In this document: piece by piece, positions 1 through 64,000 of the stretch
Layout of the letters: every line of letters begins with the position of its first letter
How positions within the stretch are numbered: position 1 is the stretch's first letter
Assembly (NCBI RefSeq): GCF_018398335.1
Contig: NZ_JAHBRX010000001.1
Location: 3,216,001-3,280,000, forward strand
Source of the DNA: Chelatococcus sp. HY11
GTDB taxonomy: Bacteria; Pseudomonadota; Alphaproteobacteria; Rhizobiales; Beijerinckiaceae
Direction of reading: 5' to 3'
Length of the DNA stretch: 64,000 nt
Program-made: the position numbers and the translations under genes
The notes under the pieces: generated by a model
What the model was told of the DNA's origin: nothing
The model's input: the letters and a program-made list of their open reading frames with translations, nothing else
The model's database searches: none

Positions 1-2157
1 GACTGGTTACGTGATCCTGAGCATTGGCAGGAGGCCACCCGTCAGGTAGAGGACAAACTGTCGGATGCTCTGCATGAGCGTTTGGCGAGCCGGTTCGTTG
101 ATCGGCGGACCAGCGTACTCATGCGGCGCTTGAGAGAGAATGCGATGCTCGAAGCGGAAGTGACCGCCAGCGGCGACGTCCTGGTCGAAGGCCAGCATGT
201 CGGTCGGCTGCACGGATTTCAGTTTGCCCCGGATCCCCAGGCCGATGGCCAGGAGGCCAAGGCATTGCGGGCGGCGGCCCAGAAGGCGCTGGCTGGCGAG
301 ATCGAGGCCCGTGCCGAGCGCTTTTCCCAAGCGCCGGACGATACCTTCGTGCTCGCCAATGACGGTACCATCCGCTGGATGGGCGAGGCTGTCGCCAAGC
401 TCGTGGCGGGCGACAAGCTGCTCGCCCCGCGCTTCAGGCTGCTGGCGGACGAACAGCTGTCCGGGCCACCGCGCGACAAGGTGGATACGCGCCTCCAAAC
501 CTGGATCAAGGCGCATATCACCAAGCTGCTCGGCCCGCTGACCGCTCTTGAGGAAGCCGCCGACATTCCCGGCATCGCCCGCGGCATTGCCTTCCAGATC
601 ACCGAGGCGCTCGGCGTGCTGGAACGCGCGCGCGTCGCGCAGGACGTGAAGAGCCTCGACCAGGACGGGCGCGCGGCGCTCCGTCGCTATGGCGTGCGCT
701 TCGGCGCCTATCATCTCTACCTGCCGCTGTTGCTCAAGCCGGCCCCGCGCGGGCTCGCCGCCCAGCTCTGGGCGCTGAAGCACGGCGGGCTCGACGTTAA
801 GGGCCTGGACGAGATCCCGCATCTCGCCGCCTCGGGCCGCACGTCCTTCCCGGCTGATACCGAGGTGCCGCGCGGGCTCTATCGCGCCGCCGGCTTCCGG
901 GTGTGCGGCGGTCGCGCCGTCCGTATCGACATCCTCGAACGTCTGGCGGATCTGATACGGCCGGCGATCGGCTATCGCCCCGGCACGACGCCCGGCGAAC
1001 CGCCGGCTGGCGCCGCCGATGGCGATGGTTTCGTGGTGACGGTCGGCATGACCTCGCTCGCCGGCTGTTCCGGTGAGGACTTCTCATCGATCCTGAAATC
1101 TCTCGGATATGTGGTCGACCGGCGCGCCGGCCCGGCCATCACCGTCCCGCTCGTGCCGGCTCCCCAACTCATTCGCCCGGCGGCGGATGCTGCCGCGGAA
1201 GCCGAGGCTGCTTCCACAGTGGAGGAGCCCACTCCGGCTGTTGACGCCAGCAACGGAGAGGCAACGGTTTCCGTTGACGAGACGGAGCAGGCGGCCGACG
1301 TGACGGCTGATACGACCGGCGACTTAGCGGATGCTGCCGCGGAAGCCGAAGCCTCCGATAGCCCCAGCGATGCCGTGGCCGCGCCTCTCGTGTCAGTGGC
1401 CGAAGAACAGTCCGTCACCGAGTCGGTTGTGGAGACATCTCCCGCCGAGGCGGAGCCGGTGCTCGCGGTGGATGTGGCCGCCGAGGTCGTGACGCAGGCG
1501 GCGGAACCAGAAGTCGCTGAGCCAGTCGCGACCGGGGACACGCCTGTGGCGGAGGAAGTCGTTGCGGCCGAGGCCGCGCCGGCCGAAGGCGAGCCTGAGC
1601 AGCCGGCCGAGCCCGAGATGATCGAGGTGTGGCGTCCCCATCGCCAGAATCACCATGCTCAATCGCGCCGGCGCAATGATCGCGCCCCGGGCGAGGGTCG
1701 TCCTGACCGGCGAGCGGGTGACCGCAACCAGGGCCAGGGCCGCCGCGCTCCCCCGGGAGAGCCGGCGACTGCCGCCGCCCAGGACGGGCAATCCCGCGAG
1801 GGACAGCCGCACCGGCAGCCGCGCGACAATGCCGCCGGCGATCGTCCGAAGCGCGACTGGAAGGCGAAGGCCCCCAATCGCGAGGGTGGGCGCGAGTTCG
1901 GCAAAGGTGACTCTGGCAAAGGCGAGTTCGGCAAGGGTGACTTCGGTAAGAGCGGCGGCGGCAAGCGCGGCGGTGGCTCTTTCGGCAAGGAAGGCGGCCG
2001 TCAGGACGGCGGTGGCGGACATCGCGGCGGCAGAAGCGGAAACTGGCAGGATCGCCCACAACCGCGGGCCGACAAGGCGCCCGATCCCAATTCGCCTTTC
2101 GCGAAGCTGCTCGCGCTCAAGGAAGAGCTTGAAGCCCGCGCGGGCCGCAAAGGGTGA
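1..2157 (+). CDS. C-terminal part of a helicase-related protein (5' end outside window)
   Basis: The frame is open from base 1 and ends at TGA 2155-2157, so the gene starts upstream and its motor domains are not visible. The visible part begins with a helical stretch (TRQVEDKLSDALHERLASRF) of the kind seen in the C-terminal region of Suv3-like helicases of Rhizobiales. A folded region follows to about base 1150. Next comes an acidic Ala/Glu/Val-rich linker (about 1170-1620) and then a basic Arg/Gln/Gly/Lys tail with FGKG repeats, which is typical of disordered RNA-binding tails. The stop overlaps the start of the S4-domain gene. A role in RNA unwinding or processing is inferred from family and neighbours; no helicase motif can be checked here. 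Confidence 0.62.
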   Translation, partial: DWLRDPEHWQEATRQVEDKLSDALHERLASRFVDRRTSVLMRRLRENAMLEAEVTASGDVLVEGQHVGRLHGFQFAPDPQADGQEAKALRAAAQKALAGEIEARAERFSQAPDDTFVLANDGTIRWMGEAVAKLVAGDKLLAPRFRLLADEQLSGPPRDKVDTRLQTWIKAHITKLLGPLTALEEAADIPGIARGIAFQITEALGVLERARVAQDVKSLDQDGRAALRRYGVRFGAYHLYLPLLLKPAPRGLAAQLWALKHGGLDVKGLDEIPHLAASGRTSFPADTEVPRGLYRAAGFRVCGGRAVRIDILERLADLIRPAIGYRPGTTPGEPPAGAADGDGFVVTVGMTSLAGCSGEDFSSILKSLGYVVDRRAGPAITVPLVPAPQLIRPAADAAAEAEAASTVEEPTPAVDASNGEATVSVDETEQAADVTADTTGDLADAAAEAEASDSPSDAVAAPLVSVAEEQSVTESVVETSPAEAEPVLAVDVAAEVVTQAAEPEVAEPVATGDTPVAEEVVAAEAAPAEGEPEQPAEPEMIEVWRPHRQNHHAQSRRRNDRAPGEGRPDRRAGDRNQGQGRRAPPGEPATAAAQDGQSREGQPHRQPRDNAAGDRPKRDWKAKAPNREGGREFGKGDSGKGEFGKGDFGKSGGGKRGGGSFGKEGGRQDGGGGHRGGRSGNWQDRPQPRADKAPDPNSPFAKLLALKEELEARAGRKG
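1893..1950 (+). repeat. in-frame FGKG-coding tandem repeat in the helicase tail
   Basis: Two near-identical units reading gagttcggcaaaggtgac and gagttcggcaagggtgac, with related flanking units, encode EFGKGD / SGKG / EFGKGD / FGKS. This is a low-complexity Gly-Lys repeat inside the coding region, suited to nucleic-acid contact and prone to length change. Confidence 0.7.
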
Positions 2158-2471
2158 AGCCGGCTTCCGGCGAGCGGATACGGATCGACAAATGGCTATG
2201 GCATGCGCGCATGGCCAAGAGCCGTACCCTCGCCGGCAAGCTCGTTGAGAGTGGGCATGTACGCCTGAACGGCCGGCGCCTCGACGGCGCGGACCGTCTG
2301 ATCAAGCCCGGCGACATTCTGACGCTGGCCCTGGCGCACGCCACCCTTGTGGTGGAGGTTCTGGCGCTCGGGCAGCGCCGTGGCCCGGCATCGGAGGCGC
2401 GGACGCTCTATCGCGATCAAGTCGGGGGCACCGCCACGGCCGCGGACCTCGATGCCGACATGGACGACTAG
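2154..2471 (+). CDS. S4-domain RNA-binding protein (HslR-like)
   Basis: A 105-residue protein. Residues about 8-65 form an S4 fold (IRIDKWLWHARMAKSRTLAG, then SGHVRLNGRRL, then KPGD). This is the pattern of the small heat-shock 15 / ribosome-associated S4 proteins that bind structured RNA, for example on stalled 50S subunits. The GTG start overlaps the TGA of the upstream helicase gene (GTGA), which indicates translational coupling. A helicase coupled to an S4 protein suggests a shared role in RNA handling. The C-terminal 40 residues are basic and then acidic. The family call is firm; the specific function is inferred. Confidence 0.85.
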   Translation: MKPASGERIRIDKWLWHARMAKSRTLAGKLVESGHVRLNGRRLDGADRLIKPGDILTLALAHATLVVEVLALGQRRGPASEARTLYRDQVGGTATAADLDADMDD

Positions 2472-2815
2472 TCTCGTCTGCTCACGGCATCTCCCTTCCC
2501 GCGCGATCGGTCTCCCGTCGAACGCTCACTCCATCGCGGATCGGCGGCCGGGGATTTGCGCGACGTTAGGCAGATGGGTTGACCTGGGCGGCCACGCATC
2601 ATATTTACATGAAAATCGCACCAATACCGCATAAATACATCTTTTTTTGGTATATAGATGCCCCCTCGCCCGATCATGCGACAAGTCCACTCTTGTAAGG
2701 GCTTGCAATTGGCTCTAGACCACGGACGCGTTTCGACCATCGAAGCGTGGCCGGATTGCGGTGTTGCGTTCAAACAGGGGCTGCGGGCCTCGCCAGCTCG
2801 CCAGCGGAGAGGTCG
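2472..2815. other. intergenic region before the ferredoxin gene
   Basis: 344 bases without a convincing gene. It has a short AT-rich patch around 2600-2660 that includes a T8 run, and a plausible ribosome site (ggagagg) just before 2816. The patch may carry the ferredoxin promoter, but no well-spaced -35/-10 pair could be assigned with confidence. Confidence 0.5.
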
Positions 2816-3154
2816 ATGACCTACGTCGTCACCGATAACTGCATTCGTTGCAAATATATGGATTGCGTCGAAGTGTGTCCGGTGGACTGCTTCTATGAAG
2901 GCGAGAATATGCTCGTCATCCATCCTGACGAATGCATTGACTGCGGCGTCTGTGAGCCCGAATGCCCCGCCGAGGCCATCAAGCCTGATACCGAGCCGGG
3001 TCTGGAATCGTGGCTGAAGCTCAACGCGGATTACGCCAAAACCTGGCCGAACATCTCCCAGAAGGGGGAGCCCCCGGCCGACGCCAAGGCTATGGACGGC
3101 GTGCCCAATAAGCTCGAAGCCTATTTTTCACCGAATCCCGGTGAGGGCGACTGA
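2816..3154 (+). CDS. fdxA: ferredoxin FdxA, 7-iron type ([3Fe-4S][4Fe-4S])
   Basis: 112 residues. The start at ATG 2816 was chosen over an upstream in-frame codon because FdxA proteins begin MTYVVTDNC and a ggagagg site lies 7 bases before it. The cysteine pattern is C9-x6-C16 plus C20 ([18 protein letters not shown]) and then [12 protein letters not shown], the bipartite arrangement of FdxA proteins that bind one 3Fe-4S and one 4Fe-4S cluster. The C-terminal extension ([12 protein letters not shown]) is also typical. It is a small soluble cytoplasmic electron carrier. Its position between the S4 protein and carD is the arrangement expected in Rhizobiales. Confidence 0.95.
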
Positions 3155-3499
3155 TCACGATTAATGGCTCGATCGTTGCCTTGCGAGGCGATCAGCCCGG
3201 CAGTCCTTTGATTTCCCCCGTTTTTTGTGTTAGGCTGTGCCTCATGGTCGATTAACGCCATGGGCGCCTTTTGCTGCCCTGTTGTTACGGGTTCAATAAG
3301 CAATGACATGAATGCAGTCGGCAGACCCTATTCAGGCGTCTAGCTCGCGGGGTGTCGTGTTTCCCTATCGGCTCTGATGTCAGCGTGTGAGTTTCTTGCA
3401 CGTCATGGCAATTTTTTGCGTGCGTGCCGGTCGGCCTAAGCCGGTCTGCGACAGTAGCGTTCGGTCTGAAGCGAACGCGATCAGGAGGCGATCACTATC
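3155..3499. other. intergenic region and leader of carD
   Basis: 345 bases without a gene. It holds a promoter candidate (3208-3236) and, immediately before the carD ribosome site (aggagg, 3483-3488), a perfect 7-bp hairpin: GCGTTCG at 3457-3463 and CGAACGC at 3472-3478 around an 8-base loop. The 5' untranslated region implied by this promoter is about 260 bases, which is long for a housekeeping gene. Confidence 0.5.
3208..3236 (+). promoter_or_regulatory. candidate sigma-70 promoter for carD
   Basis: TTGATT at 3208-3213 and TAGGCT at 3231-3236, separated by 17 bases. The spacing is ideal but both hexamers are imperfect. It is supported only by sequence and position. Confidence 0.35.
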
Positions 3500-4093
3500 A
3501 TGACGAGTGCCAAGAAGACCGCCCAGCGTCAGGGATTCAAGACGGGTGAATCCATCGTCTATCCCGCTCATGGCGTCGGACAAATCGTCGCCATCGAAGA
3601 GCAAGAGGTGGCTGGCTACAAGCTCGAGTTGTTCGTCATCACTTTCGAGAAAGACAAGATGACGCTGCGCGTCCCGACCGCGAAAGCGGCCAGCGTTGGC
3701 ATGCGCAAATTGGCTGAGTCGCCGCTCGTCGGCAAGGCCCTAGAAACATTGACAGGCCGCGCCCGCGTCAAGCGTACGATGTGGTCGCGTCGCGCCCAGG
3801 AGTACGAGGCGAAGATCAACTCTGGCGATCTCATCGCCATCGCGGAAGTCGTCCGTGATCTCTATCGTTCGGACGCCCAGCCCGAGCAGTCCTACAGCGA
3901 GCGCCAGCTCTACGAAGCGGCGATCGATCGTATTCTGCGTGAAATCTCAGCGGTCAACGAGATCACCGAGACCGAGGCCATGAAGCTCATCGACGACGCG
4001 CTCGCGAAGGCTCCACGCCGCGCCACGAAAGCCACACCGGCTGACGCGGAAGGCGATGCGGACGAAGAAGACCTTCAGGACGAAGCCGCTTAA
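3500..4093 (+). CDS. carD: CarD-family transcriptional regulator
   Basis: 197 residues. The N-terminal half is the RNA-polymerase-interacting domain (about 10-75: FKTGESIVYPAHGVGQIVAI, then EEQEVAGYKLELF). The C-terminal half is helical (about 85-165). The protein ends in an Ala/Glu/Asp-rich tail. CarD proteins bind the RNAP beta subunit and stabilise open promoter complexes, especially at rRNA promoters. The start has an aggagg site 11 bases upstream. The gene is followed within 25 bases by a strong terminator, so it is probably transcribed alone. Length and architecture match alphaproteobacterial CarD. Confidence 0.93.
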   Translation: MTSAKKTAQRQGFKTGESIVYPAHGVGQIVAIEEQEVAGYKLELFVITFEKDKMTLRVPTAKAASVGMRKLAESPLVGKALETLTGRARVKRTMWSRRAQEYEAKINSGDLIAIAEVVRDLYRSDAQPEQSYSERQLYEAAIDRILREISAVNEITETEAMKLIDDALAKAPRRATKATPADAEGDADEEDLQDEAA

Positions 4094-4114
4094 GGCTTTT
4101 TCCCACCTTTGTTC

Positions 4115-4150
4115 AAGCCCGGCCTTCCAAAAGAGGGCCGGGCTTTTTTA
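4115..4150 (+). terminator. intrinsic terminator of carD
   Basis: A perfect 10-bp stem (AAGCCCGGCC 4115-4124 with GGCCGGGCTT 4136-4145) with an 11-base loop, followed by a T-rich tract. Confidence 0.92.
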
Positions 4151-4557
4151 TTTATGGGCGAAACGGCGCACGGCGTCTCACGCAGGTCTGATATGCGTCA
4201 ATGGCGACTCGGCCTTATGAGCCAAGGTTTGCCAAGACATCGGCGGTGCGGCCCGCGCCAGCTTGGCCGCGTCCGCATTGTGGCGTTCTGCCGATGTCAG
4301 TGTTGGAGGCCTCGTCGCCCCGGCGACGACGAGGCGCCGTTGCCGAGCCTCATGGTCCGCTGCCCACGCCGTTCACAACGAACAGCCCGGGCCGGCCGGC
4401 ACAAAGAGATTACAGTTTGGAGAGCCCCAAGAGCCCCAAGCAAGCCTGGCGCGCCTCGTGAGCGAGGAACCCATCTTGTCGGTTGTCATATAACTTGTTA
4501 CGGTCCCTCGCATCGCTGATGGATATCCTTGAGGGATATCTTTGGGGGGCGTTGCTG
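4151..4557. other. intergenic region upstream of the sugar-acid dehydratase genes
   Basis: 407 bases with no credible gene. The short frames here lack ribosome sites and recognisable composition. The only clear structure is the inverted repeat at 4522-4540 close to the next start codon. No dedicated regulator gene is encoded in the gap. Confidence 0.5.
4522..4540. promoter_or_regulatory. inverted repeat GATATCC-N5-GGATATC, candidate operator
   Basis: Perfect 7-bp arms around TTGAG, ending 17 bases before the start at 4558. The position fits an operator for an unlinked regulator of sugar-acid genes or a small translational hairpin. No regulator is encoded next to it, so the partner is unknown. 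Confidence 0.45.
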
Positions 4558-5718
4558 ATGCAAATCGTTGACATCAAGGTTCGCGTTTTCCGTCACACCA
4601 CACGCCGCCATCAGGATTCAGCAGGCCATGCGCATCCCGGTGAACCGCATCAGGCGCGACAGGCGCTCCTTACCATCACGTGCGACGACGGCACCGAGGG
4701 CCACTGCTTCGCGACGCCCGAAGTCGTGCGGCCGCATCTGATCGAGACCTTCGTGAAGCGCGTCCTGCTTCGCCAGGACCCCTTCGATCGCGAGAGGCTG
4801 TGGCAGGAGCTGGCCCATTGGCAACGCGGTAGCGCGGCCCAGCTCACGGACAGGACGCTCGCCGTCGTCGACTGTGCCTTGTGGGACCTTGCCGGCCGCA
4901 AGCTCGGGCTGCCGGTTCATAAGCTCATCGGCGCATATCGCGACAAGGTGCCCGCTTATGGATCCACCATGTGCGGCGACGAACTCGAAGGGGGCCTCGC
5001 CACGCCGGAGGACTACGGTCGCTTCGCGGAGACGCTGGTGAAGCGTGGCTACAAGGGCATCAAGCTGCACACCTGGATGCCGCCGGTGTCGTGGGCGCCG
5101 GATATCAAGGCCGATCTTCGTGCCTGCGCCGCCGTGCGCGAAGCCGCTGGGCCAGACATCCATCTTATGATCGACGCGTTCCACTGGTATTCGCGGACGG
5201 AGGCCTACGAGCTCGGTCGTGGGCTGGAGAAGCTCGGCTTTGCCTGGATCGAGGAGCCGATGGACGAGCAGAGCCAGTCCTCCTACGCTTGGCTGACGGC
5301 AGCGCTCGATATCCCCGTCCTCGGCCCGGAAAGCGCCGCCGGCAAACATTTTACCCGCGCTGAATGGGCCGCGGCCAAGGCCTGCGACATTCTCCGCACC
5401 GGAGTGCATGACGTGGGCGGCATCTCACCTGCCCTGAAATCCATGCATCTTGCCGAGGCCTTCGGCATGAACTGCGAGGTGCACGGCAATGGCGCCGCCA
5501 ATCTCATCGTAACCGCCGTCGCCAAGAATTGCCGCTGGTATGAGCGCGGGCTCCTTCATCCCTTCCTCGAATACGATGACGGCCACGAATATCTGCACAG
5601 CCTCTCGGATCCCATGGACGCCGACGGTTTCGTGCATCTCTCCGACAGGCCGGGCCTCGGCGAGGACATCAATTTCGACTTCATCGACGCCAATCTGGTG
5701 GACGGCGCATACCGCTGA
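4558..5718 (+). CDS. mandelate racemase/enolase-superfamily sugar acid dehydratase (putative glucarate/galactarate type)
   Basis: 386 residues from ATG 4558, which is preceded by ggggggcg; an upstream in-frame start would add an unlikely leader. The N-terminal lid domain spans about 1-125. The barrel domain carries the enolase-superfamily residues: K169 in GIKLHTW, D206 (MIDAFHWY), E232 (WIEEP), E258 (GPES) as metal ligands, and H309 (CEVHGNG) as the likely acid/base. This is the mandelate racemase pattern, although the second position of the usual KxK is H171. The gene immediately downstream encodes 5-dehydro-4-deoxyglucarate dehydratase, so conversion of glucarate, galactarate or a related diacid to 5-dehydro-4-deoxyglucarate is the best inference. 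The exact substrate cannot be read from sequence. Confidence 0.8.
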   Translation: MQIVDIKVRVFRHTTRRHQDSAGHAHPGEPHQARQALLTITCDDGTEGHCFATPEVVRPHLIETFVKRVLLRQDPFDRERLWQELAHWQRGSAAQLTDRTLAVVDCALWDLAGRKLGLPVHKLIGAYRDKVPAYGSTMCGDELEGGLATPEDYGRFAETLVKRGYKGIKLHTWMPPVSWAPDIKADLRACAAVREAAGPDIHLMIDAFHWYSRTEAYELGRGLEKLGFAWIEEPMDEQSQSSYAWLTAALDIPVLGPESAAGKHFTRAEWAAAKACDILRTGVHDVGGISPALKSMHLAEAFGMNCEVHGNGAANLIVTAVAKNCRWYERGLLHPFLEYDDGHEYLHSLSDPMDADGFVHLSDRPGLGEDINFDFIDANLVDGAYR

Positions 5719-5751
5719 TCACCGCGACGGCTCACCCAAAGGATTTTGACA

Positions 5752-6687
5752 GTGAACCATCCACCCGCCCGCGCCATCGATCCCCAGGAGCTCAAGCACA
5801 TCCTGTCCTCGGGCCTGATGTCCTTCCCGCTCACGGATTTCGACGAAAGCGGCAATTTCAACGAAGCCGGCTACCGTGGCCGTCTCGAATGGCTGATGCC
5901 CTATGGCGCGACGGCGCTGTTCGCCGCCGGCGGTACGGGTGAGGCGTTCTCGCTGACGCCCGCCGAGCATCAGCGTGTCATCCGCGCGGCCGTGGAAACC
6001 TGTGGCAATAACACGCCCATCATCGCCGGGGCGGGCTATGGCACGCGGCTCGCCATCGAGATGGCACGGAATGCCGAGGCCGCAGGTGCCGCGGGCATTT
6101 TGCTGATGCCGCATTATCTGACCGAGACCAACCAACGCGGGCTCGCCGCGCATATCGACGCGGTCTGCAAGTCGGTGCGGATCGGCGTCGTCGTCTACAA
6201 CCGCAACGTCTGCAAGCTCGATGCCGCGACCCTCGAGAAGTTGGTCGATGCCAACCCCAATCTCATCGGCTTCAAGGACGGCGTGGGCGACATCGAAGCC
6301 GTCACAGTCATCCGTAACCGCCTTGAGGATCGCGTCAGCTATCTCGGTGGCCTGCCCACGGCCGAGGTCTTCGCCGAAGCCTACAACGCCGCGGGCTTCC
6401 CCGTGTATTCCTCCGCCGTTTTCAATTTCATCCCGCGCACGGCAAACGTGTTCTACAAGGCGGTGCGCGAGGGTGATCGCCAGACTACGACGCGCCTTTT
6501 GAAGGACTTCTTCATTCCCTACATCGCGATCCGGAATCGCGGCGGCGGCTATGCCGTGTCGATCGTGAAGGCGGGCGCCCGCCTCGTCGGCCGGTCCGCC
6601 GGTCCCGTGCGCCCGCCGCTCGCCGACTGCACGGAGGAAGATCATCGCGACCTCGCGGCGCTGATCGAGAAGCTCGGTTCCCAATAA
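5752..6687 (+). CDS. kdgD: 5-dehydro-4-deoxyglucarate dehydratase (KdgD), DHDPS/NAL family
   Basis: 311 residues from GTG 5752. The TTG at 5746 is only 2 bases from the aaagga site (5738-5743), whereas the GTG sits 8 bases away. A class I aldolase barrel: the GGTGE substrate loop (61-64), Y149 (VVYN) and Schiff-base K175 (LIGFKDG). KdgD dehydrates and decarboxylates 5-dehydro-4-deoxy-D-glucarate to 2-oxoglutarate semialdehyde in the cytosol. Start motifs such as [11 protein letters not shown] match KdgD rather than DapA. It lies 33 bases after the enolase-superfamily gene in an apparent two-gene operon. The following semialdehyde dehydrogenase and a diacid transporter are absent from the window. 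Confidence 0.9.
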
Positions 6688-6707
6688 GCCGCGCCCCGCA
6701 GGGCCGC

Positions 6708-7910
6708 TCAGGTCTCCTCGGCGAAATCCTCGTCGGCGAAATCGCCGGCAAGGCGCAGACCCTCGATCCATGTGCCCCCATCGCGGCGAATGATGGTGCG
6801 CGGCGTCACACCGCCGTGGCGGGCGAGTTCCGTGGCGAGTTTCTCGGAATGGGTGACAAGCCAGATCTGCGCGTGCCGCGCCGCCCGTGCGATAAGCCGC
6901 GCCAGCGGCCCGAGCAGATCGGGATGGAGGCTGGTCTCCGGTTCGTTGAGAGCGACGAATCCGGGCAGACGATAGGACAGCAACGCCCCCATCAGTGCGA
7001 GATAGCGCAGGGTGCCGTCGGACAGCTCGGCCATCTCGAAGACCCGTTTCGGGTAATCGGGAAAGATGATGCCGAAGGACGCATGCCGGCCAGGCACGGG
7101 GCAGACGAGCTGCGCACCGGGAAAAGCATCGTCAATCGCCGCGTCAAGCTCGGTCGTGTCCTCGCGGATGTGCACGAGCGTGGCGAAGACAGCAGCAAGA
7201 TCGGCGCCGTCGGAGGATAGCGTCGGCGTCGTCACCGCCAGGCAGGGACGGCGCAGCGGCGCCGCCGCGTCCGTGCGAAAGTCATGATAGAAGCGCCAGT
7301 CCAGCATGAGCCTGCGGGCAATCGCCACGTCGGGAAAGTGAATGGGATCGTCAAGCGAACCGAGCGCCGTCTCGGAGGCCATCAGCCCGTCTGCGTGGCT
7401 CTGCTTACGCCCCTGGGCGTCGAGCGCCTTGGTCATCGGCCCGCGCCGCTCCAGCAGAACACGCGGATGACGCCCTTCGAGGCTCGTCAGCGTTTCGGCC
7501 TTGATCTGCGGTTCGAGCGGAAAGGCTGCGACCGCGGCGCGGCCGCCGGAGCCCGGCATGGGTAAGCCAACCTCGATCGCATAGCCCTGCGCCAGGCTGG
7601 ATCGTGGTGCGTCGTCGGCCTCATCCCAGCTCGGCCCGCTGGTGCCGAATTCAACGCCCAGCTTGATACGCGCTGGCTTCCTGGGGTCCCGTACGCCGGC
7701 CCAAAGCGCGGATTCCATGCCGCCCTCTGCGGCAAGCTCCCGCGCCAGTGTGCCCGCCGCCGCGGCCCGCACCAGCTGCAGGCCTCGATAGAGGTTCGTC
7801 TTGCCGACACCGTTGGCGCCCACGAAGACATTGAGCTGGCGCAGCGGGAAGCGAATGGCGCGCACCGAGCGGTAGCCAGCGATGGCGACCTCGCGGATGG
7901 CAATAGTCAT
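6708..7910 (-). CDS. AAA-family ATPase (RecF/SMC-like, AAA_21 type)
   Basis: 400 residues from ATG 7910; a 42-residue upstream extension of the frame looks unlike the family and was dropped. Walker A is GANGVGKTN (31-39). It is preceded by the RecF-like start IREVAIAGYRSVRAIRFPLR. The C-terminal part has an ABC-type Walker B / D-loop (ALNEPETSLHPDLL) and a switch histidine (LVTHSEK). There is no coiled coil and no nuclease (TOPRIM) domain, so it is not a complete OLD nuclease or RecF. It converges on kdgD and stands alone without a partner nuclease or toxin gene. Its biological role is unknown; the ATPase call is firm. Confidence 0.85.
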   Translation of the reverse strand: MTIAIREVAIAGYRSVRAIRFPLRQLNVFVGANGVGKTNLYRGLQLVRAAAAGTLARELAAEGGMESALWAGVRDPRKPARIKLGVEFGTSGPSWDEADDAPRSSLAQGYAIEVGLPMPGSGGRAAVAAFPLEPQIKAETLTSLEGRHPRVLLERRGPMTKALDAQGRKQSHADGLMASETALGSLDDPIHFPDVAIARRLMLDWRFYHDFRTDAAAPLRRPCLAVTTPTLSSDGADLAAVFATLVHIREDTTELDAAIDDAFPGAQLVCPVPGRHASFGIIFPDYPKRVFEMAELSDGTLRYLALMGALLSYRLPGFVALNEPETSLHPDLLGPLARLIARAARHAQIWLVTHSEKLATELARHGGVTPRTIIRRDGGTWIEGLRLAGDFADEDFAEET

Positions 7911-8021
7911 GCATGACGTCCCGATTCTGACGGTACACAAGTCCGAATTGTATGACGTCTGTGCTGGTATCGCGCAACGCGGCTTCCTCCTTATCGTCGG
8001 AGCCCGCGCAGAACAGGCCAG

Positions 8022-8051
8022 AAAAAAGGCGCGCATCGCGTGATGCGCGCC
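8022..8051 (-). terminator. intrinsic terminator of typA
   Basis: Read on the minus strand: a perfect 10-bp stem (GGCGCGCATC / GATGCGCGCC) with a 4-base loop, followed by six T. It lies 26 bases after the typA stop. Confidence 0.93.
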
Positions 8052-8077
8052 TCAACAAACACAGATCCTTGGCTGGA

Positions 8078-9904
8078 TCAGGCGCTGATGGCTTCCTTCT
8101 GACGCTCGGCGCGCTTGCGATCATTCGGATCGAGCAGCGCCTTGCGCAGACGGATCGACTTCGGCGTGACCTCGACCAGTTCGTCGTCCTGAATCCATGC
8201 AAGCGCACGCTCGAGCGTCATCTTGATGGGCGGCGTCAGGCGCACGGCTTCGTCCTTCGAGGTCGTGCGGATGTTGGTGAGCTTCTTGCCCTTCAGCACA
8301 TTGACCTCGAGGTCGTTGTCGCGCGTGTGGATGCCGACCAGCATGCCCTGATAGACCTTCCAGCCCGGCTCGATGATCATCGGGCCGCGATCTTCCAGGT
8401 TCCAGAGGGCATAAGCCACCGCCTCACCCTGCTCGTTGGAGATCAGCACGCCGTTGTTGCGTCCGGCGATCTCGCCCTTGTACGGCTCATAGGCATGGAA
8501 CAGCCGGTTCATGATGGCGGTGCCGCGCGTGTCGGTGAGCAGTTCCGACTGGTAGCCGATGAGGCCGCGGGTCGGCGCGTAGAACACCAGACGCTGGCGA
8601 TTGCCACCGGAAGGGCGCATCTCGACCATCTCGGCGCGGCGCTCGGACATCTTCTGGACGACAGTGCCGGAATATTCCTCGTCGACGTCGATGACCACCT
8701 CTTCGATCGGCTCCAGCGTCTCGCCGTTCTCGCCTTCCGAAAACACGACGCGGGGACGCGACACGGCGAGCTCGAAGCCCTCGCGGCGCATGGTCTCGAT
8801 GAGAATGGCGAGCTGCAATTCACCACGACCGGAAACGAAGAAGGAGTCCTTGTCCTGGGACTCCTCGATCTTCAGCGTGACGTTGCCCTCGGCTTCCTTG
8901 AACAGGCGATCGCGGATCATGCGGCTCGTGACCTTGTCGCCTTCCGTGCCGGCGAGCGGCGAATCGTTGACGATGAAGGACATGGTGACGGTCGGCGGGT
9001 CGATCGGCTGGGCCTGGATCGCCTCGGTGACCGAGAGGTCGCAGAAGGTGTCGGCCACGGAGCCCTTCACCAGACCAGCGATGGACACGATGTCGCCCGC
9101 CTCGCCAATCTCGATCGGCTGGCGCTCGATGCCGCGGAAGGCGAGGATCTTGGAAACGCGGCCGTTCTCGACCAGGTTGCCGTCACGATCGATGACCTTG
9201 ATGGTCTGGTTCGGCTTCACCGTACCGGAAGCGATGCGGCCGGTAATGATGCGCCCGAGGAACGGGTTGGCCTCGAGCAGCGTGCCGAGCATGCGGAAGG
9301 AGCCTTCCTCGACCTTGGCCGGCGGCACATGCTTGACCACGAGGTCGAACAACGGCGCGAGACCGTCTTCCTTCGGGCCTTCTGGCGAATGGGCCATCCA
9401 GCCGTCACGGCCGGAACCGTAGAGGATCGGGAAGTCGAGTTGCTCATCGGTCGCGTCGAGCGCGGCGAAGAGGTCGAACACCTCGTTGATGACCTCCGCC
9501 GCGCGTGCGTCCGGACGGTCCACCTTGTTGATCGCCACGATCGGCTTGAGGCCGATCTTCAACGCCTTGCCGACGACAAACTTCGTCTGCGGCATGGGGC
9601 CTTCGGCCGCATCGACCAGCACGATCGCGCCATCGACCATGGAGAGAATGCGCTCCACCTCGCCGCCGAAATCGGCGTGACCGGGCGTATCGACGATATT
9701 GACGCGGACATCCTTCCAGACGACCGATGTCGCCTTGGCGAGAATGGTGATGCCGCGTTCCTTTTCGAGGTCGTTGGAGTCCATCACGCGTTCGGCGACG
9801 CGCTGGTTCTCGCGGAACGATCCCGACTGCTGGAGCAATTTGTCGACAAGGGTCGTCTTACCGTGGTCGACGTGTGCGATAATCGCTATGTTGCGCAAGT
9901 TCAT
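8078..9904 (-). CDS. typA: translational GTPase TypA/BipA
   Basis: 608 residues, full length. G1 is AHVDHGKTTLVDKL (10-23), G2 lies in the ERGITI segment, G3 is DTPGHADFGGE and G4 is NKVDRPDA. EF-G-like domains II, III and V follow, with the BipA-specific C-terminal domain (YGLWNLEDRG-like and RTTSKDEA segments). TypA binds the ribosome and helps assembly and translation under stress and cold. A caggaaaa site precedes the ATG on the minus strand. It is transcribed as a single gene, bounded by its own terminator. Confidence 0.97.
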   Translation of the reverse strand: MNLRNIAIIAHVDHGKTTLVDKLLQQSGSFRENQRVAERVMDSNDLEKERGITILAKATSVVWKDVRVNIVDTPGHADFGGEVERILSMVDGAIVLVDAAEGPMPQTKFVVGKALKIGLKPIVAINKVDRPDARAAEVINEVFDLFAALDATDEQLDFPILYGSGRDGWMAHSPEGPKEDGLAPLFDLVVKHVPPAKVEEGSFRMLGTLLEANPFLGRIITGRIASGTVKPNQTIKVIDRDGNLVENGRVSKILAFRGIERQPIEIGEAGDIVSIAGLVKGSVADTFCDLSVTEAIQAQPIDPPTVTMSFIVNDSPLAGTEGDKVTSRMIRDRLFKEAEGNVTLKIEESQDKDSFFVSGRGELQLAILIETMRREGFELAVSRPRVVFSEGENGETLEPIEEVVIDVDEEYSGTVVQKMSERRAEMVEMRPSGGNRQRLVFYAPTRGLIGYQSELLTDTRGTAIMNRLFHAYEPYKGEIAGRNNGVLISNEQGEAVAYALWNLEDRGPMIIEPGWKVYQGMLVGIHTRDNDLEVNVLKGKKLTNIRTTSKDEAVRLTPPIKMTLERALAWIQDDELVEVTPKSIRLRKALLDPNDRKRAERQKEAISA

Positions 9905-10317
9905 GGGTTTTCCTGGCCGCGACCCTCTCGGAACCTTACGGATCAGGGCCGGTGGTTAGCAGATAGACGATGACAATATGAATAATGGGCCGCGAACCTC
10001 CCAAGGCCCGCAGCCGCGCATGTTGCGCTGCATATACGGCGAAATCGCTTCCACGGCAACGTGTAGCGTTGCAATTGGCCAATGGACGACGCAACCGCCA
10101 CATTGACCTCGCCTCCTGTCCCCCGTAAGCAAGAGCCGTTGTCGGGCAGCTGGTACCTGGGGAGGTGCAGCCTGATGACGATGGGCATGGCAGGTTGGAA
10201 AACGGCCGTAGACATGTCAGGAGCAAGCCGCTCCTTCGCCCACGACGCCCCCGCGTCCAGGGCGCGATAGGATCGTCCCGACACCCGGCCCCCCCTGGGG
10301 GAGGGTCGGAAACCCCT
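9905..10317. other. divergent intergenic region between typA and the MFS gene
   Basis: 413 bases with no gene. It must hold the typA promoter (minus) and the MFS gene promoter (plus). Small inverted repeats are present: GCAACG-N5-CGTTGC around 10056-10072 and the palindrome ATTGGCCAAT at 10074-10083. No regulator gene is adjacent, so neither can be assigned a protein. Confidence 0.45.
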
Positions 10318-11496
10318 ATGCCGTCGGTCATGTCGGAGCGCTATACGGCTATACTAGGGGCCTTCCTGGTCGCATTAGGTCCGGTCAGCCTTGCGCTCTA
10401 TACCCCGGCCATGCCAACGCTCGTCGAAGAACTCGCGACATCGTCGGCCGCCATCAAGCTGACCATCACCGCCTATTTCATCGGCTATGCCCTGGCGCAG
10501 CTCGTCTGCGGCCCATTGTCGGATGCCTACGGACGGCGCCCCGTCGCGATGGCCTTCTTCGCGCTCCACCTCCTTGGCAGCCTCATCGCGCTTTGGTCCC
10601 CCTCAATCGGCTGGCTCCTGGCCGGTCGCATCCTGCAAGGCACGGGGGCCGCCGCTGGGGTCGCCATTTCGCGCGCCATGGTACGCGACCAGTTTACCGG
10701 CGCGTCTTCCGTGCGAATCATGAGCCTGATCGGGCTGATGCTCGCCGTCGGACCAGCCCTTTCACCGGTGCTCGGCGGCCTTACCCTGAGCGTATTCAAC
10801 TGGCGCGCGCTGTTCGTGCTGATGGCCGTCTACGCCGCTGCCGCGATAGGCGTACTTCTCTTCGCGGCGCGCGAGACGAACGACCGGCCTGATCCGAAGA
10901 TGGCCCGGCCACGACAGTTCATGGCGAGCTACAAGACGCTTTGGACAGACCGGGCGTTTCTGCGGGCTGGTTTTCTTCTGGCGCTGGTCACCGGCGGGCT
11001 CTACACGCTGGCCACCCTCCTGCCGTTCGTTCTTATCAGTGAAGTGGGCCTGAGCCCGGTCGTGTTCGGCCTGGGGATGATGCTGCAGTCCGGGTCCTAC
11101 GCTCTCGGCTCTCTCCTCACGGCGCGCTTCATCACCTTGCTCGGCGCCGAACGCATCATCTCCATCGGACTTTGCTTTACGTTCACCGCGTCGCTCGGAT
11201 TTTTTATCGCGCTGTTTCACGAACCGTCGTTCCTGACTGTCATGGTGCCCGTGATGTTCTGGGCATTCGGCCTCGCTCTCACGATGCCCGGCGCGACCAC
11301 CAGCGCGCTTGCGAATTTTCCACGCATCGCAGGGGCCGCCGCCGCCATGGTCGGCTTCCTGCAAATCGCCGGCGGCCTCGCGGGCTCGGCCATCTCGGCG
11401 TTCTTCGTCGACCCCTATATCGCGCTGATGACCATCATGCCGGTCATGGGGCTCCTGGCAATCCTGTGCCACTTTGGATTGCGCGGCCGGTCCTGA
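10318..11496 (+). CDS. MFS multidrug efflux transporter, Bcr/CflA family
   Basis: 392 residues from ATG 10318 (gggagggtcgga upstream); ATG 10330 is an alternative. About 12 membrane segments. The MFS motif A lies between helices 2 and 3 (GPLSDAYGRRPV), and the first helix ends ALYTPAMPTLVEEL, which is characteristic of the Bcr/CflA drug:proton antiporters (bicyclomycin, chloramphenicol, possibly amino acids). Helix 5 carries the antiporter-like GPALSPVLGG. It sits in the cytoplasmic membrane. It is monocistronic and convergent with the site-2 protease gene, with 36 bases between stops. The substrate is unknown. Confidence 0.88.
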   Translation: MPSVMSERYTAILGAFLVALGPVSLALYTPAMPTLVEELATSSAAIKLTITAYFIGYALAQLVCGPLSDAYGRRPVAMAFFALHLLGSLIALWSPSIGWLLAGRILQGTGAAAGVAISRAMVRDQFTGASSVRIMSLIGLMLAVGPALSPVLGGLTLSVFNWRALFVLMAVYAAAAIGVLLFAARETNDRPDPKMARPRQFMASYKTLWTDRAFLRAGFLLALVTGGLYTLATLLPFVLISEVGLSPVVFGLGMMLQSGSYALGSLLTARFITLLGAERIISIGLCFTFTASLGFFIALFHEPSFLTVMVPVMFWAFGLALTMPGATTSALANFPRIAGAAAAMVGFLQIAGGLAGSAISAFFVDPYIALMTIMPVMGLLAILCHFGLRGRS

Positions 11497-11532
11497 GCTG
11501 CCGTCGCATGTCAGCACCGGCAGAGGCCAAGA

Positions 11533-12293
11533 TCAGGTGGCTGCCTGACGGGCCTGCTTGAACACCGCGAGGTTGGGCTGCGCCAGGATAAGCGCGATCA
11601 CGAGGAGCCAGAGACCGTAGCTGAACGAAAATGCGACCAGCGCGGCAACGAGGGCGAGGCCGCAGAGCGCAATCGTCAGGCCCGCCGCCTTCTTTCCGAT
11701 GACGGGCGCGAGAAGGACATAGGCGCTACGCCCGCCATCAAGCGGAAATGCGGGCAGGAGATTGAACAGCCCCAGCGAAACATTGATCCAGCTGCCGATG
11801 TCGAGGAGGCTGCGGAGCAAAGGCGGCGTCTCGCGGGTCGTGAGGCCCAACGCGGCCTCGAAAAGCCCATAGAGAACAAGATTGCTCAACGGCCCCGCGA
11901 GCAGGATGGCGACCGCCTTCCAAGGCGTCTTCGGCATCCATTTGAGATGGGCGACACCGCCAAAGGCATTGAGCCGGATTGCCTGCGAGGGGATGTCGAA
12001 CAGCCGCGCGACCTTTGAATGCGCGAGCTCATGTACCAGGACGGACAGTCCGAGAAGTACGACAAAGCCCGCGCCCAGCGCCATGATCGCGGGCCGGCCG
12101 GCGAGCCAGTAGGGAGTGGCGAGCAGGATCGCGACGAGGAGGAAGCCGCTGTCGATTTCGACGGGTACGCCGGCGACGCGGCCGAGACGCAGTACGGCGC
12201 CCTTCCTGACCCTCGATCTCTCGACTCGTGGCTGTCCTGCCGGCGGCTGGCCGGAGGGGGGCGCGGGATCCGTCGGCGTCCCCCCTGTGGCTG

Positions 12294-12297
<4 letters not shown>
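11533..12297 (-). CDS. site-2 protease family (M50) membrane metalloprotease
   Basis: 254 residues. After a Pro/Gly-rich N-terminus of about 35 residues come several membrane segments. The zinc motif is HELAH (in [14 protein letters not shown]) and the third ligand motif is [10 protein letters not shown]. There is no PDZ or CBS domain, so it belongs to the short, uncharacterised M50 group rather than to RseP. The GTG start overlaps the argG stop (GTGA), so it is translated coupled to argG. Such proteases cut transmembrane substrates within the bilayer; the substrate here is unknown. Confidence 0.86.
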
Positions 12298-13541
<1,244 letters not shown>

Positions 13542-13600
13542 GGGTTCAGATCTCGTCGACAAACGCGGCCGCTTAGGCGGCCTGCATGGGATGCCGCGGG

Positions 13601-13628
13601 ACTATAGTGCGCGCGCCAAGGGGCGCAA
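13601..13628 (-). promoter_or_regulatory. sigma-70 promoter for argG
   Basis: On the minus strand: TTGCGC (complement of 13623-13628), a 16-base spacer, then TATAGT (complement of 13601-13606), about 60 bases before the argG start. The transcribed leader contains a perfect hairpin, GGCCGC-N4-GCGGCC, at 13567-13582. Confidence 0.55.
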
Positions 13629-13827
13629 GCCGTTCGAACACCGCGGATACGACAAAGATGCGACGATTTGGCGAGGCTGTCCAAAAAAAGCGTCCCCCCG
13701 CCTGCCCGCCGAAAAAGATGCGTCGCGGCGCGAGTGGTATTTTATGCTTCGATATTGTTCGATCTCGACATCGCCGTCGTATTGACGCCATCTTCCCACT
13801 GTCCTGACTGGTGCTTGACTCAATAAA

Positions 13828-14460
13828 ATGGAGCGAAGCGTGCACCGCCATCAGCTGGATTTCTGGTATGATTTCGCGTCGCCCTACGCCTATCTGGCGG
13901 CGATGCGGATTGAAGCCCTCGCGGAAATCCATGCTGTCGATGTCCGCTGGCGGCCTTTCCTGCTCGGACCGATATTCGCCGCGCAGGGTTGGTCGGATTC
14001 GCCGTTCAACCTGTTTCCCGCCAAGGGGCGTTATCACTGGCGTGATCTCGCGCGGCAAAGCGCGAAATACGGCCTGCCCTTCAAGGCCCCTGCGAATTTT
14101 CCACCCAACAGCCTGGCGGCTGTTCGCCTTGGCCTTCATCTGCGCGACAGCGACCAGGCCGGCCCGTTTTCGCGGGCGCTGTTCGCCGCGACCTTCGGTG
14201 AGGGCCGCCCCATGTCCGACGCGGATGTGCTGGCCTCCGTCCTGACGAAGCTCGGCATCGATGCGGGCCGCGCCATTGCCGAGTCGCAAAGCGCTAACGT
14301 GAAGGCACGGTTGCGCGCCGAAACCGAGGAGGCCCGCTCCCGCGGGCTTTTCGGCTCCCCGACCTTCCTCACCGGCGACGGGGAGTTGTTCTGGGGGAAC
14401 GACCGTCTGGAAGAGGCCATGGCCTGGGCTGCCGGCGAGCGCCCCAGCGGCATGCTTTAA
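13828..14460 (+). CDS. 2-hydroxychromene-2-carboxylate isomerase family (DsbA-fold) protein
   Basis: 210 residues. It starts LDFWYDFASPYAYLAA, the DSBA-like isomerase/kappa-GST motif in which Ser replaces the thioredoxin CxxC cysteine and binds glutathione. Near the C-terminus GLFGSPTFLT holds the cis-Pro loop, followed by LFWGNDRLEEA, both hallmarks of the NahD family. The reaction in naphthalene breakdown is isomerisation of hydroxychromene carboxylate. No aromatic-degradation genes are adjacent, so the real substrate is uncertain. It lies alone, just upstream of the rimP operon promoter. Confidence 0.9.
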   Translation: MERSVHRHQLDFWYDFASPYAYLAAMRIEALAEIHAVDVRWRPFLLGPIFAAQGWSDSPFNLFPAKGRYHWRDLARQSAKYGLPFKAPANFPPNSLAAVRLGLHLRDSDQAGPFSRALFAATFGEGRPMSDADVLASVLTKLGIDAGRAIAESQSANVKARLRAETEEARSRGLFGSPTFLTGDGELFWGNDRLEEAMAWAAGERPSGML

Positions 14461-14489
14461 GGCGGCGCGGGTTTTCTGCCGCGCCGGTC

Positions 14490-14518
14490 TTGCACTTGAG
14501 CGCCTTGAGGTCTATGTT
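14490..14518 (+). promoter_or_regulatory. sigma-70 promoter of the rimP-nusA-infB operon
   Basis: TTGCAC at 14490-14495, a 17-base spacer, and TATGTT at 14513-14518. It lies after the isomerase gene and before the hairpin-rich leader, giving an untranslated leader of about 100 bases. Confidence 0.6.
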
Positions 14519-14542
14519 CCCCGCATCCTGATCATCCAGAAT

Positions 14543-14620
14543 GGTTCATGGTGAACCGTGACGGAGAGTGGGCCCCTACGGGTCCGCTCCTTTTTGTTCT
14601 GGAAAATCGAGTAGGGCCCC
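14543..14620 (+). ncRNA. attenuator-like leader RNA upstream of rimP
   Basis: Three elements sit in order. (1) A perfect hairpin GGTTCA-TGG-TGAACC at 14543-14557. (2) A 10-bp GC-rich stem with two G-U pairs, 14566-14575 with 14580-14589 around CTAC, followed one base later by TTTTT (14591-14595), which has the form of an intrinsic terminator. (3) GTAGGGCCC at 14611-14619, next to the rimP start, can pair with the loop and 5' arm of that terminator (GGGCCCCTAC, 14570-14579) over nine pairs with one bulged C. The layout suggests transcription or translation attenuation of the nusA operon. No protein or ligand is identified. Confidence 0.6.
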
Positions 14621-14622
14621 AT

Positions 14623-15399
14623 TTGACCGAGACTGATCTGCATCTGTTGGAACAACGTGTTATTGCCGAAAAGGGCGTGGCCGCGCGCGTGGCCACCATC
14701 GTCGAGCCCGTGCTCGCCGATCTCGGCTTCCGTTTGGTGCGGGTCAAGATCAACGGCATGAACGGATGCACCGTCCAGATCATGGCTGAGCGGCCTGACG
14801 GGTCCATGACCGTCGAGGGCTGCGAAGCGGTGAGCCGCGCGATATCGCCGGTGCTCGACCTCGAGGATCCGATCGACCGCGCCTACCACCTCGAAATCTC
14901 CTCGCCGGGCATTGATCGGCCGCTAGTACGCCGGTCCGATTTCGAACGCTGGGCGGGTCATGAGGCGAAAGTGGAGACCGCTCTGCCCGTCGAGGGCCGC
15001 AAGCGTTTCCGTGGCTTGCTGCGCGGCCTTGATGGGGAGGCGGCGCGTATCGAACGGCTCGACGCCAAGCCAGACGAGGTCGTTGACGTCCTGATACCGC
15101 TCGTCGACATCACCGAGGCGCGCCTTGTCCTCACGGACGAGTTGATCCGCGAGACGCTCCGTCGCGACAAGCATGGCGAGCTCCAGGACCTCGATTTCCA
15201 GGGCCTCGGCGACGATGTCGACATCGAGGATGTGGACGCGGTGCCGGACGAGGCCGACAACGACAACAGGCCGGGCTGGGCGGGCAAAACCAAAGCCAAG
15301 GAAGCCTGGGCCAAGGACGCGAAGACCAAGGGTGGGCCCAATCGCCAGGGCAAGAAGGCCAGCAAGCCTTCTGGTGAGAAGCCTTCCACCAACGAGTGA
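14623..15399 (+). CDS. rimP: ribosome maturation factor RimP
   Basis: 258 residues from TTG 14623. An ATG at 14548 is in frame but lies inside the leader hairpins and would encode an atypical 25-residue extension. The RimP N-domain ([20 protein letters not shown]) is followed by [10 protein letters not shown] and the SH3-like C-domain. A long acidic then Lys/Gly-rich tail (about 200-258) is typical of alphaproteobacteria. RimP acts in 30S subunit assembly. It is the first gene of the operon, with nusA 21 bases downstream. The leader structure sits directly before it. Confidence 0.93.
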
Positions 15400-15420
15400 C
15401 CAAACGAGAGGATTGACGAC

Positions 15421-17103
15421 ATGGCGGTGAGCGCCAACAGGCTCGAGCTCCTGCAGATCGCCGACGCCGTCGCGCGGGAAAAAGTGATTGACCGCGGTAT
15501 CGTGCTCGCGGCCATGGAGGATGCGATCGCCAAGGCGGCGCGGTCCCGCTATGGCGCCGAGACCGATATTCACGCGGAAATCAATCCCCGCACGGGCGAA
15601 CTGCGCCTGGCGCGTCACCTGCTCGTTGTGGACGATGTCGAGAATTCATCGACCCAGATCGGCCTCGTTCAGGCGCGGCGCCACAACCCCGCCGCCCAGA
15701 TCGGCGACGTCATCTCCGATACGCTGCCTCCGTTTGATTTCGGCCGCATCGCGGCGCAGTCCGCGAAACAGGTCATCGTGCAGAAGGTCCGCGAGGCCGA
15801 GCGTGATCGCCAGTATGAGGAATTCAAGGACCGCATCGGTCAGATCGTGAACGGCGTCGTGAAGCGCGCCGAATACGGCAACGTGATCGTCGATCTCGGC
15901 CGTGGCGAGGCGATCGTGCGTCGCGACGAGCTCATCCCGCGCGAGACGTTCCGCCCTGGTGACCGCATCCGCGCCTATGTCTATGACGTGCGTCGCGAGA
16001 CGCGCGGACCGCAGATCTTCCTGTCGCGCACCCACCCGCAGTTCATGGCCAAGCTGTTCGCGCAGGAGGTGCCGGAGATCTATGACGGTATCGTCGAGAT
16101 CAAGGCCGTGGCGCGCGACCCGGGCTCCCGCGCCAAGATCGCGGTGATCTCGCGTGATTCCTCCATCGATCCCGTCGGCGCTTGTGTCGGTATGCGCGGT
16201 TCGCGCGTGCAGGCCGTTGTCGGCGAGCTTCAGGGCGAAAAGATCGACATCATTCCGTGGTCCGTCGACAACGCCACCTTCATCGTCAACGCGCTGCAGC
16301 CGGCCGAGGTGGTCAAGGTGGTGCTCGACGAGGATTCAGAGCGCATCGAGGTGGTGGTGCCGGACGAGCAGCTGTCGCTCGCCATCGGCCGCCGCGGCCA
16401 GAACGTGCGGCTCGCCTCCCAGCTCACCGGTTGGGACATCGACATCCTGACGGAGGCCGAGGAATCGGAGCGCCGGCAGAAGGAATTCATCGAGCGAACC
16501 AACATCTTCATGGAACAGCTCGATGTCGATGAGGTCGTCGGCCAGTTGCTCGCCTCGGAAGGTTTCCGCTCGGTCGAGGAAATCGCCTTCGTGGAGCCCT
16601 CGGAACTTGCAACGATCGAGGGCTTCGACGACGATACAGCCGCTGAAATCCAGGCACGCGCGCAGGATTACCTGGCCCGTGTCGAGGCTGAGCTCGATGC
16701 ACGGCGTCAGGAACTCGGCGTCGCTGACGAGTTGCGCGAGATCGACGGTGTGACGACCGCCATGCTCGTGGCATTCGGCGAGAACGACATCAAGACGATC
16801 GAGGATCTCGCCGGCTGCGCGACCGACGAGTTGGCCGGATGGACCGAGCGCAAGGGCCAGGAGACGACCAAGCACAAGGGCATCCTCGATGACCTCGAGG
16901 TCTCCAAGGCCGAAGCGGAAGGCATGATCATGCTGGCCCGTGTCCGCATGGGCTGGATCGACGCCAGCGAGCTCGAGCAGGCGGCCGAGGAAGCCGAAGA
17001 CGGCGAGGAAACCGAGGCCACCGAGGCCACCGAGGCGGACGCCGCGGATGCCGACGAACAGACACCGGCCGAGGGCAGCACAGCCCCGGCCGCAGACAGA
17101 TGA
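15421..17103 (+). CDS. nusA: transcription termination/antitermination protein NusA
   Basis: 560 residues. N-terminal RNAP-binding domain about 1-125; S1 domain about 135-200 (GQIVNGVVKRAEYGNVIVDL); two KH domains (GMRGSRVQAVVGEL; AIGRRGQNVRLASQLTG) to about 345; then two C-terminal acidic repeat domains with helix-hairpin-helix-like segments. The tail contains ATEATEAD from a short GAG-rich tandem near 17010-17040. NusA controls pausing, termination and rRNA antitermination. It is preceded by gaggattgacgac. In many bacteria NusA can repress its own operon, which would suit the leader structure upstream. Confidence 0.98.
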   Translation: MAVSANRLELLQIADAVAREKVIDRGIVLAAMEDAIAKAARSRYGAETDIHAEINPRTGELRLARHLLVVDDVENSSTQIGLVQARRHNPAAQIGDVISDTLPPFDFGRIAAQSAKQVIVQKVREAERDRQYEEFKDRIGQIVNGVVKRAEYGNVIVDLGRGEAIVRRDELIPRETFRPGDRIRAYVYDVRRETRGPQIFLSRTHPQFMAKLFAQEVPEIYDGIVEIKAVARDPGSRAKIAVISRDSSIDPVGACVGMRGSRVQAVVGELQGEKIDIIPWSVDNATFIVNALQPAEVVKVVLDEDSERIEVVVPDEQLSLAIGRRGQNVRLASQLTGWDIDILTEAEESERRQKEFIERTNIFMEQLDVDEVVGQLLASEGFRSVEEIAFVEPSELATIEGFDDDTAAEIQARAQDYLARVEAELDARRQELGVADELREIDGVTTAMLVAFGENDIKTIEDLAGCATDELAGWTERKGQETTKHKGILDDLEVSKAEAEGMIMLARVRMGWIDASELEQAAEEAEDGEETEATEATEADAADADEQTPAEGSTAPAADR

Positions 17104-17119
17104 GGATGGGGAGACCGCC

Positions 17120-17848
17120 ATGTCGCGCCGACGCGACGCAACGGTGGATCTGCGGCGGGAGGAGCGGCTTTGCGCGGTGACGCGCGAGGTCAAGGATCCC
17201 GATGAGCTGATCCGTTTCGTTGCCGGCCCTGACGGGACGATGGTGCCTGACCTGCGCCGCCGGCTTCCGGGGCGCGGTGTCTGGGTGACCGGTACCGCGT
17301 CAGCGGTGCGGCAGGCGGTCAAACGGCGCGCCTTCGGGCGCAGCCTCAAGCAGGATGTGGTGACTTCGCCGGCGCTGGCCGACGAGGTGGCGGCCCTGCT
17401 CCGCCGCGATACCTTGCAGGCGCTCGCGCTCGCCAATAAGGCAGGCGCCGTGGTGACCGGTTTTGGCAAGGTCGAGGAAGCGGCGGAAAAGGGCAAGGTG
17501 GCAGCCTTGCTCCATGCCAGCGAGGCGGCTCCGGATGGCCGGCGCAAACTCGCGCAGGCGATGCGGAGGGGCTTTCCGGAGACCTCGGCGACCGTTGCTG
17601 TCGTCGATGTTTTCGCCGAAGGCGATTTGGATTTGGCATTGGGCCGGGCACATGTGATACATGCAGCCCTCATCGCAGGCCCTGGCAGCGAAGTGTTTAT
17701 GGCGCGCTGGCGTCGATTGGCGCGCTATGTGGCGGATGACGAACCCAGGGCGGGCCCGTCGGACGGTACATTGAACGAATTGGGCACAGGGCCGCGAGGC
17801 CCGGTGATGGATGAACGCGAAGGCGCAGGATTCGAGCGGAATGAGTGA
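17120..17848 (+). CDS. ylxR: YlxR (DUF448) and ribosomal L7Ae-like fusion, RNA-binding protein
   Basis: 242 residues from ATG 17120 (gggga site upstream). The first half is a YlxR domain (RLCAVTREV, then LPGRGVWV). The second is an L7Ae/L30e-like domain ([16 protein letters not shown]). It ends in a low-complexity tail. The fused form is usual in alphaproteobacteria, whereas Firmicutes carry the two as separate genes. YlxR proteins bind RNA, and in Bacillus one modulates RNase P. It overlaps the infB start by 8 bases. Confidence 0.9.
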
Positions 17849-20594
17849 TACAAAAAACCCGACCGACAAGACGCTGAGCGTGACGTCGAAGACGTTGACG
17901 CTGAAGCGCCCAGTCGAACAGGGCGTAGTGCGCCAGAGCTTCTCCCACGGGCGGACCAAATCCGTCGTGGTTGAGAAGGTGAAGCGTCGCGTCATCGGAC
18001 CGGGCGATGTCAAGGAAGGCGCTCCCGCTGCGCCGACGCCTCCCGTTGCTCCCCCCAAGCCCGCGCCAGCTCCGGCAAGGCCGTCCCAGCGGCCCGGCCA
18101 GCAGCAGTCGCAGCGGCCTGCCGCGCAATCGTCCTCGCGCCCCACCGGCGTGGTCCTGCGGACCTTGACCGACGATGAGCGCGATGCCCGCCTGCAAGCC
18201 TTGACGGAAGCCAAGCGCCGCGAGACCGAAGAGCGCCGCGTGGCCGAGGAAGAGGCGAAGCGTCGCGCTATCCGCGAGGCGCAGGAGCGCGTCGAGCGTG
18301 AGGCGGCGGAAGCCCGCAAGCGCGAGGAAGACGAACGTCGCCGGCAGGAAGATGACCGCAAGCGCAAGGCGGAAGAAGAGGCACGCCGGCGCCTTGGCGC
18401 CGAGACCGCTGGCCAGTCCGCGGCACCGGCGTCCCAAGTACCGCGCGCGGAAGCGCCAGCCGCCTCGCGCCGGCCTGAGACCGCTCCCCCGAGCGGCGGC
18501 GCCGCCGCTCGTCCCGCCGGAGCGGGCCAGCCGAGCGGGGCGCCTCGCCGCGCGCCTTTGAACGCAACCGTTCCCTCCAGCCGTCCGCGGCCGCTTGAAT
18601 CGGAATCGGAAGCGCCGCGTGTCATTCGTCGCCCGAGTGGCGTGCCGGGACGGCCTCCCGCTCCGCCGCCGAAGACCCCGAAAGCGCCGGGGACGGACGA
18701 TCGTCGCCGCGGACGCCTGACGCTCGCCACGGCCCATACGGCCGAGGAGGAGCGCACGCATTCCGCGGCCGCCTATCGCCGTCGCCTGCAGCGCATGAAG
18801 GGTTCCGCGAACGAACCGAAAGAGAAGCTCAGCCGCGAAGTCGTCATTCCTGAGACCATCACGATCCAGGAACTGGCGAACCGCATGGCCGAGCGTGGCG
18901 TCGACGTCATCCGCCTGCTGATGAAACAGGGCGAGATGCACAAGATCACCGACGTGATCGACGCCGACACCGCCCAGCTCATCGCCGAGGAACTCGGCCA
19001 CACTGTCAAGCGCGTGGCTGAATCGGACGTGGAAGAAGGCCTGTTTGACGCTCCCGACCAGGAGGCGACGCTCCTGCCGCGCCCGCCGGTCGTGACCATC
19101 ATGGGCCACGTCGACCACGGCAAGACCTCGCTGCTCGACGCCATCCGCCATGCCAATGTGGTGTCGGGCGAGGCAGGTGGTATCACGCAGCACATCGGCG
19201 CCTACCAGGTGACATCGCCGCTCGGCGGCAAGATCACCTTCATCGACACGCCCGGCCACGCCGCCTTCACGGCGATGCGTGCCCGTGGCGCGAAGGTGAC
19301 GGATATAGTCGTGCTCGTGGTGGCGGCTGATGACGGCGTCATGCCCCAGACGGTTGAAGCCATCAACCACGCCAAGGCGGCCAATGTCCCGCTGATCGTG
19401 GCGATCAACAAGATCGACAAGCCGGAAGCGAACCCGCAGCGCGTGCGCACGGAATTGCTCCAGCACGAGATCGTCGTTGAGTCCCTGGGTGGTGACACCC
19501 TCGAATTCGAGGTCTCGGCGAAGGCCGGCACCAACCTCGACAAGCTCCTGGAAGGCCTGCAGCTTCAGTCCGAAATTCTCGATCTGAAGGCGAACCCCGA
19601 CCGTGCCGCCGAAGGCACCGTCGTCGAGGCCAAGCTCGATCGTGGCCGTGGCCCGGTCGCGACCGTGCTCGTCCAGCGCGGCACGCTGAAGGTCGGCGAC
19701 ATCGTTGTCGCCGGTGCCGAATATGGCCGCGTCCGCGCCCTGATCGCCGATACCGGCGATCAGCTGAAGGAGGCCGGTCCGTCGGTTCCGGCCGAGGTGC
19801 TCGGTTTCAACGGCACGCCCGAGGCCGGCGATCGCGTCGCGGTCGTCGAGAACGAGGCGCGTGCCCGCGAGATCACGGGCTATCGCGAGCGTCAGAAGCG
19901 CGATCGCGCCGCCGCGCGTGGCGTGACGGCAGCCCGCTCGCTGACCGACATGATGCGCGACCTCAAGGAAGGCACAGGCCGCAAGGAGTTCGCGCTCGTC
20001 GTCAAGGGCGACGTGCAGGGCTCGGTCGAGGCCATTGTCGGCGCGCTTGAGAAGATCGGCAACGACGAGGTCAGCGCCCGCGTGCTGCATTCCGGCGTCG
20101 GCGGCATCACCGAGAGCGATGTTACGCTCGCGGAAGCCTTCAACGCGGTCATCCTCGGCTTCAACGTGCGCGCCAACAAGGAAACGCGCGAAGCCGCCGA
20201 GCGCACCGGTGTCGAGATCCGCTACTACAACATCATCTACGACCTCGTGGACGATGTGAAACTGGCGATGTCGGGCCTTCTGGCTCCCACGCTCCGCGAG
20301 CACCGGCTTGGCGAAGCGCAAATCCTCGAGATCTTCGACGTGTCGAAGGTCGGCAAGATCGCTGGTTGCCGCGTGCTGGACGGTACGGTGGAGCGTGGTG
20401 CAAACGTGCGCCTCATCCGCGACAACGTGGTCATCCACGAGGGCAAGCTCAGCCAGCTCAAGCGCTTCAAGGACGATGCGAAGGAAGTCGTCGCCGGTCA
20501 GGAATGCGGCATGGCCTTCGAGAATTATCAGGACATGCGCGCCGGCGATCTCATCGAGTGCTATCGCGTCGAGGAGATCAAGCGCACGCTTTGA
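17841..20594 (+). CDS. infB: translation initiation factor IF-2
   Basis: 917 residues from ATG 17841, which matches the family start ([14 protein letters not shown]); an in-frame ATG at 17811 lies deeper in ylxR. A long disordered Pro/Ala/Arg/Glu region with a charged coiled segment covers about 50-320. The IF2_N motif ([20 protein letters not shown]) follows, then the GTPase: G1 [10 protein letters not shown]3 DTPGHAAF, G4 NKIDKPEA. Domains II-IV end at KRTL. IF-2 places initiator tRNA on the 30S subunit. The stop is followed by a palindromic repeat that separates infB from rbfA. Confidence 0.98.
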
Positions 20595-20603
20595 TCCGCG
20601 TCG

Positions 20604-20731
20604 CATCATGGCCGGGCTTGGCCCGGCCATCCGATTGGGGGGAGCGCAGCGCTTGGGCTGGCTTCCTCCAAAGAGCTTCGAGGATGAGATAGGCCGATCG
20701 AGATGGCCGGGACAAACCCGGCCATGATGAC
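20604..20731. repeat. paired palindromic intergenic repeat (REP/BIME-like) between infB and rbfA
   Basis: The left part is itself a palindrome, ATGGCCGGGC-TTG-GCCCGGCCAT (20608-20630). The right part is ATGGCCGGG-ACAAA-CCCGGCCAT (20703-20725). Taken together the two ends are inverted copies (CATCATGGCC... / ...GGCCATGATG), separated by about 70 bases. GGCCGGG-type palindromes of this kind are dispersed in Rhizobiales genomes, so a mobile or REP-like origin is likely. Within an operon it may act as a partial terminator or an RNA-stability element. Confidence 0.8.
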
Positions 20732-20774
20732 GGCGATTTATCAGAGCCCGGTCCGATCCCGGGAGGTAGGAACT

Positions 20775-21269
20775 ATGCCGAAAAAGAGATTCGACACGGG
20801 CCCAGGCCCGAGCCAACGCGCGTTGCGCGTCGGCGAGCTTGTCCGTCATGCGATGGCCGAGATATTGACGCGCGGCGATCTGATCGACGACGTCGTCACC
20901 TCACATGTGATCACCATCCCCGAAGTGCGGATGTCGCCCGATCTCAAGCTGGCGACGATCTATGTCATGCCGCTCGGCGGCAAGGACGAGAAGGCGGTGG
21001 TCGAAGCCCTGCAGCGCCATCGCCGCTTCCTGCGCGGAGAACTCGCGCGGCGCCTCAGCATCAAATTCATGCCCGATATCCGCTTTCGCCTCGACGAGAG
21101 TTTCGACGAGGCGGCTCGCATCGACGGCCTGCTGCATTCCAGCAAGGTGCAGGCCGACCTCGCGCCTCACAGGGGTGAGGATGACGACGAGGACGATGCG
21201 GACGCGGATGGCATGAACTCTCACCCGTATGCCCGTCCCTCAAAAGCAGATGATGATGAGACCCCTTGA
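20775..21269 (+). CDS. rbfA: 30S ribosome-binding factor RbfA
   Basis: 164 residues from ATG 20775, with a strong gggaggtagg site. The KH-like RbfA core ([14 protein letters not shown], then [14 protein letters not shown], then [16 protein letters not shown]) covers about 15-130. The Asp/Glu-rich tail ([10 protein letters not shown]) is typical of alphaproteobacteria. RbfA matures the 5' end of 16S rRNA and is needed in the cold. It follows the palindromic repeat, so its expression may be reduced relative to infB or be driven from within. The stop lies 10 bases before the chosen truB start. Confidence 0.95.
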
Positions 21270-21279
21270 GCGCGCCACG

Positions 21280-22272
21280 ATGAGCGACATCGCCGACGAG
21301 CCCCCCAGCCTCCCGCCCTCGCACGCCACACCCTCTTCGGGCCGTGGCCAGCAGCCCCCGCGCCGCAAGCGGGACGTGCACGGCTGGGTGGTGCTCGACA
21401 AGCCGGTGGGCATGACCTCGACCCATGCGGTGGCTGTGGTAAAGCGGGTCCTGCACGCGAAGAAGGCTGGCCACGCCGGCACGCTTGATCCGCTCGCGTC
21501 GGGGCTCCTGCCGATCGCGCTCGGTGAGGCCACGAAGACCGTGCCTTTCGTGATGGACGGCCGCAAGGCGTACCAATTTACCGTCACCTGGGGCAGCCAG
21601 ACCGATACGGACGACACCGAGGGCAGCGTTACGGCGACCAGCGAGGCGCGCCCGGACGAGGCCGCCATTCTGGCTGTCCTGCCACGTTTCAGCGGCGATA
21701 TCATGCAGGTGCCGCCACGCTTCTCCGCGATCAAGATCGCCGGTGAGCGCGCCTATGATCTGGCGCGCGGCGGTGAAGTGGTTGAACTCGAGGCAAGGCC
21801 GGTCCGGATCGACCGGCTCACGCTCATCAGTCACACGCCGGACCACAGCGTTTTCGAGGCGGAATGCGGCAAGGGTACCTATGTCCGCGCCATCGCGCGC
21901 GATCTCGGCCTTGCCATCGGCTGCTACGGCCATGTCTCCGCCCTGCGGCGGACACGGGTCGGGCCGTTCAATACCGACCGCTCCATCTCGCTCGAAGACC
22001 TCCAGAAAGCCGGACAGGCGGCGCCCGGCGAGGCGCTCGCGGCCGTTCTTCCCGTGGACGCGGCTTTGGATGATCTGCCTTCGGTCGCCGTCAGCCGGCC
22101 CGATGCCGCGCGGCTGGCACGTGGCCAGGGCGTTCTGCTGCGTGGCCGCGACGCGCCGATCATCGAGGGGCCCCTGTCGGTCACCTGCCAAGGACGTCTG
22201 GTGGCCGTCGCCGACATCGCCGGCGGTGAGATCGTGCCGCGGCGCGTCTTCAACCTGTCAGGCGGATTGTGA
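21280..22272 (+). CDS. truB: tRNA pseudouridine(55) synthase TruB
   Basis: 330 residues from ATG 21280. In-frame ATGs at 21250-21258 inside rbfA are alternatives; none has a decisive ribosome site. The catalytic motif is GHAGTLDPLASGLLPI (Asp nucleophile). PPRFSAIKIAGERAYDLAR and the ECGKGTYVRAIARDLG segment are also diagnostic. The C-terminal PUA-like part follows. It makes pseudouridine 55 in the T-loop of tRNAs. An N-terminal Pro/Ser/Arg-rich extension of about 35 residues precedes the HGWVVLDKP start of the fold. Confidence 0.96.
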   Translation: MSDIADEPPSLPPSHATPSSGRGQQPPRRKRDVHGWVVLDKPVGMTSTHAVAVVKRVLHAKKAGHAGTLDPLASGLLPIALGEATKTVPFVMDGRKAYQFTVTWGSQTDTDDTEGSVTATSEARPDEAAILAVLPRFSGDIMQVPPRFSAIKIAGERAYDLARGGEVVELEARPVRIDRLTLISHTPDHSVFEAECGKGTYVRAIARDLGLAIGCYGHVSALRRTRVGPFNTDRSISLEDLQKAGQAAPGEALAAVLPVDAALDDLPSVAVSRPDAARLARGQGVLLRGRDAPIIEGPLSVTCQGRLVAVADIAGGEIVPRRVFNLSGGL

Positions 22273-22357
22273 GCGCCGAGCAACGGCCTCCATCTTAGCG
22301 GCCGTCAAGCGTAACCACGCTTCACGCTGGCTTTCCCACGCAATTCGTGTATAGCAC

Positions 22358-22382
22358 GGCAGCATGCGGCATGTGTGCTGCC
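22358..22382 (+). promoter_or_regulatory. hairpin in the rpsO leader
   Basis: Perfect 7-bp arms, GGCAGCA (22358-22364) and TGCTGCC (22376-22382), around an 11-base loop. It begins 2 bases after a TATAGC hexamer (22350-22355) that could be a -10 box, so the hairpin would lie at the very 5' end of an rpsO transcript. S15 autoregulates through leader structures in several bacteria; that role here is inference. Confidence 0.4.
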
Positions 22383-22436
22383 TCAACAGACCTCGCTGGA
22401 CGACATCCCGGCCAGGCCAACGTCAAGGAGATACCG

Positions 22437-22706
22437 ATGTCGATCACAGCCGAGCGCAAGCAAGAGCTTCTCAAGGACTATGGACGGGTCGCCAACGACA
22501 CCGGCTCTCCCGAGGTGCAGATTGCGATCCTGACCACGCGCATCGTCAATCTGACCGAGCATTTCCGCACTCACGCGAAGGACAACCACTCGCGTCGCGG
22601 ACTGCTGAAGATGGTTTCGCAGCGCCGTTCGCTGCTCGACTACCTGAAGAAGAAGGACGAAGCCCGTTACCGCAGCCTGATCGAGCGCCTCGGCCTCCGT
22701 CGCTGA
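22437..22706 (+). CDS. rpsO: 30S ribosomal protein S15
   Basis: 89 residues, exactly the family length. It starts at ATG 22437 with aaggag 6 bases upstream. Diagnostic segments are [34 protein letters not shown] and [10 protein letters not shown]. It binds 16S rRNA helices h20-h22 early in 30S assembly. It lies between truB and pnp, as in most proteobacteria. Confidence 0.99.
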
Positions 22707-23387
22707 TCGGCATCGCGATCCCGCCGCCGGACACGGTGCCGGGATCGTCTCGTATCAGGCCCCGACAACAAGGATGGCGTGCCCGATCTTCAGCGGCTCG
22801 CCTCCTCCAGGCATCCGCGCCCTTGGCTTTCCGAATGACTCAGACGCGGATGTTAAAGAGAAGAGCGATCGTTCTGATCCGATCAGGCCCATCCGCTCTG
22901 GCGTAGTTGAGTGCGTGGCCGCAACCGACTGTTCGGCTGTAGACAACGTTAGGACGTCGGCCCCCCGTAGGGTCGAAATAACAGCGGGCCATGTCGGCCT
23001 GCCGGAGAACCGGGCGGTTGGGATTGCTCGGCAGTGGCTCGCAAGGGGTAGTGTACCCACCATCGCGACCACACTCCGAACCGCAGCATGGTGCTGCGAT
23101 AGGCACGTATCGTGAAAATGGCCGCTTGGCCGTGTTTTGCGCTGCGTCCCCGGGCGGACAGCAAGGGTTGACCGCCCTTCGTGAGGGACACGCGGACTTC
23201 GTCCGGCGGCTTCCCTTAGACAGGTTGCTTGAACGGCCAGGCGTGCTGCGTGAACGGCCGGGCCAGACGACCATGGCAGGATCGCCGGATGCTCATCAAG
23301 AGATCGAGCCTCTCGCCGTCTTGCTCATGGCGTCGCCTCAAGCGGCTCAAGGCCTTCGGGCCCGAAAGACCATGAGAGATAGAACCC
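22707..23387. other. long rpsO-pnp intergenic region / probable pnp leader
   Basis: 681 bases with no credible gene: frames here lack ribosome sites and protein-like composition. Structure seen: GATCCCG...CGGGATC just after rpsO; CATCCGCG...CGCGGATG in the first 150 bases; and two copies of TGAACGGCC(A/G)GGC near 23230-23270. PNPase genes are often autoregulated through RNase III-cleaved leader hairpins, so a long structured pnp leader is plausible. A small RNA cannot be excluded. Confidence 0.5.
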
Positions 23388-25523
23388 ATGTTCGACATTC
23401 AACGTGAAGAGATCAATTGGGGCGGCACCACGCTGACCCTCGAGACGGGCCGCATCGCCCGCCAGGCTGATGGCGCGGTTCTCGCGACCTACGGCGAGAC
23501 GACGGTTCTCGCGACGGTCGTCGCGGCCAAGGAGCCCAAGCCCGGCATCGACTTCATGCCGCTCACCGTAAACTACCAGGAAAAGGCCTATGCCGCCGGC
23601 CGCATTCCCGGTGGTTATTTCAAGCGTGAAGGCCGTCCTTCCGAGAAGGAGACCCTGGTCTCCCGTCTGATCGACCGCCCGATCCGTCCGCTGTTCCTCG
23701 ACGGCTGGCGCAATGACACCCAGGTCATCGTCACCGTGCTCACGCACGACCTAGAGAACGATCCCGACATCGTATCGATGGTCGCCGCTTCCGCTGCCTT
23801 GACCCTGTCGGGCGTACCCTTCACCGGGCCCGTCGGCGCGGCGCGCGTCGGCTATGTCAAGGGCGAGTACAAACTCAACCCGCCTGTCACCGAGAAAGAG
23901 GCCTCCGACCTCGACCTCGTCGTCGCCGGCACCGCGGATGCCGTGCTGATGGTGGAGTCGGAAGCCAAGGAGCTTTCGGAAGAGGTGATGCTCGGCGCCG
24001 TGATGTTCGGTCACAACGCCTTCCAGCCGGTGATCGAGGCCATCATCCGTCTCGCGGAGAAAGCCGCGAAAGAGCCGCGCGATATCGCCGCGCCTGATGT
24101 CTCGGACGTCGAGAAAGCGGTTCTCGAGATCGCCGAGGCTGACCTGCGCGCCGCCTATCAGATCGTCGACAAGCAGAGCCGCTATAACGCGGTCGATGCC
24201 GCCAAGGCCAAGGTCGTCGCGGCCCTTCTGCCGGAAGAAGGCGAGGCGCGTTTCCCCGCCGAGCAGGTCAAGTCCGTGTTCAAGGAAGTCCAGGCCAAGA
24301 TCGTGCGCTGGAACATCCTCGACACCGGCACGCGCATCGACGGCCGCGACGTCAAGACGGTCCGCCCGATCGTCTCGGAAGTCGGGCTCCTGCCGCGCAC
24401 CCACGGCTCCGCCCTCTTCACTCGCGGCGAGACGCAGGCCCTGGTGGTCGCGACGCTGGGCACCGGTGACGACGAGCAGTTCGTCGACTCGCTGGAAGGC
24501 ACCTACAAGGAAACCTTCCTGCTGCACTACAATTTCCCTCCCTACTCCGTCGGCGAGACGGGCCGCATGGGTTCGCCGGGCCGCCGCGAGATCGGCCATG
24601 GCAAGCTCGCATGGCGCGCCGTGCATCCCATGCTGCCGCCGCACCACGAGTTCCCCTACACCCTGCGCGTCGTCTCGGAGATCACCGAGTCCAACGGTTC
24701 GTCCTCGATGGCGACCGTCTGCGGCACGTCGCTGTCGCTGATGGACGCGGGCGTGCCGCTGCGCCGGCCGGTGGCCGGCATCGCCATGGGCCTGATCCTG
24801 GAAGGCGAGCGCTACGCGGTGCTCTCCGACATCCTGGGCGACGAGGACCATCTCGGCGACATGGACTTCAAGGTGGCTGGCACCGACCAGGGCATCACCG
24901 CCCTGCAGATGGACATCAAGATCGCCGGCATCACCGAGGAGATCATGAAGGTCGCCCTCGACCAGGCCAAGGGCGGCCGTCTGCACATCCTCGGCGAGAT
25001 GGGCAAGGCGCTGACCTCGGCTCGCGCCGAGCTCGGTGAATATGCCCCGCGCATCGAGACCATCAAGATCCCGCAGGACAAGATCCGCGAGGTCATCGGT
25101 TCGGGCGGCAAGGTCATCCGCGAGATCGTCGAGAAGACGGGCGCCAAGATCGACATCGGCGACGACGGCACCGTCAAGGTCGCGTCGTCGGATGGGAAGT
25201 CCATCACCGCCGCCATCAACTGGATCAAGGGCATCGCCGCCGAGCCGGAGCTGAACGCGATCTATGAGGGCACGGTGGTGAAGACCACGGACTTCGGCGC
25301 CTTCGTGAACTTCTTCGGCTCCCGCGACGGCCTCGTCCACATCTCCCAGCTCGCGCCGCAGCGGGTTCAGAAGGTGACGGACGTGGTCAAGGAGGGCCAG
25401 AAGGTCAAGGTCAAGCTTCTCGGCTTTGACGAGCGCGGCAAGGTCCGCCTCTCCATGAAGGCGGTCGACCAGGAGACGGGCGAGGACCTCGAGTCCAAGC
25501 AGAAGGATGGCACCGCCGAGTAA
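23388..25523 (+). CDS. pnp: polyribonucleotide nucleotidyltransferase (PNPase)
   Basis: 711 residues, full length. Two RNase PH domains (first from about 10; second from about 310, with [16 protein letters not shown] and the [10 protein letters not shown] loop) are joined by the helical linker. A KH domain ([20 protein letters not shown]) and an S1 domain ([19 protein letters not shown]) follow. It is a phosphate-dependent 3'-5' exoribonuclease and polymerase, part of the degradosome with RNase E. It is the last gene of the cluster and is followed by a strong terminator. Confidence 0.99.
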
Positions 25524-25550
25524 GGCGCTGCCCTTCGCATTCCAAAATGA

Positions 25551-25579
25551 AAAGGCCGGCTTGCGCCGGCCTTTTTTAT
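25551..25579 (+). terminator. intrinsic terminator of pnp
   Basis: The stem AAGGCCGGC / GCCGGCCTT with a TTGC loop, followed by a T-rich tail, about 30 bases after the pnp stop. Confidence 0.93.
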
Positions 25580-25616
25580 TGCGGTCTTCAGCAATCCACT
25601 CAGGCGCGGATCGATC

Positions 25617-25656
25617 CAAGTCCGCGTGTAACCCAGCAAGTCCGCGTGCAACGTAG
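25617..25656. repeat. short 20-bp direct repeat in the pnp-cysK gap
   Basis: CAAGTCCGCGTGTAACCCAG is followed directly by the near copy CAAGTCCGCGTGCAACGTAG. It lies between convergent genes and has no evident function. Confidence 0.55.
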
Positions 25657-25830
25657 CGCTTGGAAGCCCGCGGAAACTCGCCCTCGGGCAAGACAAACCA
25701 CACGCAGTTCACTGCGGTAGGCAACCACGAGCGGCATCGTCCCTACTCACCGGACCTGGCGTTATTGGCCAGCCCCGGGGTGACATAATGTGAAGTTTTG
25801 CTTCAGTGGCGGGACAAGCCGAGGCCCCGC

Positions 25831-26802
25831 TTACAGCCCCTCGAACAGGGCGGTAGAGAGATAGCGTTCGGCGAAATCGGGAACGATCAGCACGATCGTC
25901 TTGCCGGCCGATTCCGGACGGGCCGCGACTTCGAGGGCCGCCGCCAGCGCCGCACCCGCCGAGATGCCGACGGGAATGCCCTCCGTCCGGGCAAGCAGGC
26001 GCGAGGTGTCGAAAGCCGTCTGATTGCCGACTGTGACGACCTCGTCGATCACGGACCGATCCAGGACCTCCGGCACGAAACCGGCGCCGATGCCCTGAAT
26101 CTTGTGGGGGCCTGGCTGGCCGCCCGACAGCACGGGTGAATCCTCAGGCTCGACCGCGACGACATGGAGGGAGGGCTTGCGCGGCTTCAATACCTGGCCG
26201 ATGCCGGTGATCGTGCCGCCCGTGCCGACACCCGCGACGACGATATCGACCTCACCCTTGGTGTCGTTCCAGATCTCTTCAGCGGTCGTGCGCCGGTGGA
26301 TGTCCGGGTTAGCCGGATTATGGAACTGCTGCGGGATGATCGATCCGGGGATAGAGGCCTTAAGCTCCTCGGCGCGGTTGATGGCGCCACGCATCCCCTG
26401 GGGTCCTGGGGTCAGCTCAAGCTCCGCGCCGAGCAGCGACAGCATCTTGCGCCGCTCGATCGACATCGTCTCCGGCATCACCAGAATGAGGCGATAACCC
26501 CGGGCGGCCGCGACGAAGGCGAGCGCGATACCCGTATTGCCCGAGGTCGGTTCGATCAGTGTCGCGCCCGGCTTGATGAGCCCCTGCTCTTCGAGAGCCG
26601 CGATCATATTGACGCCGATGCGGTCCTTCACGCTCGCGATCGGGTTGAAGAACTCGAGCTTGGCGAGCAGGCGGGCCTTCAGGCCGCGTTCCTGCTCCAA
26701 TCGATGAAGCCGAACGAGCGGGGTATCACCGATCGTCTCGGTGATGGAGTCGTATACGCGGCCACGGCCTGGTCCCGTGGATGCACTCGATTTGTCCGCC
26801 AT
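25831..26802 (-). CDS. cysK: cysteine synthase A (O-acetylserine sulfhydrylase)
   Basis: 323 residues. A fold-type II PLP enzyme: the Schiff-base lysine is in [11 protein letters not shown], the asparagine loop is [11 protein letters not shown], and the phosphate-binding GTGGTITG and C-terminal [10 protein letters not shown] segments are present. It combines O-acetylserine with sulfide to make cysteine. It is last in a minus-strand run after an Rrf2-type regulator, with 90 bases between. A perfect palindrome overlaps the rrf2 stop just upstream, which suggests specific control by that regulator. The AT-rich sequence after the palindrome could hold a cysK promoter. Confidence 0.96.
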
Positions 26803-26882
26803 GGCGCTTCTCCGTTGCGCTGGAAATCCGTCCCGGGTTGATCCCAGCGTTCATATAACAACAATATAGAGATGATTAAAAT

Positions 26883-26906
26883 ATTTTACGATCTAAATCG
26901 TAAAAT
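26883..26906. promoter_or_regulatory. perfect palindrome between rrf2 and cysK, candidate Rrf2 operator
   Basis: Arms ATTTTACGAT (26883-26892) and ATCGTAAAAT (26897-26906) around 4 bases: 20 matched bases with no mismatch. It overlaps the rrf2 stop codon and sits about 80 bases upstream of the cysK start. It is AT-rich in a GC-rich neighbourhood and lacks the GC-rich stem of a normal terminator. This fits an operator for the dimeric Rrf2-family protein encoded beside it. Confidence 0.65.
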
Positions 26907-27342
26907 CTTCCGCGGCGGCAGGCGTGGCGAAAACCGCCGTCGCATCCGCCTTGCGGCAAAGGTCCTCGACGGTGATCTGATCGAGCTTCGCCAGGAATGT
27001 CTCGCTGGCGTCACGAATCGTCGGCCCTATGACGCGATCGACGAGAACCGAATCGGGAACCGGCAGGCCACTCTCATCATCACCGTCCATGGCTGCCCGC
27101 ACGATGTCGCCGGCCGAGATCCGGCGGCGTTCCCGCGCCAGCTCATAGCCGCCGCGTGGGCCGCGCACCCCTTTCAGAATTCCGGCGCGAACGAGCTGCT
27201 GCAGCACTGTTTCCAGATGCCGCGGCGGCAAGTTGTGGCGTGCAGCGAGAAATTTCGCCGCGACTGGGGTTGGCCGCGCATGGATAGCGACATCAACGAC
27301 CGCGGCAACGGCCAGAAGGCTGCGCCTGGAGAGCAAGATCAT
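26893..27342 (-). CDS. Rrf2-family transcriptional regulator, probably of cysteine synthesis
   Basis: 149 residues. The N-terminal winged helix (LLAVAAVVDVAIHARPTPVA, then NLPPRHLETVLQQLVRAGIL, then GVRGPRGGYELAR) is the Rrf2 fold. Only one cysteine (DLCRKAD) is present, so it lacks the three-Cys cluster ligands of IscR/NsrR/RirA. It more resembles CymR-type Rrf2 proteins that sense cysteine metabolism. It is encoded directly upstream of cysK and downstream of dut (27 bases). The neighbouring palindrome is the likely binding site. Confidence 0.88.
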   Translation of the reverse strand: MILLSRRSLLAVAAVVDVAIHARPTPVAAKFLAARHNLPPRHLETVLQQLVRAGILKGVRGPRGGYELARERRRISAGDIVRAAMDGDDESGLPVPDSVLVDRVIGPTIRDASETFLAKLDQITVEDLCRKADATAVFATPAAAEDFTI

Positions 27343-27369
27343 GGCGGATGGCTCCTCTCGATTAAGTCA

Positions 27370-27822
27370 TCACGTGCCGGTCGAGCCGAAGCCCCCGCTG
27401 CCGCGCGCTGTCTCGTCGAAGGTCTCGACTTCGCGCAACGCGACCTGAATGACCGGCGCGACGACAAGTTGGGCGACGCGCATGCCGCGCGTGATGACAA
27501 CAGGCTCCTGGCCCAGATTGATCAGGATGACGCCCAGTTCGCCGCGGTAATCCGCATCGACGGTGCCAGGCGCATTGGCAACGGTCAGTCCCTGCTTGAG
27601 GGCAAGTCCGGAGCGCGGCCGCACCTGTCCCTCATAACCGCGCGGCAGGGCAATCACGAGCCCGGTGGGCACCAGCGCGCGGGAGCCGGGCTGGAGCGTC
27701 AACGGCTGCCCCTCCGGCACGGCCGCGGTGAGATCCATCCCGGCCGCATCCGGTGTCTCGTAACGCGGCATCGGCAGGCCCTCGGCGTGCGCCAAACGGC
27801 GCAACCCCACTTCAACGCTCAT
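27370..27822 (-). CDS. dut: dUTP diphosphatase
   Basis: 150 residues with the five trimeric dUTPase motifs: [10 protein letters not shown]-like (AGMDLTAAV), [28 protein letters not shown], the RGMRVAQLV segment, and the P-loop-like C-terminal [11 protein letters not shown]. It hydrolyses dUTP to dUMP and diphosphate, keeping uracil out of DNA. The ATG overlaps the coaBC stop (ATGA), so the two are translationally coupled, as is common in Rhizobiales. Confidence 0.97.
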
Positions 27823-29042
27823 ACATTATTCTCCTGGAATACGCGGGCGATCCGCTCCACCAACCGGGCGGCCACTTCGGTCTTCGGCAGATCGGGCCAA
27901 TCCTCGACCGTGTCGGCGGTCACCACATGCACCGTATTGTTGTCCCCGCCCATGATGCCCGTGGCGTGGCTGACGTCATTGGCGATGATCCAGTCACAAC
28001 CCTTGCGCTGGCGCTTGGCCTTGGCATAGGCGACTACATTTTCTGTTTCGGCGGCGAAACCCACGACGAGCCGTGGGCGATCCACGGCGCGCTGCGCGAC
28101 GGTCGCCAGGATATCCGGGTTCTCCACCAAGGCGAGCCTTGGAGCGGCGCCGGTTTTCTTCATTTTCTGCGAAGCTTCGCCCGCCACCCGCCAGTCCGCG
28201 ACGGCCGCGGTGAAAATGCCGACATCCGCCGGTAAAGCCGCCTCGACCGCCGCGAGCATCTCGACGGCGGTTTCCACATGGTGAACCGTTACGCCGGAAG
28301 GATCAGGAATTGAAACCGGCCCCGAAACGAGCACCACCTCCGCGCCCAGCGCCGCCGCCGCGGCCGCGATAGCGTGGCCCTGGCGGCCGGAGGAGCGATT
28401 GGCAATGTAGCGGACGGGATCGATCGGTTCATGCGTCGGGCCTGACGTAATGACGACACGCCTGCCGGCGAGGGCTCGTGTCGAACCGGATTGCCCGGCA
28501 TTATCCTGAAGCACCTGCTCGATCGCGGCGACGATCTCCAGCGGCTCGGCCACGCGGCCCGGCCCCTCCTCGCCCCGCTCGGCCATCTTACCGCTGTTGG
28601 GGCCAACGACGCGCACGCCGTCTGCCAGAAGTTGGGCCAAGTTGCGCCGCGTGGCGGGATGCTCCCACATGCGCGGGTTCATGGCCGGTGCGATCAAAAT
28701 GGGTTTGTCCGTGGCGAGCAACGCGGTGCTCGCGAGATCATCCGCGTGGCCCTGGGCCATCTTGGCGAGGATATCGGCGGTCGCGGGTGCGACGACGAGC
28801 AGATCAGCCTGCCGCGACAACGCGATATGGCCGATGTCCGCTTCATCAGTCAGGGAAAACATATCGGTAAAGGCGCGTTCACCACAGAGACTGCCAACCG
28901 ACAGGGGCGTGATGAACTCAGCGCCGGCGCGCGTCAGGATGGCGCGCACGGCGTAGCCTCGCTCCTTCAAGCGTCGAATGAGATCCAGCGACTTATAGGC
29001 CGCGATCCCCCCGGCGATGATGAGAAGAATGCGCTTCTGCAA
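27819..29042 (-). CDS. coaBC: bifunctional phosphopantothenoylcysteine decarboxylase/phosphopantothenate-cysteine ligase
   Basis: 407 residues. The N-terminal flavoprotein CoaC domain ([51 protein letters not shown] with the PxMNxxMW motif) covers about 1-185. The CoaB ligase domain ([41 protein letters not shown]) follows. It makes 4'-phosphopantetheine in coenzyme A synthesis. It is followed by dut with a 4-base overlap. Confidence 0.97.
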
Positions 29043-29146
29043 TCCACACTCCGGCGCTCGCGCTCCAATGATATGCCGGAACGATTAGCACATTCCCAGC
29101 GCGGGCTTTACCCCATTTCGCAAAATTCAGCGCGAAATAAAGGTCT

Positions 29147-30742
29147 TTACAAGGCGAGCCAGATGAGGCCGAGCAAAACGACAATCAGCCACAGCGCAAT
29201 TGTCCGGGCGCGGCCGCCACGGGCTTCCGCCCGGCCAATGGCCGCCACGCTGTCGTGATCGAGCTGGACCCCTTCCCGCGCCATGCGCTCGACGTCGGTG
29301 ACGAGGCGCTCGCCACGGGTGAGGAGGCCCGGCAGATGGCCGAGAAAGCCGCCGAACTCGCGCGCATTGCGGCCGACATCCGCCAACCGGCCAAGCGGCC
29401 CGAGATTCTGCTCGATCCAGCTGCGCACCACGGGATCGGCCGTGGACCACATATCGAGCTTCGGGTCGAGATTGCGCGCCACGCCCTCGACCACGACCAT
29501 GGTCTTCTGGAGCATCACCAGCTCCGTGCGCGTCTGCATGTCGAAAAGCGCCGTGATCTCGAAGAGAAGCGTCAGCAGCTTCGCCATCGAGATCTCATCC
29601 GCGCGCCGCTTGTGGATCGGCTCGCCGATCGCGCGGATCGCCTGGGCGAAATCCGCGACGTTATGGCGATGCGGCACATAGCCCGCTTCGAAATGCACCT
29701 CAGCGACGCGCTGATAGTTGCGGGTGATGAAGCCGTAGAGGATTTCCGCGAGAAAGCGGCGCTCCTCCAGGCTCAACCGCCCCATGATGCCGCAATCCAC
29801 GGCAACGAGCCGGCCGTCCGGCGCCGCGAAGAGATTGCCCGGATGCATGTCCGCGTGGAAGAAGCCGTCGCGCAGGGCCTGACGCAGGAACGTCTGGATC
29901 ACCGCGCGGCCCAGCGCTACGCGGTCAAGCCCGGCCGCCTCGATGCCAGCCAGATCCGACAGCGGCAGGCCTTCCACCCATTCGTTGACCAGAACGTCGC
30001 GTCCCGTCATGTCCCATTCAACGGCCGGCACACGAAAATCGGTGTCATCGGCGGTATTCTGGGCGAGCTCCGAGAGCGCGGCGGCCTCCAGCCGGAGATC
30101 CATCTCCATGACGACGGAACGCGCCAGCGTCTCGACAACTTCCACCGGCTTGAGGCGGTGCATGTCCGGCAGAAAACGCGCCGCCAGCCGCGCCCCAAAG
30201 CGCATGGCGGACAGATCCGCGTTGAAACGCTCACGCACGCCGGGCCGCAGCACCTTGACCGCGACCTCGCGGCCGCCCCGCGCATCCACAAGCCGGGCGC
30301 GATGGACCTGGGCGATGGAGGCGGCGGCGACCGGATCGCTGAAGCTCGCGAAGACCTGGCCGAGGGGCTGTCCCAGTGTTTCTTCCACGATCGCGACCGC
30401 TTCCGCCTTCGGAAAGGCAGGCATTCTGTCTTGCAACGCCTCGAGATCGCGCGCCACGCGGATGCCCACGACATCGGGCCGCGTGGCCAGAAACTGGCCG
30501 AACTTGACATAGGAGGGCCCGAGCCGCGTCAACGCGGCGGCCAGACGTTCCGCCCCGTCGCCGCGCCCGCGTCGCTCGATAAGCCGCGCGATACGGACCC
30601 CCGCCCTCGCCGCCGGCGGCAGCAGCGACTGGTCGAACAGGCCAAAGGCCCCCTCGCGCGCCAGCACGAAGCCAACACGGGCGAAGGACAGAATATGCCA
30701 GATGTCGGAAAGCGCCACCCTATCGCCTCCCCCACGCGCCAC
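29147..30742 (-). CDS. ubiB: UbiB, ubiquinone biosynthesis atypical kinase/ATPase
   Basis: 531 residues from GTG 30742. ABC1/ADCK motifs: the KxGQ region (YVKFGQFLATRPD), the Ala-rich loop (DPVAAASIAQVHRA), VAVKVLRPGV, HADMHPGNLF and the DCGIMGRL metal motif. A C-terminal hydrophobic anchor (TIALWLIVVLLGLIWLAL) places it at the inner membrane. It supports coenzyme Q synthesis through lipid-linked ATPase activity. It follows ubiE by 21 bases and precedes coaBC. An internal GTG eight residues downstream is an alternative start. Confidence 0.96.
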   Translation of the reverse strand: MARGGGDRVALSDIWHILSFARVGFVLAREGAFGLFDQSLLPPAARAGVRIARLIERRGRGDGAERLAAALTRLGPSYVKFGQFLATRPDVVGIRVARDLEALQDRMPAFPKAEAVAIVEETLGQPLGQVFASFSDPVAAASIAQVHRARLVDARGGREVAVKVLRPGVRERFNADLSAMRFGARLAARFLPDMHRLKPVEVVETLARSVVMEMDLRLEAAALSELAQNTADDTDFRVPAVEWDMTGRDVLVNEWVEGLPLSDLAGIEAAGLDRVALGRAVIQTFLRQALRDGFFHADMHPGNLFAAPDGRLVAVDCGIMGRLSLEERRFLAEILYGFITRNYQRVAEVHFEAGYVPHRHNVADFAQAIRAIGEPIHKRRADEISMAKLLTLLFEITALFDMQTRTELVMLQKTMVVVEGVARNLDPKLDMWSTADPVVRSWIEQNLGPLGRLADVGRNAREFGGFLGHLPGLLTRGERLVTDVERMAREGVQLDHDSVAAIGRAEARGGRARTIALWLIVVLLGLIWLAL

Positions 30743-30763
30743 GCCAGCCGGTGGAACGAGCCA

Positions 30764-31519
30764 TCAAAGCTTCCATGCCGAATGGAGAGCGACGACGCCG
30801 AGCGTCATGGGACGGTAGCTGACGGAGCGGAAGCCGGCATCTTCCAGCATGGTGGAAAAGGCGTGCGGCGTCGGGAAGCGGCGGATCGATTCGACGAGAT
30901 AGCGGTAGGGCTCGGCGTCGCCCGTCACCATACGCCCGACCGCCGGAATGACATTAAAAGAGTAGGCCCGATAAATCGCGTCGGCGCCGGGCACGTCGAC
31001 ATGGCTGAACTCAAGGCACAGCAGCCGTCCGCCACGCTTCAGCACGCGATAGGCCTCGGCGAGTGCCTTGTCGATGCGCGGCACGTTGCGGATGCCGAAC
31101 ACCACCGTATAAGCGTCGAATTCACGATCACCGAAGGGAAGCGCCTCGGCATTGCCGGCGACGAAGGTGATGCGGTCGCCAAAGCGCGCTCCCGCCCGAT
31201 CCTTGCCGACCTCCAGCATATCGCCGTTGATGTCGAGCACCGTGACGCGCGTCTCGGGCCCGCCCGCGTCAAGCACCCGGAAGGCAACGTCCCCGGTTCC
31301 GCCCGCCACGTCGAGGTGGGCGAAGGGGCGGTTCCGCGGCGGGCGCAGCGACGATACCAGCGCATTCTTCCAGGCGCGATGCAGGCCGCCCGACATCAGA
31401 TCGTTCATCACGTCGTAACGGCGCGCGACCTTGTGGAAGACGTCGTTCACGAGCGTCTGCTTTTCGTCCAGGGGCACCTCGGAAAAGCCGAAATGCGTCA
31501 GGTCATTCGCCCGGGTCAC
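30764..31519 (-). CDS. ubiE: bifunctional demethylmenaquinone/2-methoxy-6-polyprenylbenzoquinol methylase UbiE
   Basis: 251 residues from GTG 31519. A class I SAM methyltransferase: motif I is [13 protein letters not shown]. UbiE signatures are [18 protein letters not shown] and [20 protein letters not shown]. It makes the C-methylation in ubiquinone synthesis. First gene of the ubiE-ubiB pair, divergent from mutM. This arrangement next to mutM and rpsT-dnaA is conserved in Rhizobiales. Confidence 0.97.
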
Positions 31520-31911
31520 CGTGATCTCGCATCCCTATTGGAACTGATGATGCAGTCGAAGCGGCCCGACCATAGATCAAGAGCCCCAAGGGGGGAAAGT
31601 GCCATTCGGTCGCTCTCCGTCTCTATCTTATTGGAAATGATCACATTCCGATGCCTGGCGGATCTCGCCACATCAAGCGCTAGCTGGCCGCGGGGAGGAG
31701 AGGGGGTGCTGCCCACCGCCTTGGGGCAAGGCGGCCACACGAGAGAACAGTGCTAAGGCAGCCCATTTCCTTAAAATCATCTATTGCAACAGGCCGGCCG
31801 CGTTGCGGGCCATAGGGGCGAGCGACCGCTCTGGCATCAGCCCTCGCCGCTTGCTATCTGTGACAAATCTTTTAGTGAACGCCGCGAGAGAGCGGCGCAC
31901 CAGGACTGTCT
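31520..31911. other. divergent intergenic region ubiE / mutM
   Basis: 392 bases without a gene. It should contain promoters for ubiE (minus) and mutM (plus). The patch GGAAATGATCACATTCC near 31633-31649 is partly symmetrical around TGATCA. No promoter could be assigned with confidence. Confidence 0.45.
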
Positions 31912-32793
31912 ATGCCCGAGCTTCCTGAAGTTGAAACCGTCAGGCGCGGCCTCGAACCGGCCATGGTCGGCACGGTGATCACCGCTGTTGAACAGCGACG
32001 CCCGAACCTGCGCTTTCCCTTTCCCGCGAACTTTCCGGACAGGCTGCGCGACCAAAGCGTTATCGGTCTTGGGCGGCGCGCCAAATATCTTCTGGCTGAT
32101 CTCTCAAGCGGCGATGTCCTCATCATGCATCTTGGAATGAGCGGCCGCTTTCTCATCGAGGCGAAGGACGAGCGCAGTAGGCCCGGTGTGTATCATTATG
32201 AGGCCGGCGGCGACCGTCGCCATGACCACGTGGTGTTCCACCTCGGCAACGGGCTGACCGTCACATACAATGACGCGCGGCGCTTTGGCTTCATGGTCCT
32301 CGTACCGCGCGCCGAGCTGCTTCAGCATCCGTTGATCGCCAAACTCGGCATCGAGCCTCTGGGCAATGAACTGGATGCCGAGTTGCTTGCCCGCCTGATG
32401 GCCGGGCGGCAAGCCCCCTTGAAAGCCGCCCTGATGGATCAGGGGCTGATTTCCGGTCTCGGCAACATCTACGTCTGCGAGGCGCTGCATCGGGCCGGGC
32501 TTTCACCGGCTCGCGCCGCGGGCTCGCTCGTCACAACAGCCGGCCGGCCGACGGCTGGCGCCCGGCGGCTGGCGATAGCGATCCGTGACGTCCTGTCCGA
32601 GGCGGTCGCAGCCGGCGGTTCCAGCCTGCGCGACTATGCGCAGCCGAACGGCTCGCTCGGCTATTTCCAGCATGGCTTCCGGGTCTATGACCGGGAGCAC
32701 GAGCCCTGCCCGACGCCCGGCTGCCGTGGCACGATCGCGCGGATGACCCAGGCCGGGCGCTCGACGTTCTTCTGCGCGAGCTGCCAGCGGTGA
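31912..32793 (+). CDS. mutM: formamidopyrimidine-DNA glycosylase (Fpg/MutM)
   Basis: 293 residues. It starts [13 protein letters not shown], with the catalytic Pro2 and Glu3 after Met removal. Other signatures are the MHLGMSGRF segment, [17 protein letters not shown] (H2TH) and the C-terminal zinc finger CPTPGC...CASC with the intervening GRSTFFC. It removes 8-oxoguanine and cleaves the abasic site. No strong ribosome site is seen (caggactgtct). Confidence 0.98.
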
Positions 32794-33027
32794 GAGACCG
32801 CCATCACAGGTCCGTCCGTGGGGCTTCCGGCTATTCCGCGTGCCCGGCGTCCGACTTGAAGAAGAATGCAAGACGAGCGTTGACGCTTGAGCCGCGACAC
32901 CGTATAAGCCGCCCATCAGGATGGGTGGCGTTCGGCGCTGCCCTCTTTCACTGTTAACAACTGCCGATCCCGATCGCTCGCCGCTACTGGTCGCGCGGAC
33001 AGATCGGGGACGATCAAGAGGTTAGAG

Positions 33028-33294
33028 ATGGCTAATACCGCGTCGGCCAAGAAAGCGGCTCGCAAGATTGCACGCCGCACGGCCGTGAATAAGGCGCGTA
33101 AGAGCCGCGTCCGCACCTTCCTCCGCCGTGTTGAGGAAGCCATCGGCAGCGGCGATCAGGCCGCCGCCGCGGTGGCCCTGCGTTCGGCCGAGCCCGAGTT
33201 GATGCGCGCCGCTCAGAAGGGCGTCGTGCATAAGAACACCGCGTCGCGCAAGGTCTCTCGCTTGGCGAGCCGCATCAAGGCGCTCAGCGCTTAA
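33028..33294 (+). CDS. rpsT: 30S ribosomal protein S20
   Basis: 88 residues, lysine/arginine-rich and wholly helical, starting [17 protein letters not shown] and ending with the [17 protein letters not shown] segment. It binds the bottom of the 16S rRNA. An agaggttagag site precedes the ATG. It is monocistronic with its own terminator and lies 843 bases before dnaA. Many Rhizobiales carry an enoyl-CoA hydratase gene between mutM and rpsT; here there is only a 234-base gap. Confidence 0.98.
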
Positions 33295-33317
33295 TCGATA
33301 CTCTTCGATTGCTTTGA

Positions 33318-33346
33318 AAAGCCCGGCTTTTGCCGGGCTTTTTTTA
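33318..33346 (+). terminator. intrinsic terminator of rpsT
   Basis: The stem AAAGCCCGGC / GCCGGGCTTT with a short T-rich loop, followed by a run of T. It starts 24 bases after the rpsT stop. Confidence 0.93.
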
Positions 33347-34137
33347 TTTCCCGCCGCCGAATACGCATTTCGCGCACTACATGCTTGCCTTTTACTCTTG
33401 ACAAGCGATCCCCGCATCAGGGGCATCTTGCAAACCCAACCGCGCAGATAAAACGCCGTCAGAACAGATCCTTAGCAGGCAAAGGGTGTGAGGGGGGGCG
33501 AATCTGTCCATCCGGGTGGGAAGGAGGGCGACCGATCGTGTCGCAAATCGCTTCCCCAGGGTGGCGATTAAGCTTGAGCGGAGCCATTACGAAAACCGAG
33601 CATCAACAACAATTTACACTGTTTGCAAGCCAGCCTGCAGCCACCGCGACTCGCCGATAGGTGAGCTTTGGCGCCTCCACAACCGTTTGATGTGTTGCGC
33701 CCGCCCAAGCGGGTGTCGTAGTGTTAGCGGACTTGAGGCTTTCGCCTTGAGGCCTTCAGCGGGAAAGTTGGAAGAATTCAACCTCTTTTTCAGGAGGGGG
33801 CGGTGTTTTTTGTCTGTTCAACAGCTGTCAGGTCGCTCTATATACAGCCTGCGACCTCTGCTTATCGAGCAGTGTGGAAAGCATCGTTACAGATTATGCC
33901 GGTGTTATGCGGCTTCGTTATTCTGTAAAGTTCTCTGTTGCTGCGCACCTGGTCCCGTTGACTCTGCGTAATTTCGAAACAGTCTCCGCACGCCTCTTGT
34001 TGCGTACCTTTTTAAGGGCAGGCGCGGCTTAAGGTTTGTTCGTTGGAGATCCAACAGCGGCGCAATCGTCGATTGTGCCGTGGGGATGGTTTGCGCTCAG
34101 AGGTCGGGCGTTAAAACAAAAAAAGGAGCTGCGGTCG
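33347..34137. other. long dnaA upstream region
   Basis: 791 bases with no credible gene. It is less GC-rich than the flanks. Seen: two GANTC sites (33648-33652 and 33960-33964) of the CcrM methylation type, a CCCGC-CCAA-GCGGG hairpin near 33705, GTTGG-AGAT-CCAAC near 34043, and a T-rich segment at 33805-33812. No match to the DnaA box TTATCCACA was found, only TGTGGAAAG at 33872. dnaA regulation is expected here. An origin is not supported. Confidence 0.5.
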
Positions 34138-35862
34138 ATGTATAAGGCGAACGAAGGGACGAAACTCGCCGGAGAACGTGGAAGCCCTGAAAAGGGCCCT
34201 TTGTCCGGGCAGGGTTTACGGCCTTCGGAGGCCTTATCGGCAACGGCTCGTGGCCCCGGTATCAGTCCGGGCGGCCTTGGTGATCCCCTCAAAGGAAGCG
34301 CCAAGGTCGCGAATGGTTTGGGATCGAGTATCTTGGGAAGTGGTGCGTTGGGAAGTGGTGCGTTGGGAATGGGTGGCATGGGAGCAGCGGTGGTGAGCAC
34401 GAACGCCGTTGGCGATCAGCCGGTATTCGGTGAGCCATGGACACGTGTGCGGCGTCGGCTGCGTGTCGAGCTCGGGGAAGATGTTTTCACGAGCTGGTTC
34501 GGGCGTCTTGAGCTGGATGGAGTGACCGAGGGCGTCGCCCGGCTCACCGTTCCGACGCGCTTCCTCAAGAGCTGGATCGAGTCCCATTATGCAGACCGTG
34601 TCCTCAACCTGTTCCGCGCCGAATGCGCTGAGGTAACCCGTCTCGCCCTATCCGTTCGCGGCTCGGTGAACCGTGACGCGATCACCCCCGCGCGGCCGGC
34701 GGAGCCGCCGGCGCCACGACCGGCAGCCGTGCGGGAGGGATTTGCCGAGACGAGCATCGCGCCGCCTGTTTTCGAGAAGCCGGTTGCAGTGACCGCTACC
34801 CAGCGTGGCGAAAGCTCGGATCTCACGGGCAATCCTCTCGACAGCCGCCTGACGTTCGAGTCCTTCATTGTCGGCCGGTCCAACGCGCTTGCCCATGCTG
34901 CGGCCGAGCGGGTGGCGCGCGACGACGGCGCGACCCCGCTTTATAATCCGCTTTATCTCCATGCCGGCGTCGGCCTCGGCAAGACGCATTTGATCCAGGC
35001 GGTGGCCCACGAGGCCCAGCGCTGCGGGAAGCGGGTCATCTATCTCACAGCCGATCGCTTCATGTATGGCTTCGTCGCCGCCCTGAAGGCCCAGACCGCG
35101 CTTGCCTTCAAGGAAAAGCTGCGCGGCATCGACCTTCTCGTCATCGACGACGTGCAGTTCCTGCAGGGCAAATCCATCCAGCAGGAATTCGGCCACACCA
35201 TCAATGCCCTGCTTGATGCCGGGCGACAGATCGTGGTGGCCGCGGATCGTCCTCCCGCTGACCTTGAGGCCCTCGACGAGCGTGTCTGCTCGCGCCTTGC
35301 CGGCGGGCTCGTGGTTGAGATGGCCTCGCTGGACGAGGAGCTGCGCAACCGCATCCTGATGGCCCGGATCGCGGCGGTGCAATCCGTCCATCCGGCGTTC
35401 TCGGTGCCGGCGCCGGTCGTTTCCTACGTGGCCCGCGTGATCACCACCAACGGCCGCGACCTCGACGGTGCCGTCAACCGGCTGCTCGCGCATTCCACCC
35501 TCTCGGGGTCGGAGATGTCGCTGGAGACAGCCGAGGCAGCCATCCGCGATCTCGTCCGCACCAAGGACCCCAAACGCGTCAAGATCGAGGACATCCAGAA
35601 GCTGGTCGCCAGCCGGTACAACGTCTCGCGCGCCGATATCCTGTCCGAGCGTAGGACGGCGGCGGTAGTCAAGCCGCGCCAGATCGCGATGTATCTGTCC
35701 AAGATTCTGACCCTGCGCTCCCTGCCGGAAATCGGCCGGCGCTTCGGCGGGCGCGACCACACCACCGTGCTGCATGCGGTGCGGAAGATCGAAAAGGCCG
35801 TCGGTGACGACAGCGCATTGAACGAAGAGGTCGAGCTCCTGAAGCGCATGCTGCAGGAGTAA
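34138..35862 (+). CDS. dnaA: chromosomal replication initiator DnaA
   Basis: 574 residues from ATG 34138 with an aaaggag site 9 bases upstream. Domain I begins about residue 98 ([20 protein letters not shown]), so there is an extra N-terminal region of about 95 residues rich in Gly, Ala and Met. AAA+ domain: Walker A GVGLGKTH, Walker [10 protein letters not shown], sensor segment [11 protein letters not shown]. The DNA-binding domain IV ends with the signature [15 protein letters not shown]. It opens the replication origin. An ATG at 34369 within the extension is a possible shorter start, but its ribosome site is poor. Confidence 0.97.
34333..34377 (+). repeat. 15-bp tandem repeat in the dnaA N-terminal extension
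   Basis: TTGGGAAGTGGTGCG occurs twice in tandem (34333-34347 and 34348-34362), followed by a diverged third unit. It encodes [15 protein letters not shown]. The period is a multiple of three, so copy-number changes keep the frame. Confidence 0.85.
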
Positions 35863-35911
35863 GTCTCCCGGAATGCGGCCCATGCCCATGGGCCGCCGCC
35901 CGGAACCGTGG

Positions 35912-35923
35912 CTTGTTAACAAG
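35912..35923. promoter_or_regulatory. 12-bp perfect palindrome CTTGTTAACAAG upstream of dnaN
   Basis: It lies in the dnaA-dnaN gap about 115 bases before the dnaN start and contains GTTAAC. It could be a regulator or replication-protein site. The function is not known. Confidence 0.4.
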
Positions 35924-36039
35924 TGCCCTTGCGAAAGCGCTGGCGAGACGGCATTGTGCCTGCCCACCCGTTGGGCGGGCCGGTTTCTTTCCAGCCTGTT
36001 CTGCACGGGACATTGCGTTAGAGAGAAACGGAACGTTCG

Positions 36040-37161
36040 ATGAAGGTCACCGTCGAACGGGCGACACTTTTGAAGTCGCTCGGTCATGTCCATCGCGTCG
36101 TCGAGCGGCGCACAACGATTCCGATCCTGTCCAACGTCCTCCTGAAGGGCGTGGCCGGTCAGCTTAGCCTGAAGGCAACCGATCTCGACCTCGAGGTGAC
36201 GGAAACCCTGGCCGCCGATGTCGAAGTCGAGGGCGCCACAACGGTCCCGGCCCACGTCATCTACGACATCGTGCGCAAGCTGCCCGACGGCGCGCAGGTC
36301 TCGCTGGAAACCACAGGCGACGGAACGCAGATGCTGATGCGCGCCGGACGCTCGCGTTTCAACCTGCAGGCCCTGCCTGAAAGCGATTTTCCCGATCTCG
36401 CGGCGGGCGACCTACCGCATCGGTTCAGTCTGCCCGGCATCGAATTGAAGCGCCTTATCGACAAGTCGCAGTTCGCGATCTCGACGGAAGAGACGCGCTA
36501 CTATCTCAACGGCATCTTCATTCACACGATCGAGGCGGAACCCGGCGCGACCGTGCTGCGCGCTGTGGCGACCGATGGCCATCGCCTCGCACGCGTCGAC
36601 GTGCCGGCGCCGGCCGGATCCGTCGGCATGCCCGGCGTCATCCTGCCGCGCAAGGCCGTCGCCGAGATCCAGAAGCTGCTCGATGGCCTGGAAGCGGAAA
36701 TCACCGTCGAGCTGTCGCCAGCCAAGGTGCGGCTGACGATCGGCGCCGTGGTTCTGACGTCGAAGCTGATCGACGGGACTTTCCCGGACTATCAGCGGGT
36801 CATCCCGGCCAACAATGACAAGCAGCTCGTCGTGGATCGCGACGTGTTCAGCGCGGCGGTCGATCGTGTATCGACCATTTCATCTGAGCGCGGGCGCGCG
36901 GTGAAGCTCGCCCTCAGCGACGGCCGCATGGTTCTTTCGGTCACCAACCCGGACTCAGGCAGCGCGACCGAGGAGCTCGAAGTCGACTATGAGGCAGGAG
37001 GTCTCGATATCGGCTTCAACGCGCGCTATCTCCTCGATATCACGAGCCAGCTCGACGGCGACACGGCCCTGTTCAAACTGGCGGACGCCGGTTCGCCGAC
37101 ACTCGTGCAGGATCGCGAGGGGGCAGCGGCTCTCTATGTGCTGATGCCGATGCGGGTCTGA
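36040..37161 (+). CDS. dnaN: DNA polymerase III subunit beta (sliding clamp)
   Basis: 373 residues, the usual length. Three clamp domains: the first starts MKVTVERATLLKSLGHVHRV with RRTTIPILSNVLL. ATDGHRLARVDVP marks the second domain and the C-terminus is YVLMPMRV. A homodimeric ring, it tethers the polymerase. A 177-base gap between dnaA and dnaN carries a palindrome. It is followed by an inverted repeat CGCAAGG-N10-CCTTGCG at 37178-37201. Confidence 0.99.
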   Translation: MKVTVERATLLKSLGHVHRVVERRTTIPILSNVLLKGVAGQLSLKATDLDLEVTETLAADVEVEGATTVPAHVIYDIVRKLPDGAQVSLETTGDGTQMLMRAGRSRFNLQALPESDFPDLAAGDLPHRFSLPGIELKRLIDKSQFAISTEETRYYLNGIFIHTIEAEPGATVLRAVATDGHRLARVDVPAPAGSVGMPGVILPRKAVAEIQKLLDGLEAEITVELSPAKVRLTIGAVVLTSKLIDGTFPDYQRVIPANNDKQLVVDRDVFSAAVDRVSTISSERGRAVKLALSDGRMVLSVTNPDSGSATEELEVDYEAGGLDIGFNARYLLDITSQLDGDTALFKLADAGSPTLVQDREGAAALYVLMPMRV

Positions 37162-37338
37162 CCGCAGGGGCATCGCGCGCAAGGATCGGAACGACCTTGC
37201 GTGGGGAACGGCAGCCTGACGGGTCGGGGCGTTTTTCTCAGCCAGATCAGACTGTCAGGCGGCGCGATACCCGCGGCGAAGCGATTGACACATGTGGCTT
37301 CTGGCCGGCGACATGTGGACTGAGCGAGGCGGCGGTTC

Positions 37339-38547
37339 TTGAACGCCGCCAGATGTAGCCAGGCAAACTGTGGGGACGCGACCATTCAGGAGCTCGCGAC
37401 GGCTCCGCGCGTGAAGCGCCTCATACTTGCGGATTTCCGCAGCTATGCGGACCTCCATCTCGACGTCGGCGAAGCGCCACTGGTGGCGCTCGTCGGCGAC
37501 AATGGCGCGGGCAAGACCAATCTCATCGAGGCGCTGTCGCTGTTCACGCCCGGGCGTGGGTTACGCAGGGCTGACTTCAGCGAGCTCGCACGCCTTGGCG
37601 GACGCGGCGGCTTTGCGGTGTCCGCCACGCTGGCATCAGCTTTTGACGAGATTCGTCTGGGTATCGGCAGTGAACCAACGGCTGACGGCGGCGCGGGCCG
37701 CAAATGCCGGGTCGATGGCACGGCGGTGGCGTCCGCTTCAGCCTTCGCGGAGTATGTGCGAGTCGTCTGGCTGACACCGGCTCTCGACGGGCTCTTTTCC
37801 GGGGCCGCGGGTGATCGCCGCCGTTTCCTCGATCGCCTCGTTCTGGCCGTCGACGCAGGCCACGGTACACGCGTCAACGCCTTCGAGAAGGCGATGCGCG
37901 GCCGCAACCGGCTGCTCGCGGAGGATGCTCCCCACCGGGCGTGGCTCGATGCGGTGGAGCGGGAGGTGGCTGAACTCGGCGTCGCCGTTGCCGCCGCGCG
38001 CGCGGAAACGGTGGCGCGGCTCGCCGCGCTGATCGAAGCGACCCGCGATGACGCCTCTCCCTTTCCCTCGGCCGAACTGCGACTGGAAGGCGAAATCGAG
38101 GCGATGGTCAACACGACCGCCGCCGTCGAGGTCGAGGATCACTATCGCCGCCTGCTGCGTGACGGCCGGGCGCGCGACAAGGCCGCCGGCCGCACGCTGG
38201 CAGGCCCGCAGACCAGCGAACTCGTGGTGCACCATCGCGCGAAGGCGATGCCCGCCGGCCAATGCTCGACCGGCGAGCAGAAGGCGCTGCTGATCGGGCT
38301 CGTGCTCGCCCATGCCCGCCTCGTCGCGACCATGAGCGGGATCGCGCCGCTGGTGCTCATGGATGAGGTCGCAGCCCATCTCGATCCACGCCGACGCGCC
38401 GCGCTCTACCGGGAATTGGGCGCGCTGGGGTCCCAAGTCTGGATGACTGGCGCCGACCCCGCGCTGTTCGCCGACCTGCCGGACGGCTCAGTACGTTTCC
38501 TGGTGGCTTCCGGCGTGGTAACACGTTACGCCGCAACAGAAATTTGA
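37339..38547 (+). CDS. recF: DNA replication/repair protein RecF
   Basis: 402 residues from TTG 37339. The fold begins at VKRLILADFRSYADL, so GTG 37411 (378 residues) is an equally plausible start; neither has a clear ribosome site. Walker A is GDNGAGKTNLIEAL, the ABC signature region is STGEQKALLIGLVLAHA, and Walker B/D-loop is VLMDEVAAHLD. It loads RecA at single-strand gaps with RecOR. It belongs to the dnaA-dnaN-recF-gyrB group. Confidence 0.94.
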   Translation: MNAARCSQANCGDATIQELATAPRVKRLILADFRSYADLHLDVGEAPLVALVGDNGAGKTNLIEALSLFTPGRGLRRADFSELARLGGRGGFAVSATLASAFDEIRLGIGSEPTADGGAGRKCRVDGTAVASASAFAEYVRVVWLTPALDGLFSGAAGDRRRFLDRLVLAVDAGHGTRVNAFEKAMRGRNRLLAEDAPHRAWLDAVEREVAELGVAVAAARAETVARLAALIEATRDDASPFPSAELRLEGEIEAMVNTTAAVEVEDHYRRLLRDGRARDKAAGRTLAGPQTSELVVHHRAKAMPAGQCSTGEQKALLIGLVLAHARLVATMSGIAPLVLMDEVAAHLDPRRRAALYRELGALGSQVWMTGADPALFADLPDGSVRFLVASGVVTRYAATEI

Positions 38548-38664
38548 CTTTCCGCCCAGCAGCCGCACCTGCGAATCACGCCTTCGCGCCGCGTATCATT
38601 TCTGCTATGAGCAGCATCAACGTTTTTGGCTTTCTATGCCCCGATATCGTGAGACGCTGAGACA

Positions 38665-39294
38665 ATGTCCGGCCTTGACCTGATCAGCCTTGCCGTTTTC
38701 GCCAGCGTGCTCGCCGCCGCGGGCGCTTCGCCGGGACCGGCGGTCGCGGCGATTCTCGCGCGGGTGCTGGCGCGCGGGGCGACGGGCGTCGCTCCCTTCC
38801 TTGCCGGCCTTATTGTCGGAGATGTAGTCTGGCTGGCGGCCGCGGTGCTCGGACTCGCCGTCGTGGCTCAGACATTCCACGAACTCTTCCTCGTCATCCG
38901 TTATCTCGGCGCCGCCTATCTGCTCTGGCTGGCGTGGAAGCTCTGGTTCGCGCCGGTTTCGGCCGCGCCGGGGACCTCCGCGCACGCCGGCCCCGGCGAA
39001 AGGGGCGCGCGCGCTTTCATCGGCGGCCTGATGCTGACGCTCGGCAACCCTAAGACCATGATGTTCTATCTCGCGCTCTTGCCCAATATCATTAATCTGG
39101 CGGATGTTCGTCTTTTGGCCTTCGTCGAACTCGCCGCCGTCATCGTCGCCGTCCTGACCGGCGTGTTCACCGGCTATGTGCTTCTGGCGACACGTGTTCG
39201 CCGGCTTTTCACCTCGCCGCGCGCCATGCGCTGGCTTAACCGGGGCAGCGGAACCGTGATGGCCGGCGCGGCCGTTGCGGTCGCAACGCGATAA
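38665..39294 (+). CDS. LysE/RhtB-family amino acid exporter
   Basis: 209 residues with about six membrane segments. The first helix contains ASPGPAVAAILARVLARG (the LysE-family PGP motif), and a central GGLMLTLGNPKTMMFYLALLP segment is typical of the RhtB group. These proteins export amino acids such as homoserine, threonine or lysine across the inner membrane. It sits between recF and gyrB, an unusual insertion into the replication gene group. The substrate is unknown. Confidence 0.9.
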   Translation: MSGLDLISLAVFASVLAAAGASPGPAVAAILARVLARGATGVAPFLAGLIVGDVVWLAAAVLGLAVVAQTFHELFLVIRYLGAAYLLWLAWKLWFAPVSAAPGTSAHAGPGERGARAFIGGLMLTLGNPKTMMFYLALLPNIINLADVRLLAFVELAAVIVAVLTGVFTGYVLLATRVRRLFTSPRAMRWLNRGSGTVMAGAAVAVATR

Positions 39295-39324
39295 AGCCGC
39301 ATTCTCAAGGGAAAAGTGCCCGCG

Positions 39325-39346
39325 CGGGCGTGAAATCTCACGCCCG
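39325..39346. promoter_or_regulatory. perfect hairpin between the LysE gene and gyrB
   Basis: Nine-bp arms CGGGCGTGA / TCACGCCCG around AATC. No T tract follows on either strand, so it is not a standard terminator. It lies about 80 bases before the gyrB start and could be a gyrB control element or a Rho-independent signal of weak type. Confidence 0.5.
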
Positions 39347-39351
39347 AATGA

Positions 39352-41853
<2,502 letters not shown>

Positions 41854-41862
41854 GGCAGCGTT

Positions 41863-42687
41863 CTAACGGTCACTCGGCCGCCGGAAGGCGAGCACCTTGT
41901 CGGTATAGGTCTCGACGACGACACTGAAGGGCGTGCCATCGGGCACGCTCAGGACGGCCTCATGCCGTATGACCTCGGTCGGAATGGCAAGAGCGCCTGC
42001 GACGATCTCCGGGGTTTGCACAGGCCGTCTCACCATTTCCCACCCATCCGGAAGCGGCGTCCAGAGCAGGCGCGCCGACAGGGTGCGGCGTCGGAACTGC
42101 AGCGCTTGCACCGCTCGTCCGAAGGCCGTGTCGGTCTCATCGAGCAACCGGTTCATCTCCGGCGTGAGCCGGGCTGGCACATACCAGTTGTCGGCCTCCG
42201 ACAGCACGAAATCACCGCACACGAGCTGGACACGCCGATAACGGACGGGCTCTGCCTCCCCCACCCCGAGCGTCTGCCTGATCGCCGCCGTCGCCGCCTT
42301 GTCGGCGCCGCGCACCAGACGCGCGACCACGCGCGCCGGCGAGGCGAGCTGGTGTCGGGCGCACCAGCGCTCCAGCGTCAACGTGGCGCTTGGGTTGCTG
42401 AGGAGTTCGGCATTGAGGGTCTGCAACAGCGCCAGCGCTTCCAGACGGCTCACGAAGTCGTCCTCCCCCGAGAACGTCCGCGTCGGCGCGATGCTCTCGG
42501 CCCGAACCGGCCCGGCCGCCAGCACAAGCGCGACGCCAACCCCCAGCGCGGTGCACTCGACGGCGTGTCTGGCCGTTGTCCTCGCGGCCTTTCTTACTGT
42601 GAGCCTGGCGGCCTTTTCCGCGGCGGTCCCCACCTCGGCCATCGCCTGGAGCAGCTTGCGAGATTTCGCCATTGGCCGTCCAAACAT
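41863..42687 (-). CDS. exported protein of unknown function with a UbiC (chorismate lyase)-like domain
   Basis: 274 residues. The N-terminus is a basic helical stretch (1-45). A hydrophobic segment GVGVALVLAAG follows, with a signal-peptidase-like site PVRA-ES near 63. The rest (about 75-265) resembles the chorismate pyruvate-lyase/UTRA fold: SATLTLERWC, then VRYRRVQLVCGDFVLSEADN, then WYVPARLTPEMNRLL, then FGRAV. Cytoplasmic UbiC has no signal peptide, so a cytosolic chorismate lyase role is doubtful. It lies 10 bases after gyrB on the opposite strand and 11 bases after the antiporter gene, as the second gene of that unit. The fold call is moderate and the function unknown. Confidence 0.6.
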   Translation of the reverse strand: MFGRPMAKSRKLLQAMAEVGTAAEKAARLTVRKAARTTARHAVECTALGVGVALVLAAGPVRAESIAPTRTFSGEDDFVSRLEALALLQTLNAELLSNPSATLTLERWCARHQLASPARVVARLVRGADKAATAAIRQTLGVGEAEPVRYRRVQLVCGDFVLSEADNWYVPARLTPEMNRLLDETDTAFGRAVQALQFRRRTLSARLLWTPLPDGWEMVRRPVQTPEIVAGALAIPTEVIRHEAVLSVPDGTPFSVVVETYTDKVLAFRRPSDR

Positions 42688-42698
42688 GACCGCTCACC

Positions 42699-44114
42699 TC
42701 ACAGATAGAACAACACCGTCACCAGCAGGAACACGGGAATCAGGATGCCGCCCGACCATAGCATGTAGCCGAAGAAGCTCGGCATCTTGACGCCGCGATG
42801 GCGGGCGATGGCATAGACCATGAAATTCGGCGCATTCCCGATATAGGTATTGGCCCCCATGAAGACGGCACCGGCGGAGATCGCCGTCAAGGTCAGCGCG
42901 CCCTCGCGCATGAGGTGCTGGGCGTCGCCGCCCGCCAGCTCAAAGAAGACGAGATAGGTCGGCGCGTTGTCGAGGAACGAGGAGAGGAGCCCGGTCAGCC
43001 AGAAATAGGCCACCGGCACGGGTTCACCCGTTGGCGCGGTCACGAGGCTGACCAACGGCGCGAATGCGCCGGACGAGCCGGCTCGCAACATCGCCATCAC
43101 CGGGATCATGCAGGTGAAGATCGCGGCGAAAAGCTTGGCGACCTCGAGGATGGGGCCCCAGCTGAAGCCATTGGCCTGGCGGATGCCTTGCCGGGTCAGC
43201 GCAAGCGAGGCCAGCGCCACCAGCACGAACACGACATCGCGCAGCACATTCTGCAACTCGACCCGCGCGCCGGGGAGATCGAAGGTGATGCCCGGCTTCC
43301 AGGTCGCGCTGACGAGAACAGCCGCAATGATCACGCCAATCAGGCCGAAGTTCGCCAGGCCCTCGACCCCGAGGCGGCTTTCGGGGGTCGGATCGCGCAA
43401 CCGGGGACCGATGTCCTCGCGCTTGTAGAGGCGCCAATCCAGCAGGAAGAACACCACGAGCAGGATAGCCACCAAGAGCAGCGTCTCGGGCAGGAGATGC
43501 TGCGTCGTCCAGAAGAAATCCACCCCGCGCAGGAAGCCCAGGAAGAGCGGCGGATCACCGAGCGGCGTCAGCGAACCGCCGATATTGGCGACAAGGAAGA
43601 TGAAGAATACGACGACATGCACATTGTGCCGACGGTCATCGTTCGCGCGCAACAGAGGTCGTATCAGCACCATGGCGGCGCCCGTCGTGCCGATGACGCT
43701 GGCGAGGCCTGCCCCGATGGCGAGGATGGCGGTGTTCGTGCCCGGACTACCGCGCAGGTTGCCGCGAACCAGAATGCCACCGGCGCAGGTGAACAGCGCG
43801 AAGAGCAGCGCGATGAACGGGACATATTCGAGGAGCGCCGTATGGATGAGTGCTTCGAAGGCGACATCCGCGCCCTTGATCAAGGCGAGGGGGAGCGCCG
43901 TTAAAATACCCCAGACAAGCGCGATCTTGCCATAATGATGCTCCCAAACATGGGCAAAAAGCAGCGGTCCAAGGGCGATCGACAGGAGGATCCCGACAAA
44001 GGGCGTGGCCCAAAGCAGCGCCAACGACGAGCCATCGAGTTCGGCGGCGGTGGCTGGAAACGTGCTGGCCAGGAAAACAGCCGCGCTCGCTGCTACGATT
44101 ATGCCCCTTTTCAA
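42699..44114 (-). CDS. sodium:proton antiporter, NhaD/ArsB-like (ion transporter superfamily)
   Basis: 471 residues. A cleavable-looking hydrophobic start (SAAVFLASTFPATAAE) is followed by about 11 membrane segments. Motifs such as FVANIGGSLTPLGDPPLFLGF-like (ANIGGSLTPLGDPP) and SSFLDNAPTYLVFFELAG (with NAPT) are those of NhaD-type Na+/H+ antiporters, and GANTYIGNAPNFMVYAIA repeats the pattern in the second half, reflecting inverted-repeat topology. It lies in the inner membrane and probably serves sodium or pH homeostasis. It is upstream of, and probably co-transcribed with, the UbiC-like gene. Confidence 0.85.
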   Translation of the reverse strand: MKRGIIVAASAAVFLASTFPATAAELDGSSLALLWATPFVGILLSIALGPLLFAHVWEHHYGKIALVWGILTALPLALIKGADVAFEALIHTALLEYVPFIALLFALFTCAGGILVRGNLRGSPGTNTAILAIGAGLASVIGTTGAAMVLIRPLLRANDDRRHNVHVVVFFIFLVANIGGSLTPLGDPPLFLGFLRGVDFFWTTQHLLPETLLLVAILLVVFFLLDWRLYKREDIGPRLRDPTPESRLGVEGLANFGLIGVIIAAVLVSATWKPGITFDLPGARVELQNVLRDVVFVLVALASLALTRQGIRQANGFSWGPILEVAKLFAAIFTCMIPVMAMLRAGSSGAFAPLVSLVTAPTGEPVPVAYFWLTGLLSSFLDNAPTYLVFFELAGGDAQHLMREGALTLTAISAGAVFMGANTYIGNAPNFMVYAIARHRGVKMPSFFGYMLWSGGILIPVFLLVTVLFYL

Positions 44115-44316
44115 GGCGCCCTCTTGTTCTGATCGCTGTTTGATGCCGGCATTGCCGCAAGCTTAGCGGCTACTCTGGTTAAGGCTTTCGTGAGACGCTG
44201 GCAACAAGACAGCGTGATTCGCGATCATGGAGGCCCGCAGGACGACGCCGCGCATGGCGGCGAGCGCCTGTCGAGGTTTGGTTCTGCCGCGCTGACGCGC
44301 GAAAGGGTCCGTTGGA

Positions 44317-45114
44317 ATGTGCCGCTTTCTTGCTTACCACGGTGAACCGGTGCTGCTGGAGGATCTGATCTGCGCCTCCGACCATTCGCTCATCCACCAG
44401 TCTCTGCATGCCATGGAATGCAAGACGGAAACCAACGGGGACGGCTTCGGGCTGGGCTGGTATGGCGAGCGGCCGACCCCCGGCATCTTTCGTGATCTGC
44501 GACCGGCGTGGTCCGACGAAAATCTGCGATCGCTCTGCGCGCAGGTGCGCTCGCCCCTGTTCTTCGCCCATGTGCGCGCGGCGACCGGTACCGCGACGAG
44601 CCGGGCCAACTGCCACCCCTTTTCCCATGGCCCATGGCTGTTCATGCATAACGGCCAGATCGGCGACTACGTCCGCATCAAGCGCCAGCTCGAGGCCGCC
44701 CTTCCCGACAGCCTCTATGACATGCGCCAGGGGACGACCGATTCCGAGGTCCTGTTCCTGCTGACGCTGGCGCGCATCGAGACCGGCATGGCGCCGAGGG
44801 AAGCGCTTACCGATGTTCTCGCCCTCGTGAAGAGCACCATGCTCACGGCCGGCATCACCACGCCGCTGCGTTTCACCGCCACGCTTTCAGACGGTCAGAC
44901 CACCTGGGCCGTGCGCACCGCCTGCGACGACCACCCGCCCAGCCTTTACATGCTCGCCCGGCCAAAGGCCGTCATTTTCGCGTCCGAACCTTTGGAAATG
45001 CGCCGGGAGGGCTGGCAAGCCCTGCCTCCCCATTCGATCGCCGTCGTGACGCACGGCAAGGATGCGATGGTCTCCCCCTTCGCGATAACAGCGCCTTCAC
45101 GGAACGCGGCCTGA
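44317..45114 (+). CDS. class II glutamine amidotransferase (YafJ/EgtC-like)
   Basis: 265 residues. Met is followed directly by the nucleophile Cys2 (MCRFLAYHG). Other Ntn-hydrolase glutaminase residues lie in NGDGFGLGWYG, FAHVRAATGT and NCHPFSHGPWLFMHNGQI. No synthetase domain is present, so this is a stand-alone glutaminase-type domain. Relatives include YafJ and EgtC, the latter being the gamma-glutamyl hydrolase of ergothioneine synthesis; no egtB/D gene is near, so that role is not supported. The 3' end overlaps the convergent antiporter gene by 18 bases. Confidence 0.88.
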   Translation: MCRFLAYHGEPVLLEDLICASDHSLIHQSLHAMECKTETNGDGFGLGWYGERPTPGIFRDLRPAWSDENLRSLCAQVRSPLFFAHVRAATGTATSRANCHPFSHGPWLFMHNGQIGDYVRIKRQLEAALPDSLYDMRQGTTDSEVLFLLTLARIETGMAPREALTDVLALVKSTMLTAGITTPLRFTATLSDGQTTWAVRTACDDHPPSLYMLARPKAVIFASEPLEMRREGWQALPPHSIAVVTHGKDAMVSPFAITAPSRNAA

Positions 45115-46947
45115 TCGACGGCGGTGTACAACCTCCGCGATGCGATTGGCCGTGCGTTGCGCGGCGATACGGATCCGCGCGAGCGTGGGCGCGACGATCC
45201 GCGACTGCGCGAGAGGCGCATCCTCGGCGGTATCACCAACGATGAGCGCGATTGCCGTCACGACGCCATCACGCACGCTGCGGGCGATCAGGGTGATGTT
45301 GCCGATGTCTAGACGATCGCCTTCGCGTACGCCCTCCTCGAAGGTATCGGCGAACATCGCGCCCAAGGTCAGGCCCTGAAGGCCCTCATCCGGCTCGACG
45401 CCGTAAGCGCTGGCGAGATCCGCGAATTTGATGTCCGGCGAAAAGGTGAACACGGCCGACATGGCACGGCTCTGGTGCCCTTCGAAGGCAGCGAACAAGC
45501 GGTCCAGCCGCCGGATGCGATCCGGTGGGACCAGGAAATAGCCGTAGTCGCCGACGCTGAGCACGCCCGCCTCCTCCGGCGTCAGCACGGAATCGTTGCG
45601 CACGATCAGGACCGCGCGCGCCCAGGACGGCAAGGTTCCCCGCTGGATAACGGGACTGTCGGCGAGCAGCGGGTAGCCGACCATCTCGAGATCAACCTTG
45701 CCCGGCAGGTCTATCTCCACGCGGCTGATCTCCGGAGCCGGATCAGCGAGGGCGACGCCCGTGTGACGCGCCACGAAGGCTACGCTCCAGCCCTGCACGA
45801 GCAGCGAGACCAGCACGACGAAGAAGGCCACGTTGAAATAGAGCTCCGCGTCCGGCACCTGCGTCAGCTGGGGAATCGCGGCCAGGAAGATCGATACGGC
45901 GCCCCGCAGGCCGACCCAGGAGACGAAGGTCTTTTCCTGGCGGCTGAAGCGGAATGGCGTCAGGCAGAGCCACACCGCCACGGGGCGGCCGACCAGCATG
46001 AGAAAAGCCGCGACGGCGAGCGCGGGCAAGGCATGCGCCATCAGCCTCTCGGGCGAGACGAGCAGGCCGAGGACGAGAAACATGACGATCTGGCAGAGCC
46101 ATGTCGCCGCGTCGTGGAAGCTCAGGATCGAGGCGAAGGCGCGCACGGGACGGTTGCCGACGACGAGACCGGCGAGATAGACGGCAATGAAGCCCGAGCC
46201 ATCAAGAATACCGGCGAGCCCGTAGATCATCACGGCGAGCGAGATGACGAACAGCGGGTGGAGGCCAGCCGGCAGGGTGACGCGATTGATGAGCCAGGCG
46301 ATGGCGAGCCCGCCCCCGATGCCAAGGCCTCCGCCGATCAGGCATTGGCGCATCAGATGCAGCGGGATGTTGGCGATCTCCGAATCAAGCCCGGCATGTC
46401 CCTGCGCCCCGATAAGGGTAACGAGCAGCACCACCAGGAAGACGGCGACGGGATCGTTGGTCGCCGATTCGACCTCGATGGTGGCATTCACCCGGCGCCT
46501 GAGCTGCAGTCCTCGCGCCCGCATGAGAAAGAAAACAGCGGCTGCGTCGGTGGACGCGACGATCGAGCCGGTCAGGAAACCCTGCAGATAATTCAGGTTG
46601 AGGAGCGGCATAGCCACAAGACCGGTGAGCCCGGCCGTGATGACGACGCCGACCGTGGCGAGCAGGATCGCCGGAGCCGCACCGCCGCGCACGCTCGCGA
46701 GCCGGGTGCGGAGCCCGCCGTCGAACAGGATGATGGCCAACGCCAGCGAGCCAATGAGATACATGGCCCGGTAGTCGTCGAAGAGGATGCCGCCGGGGCC
46801 GGCCTCGCCCGCCACCATGCCGATCAGGATGAAGACCAGCAACAAGGGGGCGCCAAAACGCGAGGCCATCAGGCTGGACAAAATGCCAATGGCCACAAGC
46901 CCGGCGCCGCCGAAGAGCAGCGAGTTGACAAAAATGATCGTGTTCAT
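45097..46947 (-). CDS. potassium/proton antiporter, CPA1 family (CvrA/NhaP2-like)
   Basis: 616 residues from ATG 46947; the upstream extension of 35 residues is not hydrophobic and was dropped. About 12-13 membrane segments form the exchanger domain, with the cation-site motif ATNDPVAVFL and GSIVASTDAAAVFF. The cytoplasmic C-terminal region (about 385-616) holds a TrkA_C-like domain (SWARAVLIVRNDSVLTPEEA) and a CorC/HlyC-type transporter-associated segment (VFTFSPDIKFADLASAYGV). This domain order is that of NhaP2/CvrA K+/H+ antiporters. It stands alone and converges on the amidotransferase gene. Confidence 0.92.
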   Translation of the reverse strand: MNTIIFVNSLLFGGAGLVAIGILSSLMASRFGAPLLLVFILIGMVAGEAGPGGILFDDYRAMYLIGSLALAIILFDGGLRTRLASVRGGAAPAILLATVGVVITAGLTGLVAMPLLNLNYLQGFLTGSIVASTDAAAVFFLMRARGLQLRRRVNATIEVESATNDPVAVFLVVLLVTLIGAQGHAGLDSEIANIPLHLMRQCLIGGGLGIGGGLAIAWLINRVTLPAGLHPLFVISLAVMIYGLAGILDGSGFIAVYLAGLVVGNRPVRAFASILSFHDAATWLCQIVMFLVLGLLVSPERLMAHALPALAVAAFLMLVGRPVAVWLCLTPFRFSRQEKTFVSWVGLRGAVSIFLAAIPQLTQVPDAELYFNVAFFVVLVSLLVQGWSVAFVARHTGVALADPAPEISRVEIDLPGKVDLEMVGYPLLADSPVIQRGTLPSWARAVLIVRNDSVLTPEEAGVLSVGDYGYFLVPPDRIRRLDRLFAAFEGHQSRAMSAVFTFSPDIKFADLASAYGVEPDEGLQGLTLGAMFADTFEEGVREGDRLDIGNITLIARSVRDGVVTAIALIVGDTAEDAPLAQSRIVAPTLARIRIAAQRTANRIAEVVHRRRSGRVP

Positions 46948-47238
46948 TCGGCCCTGCAACTCCGGGCCGGACGGACTAGGATACAGCCATATGTCGACTC
47001 GGGGATTGATATGCTGCGGCACGGAAACGCCTCGCGCAAGCAGCAAGGTCACACCGTTTCAAGAAACTTCATCAGCACCGGGCATTCCGGGTAACAGCCC
47101 CTTAATCTGCCACATTTACGATGCCTTTCGTGGATTGTCGGAAATGTAAGGTGAATTCGTGCGCCATGCGCGGGACCGCCTTGCCTGCGCCGGCGGACGA
47201 GCCGATAGGAGCCATGCGCCTGGTCAACGGCGGGGACA

Positions 47239-49782
47239 ATGGTAGCGACCGTGCAACGGCCCGGACGCACCGGTATCAATGCTCGAGGACAGGACATGCG
47301 GGACTTCGACCGCCGCGGGCACGACCCGGATGATGAGGCGGATTCTTACCACGATCAGCGCTCACGGGGGCTTGAGGCGCGCCGCCGGCAGGAGCCGCGC
47401 GGGAATGCCCGGTCCGGTTTCGCGCGCGAAGAGCGCGTCTACGGGGGACACAGCGATATCGTGCTATCGCCCGGCGATCGGCCCGGCGGGTCAGTCCGCG
47501 ATCATGAGTCCCGGGACCGCGCGTCGGGGCCACGGAGCCGCAAGGCCGAGCGCGCGACGCAATCGGATGGACGCAGGGAGCCTTCGTTCGCTGCCGACAC
47601 CGGTTTCGGAGCTCCACAGCGATTCGCGGGGGCGCCGGATTTCGACGTCACCATGATGAGCGACGACAGAGGTGCCGACCCCGGCGACTACAGCCGCACC
47701 GAGGATAGTACGATGGCAGCGTCCCCGCGTAAGAAGGGTGGTTCCGGTGGCGGCAACGGCCGCGGTGGCCGTGGCGGCGGAGCTGGAAAAGGACGGAAAC
47801 GGCGGAAGCGGTCTTTCCTCGGGCGCCTTTTCGGCCTCTTCATCGTGCTCGCCGTGTGGTGCGTCGTCGGACTTGCCGGTGTCGTGGCGTATCACTTCGC
47901 GCAGCTGCCCCCCATGTCGGAACTCACCGTTCCGAAGCGCCCCCCCAATGTCGCCATCATGGCGGCGGACGGCTCGCTGCTCGCCAACCGCGGCGACACG
48001 GGCGGCCAGACCATCGCCATCCACGACTTGCCGCCCTATCTGCCCATGGCCTTCCTCGCCATCGAGGACAGGCGCTTTTACAGCCATTTCGGCGTTGATC
48101 CCGTCGGTATCGCCCGTGCGGCCTTCCGCAACGTCAGCAGCCGTGGCGTGGCACAGGGCGGCTCGACACTGACCCAGCAGCTCGCCAAGAACATGTTCCT
48201 GACACAGGAACGGACCCTTTCGCGCAAGATCCAGGAAGCGATCCTCGCGCTCTGGCTTGAGCAGACCTACACCAAGGACCAGATCCTCGAGCTTTATCTC
48301 AACCGTGTCTATTTCGGTGCCGGCGCCTATGGCGTCGAGGCGGCCGCGCTGCGTTATTTCGGAAAGCACGCGAGCGAGGTCTCGCTCGCCGAAGCCGCGA
48401 TGCTCGCCGGCCTGGTTCAGGCGCCGTCCCGTCTCGCGCCGAGCCGCAACCCGCAGGCCGCGCGGGCCCGCGCGGAGGTCGTGCTCGGGGCCATGGTCGA
48501 TGGCGGCTTCATCACCGAGAAGGCCGCCAAAGCCGCAGTCCTCGCCCCCGCGACGGCCGTGAAGGCCAAGGGCGCCGGCTCGGCCAACTATGCCGCCGAT
48601 TATGTGATGGATGTGCTCGACGACTATGTTGGCAAAGTCGACATGGACATCGTCGTGGAGACCACGATCGACAACCGCCTGCAGGCTGCCGGCGAGCGCG
48701 CGCTGGTCGAGGAGCTCGATCAGAAGGGTGCCAAGTACAAGGCGAGCCAGGGCGCGCTCGTGTCACTGGCGACCGATGGGGCCATCCGCGCGCTGATCGG
48801 CGGACGGAATTATTCCGACAGCCAGTTCAACCGCGCGACCACGGCGAAGCGGCAGCCGGGATCCTCGTTCAAGGCCTTCGTCTATCTCGCCGCCCTTGAG
48901 AACGGCCTGACGCCGGACACGGTGCGGGAGGACTCGCCCATCAATATCCGTGGCTGGCAACCGGCGAACGCGAACCGGCGCTATAACGGCCCGATCACGC
49001 TCGCCACGGCGCTCGCCTATTCCATCAACACCGTTGCGGTGAAACTCGCGGTGGAGATGGGCCCGCGCGCCGTGGTCCGCACCGCCCAGCGGCTCGGCAT
49101 TACCTCGTCGCTGCAGGCCAATCCGTCGATCGCGCTCGGCACCTCGGAGGTCACGCCGATCGAGCTCGTCGCGGCCTTCGACGCCTTCGCCAACGGTGGC
49201 ATCGGCGTCATCCCCTATGCGGTGAAGACCGTTAAATCGGCTGACGGCAAGGTGCTGTACAAGCGCACCGCCGTCGATCTCGGCCGCGTCATCGAGCCCG
49301 CGCAACTCGGCATGATGAACGGCATGCTGCGCGAGGCCGTCACCATCGGCACCGCCAAGGGCGCCCAGCTCCCGGGCTGGGAAGTGGCCGGCAAGACAGG
49401 CACGTCGCAGGATTACCGCGATGCGTGGTTCATCGGCTTCACCGGCAAGGGCGTCACCGGCGTGTGGATCGGCAATGACGACAACTCGCCGACCAAGCGT
49501 GCCTCCGGCGGCAACCTGCCCGTCGAGGTCTGGAGCCGCTACATGAAAGTCGCCATCCAGGGCGAGAAGCCGGTGCCGCTGCCAGGCATCCGCTACCAGC
49601 CGTCGACGCCGAACTACCAGTCCATGGGTGGGGAGATGGCAGCGAACCAGGGCGTGACGGCTGAGGATGAAGTGACACTGGTGCCGCCCGGCTCCGTGGG
49701 CGGCGACCGTCTGGCAGCCCAGCCGCAACAGCGCCAGCCGCCACGCCAGCGCGGCCTGCTGGAGCAGTTGTTCGGCGGCTGA
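47239..49782 (+). CDS. bifunctional penicillin-binding protein, class A (PBP1A family)
   Basis: 847 residues from ATG 47239. ATG 47296 and ATG 47713 (gaggat upstream) are alternatives. A charged, Arg/Gly/Asp-rich cytoplasmic region of about 190 residues ends in KGRKRRKR. One membrane helix (about 198-220) and a GT51 glycosyltransferase domain follow (catalytic Glu in AIEDRRFYSHFG; GGSTLTQQLAKNMF; RKIQEAILALWLE). The transpeptidase carries PGSSFKAF (SxxK), SINT (SxN) and KTGTSQDYRDAW (KTG). It polymerises and crosslinks peptidoglycan in the periplasm. If 47713 is the true start, the tail shrinks to about 30 residues. Confidence 0.94.
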   Translation: MVATVQRPGRTGINARGQDMRDFDRRGHDPDDEADSYHDQRSRGLEARRRQEPRGNARSGFAREERVYGGHSDIVLSPGDRPGGSVRDHESRDRASGPRSRKAERATQSDGRREPSFAADTGFGAPQRFAGAPDFDVTMMSDDRGADPGDYSRTEDSTMAASPRKKGGSGGGNGRGGRGGGAGKGRKRRKRSFLGRLFGLFIVLAVWCVVGLAGVVAYHFAQLPPMSELTVPKRPPNVAIMAADGSLLANRGDTGGQTIAIHDLPPYLPMAFLAIEDRRFYSHFGVDPVGIARAAFRNVSSRGVAQGGSTLTQQLAKNMFLTQERTLSRKIQEAILALWLEQTYTKDQILELYLNRVYFGAGAYGVEAAALRYFGKHASEVSLAEAAMLAGLVQAPSRLAPSRNPQAARARAEVVLGAMVDGGFITEKAAKAAVLAPATAVKAKGAGSANYAADYVMDVLDDYVGKVDMDIVVETTIDNRLQAAGERALVEELDQKGAKYKASQGALVSLATDGAIRALIGGRNYSDSQFNRATTAKRQPGSSFKAFVYLAALENGLTPDTVREDSPINIRGWQPANANRRYNGPITLATALAYSINTVAVKLAVEMGPRAVVRTAQRLGITSSLQANPSIALGTSEVTPIELVAAFDAFANGGIGVIPYAVKTVKSADGKVLYKRTAVDLGRVIEPAQLGMMNGMLREAVTIGTAKGAQLPGWEVAGKTGTSQDYRDAWFIGFTGKGVTGVWIGNDDNSPTKRASGGNLPVEVWSRYMKVAIQGEKPVPLPGIRYQPSTPNYQSMGGEMAANQGVTAEDEVTLVPPGSVGGDRLAAQPQQRQPPRQRGLLEQLFGG

Positions 49783-49837
49783 AACCTCGGGGCCGTTTGA
49801 TCACTGAGGTTCAGTTGCGGGCCCCGCGCTTGCGACC

Positions 49838-49980
49838 CGCCGCGATCCCTCCCCTCAAGGGAGGGTGGCCTCGCGCCAGCGAGGTCGGGTGGGGCTCACC
49901 CCAACCACCAGGCTCTCACATTGAAAGGTCCCCACCCGGCGCTGCGGCGCCACCCTCCCTTGAGGGGAGGGATCGCGGCG
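49838..49980. repeat. 143-bp inverted-repeat element between convergent genes
   Basis: The left arm CGCGATCCCTCCCCTCAAGG... (49841-49869) is the exact reverse complement of the right arm at 49949-49977 over 29 bases, and three more bases match outside. Each arm also holds CCTCCCCTCAAGGGAGG-type internal symmetry. The inner parts (GGGTGGCCTCGCGCC... / GGGTGGCGCCGCAGC...) are diverged copies of each other, ending in GTCGGGTGGGG / GCCGGGTGGGG. This is the form of a dispersed intergenic repeat. It may serve as a bidirectional terminator for the PBP and ABC permease genes. Confidence 0.85.
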
Positions 49981-49998
49981 CGTTTCCCGCGGCCGCCC

Positions 49999-50835
49999 TC
50001 AGGCCCGTCCACCCTCGCCGAGGCGGCGGTTGAACGCATCGTTGAGGCCGTCACCAACGAGGTTCAGCGCCAGCACCGTCAGCGCGATGCAGAGGCCCGG
50101 CATCACCGTCGTCCACCAGGCGAGCCGCATGGCAGAGCGTGACGCGGCGATCATGTAGCCCCAGCTGATGAGGTTGGGATCGCCAAGGCCGAGGAAGCTC
50201 AACGCCGATTCCGTCAGGATGGCATTGGCGACGAGAATCGAGCCGATCACGATCACGGGCGACAGGGCATTCGGGGCGATCTCGCGGGTAATGATATGCG
50301 CCGTCGAGAACCCCTGGACGCGGGCCGCCTCAACGAACTCGGCCCGTCGCAGCACAAGGAACTCGGCGCGCACGATGCGCGCGACCTGCGGCCAGCTGAT
50401 CAGGGCGATACCGCAGATCGTGGCCGTGACGCTCGGGCGCATCAGGGCGATCAGCACCATGAGCAGGATGAAGCTCGGGATGATCTGGAAGAACTCCGTG
50501 AAGCGCATGATCGCGTCATCGATCCAGCGCCCGAAATAGCCGGCGAGCGCACCCAGCACCGCGCCGATGACGATGGCGAGCAAGGCCGACAGGAGCCCGA
50601 TCGTCAGCGAGACGCGCGCGCCATAGGCGAGGCCCGCCGCAACATTGCGACCCAGCATGTCGCTGCCCGCGATGAGATTCGGCGAGCCGGGCGGCCTGAG
50701 CGGCGCACCCGCGATGGCGAGCGGATTGCCGGGATAAATCACCGGCGCGAGCAGCGCGAAGGCGAGGATGCCGAGAAAAGCAAGGAGGCCGATGACGGCG
50801 GTCGCATTGCGCAGGAAGCGGCGAAGGGCGCTCAT
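49999..50835 (-). CDS. ABC transporter permease, peptide/nickel type (DppC-like)
   Basis: 278 residues with about 6 membrane segments. It begins with the OppC-type N-terminal membrane segment and has the EAA coupling motif EAARVQGFSTAHIITREIAPNAL (positions about 165-190), which contacts an ATPase. The GSDMLGRNVAAGLAYGARVSL segment is typical of DppC/OppC. It overlaps the dppB-like gene by 4 bases. No ATP-binding subunit gene follows; the next gene downstream is on the other strand, beyond the inverted repeat. Confidence 0.92.
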   Translation of the reverse strand: MSALRRFLRNATAVIGLLAFLGILAFALLAPVIYPGNPLAIAGAPLRPPGSPNLIAGSDMLGRNVAAGLAYGARVSLTIGLLSALLAIVIGAVLGALAGYFGRWIDDAIMRFTEFFQIIPSFILLMVLIALMRPSVTATICGIALISWPQVARIVRAEFLVLRRAEFVEAARVQGFSTAHIITREIAPNALSPVIVIGSILVANAILTESALSFLGLGDPNLISWGYMIAASRSAMRLAWWTTVMPGLCIALTVLALNLVGDGLNDAFNRRLGEGGRA

Positions 50836-51812
50836 TTGCCGAGCTCCATGCGCGGGTCCAGCACCACGTAGAGGAGATCGGTCAGAAGATTGAAGAGCAC
50901 CACGAGAACCGAGGTGAAGATGAAGATGCCGATGAGCAGATTGTTGTCACGCGCGATGAGCGCGTCATAGGCGAGCCGCCCGATCCCGGGCCAGGAAAAC
51001 ACCGTTTCCACCAGCACCGTTCCACCGACCAGGGCGCTCGTCTGCAGGCCCGCGTAGGTGACGACGGGAATGAGCGCGTTGCGCAGGACGTGGCGTATGA
51101 ACAGGCGCGTCTCCGAGATGCCCTTGGCGCGTGCCGTGCGGACGAAATCGAGATTGACGACTTCGAGCATCGCGGCGCGCGTCAGGCGAGCATAGATCGC
51201 GGCGAAGAAGAGGCCCAGCGTCAGGGCCGGCAGCACGAGATGCCGTCCGATATCGAGCGCCCGCGCCATCGGCGCCGGGTCCCCACCCATGGTCTCGATG
51301 CCGAAGGCCGGCAGCCAGCCGAGATGGACAGAGAAGGTGAGAACGAGGACGAGACCCAGCCAATAGGACGGCATGGCATAGAAGGCCATCAGAAAGACGC
51401 GCAGGACGCCGTCGACAAGCCGCCCGGCGTATTTCGCGGAGACTGCGCCGACGAAGATACCGATCGCGAGCGAGACGACGATGACGACACCGGCGAGCAG
51501 AAGCGTCGCCGGCAGTCGCTCCATGATGAGATCATAGACGGGTTGCCGTTTCTGATAGGAAAAGCCGAGATCACCGACACCGACCTTGGCGAGGTAGATG
51601 CCGAACTGGGTGAGGACCGGCTTGTCGAGGCCAAACTCCTTTCTGAGATCAGCTACATATTGCGGGTCGCTGTAGCCAGTCTCACCGGCGATCGCCATCG
51701 CCGCATCGCCCGGCGCGAGCCGCACGAGGAAAAACGAGAGAAATACCACGCCAACGACTACCATCGCGGCTTGCACAACACGACGCGCGAGAAAGGTCGC
51801 TCTCGTGGACAT
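50832..51812 (-). CDS. ABC transporter permease, peptide/nickel type (DppB-like)
   Basis: 326 residues with 6 membrane segments. The N-terminus RRVVQAAMVVVGVVFLSFFL and LAPGDAA are characteristic of DppB/OppB. The EAA motif is RTARAKGISETRLFIRHVLR, followed by NALIPVVTYAGLQ. With the DppC-like partner it should form the channel for a peptide or related amide. It lies 124 bases after the binding-protein gene. Confidence 0.92.
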   Translation of the reverse strand: MSTRATFLARRVVQAAMVVVGVVFLSFFLVRLAPGDAAMAIAGETGYSDPQYVADLRKEFGLDKPVLTQFGIYLAKVGVGDLGFSYQKRQPVYDLIMERLPATLLLAGVVIVVSLAIGIFVGAVSAKYAGRLVDGVLRVFLMAFYAMPSYWLGLVLVLTFSVHLGWLPAFGIETMGGDPAPMARALDIGRHLVLPALTLGLFFAAIYARLTRAAMLEVVNLDFVRTARAKGISETRLFIRHVLRNALIPVVTYAGLQTSALVGGTVLVETVFSWPGIGRLAYDALIARDNNLLIGIFIFTSVLVVLFNLLTDLLYVVLDPRMELGK

Positions 51813-51936
51813 TCTTTCTCCTCGTGGGAAACGCGAACGGGAAAAGCAGGCGCGGCCGGCAGGCTGCCTGCACAGACGACATGCGCGGGACTTTCACGAA
51901 GATAGTCCCGCTTCGCGGAATGAGCCGCCGGACACG

Positions 51937-53550
51937 CTAAGCAGGCTTGGCGGCACCGAAACCGTCGCAAGGGCCGTTCGGCCCCAACACCACGTCCTTG
52001 AACTTCTTCGTGTGGAAGAGCGGCTTGCGGCGTTCATACATCCACAACATCGCGACGTCCTCGGTCAGGATCTTCTGCAATTCGCTGTAAGCGGCCTGCG
52101 CGTCCTCGCGCTTGACGGCCGTCGCGCCCTTCTGCAGGAGATCATCGACCTTCGGGTTGGAATAGCCCTGCGTATTCGTCTGGGGAACGCCCTTACGGAT
52201 ATTGTTCGACAGGAAGAAGCGCGACATGCCGATGGCCGGATCACCGAACTGTCCGTAGCTGTTCCACATCACGTCGTAGTCCCAGTCACCGTTTCTCTTG
52301 TAGAACGTGGCGACGTCCGTGGACTGCAGCTCGACGTCGAGACCGACATCCGCGAGCGCCTGCTTTGAATATTCGCCGGCGCGACGCCACGGACCATCTT
52401 GGTTCGGGAGCATCAAAACCGAGAACTTGTGGCGGACTCCACCCGCGCCGGGCTTCAGCCCCATGTCGTCCAACAATGCCTTGGCCTTGGCGGGCGAGAA
52501 TTCGTATTGGGTGAGGGCTTTGGGATCGTAATAGGGGACAGTGGAAAAGATGGGGCTGTCCGCCACACGGCCGAGGCCGAAATTCAGCTGATCGACCAGG
52601 AAGTTGCGGTCCATCGCGTGCATGATCGCGGCCCGGAAGCGGCGATCGTTGAACGGCGCCGTGCGCTGGTTGATCTCCATCAGCGTGATCTCGCCAACGG
52701 CGTCATAGGCATTCTGCACCATGACGAGGCCTGGATTGTCACGGAAGCGTGGCACGTCGATCGGGTCGAGATCATCGCCGAAGGCCATGTCGACCGCGCC
52801 CGTCTCCAGCGCCACGGCGCGCTGCTCGGCCGAAGCGATGATGCGGAAATTCACTTCGTCGAGCCCGGGCTGGCCCTTGCGCCAATAGTTGTCATTCCGT
52901 ACCAGCTTGATGAAATTACCCTTCGACCACTGAGCGAACTTGAAGGGGCCAGTACCGATCGGCGCCGTATTCGCGGGATTATTGCGAAAATCAGTGCCCT
53001 CGTAGATATGAGCCGGCATCATCGGCCCCGTGGAGGCCATGAACGCCAGAATAAAGGCGTTGAAAGGCTCCTTGAGCTTGAAAACAACCTTGTGGTCACC
53101 TTCCGCCGTAATGGATTCGCAGCGATCCATCGCGGCGCGGCTGCGTGGATTGAGCTCACGCAGCATCTTCGCGCAGGTGAACACCACATCCTTGGATGTG
53201 AACGGCTTGCCATCATGCCATTTAACGTCCGGCTCGAGCTCGAAAGTATAGACAAGGCCGTCGGGCGAGACGTCGAAGCTGCGCGCAAGATTAGGTTGCG
53301 GTTTCAACTGCCAGTCAAACAGCAGAAGCGACTCGTTGATGGATCCACATACGGACTGGATGACGCTGGTATTGAGCAGCGCGTAGTTGAGGGTGGCCGG
53401 CTCCACGTTGAGCATGGCATTCAGCACGCCACTGCGTGTCTGCGCGAACACCCACTCGGGATACCCACCTGTGGCCGCCAGGGCCGCGGCACCTCCCGCC
53501 GATTGCAGAAACCCCCGCCGCGTCGTCAAAGAACGTCGTATCGTTTCCAT
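51937..53550 (-). CDS. ABC transporter substrate-binding protein, family 5 (peptide/nickel)
   Basis: 537 residues. The N-terminus has a twin-arginine signal (TTRRGFLQSAGGAAALAATG) with a cleavage-like AQ near residue 36, so it is exported folded by Tat. The SBP_bac_5 fold is marked by VYTFELEPDVKWHDGKPFTS and TGPFKFAQWSKGNFIKL. It binds peptides or peptide-like amides in the periplasm. First gene of the transporter unit, with a consensus promoter at 53632-53660 and a putative operator next to it. The linked IclR, aminotransferase and M81 genes suggest an N-containing ligand. Confidence 0.92.
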   Translation of the reverse strand: METIRRSLTTRRGFLQSAGGAAALAATGGYPEWVFAQTRSGVLNAMLNVEPATLNYALLNTSVIQSVCGSINESLLLFDWQLKPQPNLARSFDVSPDGLVYTFELEPDVKWHDGKPFTSKDVVFTCAKMLRELNPRSRAAMDRCESITAEGDHKVVFKLKEPFNAFILAFMASTGPMMPAHIYEGTDFRNNPANTAPIGTGPFKFAQWSKGNFIKLVRNDNYWRKGQPGLDEVNFRIIASAEQRAVALETGAVDMAFGDDLDPIDVPRFRDNPGLVMVQNAYDAVGEITLMEINQRTAPFNDRRFRAAIMHAMDRNFLVDQLNFGLGRVADSPIFSTVPYYDPKALTQYEFSPAKAKALLDDMGLKPGAGGVRHKFSVLMLPNQDGPWRRAGEYSKQALADVGLDVELQSTDVATFYKRNGDWDYDVMWNSYGQFGDPAIGMSRFFLSNNIRKGVPQTNTQGYSNPKVDDLLQKGATAVKREDAQAAYSELQKILTEDVAMLWMYERRKPLFHTKKFKDVVLGPNGPCDGFGAAKPA

Positions 53551-53631
53551 GATCCAAGGTTCCCTCTGCTGCTCGGACCATCCGGGACGCCCTTGATTTC
53601 AAGCCATGCGCGGACGGGCCTCTTGGTTCGA

Positions 53632-53660
53632 AGCTAGGGACTGGCTCCAGTTCATGTCAA
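53632..53660 (-). promoter_or_regulatory. sigma-70 promoter of the peptide-type ABC operon
   Basis: On the minus strand: TTGACA (complement of 53655-53660), a 17-base spacer, then CTAGCT (complement of 53632-53637). The -35 is a consensus match. It lies about 80 bases before the binding-protein start. Confidence 0.65.
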
Positions 53661-53668
53661 GAACGCCA

Positions 53669-53687
53669 TGTTTCCTCACACGAAACA
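53669..53687. promoter_or_regulatory. candidate IclR operator at the ABC promoter
   Basis: TGTTTC-CTCACAC-GAAACA, perfect 6-bp arms, with its edge 8 bases upstream of the -35 box. A related 19-mer occurs at 54577-54595 on the other side of the iclR gene (13 of 19 positions identical). The upstream position would suit activation or combined control. Confidence 0.6.
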
Positions 53688-53708
53688 GAAATCAAAAAAC
53701 CTTGGGTT

Positions 53709-54512
53709 TCAGCCGGTGGCTGAGGCGAGTGGCGGCGCCTCAGGAACATAGCCGAGCGCCGTGGAAACCGCCGCCGCCGCCTTGCGCAACATGGCCACCG
53801 CCTCCACCGTGATTTCGGTGCTCATGCGCCGCTCGGGCGCCGAGAGGCTGAGCGCAGCGACGGGATAGGCGTCCTCATCAAAGATCGGCACCCCGATGCA
53901 CATGGATCCGTCCTCGTTCTCGCCGGTCTCGATGGCGTAACCACGACGCCTGATATCGGCGAGCTGCCGCGACAGGGCGCCCCGGTCGGTGACGGTATTG
54001 ATGGTCTTCAAATCCAGGGGCGTCGCCAGAAAACTCCTGCGCTCATCCTCCGGCAGGAAAGCCAGGATCGCCTTGCCAAGCGACGTCGAATGCATGGGAT
54101 GGCGATCGCCCAGGCGGGCCTGCATTCTGAGCGCTCGCTTGGCTTCCAGCATCTCGACATAGACCACGTGGCCCTCGGAAACGATGGCGAGATTGATCGT
54201 CTCGTTGAAGATGTCGAGCAGCCGCTGCATCTCCGGCAGGGCCAGCGTCCTCAAGCCGTGCAGGCTCTTGTCGATGCGGGCGAGGCTGCGGAAACGCCCG
54301 CCGACGCCGTAGCGATCCTTCTGCGCGTCATGACGCAGGAACGAAGCGGCCGTCAGGGTCTGCAGATAGCGGAAAACCGTGGTCTTGGGCATCTTCAGCT
54401 CGGAGGCCACCTCGGTCAACGAGACGTCATGCCCCTTCTCGGCGACCAGTTCCAGCACCTTCAGCGCCTTGAACACGGGCTGCACGATGTAGTTGTTGGG
54501 CGTTGCTGGCAT
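53709..54512 (-). CDS. IclR-family transcriptional regulator
   Basis: 267 residues from ATG 54512 (MPATPNNYIVQ); the longer frame adds a non-family leader. The N-terminal winged helix (VFKALKVLELVAEKG, then VSLTEVASELKMPKTTVFRYL) is followed by the IclR effector domain (GHVVYVEMLEAKRALRMQ, then MHSTSLGKAILAFLP, then ENEDGSMCIGVPIFDE). It is divergent from the aminotransferase gene and read toward the ABC genes, which it precedes. A matching pair of motifs at both promoters suggests that it controls both. The ligand is likely a substrate of this pathway. Confidence 0.93.
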   Translation of the reverse strand: MPATPNNYIVQPVFKALKVLELVAEKGHDVSLTEVASELKMPKTTVFRYLQTLTAASFLRHDAQKDRYGVGGRFRSLARIDKSLHGLRTLALPEMQRLLDIFNETINLAIVSEGHVVYVEMLEAKRALRMQARLGDRHPMHSTSLGKAILAFLPEDERRSFLATPLDLKTINTVTDRGALSRQLADIRRRGYAIETGENEDGSMCIGVPIFDEDAYPVAALSLSAPERRMSTEITVEAVAMLRKAAAAVSTALGYVPEAPPLASATG

Positions 54513-54576
54513 GGTCTTCGTCCTCGTCCGACAGGGCGCAACTGCGATACCAGATTTTTCCGCCCGACGAAACCAA

Positions 54577-54595
54577 TGTTCCTTTACAAGAAAAT
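54577..54595. promoter_or_regulatory. second candidate IclR operator, iclR/aminotransferase intergenic region
   Basis: TGTTCCTTTACAAGAAAAT aligns with TGTTTCCTCACACGAAACA at 53669 with 13 of 19 identities, including TGTT, the central ACA and GAAA. It lies between the divergent starts (54512 minus and 54647 plus), where IclR proteins usually bind. Confidence 0.55.
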
Positions 54596-54646
54596 GGAGC
54601 TTTGGTCTGCTTGGCTCACGATGCACAACCGTGGGAAACGCCGACC

Positions 54647-55981
54647 GTGTCCGCCATCACATCTTCCTCCCGTCCGCCCCTTTCGTTCGATGGTTCAGCC
54701 CGGCAGATCAAGGACAACATGCGATGGCTGCCCGGTGGGGTCAGCAGCAACTTCCGTCTCGGCATCGCGCCGACGCCGCTCGTTTTCGAGCGCGGCGAGG
54801 GCCCTTACCTGTTCGATATCGATGGCAACCGGCTGATCGATTACTACCTCGGCATGGGGCCGATGATCCTCGGCCACAGCCCGTCTGGCGTGCGTGAGGC
54901 GGTGAAGGCGCAGGCCGACACGGGCATCCTCTTCGCGGGGCAGAGCGCTGTCGAGACGGAGGCCGCGCGGCTTGTCTGCGAGATGGTGCCCTGCGCCGAG
55001 CGCGTACGCTTCGGCTCGTCCGGGTCGGAGGCGGTGCAAGGCGCGCTCAGGCTGGCGCGCGCCGCGACCGGCCGCCGCATCATCCTCAAGTTCGAGGGTC
55101 ACTATCACGGCTGGTTCGACAACATCCTGTGGTCGACAGCGCCGGCCCTCAACGCGGCCGGCCCCGAGGACGCGCCCGTGCCGGTCGCGGGTAGTGTCGG
55201 CCAGGAGGCCGAGGCCGCGGGCGGCATCGAGGTGATGGCCTGGAACAACCTGGAGCGGCTTGAAGCGCGGCTCGCGAAGGGAGACGTGGCCGGCGTCATC
55301 ATGGAAGCGGCCATGTGCAACGCGGGCGCCATCCACCCGGGGGCGGGCTATCTGGAGGGCGTGCGCGAAGCCTGCACCCGGACAGGCACGATCCTGATCT
55401 TCGATGAGGTGATCACCGGTTTCCGCCTCTCGCCCGGCGGCGCGCAGAAGCGCTTCGGCGTGACGCCGGACCTCGCCACCTTCGGCAAGGCCATCGCCAA
55501 CGGCTTCCCCGTGGCGGCGCTGGCCGGCCGCGCCGACCTGCTCGATCTCTTCGCGACCGGCGGCGTGGTGCATGGCGGCACCTACAATGCGCAATGCCTG
55601 TCCATGGCGGCGACCGTCGCGACGCTGCAGGCGCTGACCCCGGAGCTGTTCGCCACGCTCGAAAACCGTGGCACCCGCCTGATGGACGGCATGCGCGATA
55701 CCCTGGCGGAGGCCGGCATCCCGGCCGTCGTCGCCGGCTTCCCGCAAGTGTTCCACGTGGCCTTCGGGCTGAGCGAGCCGGCGCGCGACTATCGCGATCT
55801 CACCCGTATCAACCGTCAGGCCTATATAGCCTTCACCACCGCGCTGCTGGCACGCGGCGTGCGCGCGCTGGAACGCGGGGCCTGGTTCCTGTCGAGCGAA
55901 CATGACGACGCGGTGATCGACGAAACACTCGCCGCCGTCGCCGGCGCGGCGCGGGACGTCAAGAGCCAGATGAGCTTGTAA
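54647..55981 (+). CDS. class III PLP aminotransferase, glutamate-1-semialdehyde aminomutase-like
   Basis: 444 residues from GTG 54647; ATG 54719 just before the PGGVSSNFRL motif is an alternative. Fold type I class III: RFGSSGSEAVQGALRLARA, FEGHYHGWFD, the PLP aspartate in ILIFDEVITGFR, and the Schiff-base lysine in ATFGKAIANGFP. The PGGVSS start resembles HemL, but the divergent IclR and the neighbouring M81 and ABC genes point to a catabolic transaminase of amino acids or amines. Such GSA-like enzymes are frequent in catabolic clusters. HemL function is not supported by context. Confidence 0.85.
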   Translation: MSAITSSSRPPLSFDGSARQIKDNMRWLPGGVSSNFRLGIAPTPLVFERGEGPYLFDIDGNRLIDYYLGMGPMILGHSPSGVREAVKAQADTGILFAGQSAVETEAARLVCEMVPCAERVRFGSSGSEAVQGALRLARAATGRRIILKFEGHYHGWFDNILWSTAPALNAAGPEDAPVPVAGSVGQEAEAAGGIEVMAWNNLERLEARLAKGDVAGVIMEAAMCNAGAIHPGAGYLEGVREACTRTGTILIFDEVITGFRLSPGGAQKRFGVTPDLATFGKAIANGFPVAALAGRADLLDLFATGGVVHGGTYNAQCLSMAATVATLQALTPELFATLENRGTRLMDGMRDTLAEAGIPAVVAGFPQVFHVAFGLSEPARDYRDLTRINRQAYIAFTTALLARGVRALERGAWFLSSEHDDAVIDETLAAVAGAARDVKSQMSL

Positions 55982-56010
55982 AGGCAGCTGACAGCGAGCG
56001 GGGGCGCGTG

Positions 56011-57498
56011 ATGACCGGGAATGGCGCTGGCAAAAGAATAGCCGTCGGCTGCTTCATGCAGGAGACCAACACCTTCTCGCCAACGCCGACGACGGTCGCC
56101 GATTTCGAGGCGCACTATCTCAGACGCGGTGCCGATGTTCTCACGGGCTATGGCACAGCCCGCGTCGAGGTTCCCGGCTTCCTCAGCGTTCTCACCGCTG
56201 CGGGCGCCACACCTGTCCCCCTCCTCGCCACCCATGCGGCATCGAGCGGAGCGCTGACCCGCGACTGCTTCGAGACCATTCTCGGGGAGCTGCTGCGGCG
56301 CCTTGCGGACGCAGGCCCCCTCGACGGGATCCTGCTGGCGCTGCACGGCTCCATGGCCGTCGCGGACAACGGCGATGCCGAAGGCGAAATCCTGGAGCGC
56401 GTGCGGGCGGCCCATCCGAACCTGCCCATCGGCGTGTCGCTCGACCTGCACGGCCATATCACCCAACGCATGCTGCAGCCGGACACGTTCCTCATCGGCT
56501 ACCGGGAATACCCGCATATCGACATGTTCGAGACGGGCGCGCGCGTCGCGGAGCTGATGATGGAGGTCCTCGCCGGACGCCGCCGCCCGGTCATGGCCTT
56601 CGCCAAACGCCCGCTCCTGTTCAGCCCCGTACGCTGCCGGACCGACGACGGGCCGCTGACATCGATCGTCGCGGAAGCGCGTCACATGGAGGAGCGGGAG
56701 GCTCATGTGCTGCACGCCTCGTTGTTCCCGGTGCAGCCGTGGCTCGACGTGCCGGACATCGGCTTCGCGGCCCTTGTCTGCGCCGACGGCGACAGCGCGG
56801 CGGCGAAGGGCGCGGCCGACCACCTCGCCGATCTCGCCTGGGCGGCGCGCGGCGACTTCGAGCCGGATCTCACGCCCATCGACGAGGTCATCCGCATCGG
56901 ACTGAGTTCCCCCGGCCTCACCGTCGTCGGGGATGGCGGTGACGCGCCGACCAGCGGCGCGCCCGCCGACGACCCCACCATCCTGAAACGGCTGCTGGCG
57001 CTTGGCGCCGACAAGGCCGCGCGCATGACCTATGTCACCCTGCGCGATGCGCCCGCGGTGCAGAAAGCCTTCGCCGCCGGCCCCGGCGCGACGGTGACGC
57101 TCTCGGTCGGCCATTCCCTGTCGGCGGGCGAGCCGGTCGAGATCACCGGCATCGTGCGCAGCCTCTCGGACGGCACCTATGTCATGCGCGACGCGGGCGC
57201 CGCCGGGCTGGAGACGCACCAGGGGCCGACCGTCGTCCTTCATATCGGCGCGATCCGGCTCGTCCTGCGCAGCCTGGGCGGCTTTGAATGGGACACGGGC
57301 GTCTACACGGCCTTTGGCCTCGACCTGCGCTATCCCGCGCTCGCCTTCGCCAAGTCCCCGTCGCATTTCCGGGTGTCCTACACCCCCTTCGCCGCACGCA
57401 TCCTGGCCGGCGACACCCCCGGCGCCAGCGCCTGCAACCTGCGCCGCCTCAAGCTCGTGAACGTGACGCGACCGCTGTATCCGCTCGACGACATCTAG
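56011..57498 (+). CDS. M81-family metallopeptidase (MlrC-like)
   Basis: 495 residues from ATG 56011 (a GTG lies one codon upstream). Domain DUF1485 starts KRIAVGCFMQETNTFSPTPT; the LALHGSMAVADNGDAEGEIL and GVSLDLHGHIT segments carry putative zinc ligands (Asp and His). The C-terminal MlrC domain follows. Known member MlrC hydrolyses linear fragments of the cyanotoxin microcystin, but most relatives have unknown substrates. It lies 29 bases after the aminotransferase gene and probably shares its transcript. An amidase role on a D- or beta-amino-acid-containing compound is inference. Confidence 0.88.
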   Translation: MTGNGAGKRIAVGCFMQETNTFSPTPTTVADFEAHYLRRGADVLTGYGTARVEVPGFLSVLTAAGATPVPLLATHAASSGALTRDCFETILGELLRRLADAGPLDGILLALHGSMAVADNGDAEGEILERVRAAHPNLPIGVSLDLHGHITQRMLQPDTFLIGYREYPHIDMFETGARVAELMMEVLAGRRRPVMAFAKRPLLFSPVRCRTDDGPLTSIVAEARHMEEREAHVLHASLFPVQPWLDVPDIGFAALVCADGDSAAAKGAADHLADLAWAARGDFEPDLTPIDEVIRIGLSSPGLTVVGDGGDAPTSGAPADDPTILKRLLALGADKAARMTYVTLRDAPAVQKAFAAGPGATVTLSVGHSLSAGEPVEITGIVRSLSDGTYVMRDAGAAGLETHQGPTVVLHIGAIRLVLRSLGGFEWDTGVYTAFGLDLRYPALAFAKSPSHFRVSYTPFAARILAGDTPGASACNLRRLKLVNVTRPLYPLDDI

Positions 57499-57700
57499 GC
57501 GAATTGGCAGGCTGTCGGCGTCGTTCCCTGGATCCCCCTTCCCGGGCTGCTGCGCAACCCGCCGGGGATGACATGGGGTTGCCGCCCGCGCTGATTTCTT
57601 GCCCGCGGGGGATAGGCGTGGCGCGACTGCCTTGATGACACGAAGCACTCGCGGCACAGGGCATCGCCTAAGACTTTGGTCGATGTCGCCTCTGGTTCGC

Positions 57701-57729
57701 TTGACACCGATACCCCGGGCTGAGTAAAT
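57701..57729 (+). promoter_or_regulatory. sigma-70 promoter of the NMT1-type ABC/enolase operon
   Basis: TTGACA (57701-57706), a 17-base spacer and GTAAAT (57724-57729), about 65 bases before the permease start. The -35 is consensus and the -10 is poor. The remainder of 57499-57793 shows no gene. Confidence 0.5.
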
Positions 57730-57793
57730 CACCAGTTAGTTACAACATGCGCGGAAAGCGTAGTCTGGGAAACGCTCTGGTGGAGGTTATCGG

Positions 57794-58600
57794 ATGGCGA
57801 CGCCGTCGGTCCGTACGCTTGCTCGCATTGTGGACTCGCCCTGGGTCAGGCCGGTTGGCCTGCTTGTTCTCCTGATTGTGCTCTGGGATGTGGCGGTCAG
57901 GCTGTTCAGCATTCCGGCCTATCTCATCCCCGCGCCCATCGACGTCATCAAGGCCTTCCGCACGGAAGGGCCGATGCTCTTGGCCGAGAGCGTGCCGACC
58001 ACGCTCGCGACACTCGGCGGCTTCCTGCTGTCGGCAGCCATCGGCATTCCGCTTGCGATGCTCATCGCGGGCTCGCGGACGATCGAATCCTATCTCTATC
58101 CGTTGTTGGTGTTCTCTCAATCCATCCCGAAGGTGGCTATCGCGCCGCTCTTCGTGGTGTGGTTCGGCTTCGGCATGACGCCGAAGGTGATTTCCGCTTT
58201 TTTGCTCGGCGTCTTCCCCGTCGTGGTTTCCGGCGTGCAGGGCTTCAAGTCCCTTGATCCGGACATGCGGGACCTCGCCCGCGCCATGAAGGCATCGTGG
58301 CTCCAATCCTTCGTGATGGTGAAGTTGCCCCACGCCATGCCAGCCATTTTCGCCGGCCTCAAGGTTTCGGTGACGCTCGCCGTCGTCGGCGCGGTGGTCG
58401 GCGAGTTCGTCGGCGCCAATTCCGGGCTTGGCTTCGTACTGCAGCGCTCGATCGGCAATTTCGAACTGCCGACGATGTTCGCCGCGCTTGTACTGCTCGC
58501 CGCGATCGGGGTCATCCTGTTCTGGCTCGTCGATCTGATCGAACGTTTCGCTATCCCCTGGCACGCCAGCCAGCGGCAGGAATTCTTTGCGACTGCTTGA
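57794..58600 (+). CDS. ABC transporter permease, SsuC/TauC/ThiX type
   Basis: 268 residues, 6 membrane segments, tggaggttatcgg before the ATG. It starts with a helix PVGLLVLLIVLWDVAVRLF and has the LIPAPIDVIKAF and FGFGMTPKVISAFLLGVFPV segments of the nitrate/taurine/HMP permease family. The EAA-like coupling loop is ARAMKASWLQSFVMVKLPHAMPAI. First gene of a compact five-gene unit (permease, binding protein, ATPase, enolase-like enzyme, TetR). The transported molecule is unknown. Confidence 0.92.
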   Translation: MATPSVRTLARIVDSPWVRPVGLLVLLIVLWDVAVRLFSIPAYLIPAPIDVIKAFRTEGPMLLAESVPTTLATLGGFLLSAAIGIPLAMLIAGSRTIESYLYPLLVFSQSIPKVAIAPLFVVWFGFGMTPKVISAFLLGVFPVVVSGVQGFKSLDPDMRDLARAMKASWLQSFVMVKLPHAMPAIFAGLKVSVTLAVVGAVVGEFVGANSGLGFVLQRSIGNFELPTMFAALVLLAAIGVILFWLVDLIERFAIPWHASQRQEFFATA

Positions 58601-58601
58601 T

Positions 58602-58639
58602 GTTCAATAACTTCACTAACGTTCAATAACTGCACTTGC
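58602..58639 (+). repeat. 19-bp tandem repeat between permease and binding-protein genes
   Basis: GTTCAATAACTTCACTAAC is followed directly by GTTCAATAACTGCACTTGC. It starts 2 bases after the permease stop. It may be a remnant of replication slippage or a protein site; no function can be assigned. Confidence 0.6.
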
Positions 58640-58686
58640 GCAACCGCCAGCTAACAAGGCGGGCCGCAATCACCGGAGGAATGATT

Positions 58687-59700
58687 ATGTTAAGACGATC
58701 TGTTCTTAAATCGATACTTGCAGGCGCCGCGGCCCTCGCAGCCCCCTCTTTCGTTCTTCCCGCGGCGGCGGCCGACAAGGTCACGCTGATGCTCAACTGG
58801 TATGTCTACGGTGAGCACGCGCCGTTCTACTATGGCAAGGAGAAGGGCTTCTATGCCGCCGAGGGCATCGACCTTGACATCCAGGAAGGTCGCGGCTCGG
58901 CCGTAACCATTCAGGCCGTCGCCGCCAATACGGCGACCTTCGGATATGCCGACGTCGCCACGATGATTCGCGCCGCCGCCAAGGGCGCGCCTGTCACGTC
59001 CCCCGGCGTGCTGCTACAGACGAGCCCGATGTCGGTGATGGGCTTTTCAGACAAGAACATGCGCAAGCCTGAAGACCTCAAGGGCAAGACGATCGCGACC
59101 ACGCCGGGCGATTCCATGTCGCAGATCTGGCCGCTCTTCCTCAAGAGCGCCGGCCTGAAGGAGAGCGAGATGAAAATCCTCTCCGGTGATGCACAGACCA
59201 AGCTCAACGCCGTCATCAGCGGTCAGGCGGATGCCCTGCTCGGCTATTCGATGGACCAGAGCATGAAGATCAAGGATGCGACCGGCAAGGACGTCTTCCC
59301 GATCATGTTCGCGGACTATGGCATTCACCTCGTCTCGTCCGGCATCATCGCCAATCGCGACTTCCTCAAGAAGAACGAGGACTTGACGCGGCGTTTCATG
59401 GCCGCCACCACCAAGGCCATCCTCGCGGCCGAAAAGGATCCGGACGGCGCGGTCCAGGCCATCCTCAAGGCTCTGCCCAAGGCCGGCCAGCCGGCGACGC
59501 TCAAGGAAGGCTTCGAGCTCACCATCCCGCTCTATCGCACGGCGGAGACGAAGAACCTGCCGCCCTTCCATGTCACCGACCAGAACATGGTCGATTCCGT
59601 TAACCTGCTTGTTGAATACGGTGGCCTCGAAGCTTCCGCCAAGAATGACGTGAAGAGCTTCTACAGCCGCGATTACTTGCCGAAGGCGGCCGGCGGCTGA
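58687..59700 (+). CDS. ABC transporter substrate-binding protein, NMT1/THI5-like
   Basis: 337 residues from ATG 58687; the ATG at 58681 directly touches the ggagga site (58675-58680) and is too close. A Sec signal (LRRSVLKSILAGAAALAAPS, cleavage near AAA-DK) is followed by the NMT1 fold: LMLNWYVYGEHAPFYYGKEKG and GFYAAEGIDLDIQEGRGS, with FGYADVATMIRAAAKGAPV. Relatives bind pyrimidine precursors of thiamine, riboflavin, nitriles or aromatic acids. The linked enolase-like gene suggests a carbon or nitrogen source rather than thiamine salvage. No TPP riboswitch is visible upstream. Confidence 0.92.
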   Translation: MLRRSVLKSILAGAAALAAPSFVLPAAAADKVTLMLNWYVYGEHAPFYYGKEKGFYAAEGIDLDIQEGRGSAVTIQAVAANTATFGYADVATMIRAAAKGAPVTSPGVLLQTSPMSVMGFSDKNMRKPEDLKGKTIATTPGDSMSQIWPLFLKSAGLKESEMKILSGDAQTKLNAVISGQADALLGYSMDQSMKIKDATGKDVFPIMFADYGIHLVSSGIIANRDFLKKNEDLTRRFMAATTKAILAAEKDPDGAVQAILKALPKAGQPATLKEGFELTIPLYRTAETKNLPPFHVTDQNMVDSVNLLVEYGGLEASAKNDVKSFYSRDYLPKAAGG

Positions 59701-59771
59701 TCGCGATCAGCGTCGCGTTTCGTCAAGACATCGTCCATCGGTTGAAACATCAGGCTCACGGGGGAGGAAGT

Positions 59772-60590
59772 ATGTCGCTGTCGTTGAGAGTGGTGAGTGA
59801 AAGCGATCAGCCCAAGACCAGGAAGCGACTCATCGAGATCCGCGGCCTGCAAAAAACTTACCGCACTCGCGACGGCGACGTACCCTCGTTGAAGCCGATC
59901 GACCTCGACATCCACGACGGCGAGTTCGTCGCCGTCGTGGGCCCGTCAGGCTGCGGCAAGTCCACCTTGCTGAAACTCGTCGCCGGCCTCATCCCGCCGA
60001 CGGCCGGCGAGATCCACATCGACGGGAAGCCGGTGACCGAGCCGCCGGATGACGTCGGCATCGTGTTCCAGAGCCCGGTTCTGCTCGCCTGGCGCTCCGT
60101 GCTGCGCAACGTCATGATGCCGGTCGAGGTGCGCAAGCTCGACCGCGCTTCCCATCTCGAACGGGCCCGCAAGCTCCTCAAGACCGCGGGCCTGGAGGGC
60201 TTCGAGAACAAATATCCCTGGCAGCTGTCCGGGGGCATGCAGCAGCGCACGTCGATTTGCCGCGCGCTGGTGCATGATCCGAAGATCGTATTGATGGACG
60301 AGCCGTTCGGCGCTCTCGACGCCTTGACGCGCGAGCGGATGAACCTCGAGCTGCAGCGCATTCATCAGGAAACGCGCAAGACCATTCTGCTCATCACGCA
60401 TTCCATCCCGGAAGCCGTCTTTCTCGCCGACCGGGTTGTAGTCATGTCTGAGCGGCCCGGGACGATCGCCGCCATCTATGACGTGGAACTGCCGCGCCCC
60501 CGCCGCCTCGAGGACATGGGCAGCCCCCTGTTCAGCTCGCTGACCCAGACCATTCGCGGGCATTTCTACGCGCGCGGCCACCTCGACTGA
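59772..60590 (+). CDS. ABC transporter ATP-binding protein, SsuB/TauB type
   Basis: 272 residues from ATG 59772, preceded by a strong ggggaggaag site; an ATG ten codons upstream is unlikely. Walker A is GPSGCGKSTLLKL, the Q-loop is VFQSPVLLAWRSV, the signature is LSGGMQQRTSICRAL, Walker B is KIVLMDEPFGALDA and the H-loop is LLITHSI. It energises the permease. The N-terminal extension of about 20 residues is Lys/Arg-rich. It ends 8 bases before the enolase-like gene. Confidence 0.94.
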   Translation: MSLSLRVVSESDQPKTRKRLIEIRGLQKTYRTRDGDVPSLKPIDLDIHDGEFVAVVGPSGCGKSTLLKLVAGLIPPTAGEIHIDGKPVTEPPDDVGIVFQSPVLLAWRSVLRNVMMPVEVRKLDRASHLERARKLLKTAGLEGFENKYPWQLSGGMQQRTSICRALVHDPKIVLMDEPFGALDALTRERMNLELQRIHQETRKTILLITHSIPEAVFLADRVVVMSERPGTIAAIYDVELPRPRRLEDMGSPLFSSLTQTIRGHFYARGHLD

Positions 60591-60598
60591 GAGAGTTC

Positions 60599-61984
60599 AT
60601 GAGTCTCCGCGTCACCATCGACGAGATCGCGCTTTTTGAACGCCCGATGACGTTCCGCCTGCCGTTTCGCTTCGGCGCGGTGACAGTGACGGAAGCTCCG
60701 CAAGCCTTCGTCCGGGTGCGGCTGACGGGCGAGGACGGGCATGGCGCGACCGGTGTCGCCGCCGAGATGATGATGCCGAAATGGTTCGACAAGAACCCGG
60801 CCAAGAGCCCCGGCGACACCATCACCGACCTCCGAACGAGCCTCGCGACCGCCGCCGGCTTCTATCGCGACGGTGCACGCGAACCCGAGACTGCCTTCGG
60901 CCACCATGCCAGGGTTTATCCCCGACAGATTGCCGCCACGAGCGCGCATGGCCTTCCCTCGCTCGCCGGGGCCTATGGCCCGGCGCTCATCGACAAGGCC
61001 ATTGTCGATGGCGTCCTGAAGCTCAGGGGGCTCGATCTCGCCGCCGGACTTCGCGCCAATGTCCTTGGGCTAGATAGCCGGCTTACTAATGATCTGGCGC
61101 AGGAGGACATCGATTCCTTCCTTCGTGGGGTCACGCCGCAGCCACGCGTGAGCCTCCGCCACACAATCGGCTTTGTGGACGCGCTGGATGCGCTGGCGGA
61201 TGAAGTCGCCCATGCGCGGCCTCGCTATTTCAAGATCAAGCTGAGCGGTGACGTCGCGGCGGATTGCGCGCGGCTTCGCGCCTTGACGCCCGCTCTCGAG
61301 GAGCTGGTGCCTGACTTCGCGGCGAGCCTCGACGGCAATGAGCAATATGATCAGGCGCGCCTCTCCGAACTGATCGCGGCATTCGGAAGGGACCATATCC
61401 TTAGCCGGCTTAAATCAAGGCTTCTCTATATCGAGCAACCTCTTGACCGCGCGGCTACTTTCGTGACGCCGGTCGCGGGCGCTGACGATATTCCCTTCAT
61501 CATCGACGAGGCGGATGGTGGCTACGACGCCTTCCCCAAGGCGGCGGCGCTCGGCTATCGCGGCGTTTCATCGAAGGCCTGCAAGGGCCTCTACAAGTCC
61601 CTGATCAACGCCGCGCGCGCGACGGCCTGGAACCGGCGCGACGGCGTGCCCGGTCGCTGGTTCGTCACCGGTGAGGACCTCACCTGTCAGGCGGGCCTCG
61701 CCGTGCAGCAGGATACGGCGCTGGTCGCGTGCCTCGGCATCAGCCATGTGGAGCGCAATGGCCACCATTATGTCGACGGCTTCGGCGCGGCGCCTGCCGC
61801 GGAGGCCGCCGCCTTCGCCGCGGCGATGCCCGGCTTCTATGAACGCCAGGGCGACGCGCTGGTGCTAGCGGTCGGCAGGGGGGCGTTGCCTACAGCCCCC
61901 CTCTTCACACCGGGCTTCGCCAGCGGCGCCATGCCGGACTGGGCGAGCCTCGCGCAGATCGAGGACGACGCGCATGTCGCTTGA
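60599..61984 (+). CDS. enolase-superfamily enzyme of unknown substrate (muconate cycloisomerase-like barrel)
   Basis: 461 residues. The barrel half carries the pattern of the muconate lactonising enzyme subgroup: KxK (K212, K214 in YFKIKLSGD), D245 (SLDGNEQY), E279 (YIEQPLD) and D303 (FIIDEADGG) as metal ligands, and K326 (VSSKACKG) as second base. It is about 70-100 residues longer than typical members; the N-terminal half (1-180) shows little resemblance to the usual lid domain. The ribosome site (gagag) is close to the ATG. It overlaps the TetR gene by 11 bases. Cycloisomerase, epimerase or dehydratase activity is possible; the substrate is probably what the ABC genes import. Confidence 0.7.
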   Translation: MSLRVTIDEIALFERPMTFRLPFRFGAVTVTEAPQAFVRVRLTGEDGHGATGVAAEMMMPKWFDKNPAKSPGDTITDLRTSLATAAGFYRDGAREPETAFGHHARVYPRQIAATSAHGLPSLAGAYGPALIDKAIVDGVLKLRGLDLAAGLRANVLGLDSRLTNDLAQEDIDSFLRGVTPQPRVSLRHTIGFVDALDALADEVAHARPRYFKIKLSGDVAADCARLRALTPALEELVPDFAASLDGNEQYDQARLSELIAAFGRDHILSRLKSRLLYIEQPLDRAATFVTPVAGADDIPFIIDEADGGYDAFPKAAALGYRGVSSKACKGLYKSLINAARATAWNRRDGVPGRWFVTGEDLTCQAGLAVQQDTALVACLGISHVERNGHHYVDGFGAAPAAEAAAFAAAMPGFYERQGDALVLAVGRGALPTAPLFTPGFASGAMPDWASLAQIEDDAHVA

Positions 61985-62720
61985 ATGGGCGGGGCGCGCG
62001 AATCTGCGGGCCGAGGGGACTCAGAAAAAGACCGCGCAAATCCAGACTGGGCAGATCCAGCCTGAGCAGGACGAGGCTTCACAAACCAGAGCTGGGCAAC
62101 CGCCGCGCACGCGTGATCCCGAGGCGACGCGCGCGAAGATCCTTGCCGCCGCGACGGTCGAATTCGCGGCCAGCGGCTTCGCCGGCGCCTCCATCGATGC
62201 CATCGCGAGCCGGTCGCAGGCCAACCGGCGGATGATCTATCACTATTTCGGCTCGAAGCGCGGCCTGTGGCTCGCCGTTCTGGAAGCCGCCTACGAGCGC
62301 GCGCGGGTGGCCGAGGTCAAGCTCGATCTGGGCCGTTTAGCGCCCGAGGAGGCCATGCGGCGCCTCGTGACCTTCACCTTTGACGCCTTCGTCGGCGACC
62401 GGGTCTTCATCAATCTGCTCAACAGCGAGAACCTGCACCAGGCCCGTCACCTCAAGACGTCATCGCGGGTGAAGGAGATGCATTCGCCGTTGATCGGGAT
62501 GATCAGCGAGATCCTGGACCGCGGCGTTGCGGCGGGGCTTTTCCGCGCGGGCATCGATCCGGCGCAGCTCTGGATCTCGATTGCCGGGCTTTCCTATTTC
62601 TACTTCTCCAACATACACACCCTTTCGGTGATCCTCGACCGCAACTTCCCCGGCAAGATGGAAATCGGCGCCCGGCGCACCCATGTGGCCGAGCTGATCC
62701 TCGCCTCGCTCCGGACTTGA
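61974..62720 (+). CDS. TetR-family transcriptional regulator
   Basis: 248 residues. It starts within the end of the enolase-like gene (11-base overlap). The first 45 residues are Gln/Thr/Glu-rich (AQIQTGQIQPEQ) and may be dispensable; the helix-turn-helix is ILAAATVEFAASGFAGASID, then ANRRMIYHYFGSKRGLW. The C-domain is similar to the second TetR at 63476-64000, with matching NLHQARHLKTSSRV and LHTLSVILDRNF-type segments. It probably controls its own operon. Confidence 0.9.
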   Translation: MSLEWAGRANLRAEGTQKKTAQIQTGQIQPEQDEASQTRAGQPPRTRDPEATRAKILAAATVEFAASGFAGASIDAIASRSQANRRMIYHYFGSKRGLWLAVLEAAYERARVAEVKLDLGRLAPEEAMRRLVTFTFDAFVGDRVFINLLNSENLHQARHLKTSSRVKEMHSPLIGMISEILDRGVAAGLFRAGIDPAQLWISIAGLSYFYFSNIHTLSVILDRNFPGKMEIGARRTHVAELILASLRT

Positions 62721-63475
62721 ATGCAGTTCCGGTGACGCGTCATAGCGGGTCCCGCTCCGGCTCATCCCGGCCATCCGGCAAGCCAGCATTGTGGCCCTTC
62801 CAATGAGAGCACCGGCGCGAACAGGCCGAAATGACGGATGTCGATTATATATTTCAAATCGCTCAGAGAACGGGATGGTGATAGCGAGACATATTGCGTA
62901 ACGGAATGCGAAAAGATCATAAAAACACGCAATCCCTCAGTTTCTTGAAACAATCAGATGCCACAATACTATATTGCGGATACATCTCAATTTTCACAAA
63001 TTTGACATGAATCGAGTAAATCGTGCGACGATCATAACCATTTATGACGATTAGCATGCGAAGAACATTGGTATATACGCTTCCACTTTCACTCTCATCA
63101 ACTTCAGTGCCGAATCATTACCTGGTGATTCGATTTTTTTGATTGCAAAGCCGGAATCGATACGAACGACAAACTTACGGGGCGAATTCGCTTACCAGAA
63201 AAATTCCCAGATCACCTTGTCCACGTTGGAAAATTATTACTCGTAGATCTGTAAAAAACATGCTTGATCCTAACGGGCGAGGATGGACGCCGCTATTTTC
63301 CTGACACGATCGAGGATACGATTGCAAAAGGGATTGTTGAGCCTGAAAAATTGGTGAAATGATTTTTTATATTTGGAAGCGGCGACGTTGATGTTTCACA
63401 ACAAACAAAAATTGCAATAACCAACGTATGTAAATAAGAAATTCTAGAAATTATTATTTGATCGCCGTCCTCTCA
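62721..63475. other. AT-rich interval between two convergent TetR genes
   Basis: 755 bases with no intact gene. After about 62830 base composition changes sharply: counting two sequence lines gives 24/60 G+C at 63001-63060 and 19/60 at 63361-63420, against the GC-rich flanks. Short stretches on the plus strand read like protein but are broken by stops and shifts (for example MTDVDYIFQIAQRTGW near 62831, then DGDSETYCVTECEK). This looks like decayed foreign DNA. Confidence 0.6.
63129..63362 (+). pseudogene. remnant of an unidentified low-GC gene
   Basis: One frame gives 41 residues (ending DHLVHVGKLLLVDL), a TAA at 63252, then 35 more (LILTGEDGRRYFPDTIEDT and onward) to TGA 63360. Both parts have natural protein composition and hydrophobic spacing. 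A further fragment, FTLINFSAESLPGDSIFLIA, lies just upstream in another frame. The pattern suggests one gene broken by a stop and one or more frameshifts. No family is recognised, and no start codon or ribosome site is seen. Confidence 0.35.
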
Positions 63476-64000
63476 TCACTTCACGATACGGAGTGATGAG
63501 AGGACAACGTGGACAATATGCTCGCCCCAATGGGCGAGGCGCTCCGGTGCGGTGAGATCGCGGGCAAAGATCGTTGAGAGCGTGTGGCGGTTGGACAGGT
63601 AGAAAGCCGCGAGCGAGGCGATGCTGATATAGACATCGACCGGATCGAGGCCGGGCAGAAAACGGCCCTGCGCCGCCCCTTTGTCGAGAAGCTCGCGGAG
63701 TTTTTCGATGAAGGGAGAATGCAAGCTCAGCACCTTCGCCGACTCGCGGAGATTCTCGGCCTTATGCAGGTTTTCCGTGGCGAGCAGGCTCAGGAATTCC
63801 GGGTTGTCCAGGAAATACTGCCACGTAAAGGCCGTGAGCCGGCGGATACCGTCCTCCGGGTCCGCTGTTTCCAGCTTAAGCGCGGCCTCGGCGGAACGGA
63901 TCGAAGCATAGGCCTCTTCCAGAACGGCCATGTAGAGGCGCTGCTTGTCACCAAAGTAATGGTAGATCATGCGCTTGTTGACACCAGCGCGCTCCGCCAC
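63476..64000 (-). CDS. TetR-family transcriptional regulator (5' end outside window)
   Basis: 174 residues visible. The frame is open to the window edge, so the N-terminal part of the HTH is missing. The visible part begins in the recognition helix (AERAGVNKRMIYHYFGDKQR). The C-terminal domain resembles that of the regulator at 61974-62720 (RMIYHYFG, ENLHKAENLRESAK, ISIASLAAFYLSNRHTLSTI). It is convergent with that gene across the AT-rich interval. Targets are unknown. Confidence 0.9.
   Translation of the reverse strand: MAERAGVNKRMIYHYFGDKQRLYMAVLEEAYASIRSAEAALKLETADPEDGIRRLTAFTWQYFLDNPEFLSLLATENLHKAENLRESAKVLSLHSPFIEKLRELLDKGAAQGRFLPGLDPVDVYISIASLAAFYLSNRHTLSTIFARDLTAPERLAHWGEHIVHVVLSSLRIVK

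Follow-up and report, generated by a model that had tools for sequence, protein, structure and literature searches.

A predicted hairpin sharing bases with the rimP-leader terminator ahead of rimP-nusA-infB in Chelatococcus and other Hyphomicrobiales

What controls transcription into the operon that encodes NusA, and does the short leader ahead of it hold more than a terminator? The question is raised by a stretch of 64,000 nucleotides from Chelatococcus sp. HY11 (hereafter the window), in which an initial annotation made from the letters alone saw an attenuator-like leader with competing folds at the head of rimP-nusA-infB and knew of no described element of such form. The rimP-leader has been called the most ubiquitous transcription attenuator and feedback by NusA has been proposed for it at large, its sequence being held beyond pairing needs and its general form being presented without a larger conserved element or a visible antiterminator (Naville & Gautheret 2010, PMC2965389). 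The terminator in the window is a general rimP-leader of this published kind, for which NusA feedback has been proposed (PMC2965389, PMC4448216), and the leader is therefore not new in that respect. The new part is the hairpin directly upstream, here called P1, which covaries and shares the foot of the terminator.

Genomic setting and comparison samples

According to the open reading frame (ORF) list and NCBIfam profiles, rimP is followed by nusA, infB and rbfA, and TTG 14623 is probably the start of rimP (Table 1). The gene upstream gave no match to NCBIfam, and by eye we take it to be DsbA-like. The stretch between this gene and rimP reads, from 5' to 3', promoter, 8-pair hairpin, 10-pair hairpin and T5. 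The closest NusA among named genomes is that of Chelatococcus composti, with 94% identity over 360 amino acids (own-genome records possibly excluded).

Table 1 Features of the rimP leader and its surroundings, in window coordinates
Feature	Position	Strand	Basis and details
Upstream gene	13828-14460	+ (same strand as rimP)	ORF list
Promoter TTGCAC / 17-nt spacer / TATGTT	14490-14518	+	Sequence and recurrence in related loci; boxes at 14490-14495 and 14513-14518
Leader RNA	14525-14597	+	Estimated start about 7 nt past the -10 box, to just beyond the U tract
P1	14532-14567	+	Fold, model-alignment row, pair counts, swap test; closing helix UC-A-UCC (14532-14533, 14535-14537) with GGAGA (14563-14567), inner helix 14541-14548/14552-14559
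Bases common to P1 closing helix and terminator-stem foot	14566-14567	+	Folds, pairing probabilities
Terminator hairpin, rimP-leader type, GAGUGGGCCC-CUAC-GGGUCCGCUC	14566-14589	+	Fold; 110/110 loci, 6/9 further relatives; stem of 10 pairs, 14566-14575 with 14580-14589
U tract (T5)	14591-14595	+	Sequence; 104/110 loci have four or more T among the first 7 bases
Strand B	14597-14603	+	Complementary to P1 14535-14541; mixed support
Competing segment of the initial annotation, GTAGGGCCCCAT	14611-14622	+	Good pairing with the terminator arm, confined to the window's genus
rimP	14623-15399	+	ORF, putative TTG start 14623; NCBIfam RimP NF000932, 253.7 bits, cut-off 185
nusA	15421-17103	+	NCBIfam TIGR01953, 448 bits, cut-off 253
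infB	17811-20594	+	NCBIfam TIGR00487, 791 bits, cut-off 424

For comparison, we used 110 related loci, consisting of the best 30 RimP matches of a 41-genome sample of relatives and the best 80 named NusA relatives; RimP was located in all of them, and as some are duplicates the set comprises 100 distinct leaders. In the sample of relatives, a RimP match was available for 39 of the 41 genomes, one being the window's own. Nine further relatives with a RimP match (L151-L159) lie outside the 110 loci. The class sample included 190 alphaproteobacterial genomes, 158 of them with a RimP match, and 40 class loci were fetched. Four of the 80 NusA relatives (L058, L072, L084 and L108) have record titles without a Hyphomicrobiales taxon name, and two leaders resemble those of other taxa than their titles suggest, possibly a naming matter: that of L065, titled Chelatococcus sambhunathii, resembles Hansschlegelia (L064) and not C. 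composti (L031), and that of L108, titled Rhodobacterales bacterium, resembles Roseibium (L083, L086, L087 and L089).

An open frame running from ATG 14548 to 15399 crosses the terminator in frame into rimP, and C. composti (L006) has the same ATG open frame; a simple pattern found no Shine-Dalgarno-like site before either ATG, and the through-terminator frame is probably due to chance. Candidate leader peptides were tallied as raw counts, with a start codon followed by at least 8 codons in 107 of 110 leaders, an ATG in 49 and a Shine-Dalgarno-like site in 23.

Promoter and terminator of the leader

The well-spaced promoter named in the initial annotation is present, and a promoter-like pair recurs 22-75 nt upstream of the terminator in 98 of the 110 related loci; among 515 random placements, 3 had one. 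A scan with an E. coli-type consensus found no promoter and, like the generic terminator scan, is uninformative here. The leader RNA folds at -30.9 kcal/mol, compared with -20.7 ± 2.8 kcal/mol for shuffled sequences (z -3.7, 0 of 200 equally good), while the fold of 14525-14660, in which the 3' flank is included, does not stand out from shuffles (z -1.0). A terminator-like match alone does not exceed chance (one found, 1.5 ± 1.1 in shuffles), and it is because of its conservation across relatives that the leader as a whole stands above chance.

The terminator-form hairpin and T5 run that had been placed before rimP were likewise confirmed, the hairpin being present upstream of rimP in every related locus, in 107 by a pattern that was devised after viewing their sequences and in three by eye, of which L010 has a variant stem and L019 and L025 have the terminator farther upstream. 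Of the nine further relatives, six share the motif; L155 carries a terminator-type hairpin of another kind, that of L156 is altered, and none was found in the rimP leader of L158. The distance from the terminator to RimP (estimated start) ranges from 7 to 684 nt with a median of 63 nt and is at most 130 nt in 95 of the 110 loci. A strict pattern applied to whole genomes matched in 24 of the 41 genomes, many of which had already been viewed, with one site each and all 24 sites upstream of rimP; the reversed pattern used as a control matched in 2 of 41. In the 190 class genomes, eight had a match to the strict pattern (five of the eight upstream of rimP), which is not above the reversed control (11 of 190), because other orders have a related but different stem (such as GTGGGC..GCCCAC). 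A stem of the GTGGG, GCGGG or GTGGC type with a T run at most 130 nt from the RimP match was present in 32 of the 40 class loci from other orders, or in 29 of 37 without the three loci picked for their pattern match.

Across 44 cluster representatives, 99.7% of the cells of the terminator stem pair, with three pairs invariant, two varying on one side and two on both sides (the MAFFT leader alignment misaligns the P1 part and was used for the terminator stem alone). The window has GUCC in its 3' arm, with one G-U pair (GGGC...GUCC), where relatives mostly have CCC; this position is GC in 37 representatives, GU in six and UA in one. The sequence of the terminator stem is conserved beyond what pairing demands. 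In six of the 110 loci (L007, L013, L064, L065, L085 and L097), the U tract is lost and the hairpin kept, and such hairpins may serve a function different from intrinsic termination.

The upstream hairpin P1 and its possible role

The perfect small hairpin of the initial annotation is also there, as the eight pairs of the P1 inner helix. When each leader was folded over the stretch that begins at the estimated start and ends with the first base of AGTGGG, the terminator foot closed a hairpin in most of them, with closing helices such as UCUCA...UGAGA, UCUUG...CAAGA and CAUC...GAUG. In 42 of the 44 representatives, two or more of the five foot bases pair within P1. The overlap with the terminator is certain for two pairs and includes up to four bases in relatives. 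Folds of the P1 segment in 80 distinct stretches with a called promoter had a mean z of -1.7 (62 below -1 and 36 below -2), the window's own segment being weak (z -0.9).

The pairing of P1 was further assessed by a swap test, in which the five 3' bases were exchanged among the 44 cluster representatives; the test uses no structural alignment and corrects for relatedness by clustering alone. In the Hyphomicrobiales, the leaders fold better with their own 3' strands (z -3.8, 0 of 5000 permutations), with z from -2.9 to -3.8 for random cluster members, and an earlier version with a fixed 40-nt 5' flank regardless of promoter gave z -2.6 (p 0.006). For other alphaproteobacterial orders the result was z -2.4 (55 of 5000; n=26 after six near-duplicates were dropped from 32), and for both sets joined z -5.96 (n=70, 0 of 5000), a value possibly inflated by composition differences between orders. 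Control terminators from the same loci, with slightly different segment lengths, had z 0.09 (n=15). Judged from these comparisons, covariation of P1 is supported in the Hyphomicrobiales and weakly indicated in the other orders. Five loci of other orders (L118, L123, L138, L147 and L148) carry CCC before the inner hairpin where the foot is GGG, both pairing in the fold, and their P1 strand changes along with the terminator foot; L140 resembles them by eye, and its fold differs.

From 10 seed rows we built a covariance model (R1), which matches the window at 14531-14597 with 29.4 bits (E 6.6e-5). With a limit of E ≤0.1 it recovers the leader in 95 of 98 sources (missing L030, L065 and L085), and two further matches lie on the opposite strand over the leader. 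In L151-L160, nine of ten matched at E ≤0.014, the exception being L158. Searched against whole genomes, R1 had a match in 35 of 41 and its best match at the rimP leader in 33 of 41; in G024 the best match lies elsewhere, in G009 no RimP was found, and weaker off-locus matches exist, the top one with E 1.3e-4 in G020. For the 40 class loci, which lie outside the order, 8 matches were obtained at E ≤0.01. In the fitted alignment (A3), each of the 10 modelled P1 pairs varies at both of its positions. Covariation scores 0.211 there, compared with 0.119 ± 0.005 when shuffled and at most 0.072 when slid, and the fitting of A3 to the structure inflates this score. With seed rows excluded, the innermost closing pair, counted by cluster, is A-U in 18, G-C in 9, C-G in 3, G-U in 1 and unpaired in 5 (n=36). 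For the central inner pair, the counts are A-U in 10, G-C in 6, C-G in 5, G-U in 3, U-A in 2, U-G in 1 and unpaired in 3 (n=30). The outermost closing pair is the weakest, pairing in 72 of 87 non-seed rows.

Comparison and calculation show a conserved order of promoter and terminator, the terminator stem, P1 with its covariation and the sharing of a strand. On this basis we favour, with some reserve, the reading that the leader is a promoter-proximal attenuator of rimP-nusA-infB tuned by P1 and, by inference, by NusA. Transcription would start about 40 nt before the conserved intrinsic terminator, and part of the RNA polymerases would stop after about 70 nt while the rest read into rimP. P1, being directly upstream of the terminator, would form first in the nascent RNA, and its closing helix would occupy bases of the terminator foot (14566-14567 in the window, up to four in relatives), so that the terminator must reclaim the foot from P1 to close beside the U tract. 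Closure of the stem beside the U tract matters for termination. In calculations on the nascent RNA before the terminator 3' arm, P1 engages the four bases of the foot with a mean probability of 0.76-0.86, and after the 3' arm has emerged the foot is in the terminator with a probability of 0.88, the terminator thus winning at equilibrium. Since P1 can pair the foot first and must then give up between two and four bases next to the U tract, it is a plausible brake on termination, which it may weaken or delay, making the efficiency adjustable; as the terminator wins at equilibrium and the overlap is two sure pairs, P1 need not be an antiterminator. NusA is our best guess as the likely effector, by analogy with the ylxS-nusA leader of B. 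subtilis, for whose autoregulation Mondal et al. 2016 is said to be the original report; more NusA would then lead to more termination and less expression of the operon. The relatives support, in outline, the initial annotation's view of an attenuator-type leader heading the NusA operon; its promoter is conserved, and overlapping pairings show covariation.

It is possible, although we hold it to be unlikely, that this is a plain rimP-leader in which the terminator alone attenuates, its hairpin being recognised by NusA or another factor, and P1 is a separate, non-competing element serving as 5' protection, as a pause hairpin or as a protein site stacked on the terminator. The equilibrium result and the overlap of two sure pairs agree with such an arrangement, as does the terminator stem, whose sequence is much more strongly conserved than that of P1, and the short S. 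agalactiae leader, with 31 nt from start to termination, has little room for a P1 (PMC4448216). However, the closing strand of P1 tracks changes in the foot, as expected if the same bases serve both structures. A leader that chiefly yields a trans-acting small RNA of about 70 nt, with rimP expressed by read-through, would fit a promoter and terminator that together form a complete small transcription unit, but the confinement of the motif to rimP in the 41 genomes (24 of 24 matches) points to cis action, and we consider this reading very improbable. Equally hard to credit is a hairpin that terminates transcripts of the upstream gene and merely insulates rimP: that gene does lie on the same strand, but a promoter-like pair recurring in 98 of 110 loci is located between it and the hairpin, so that operon transcripts from that promoter must cross the terminator.

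Downstream segments and relation to known systems

The competing fold of the initial annotation was a different one, with a segment beside the rimP start (14611-14622) as antiterminator strand pairing with the terminator 5' arm and loop. This pairing is possible in the window (-20 kcal/mol, z -3.1 against shuffles), where its equilibrium share is about 0.014 compared with 0.983 for the arm in the terminator, and it is kept in the very similar L002 (z -2.2) and L003 (z -3.6) and less so in L004 (z -1.7), but across the 105 of 110 loci that were long enough the complementarity is no better than shuffled (mean z +0.23), with values below -2 in four loci (the window, the two very similar genus members and L054), the segment is transcribed after the termination point, and GGGCCC is self-complementary and makes such pairing cheap, which leaves this antiterminator with next to no credibility. 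The competitor of the terminator that the comparisons support is P1, and it is in P1 that covariation among the Hyphomicrobiales is found.

A second downstream segment, strand B, is a candidate partner of P1, with which it forms a perfect 7-base inverted repeat around the terminator in the window (TCCAGAA 14535-14541, TTCTGGA 14597-14603). Its swap test gave z -4.98, and its mean z against its own shuffles was -0.78 (n=44) or -1.08 (n=110), below -1.5 in 14 of 44, with a mean z of 0.07 for the next 25 nt as a control. In the ensemble, the expected pairs were 8.6 against 7.5 for shuffled B and higher in 24 of 44, a weak effect, and in other orders the mean z was -0.14 and the swap z -2.2. As strand B is transcribed past the termination point, it would act on read-through RNA alone, in which it could, for instance, offer a target for RNase III, an enzyme that takes part in repressing NusA and IF2 in E. 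coli (PMC8708148).

More tentatively, the leader may belong to a class-wide alphaproteobacterial switch for NusA, RimP and IF2, in which P1 would be a sensor holding the foot, to be freed by a Nus factor or a 30S assembly protein, the P1 strand of read-through RNA would refold with a segment beyond the U tract into a third state, and lineages that kept the hairpins but lost the U tract would use the structure without intrinsic termination. If this doubtful extension were true, the third state might keep the leader open or make it a target of RNase III. The sharing of the terminator foot by P1 spans an order and perhaps the class, and it gives a testable handle on a setting that was left open earlier, with no antiterminator seen (PMC2965389). 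A few point mutations can separate the terminator, P1 and NusA, and R1 supplies a covariance model for the leader, which goes unscored by Rfam in this group.

At gathering score, Rfam has no match in the window or in 16 related loci. The Rfam family RF01770 (rimP), a 102-position model for the same operon and of the same name, reached its cut-off (47 bits) in 0 of 21 genomes and does not match the window leader even at E up to 10. The sole Rfam match in 14440-14700 at E up to 10 is CC0196 on the opposite strand (14462-14486; 12.5 bits against 35), which we regard as chance. No match to nusA, yhbC or infB was found in two alphaproteobacterial RNA surveys (PMC2704228, PMC2873474). The open-licence literature searched yielded no account of P1 or of a rimP leader from an alphaproteobacterium, and no transcript data for the latter.

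Among known systems, the general rimP-leader is the closest (PMC2965389), with its GGGc(...)gCCC stem of G-rich and C-rich arms, its T stretch, its position 5' of rimP-nusA-infB at 4-130 nt from the gene (33 nt to TTG 14623 in the window) and its operon specificity, which here amounts to 24 of 24 matches in 41 genomes. Unlike the general form as far as reported there, P1 covaries here and shares the terminator foot, and the descriptor "no larger conserved element" therefore does not apply. At rimP of S. agalactiae, a single start is reported to yield both short and long RNAs, and NusA feedback is suggested; that rimP-nusA-infB leader resembles ours in its premature termination within the 5' region, although its termination 31 nt past the start leaves little room for an upstream hairpin, unlike here (PMC4448216). 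The ylxS-nusA leader of B. subtilis likewise has an intrinsic terminator in the leader of a NusA operon, and NusA is reported to be autoregulated there by stimulating termination in its own leader, in a distant phylum, while a role of NusA in our leader would be by analogy (PMC12288461). The gammaproteobacterial tandem rimP-leader is similar in having a second upstream structure with alternative pairing, but that structure is a second terminator of the inverse form CCCg(...)cGGG (PMC2965389), whereas P1 in the window has no U tract of its own.
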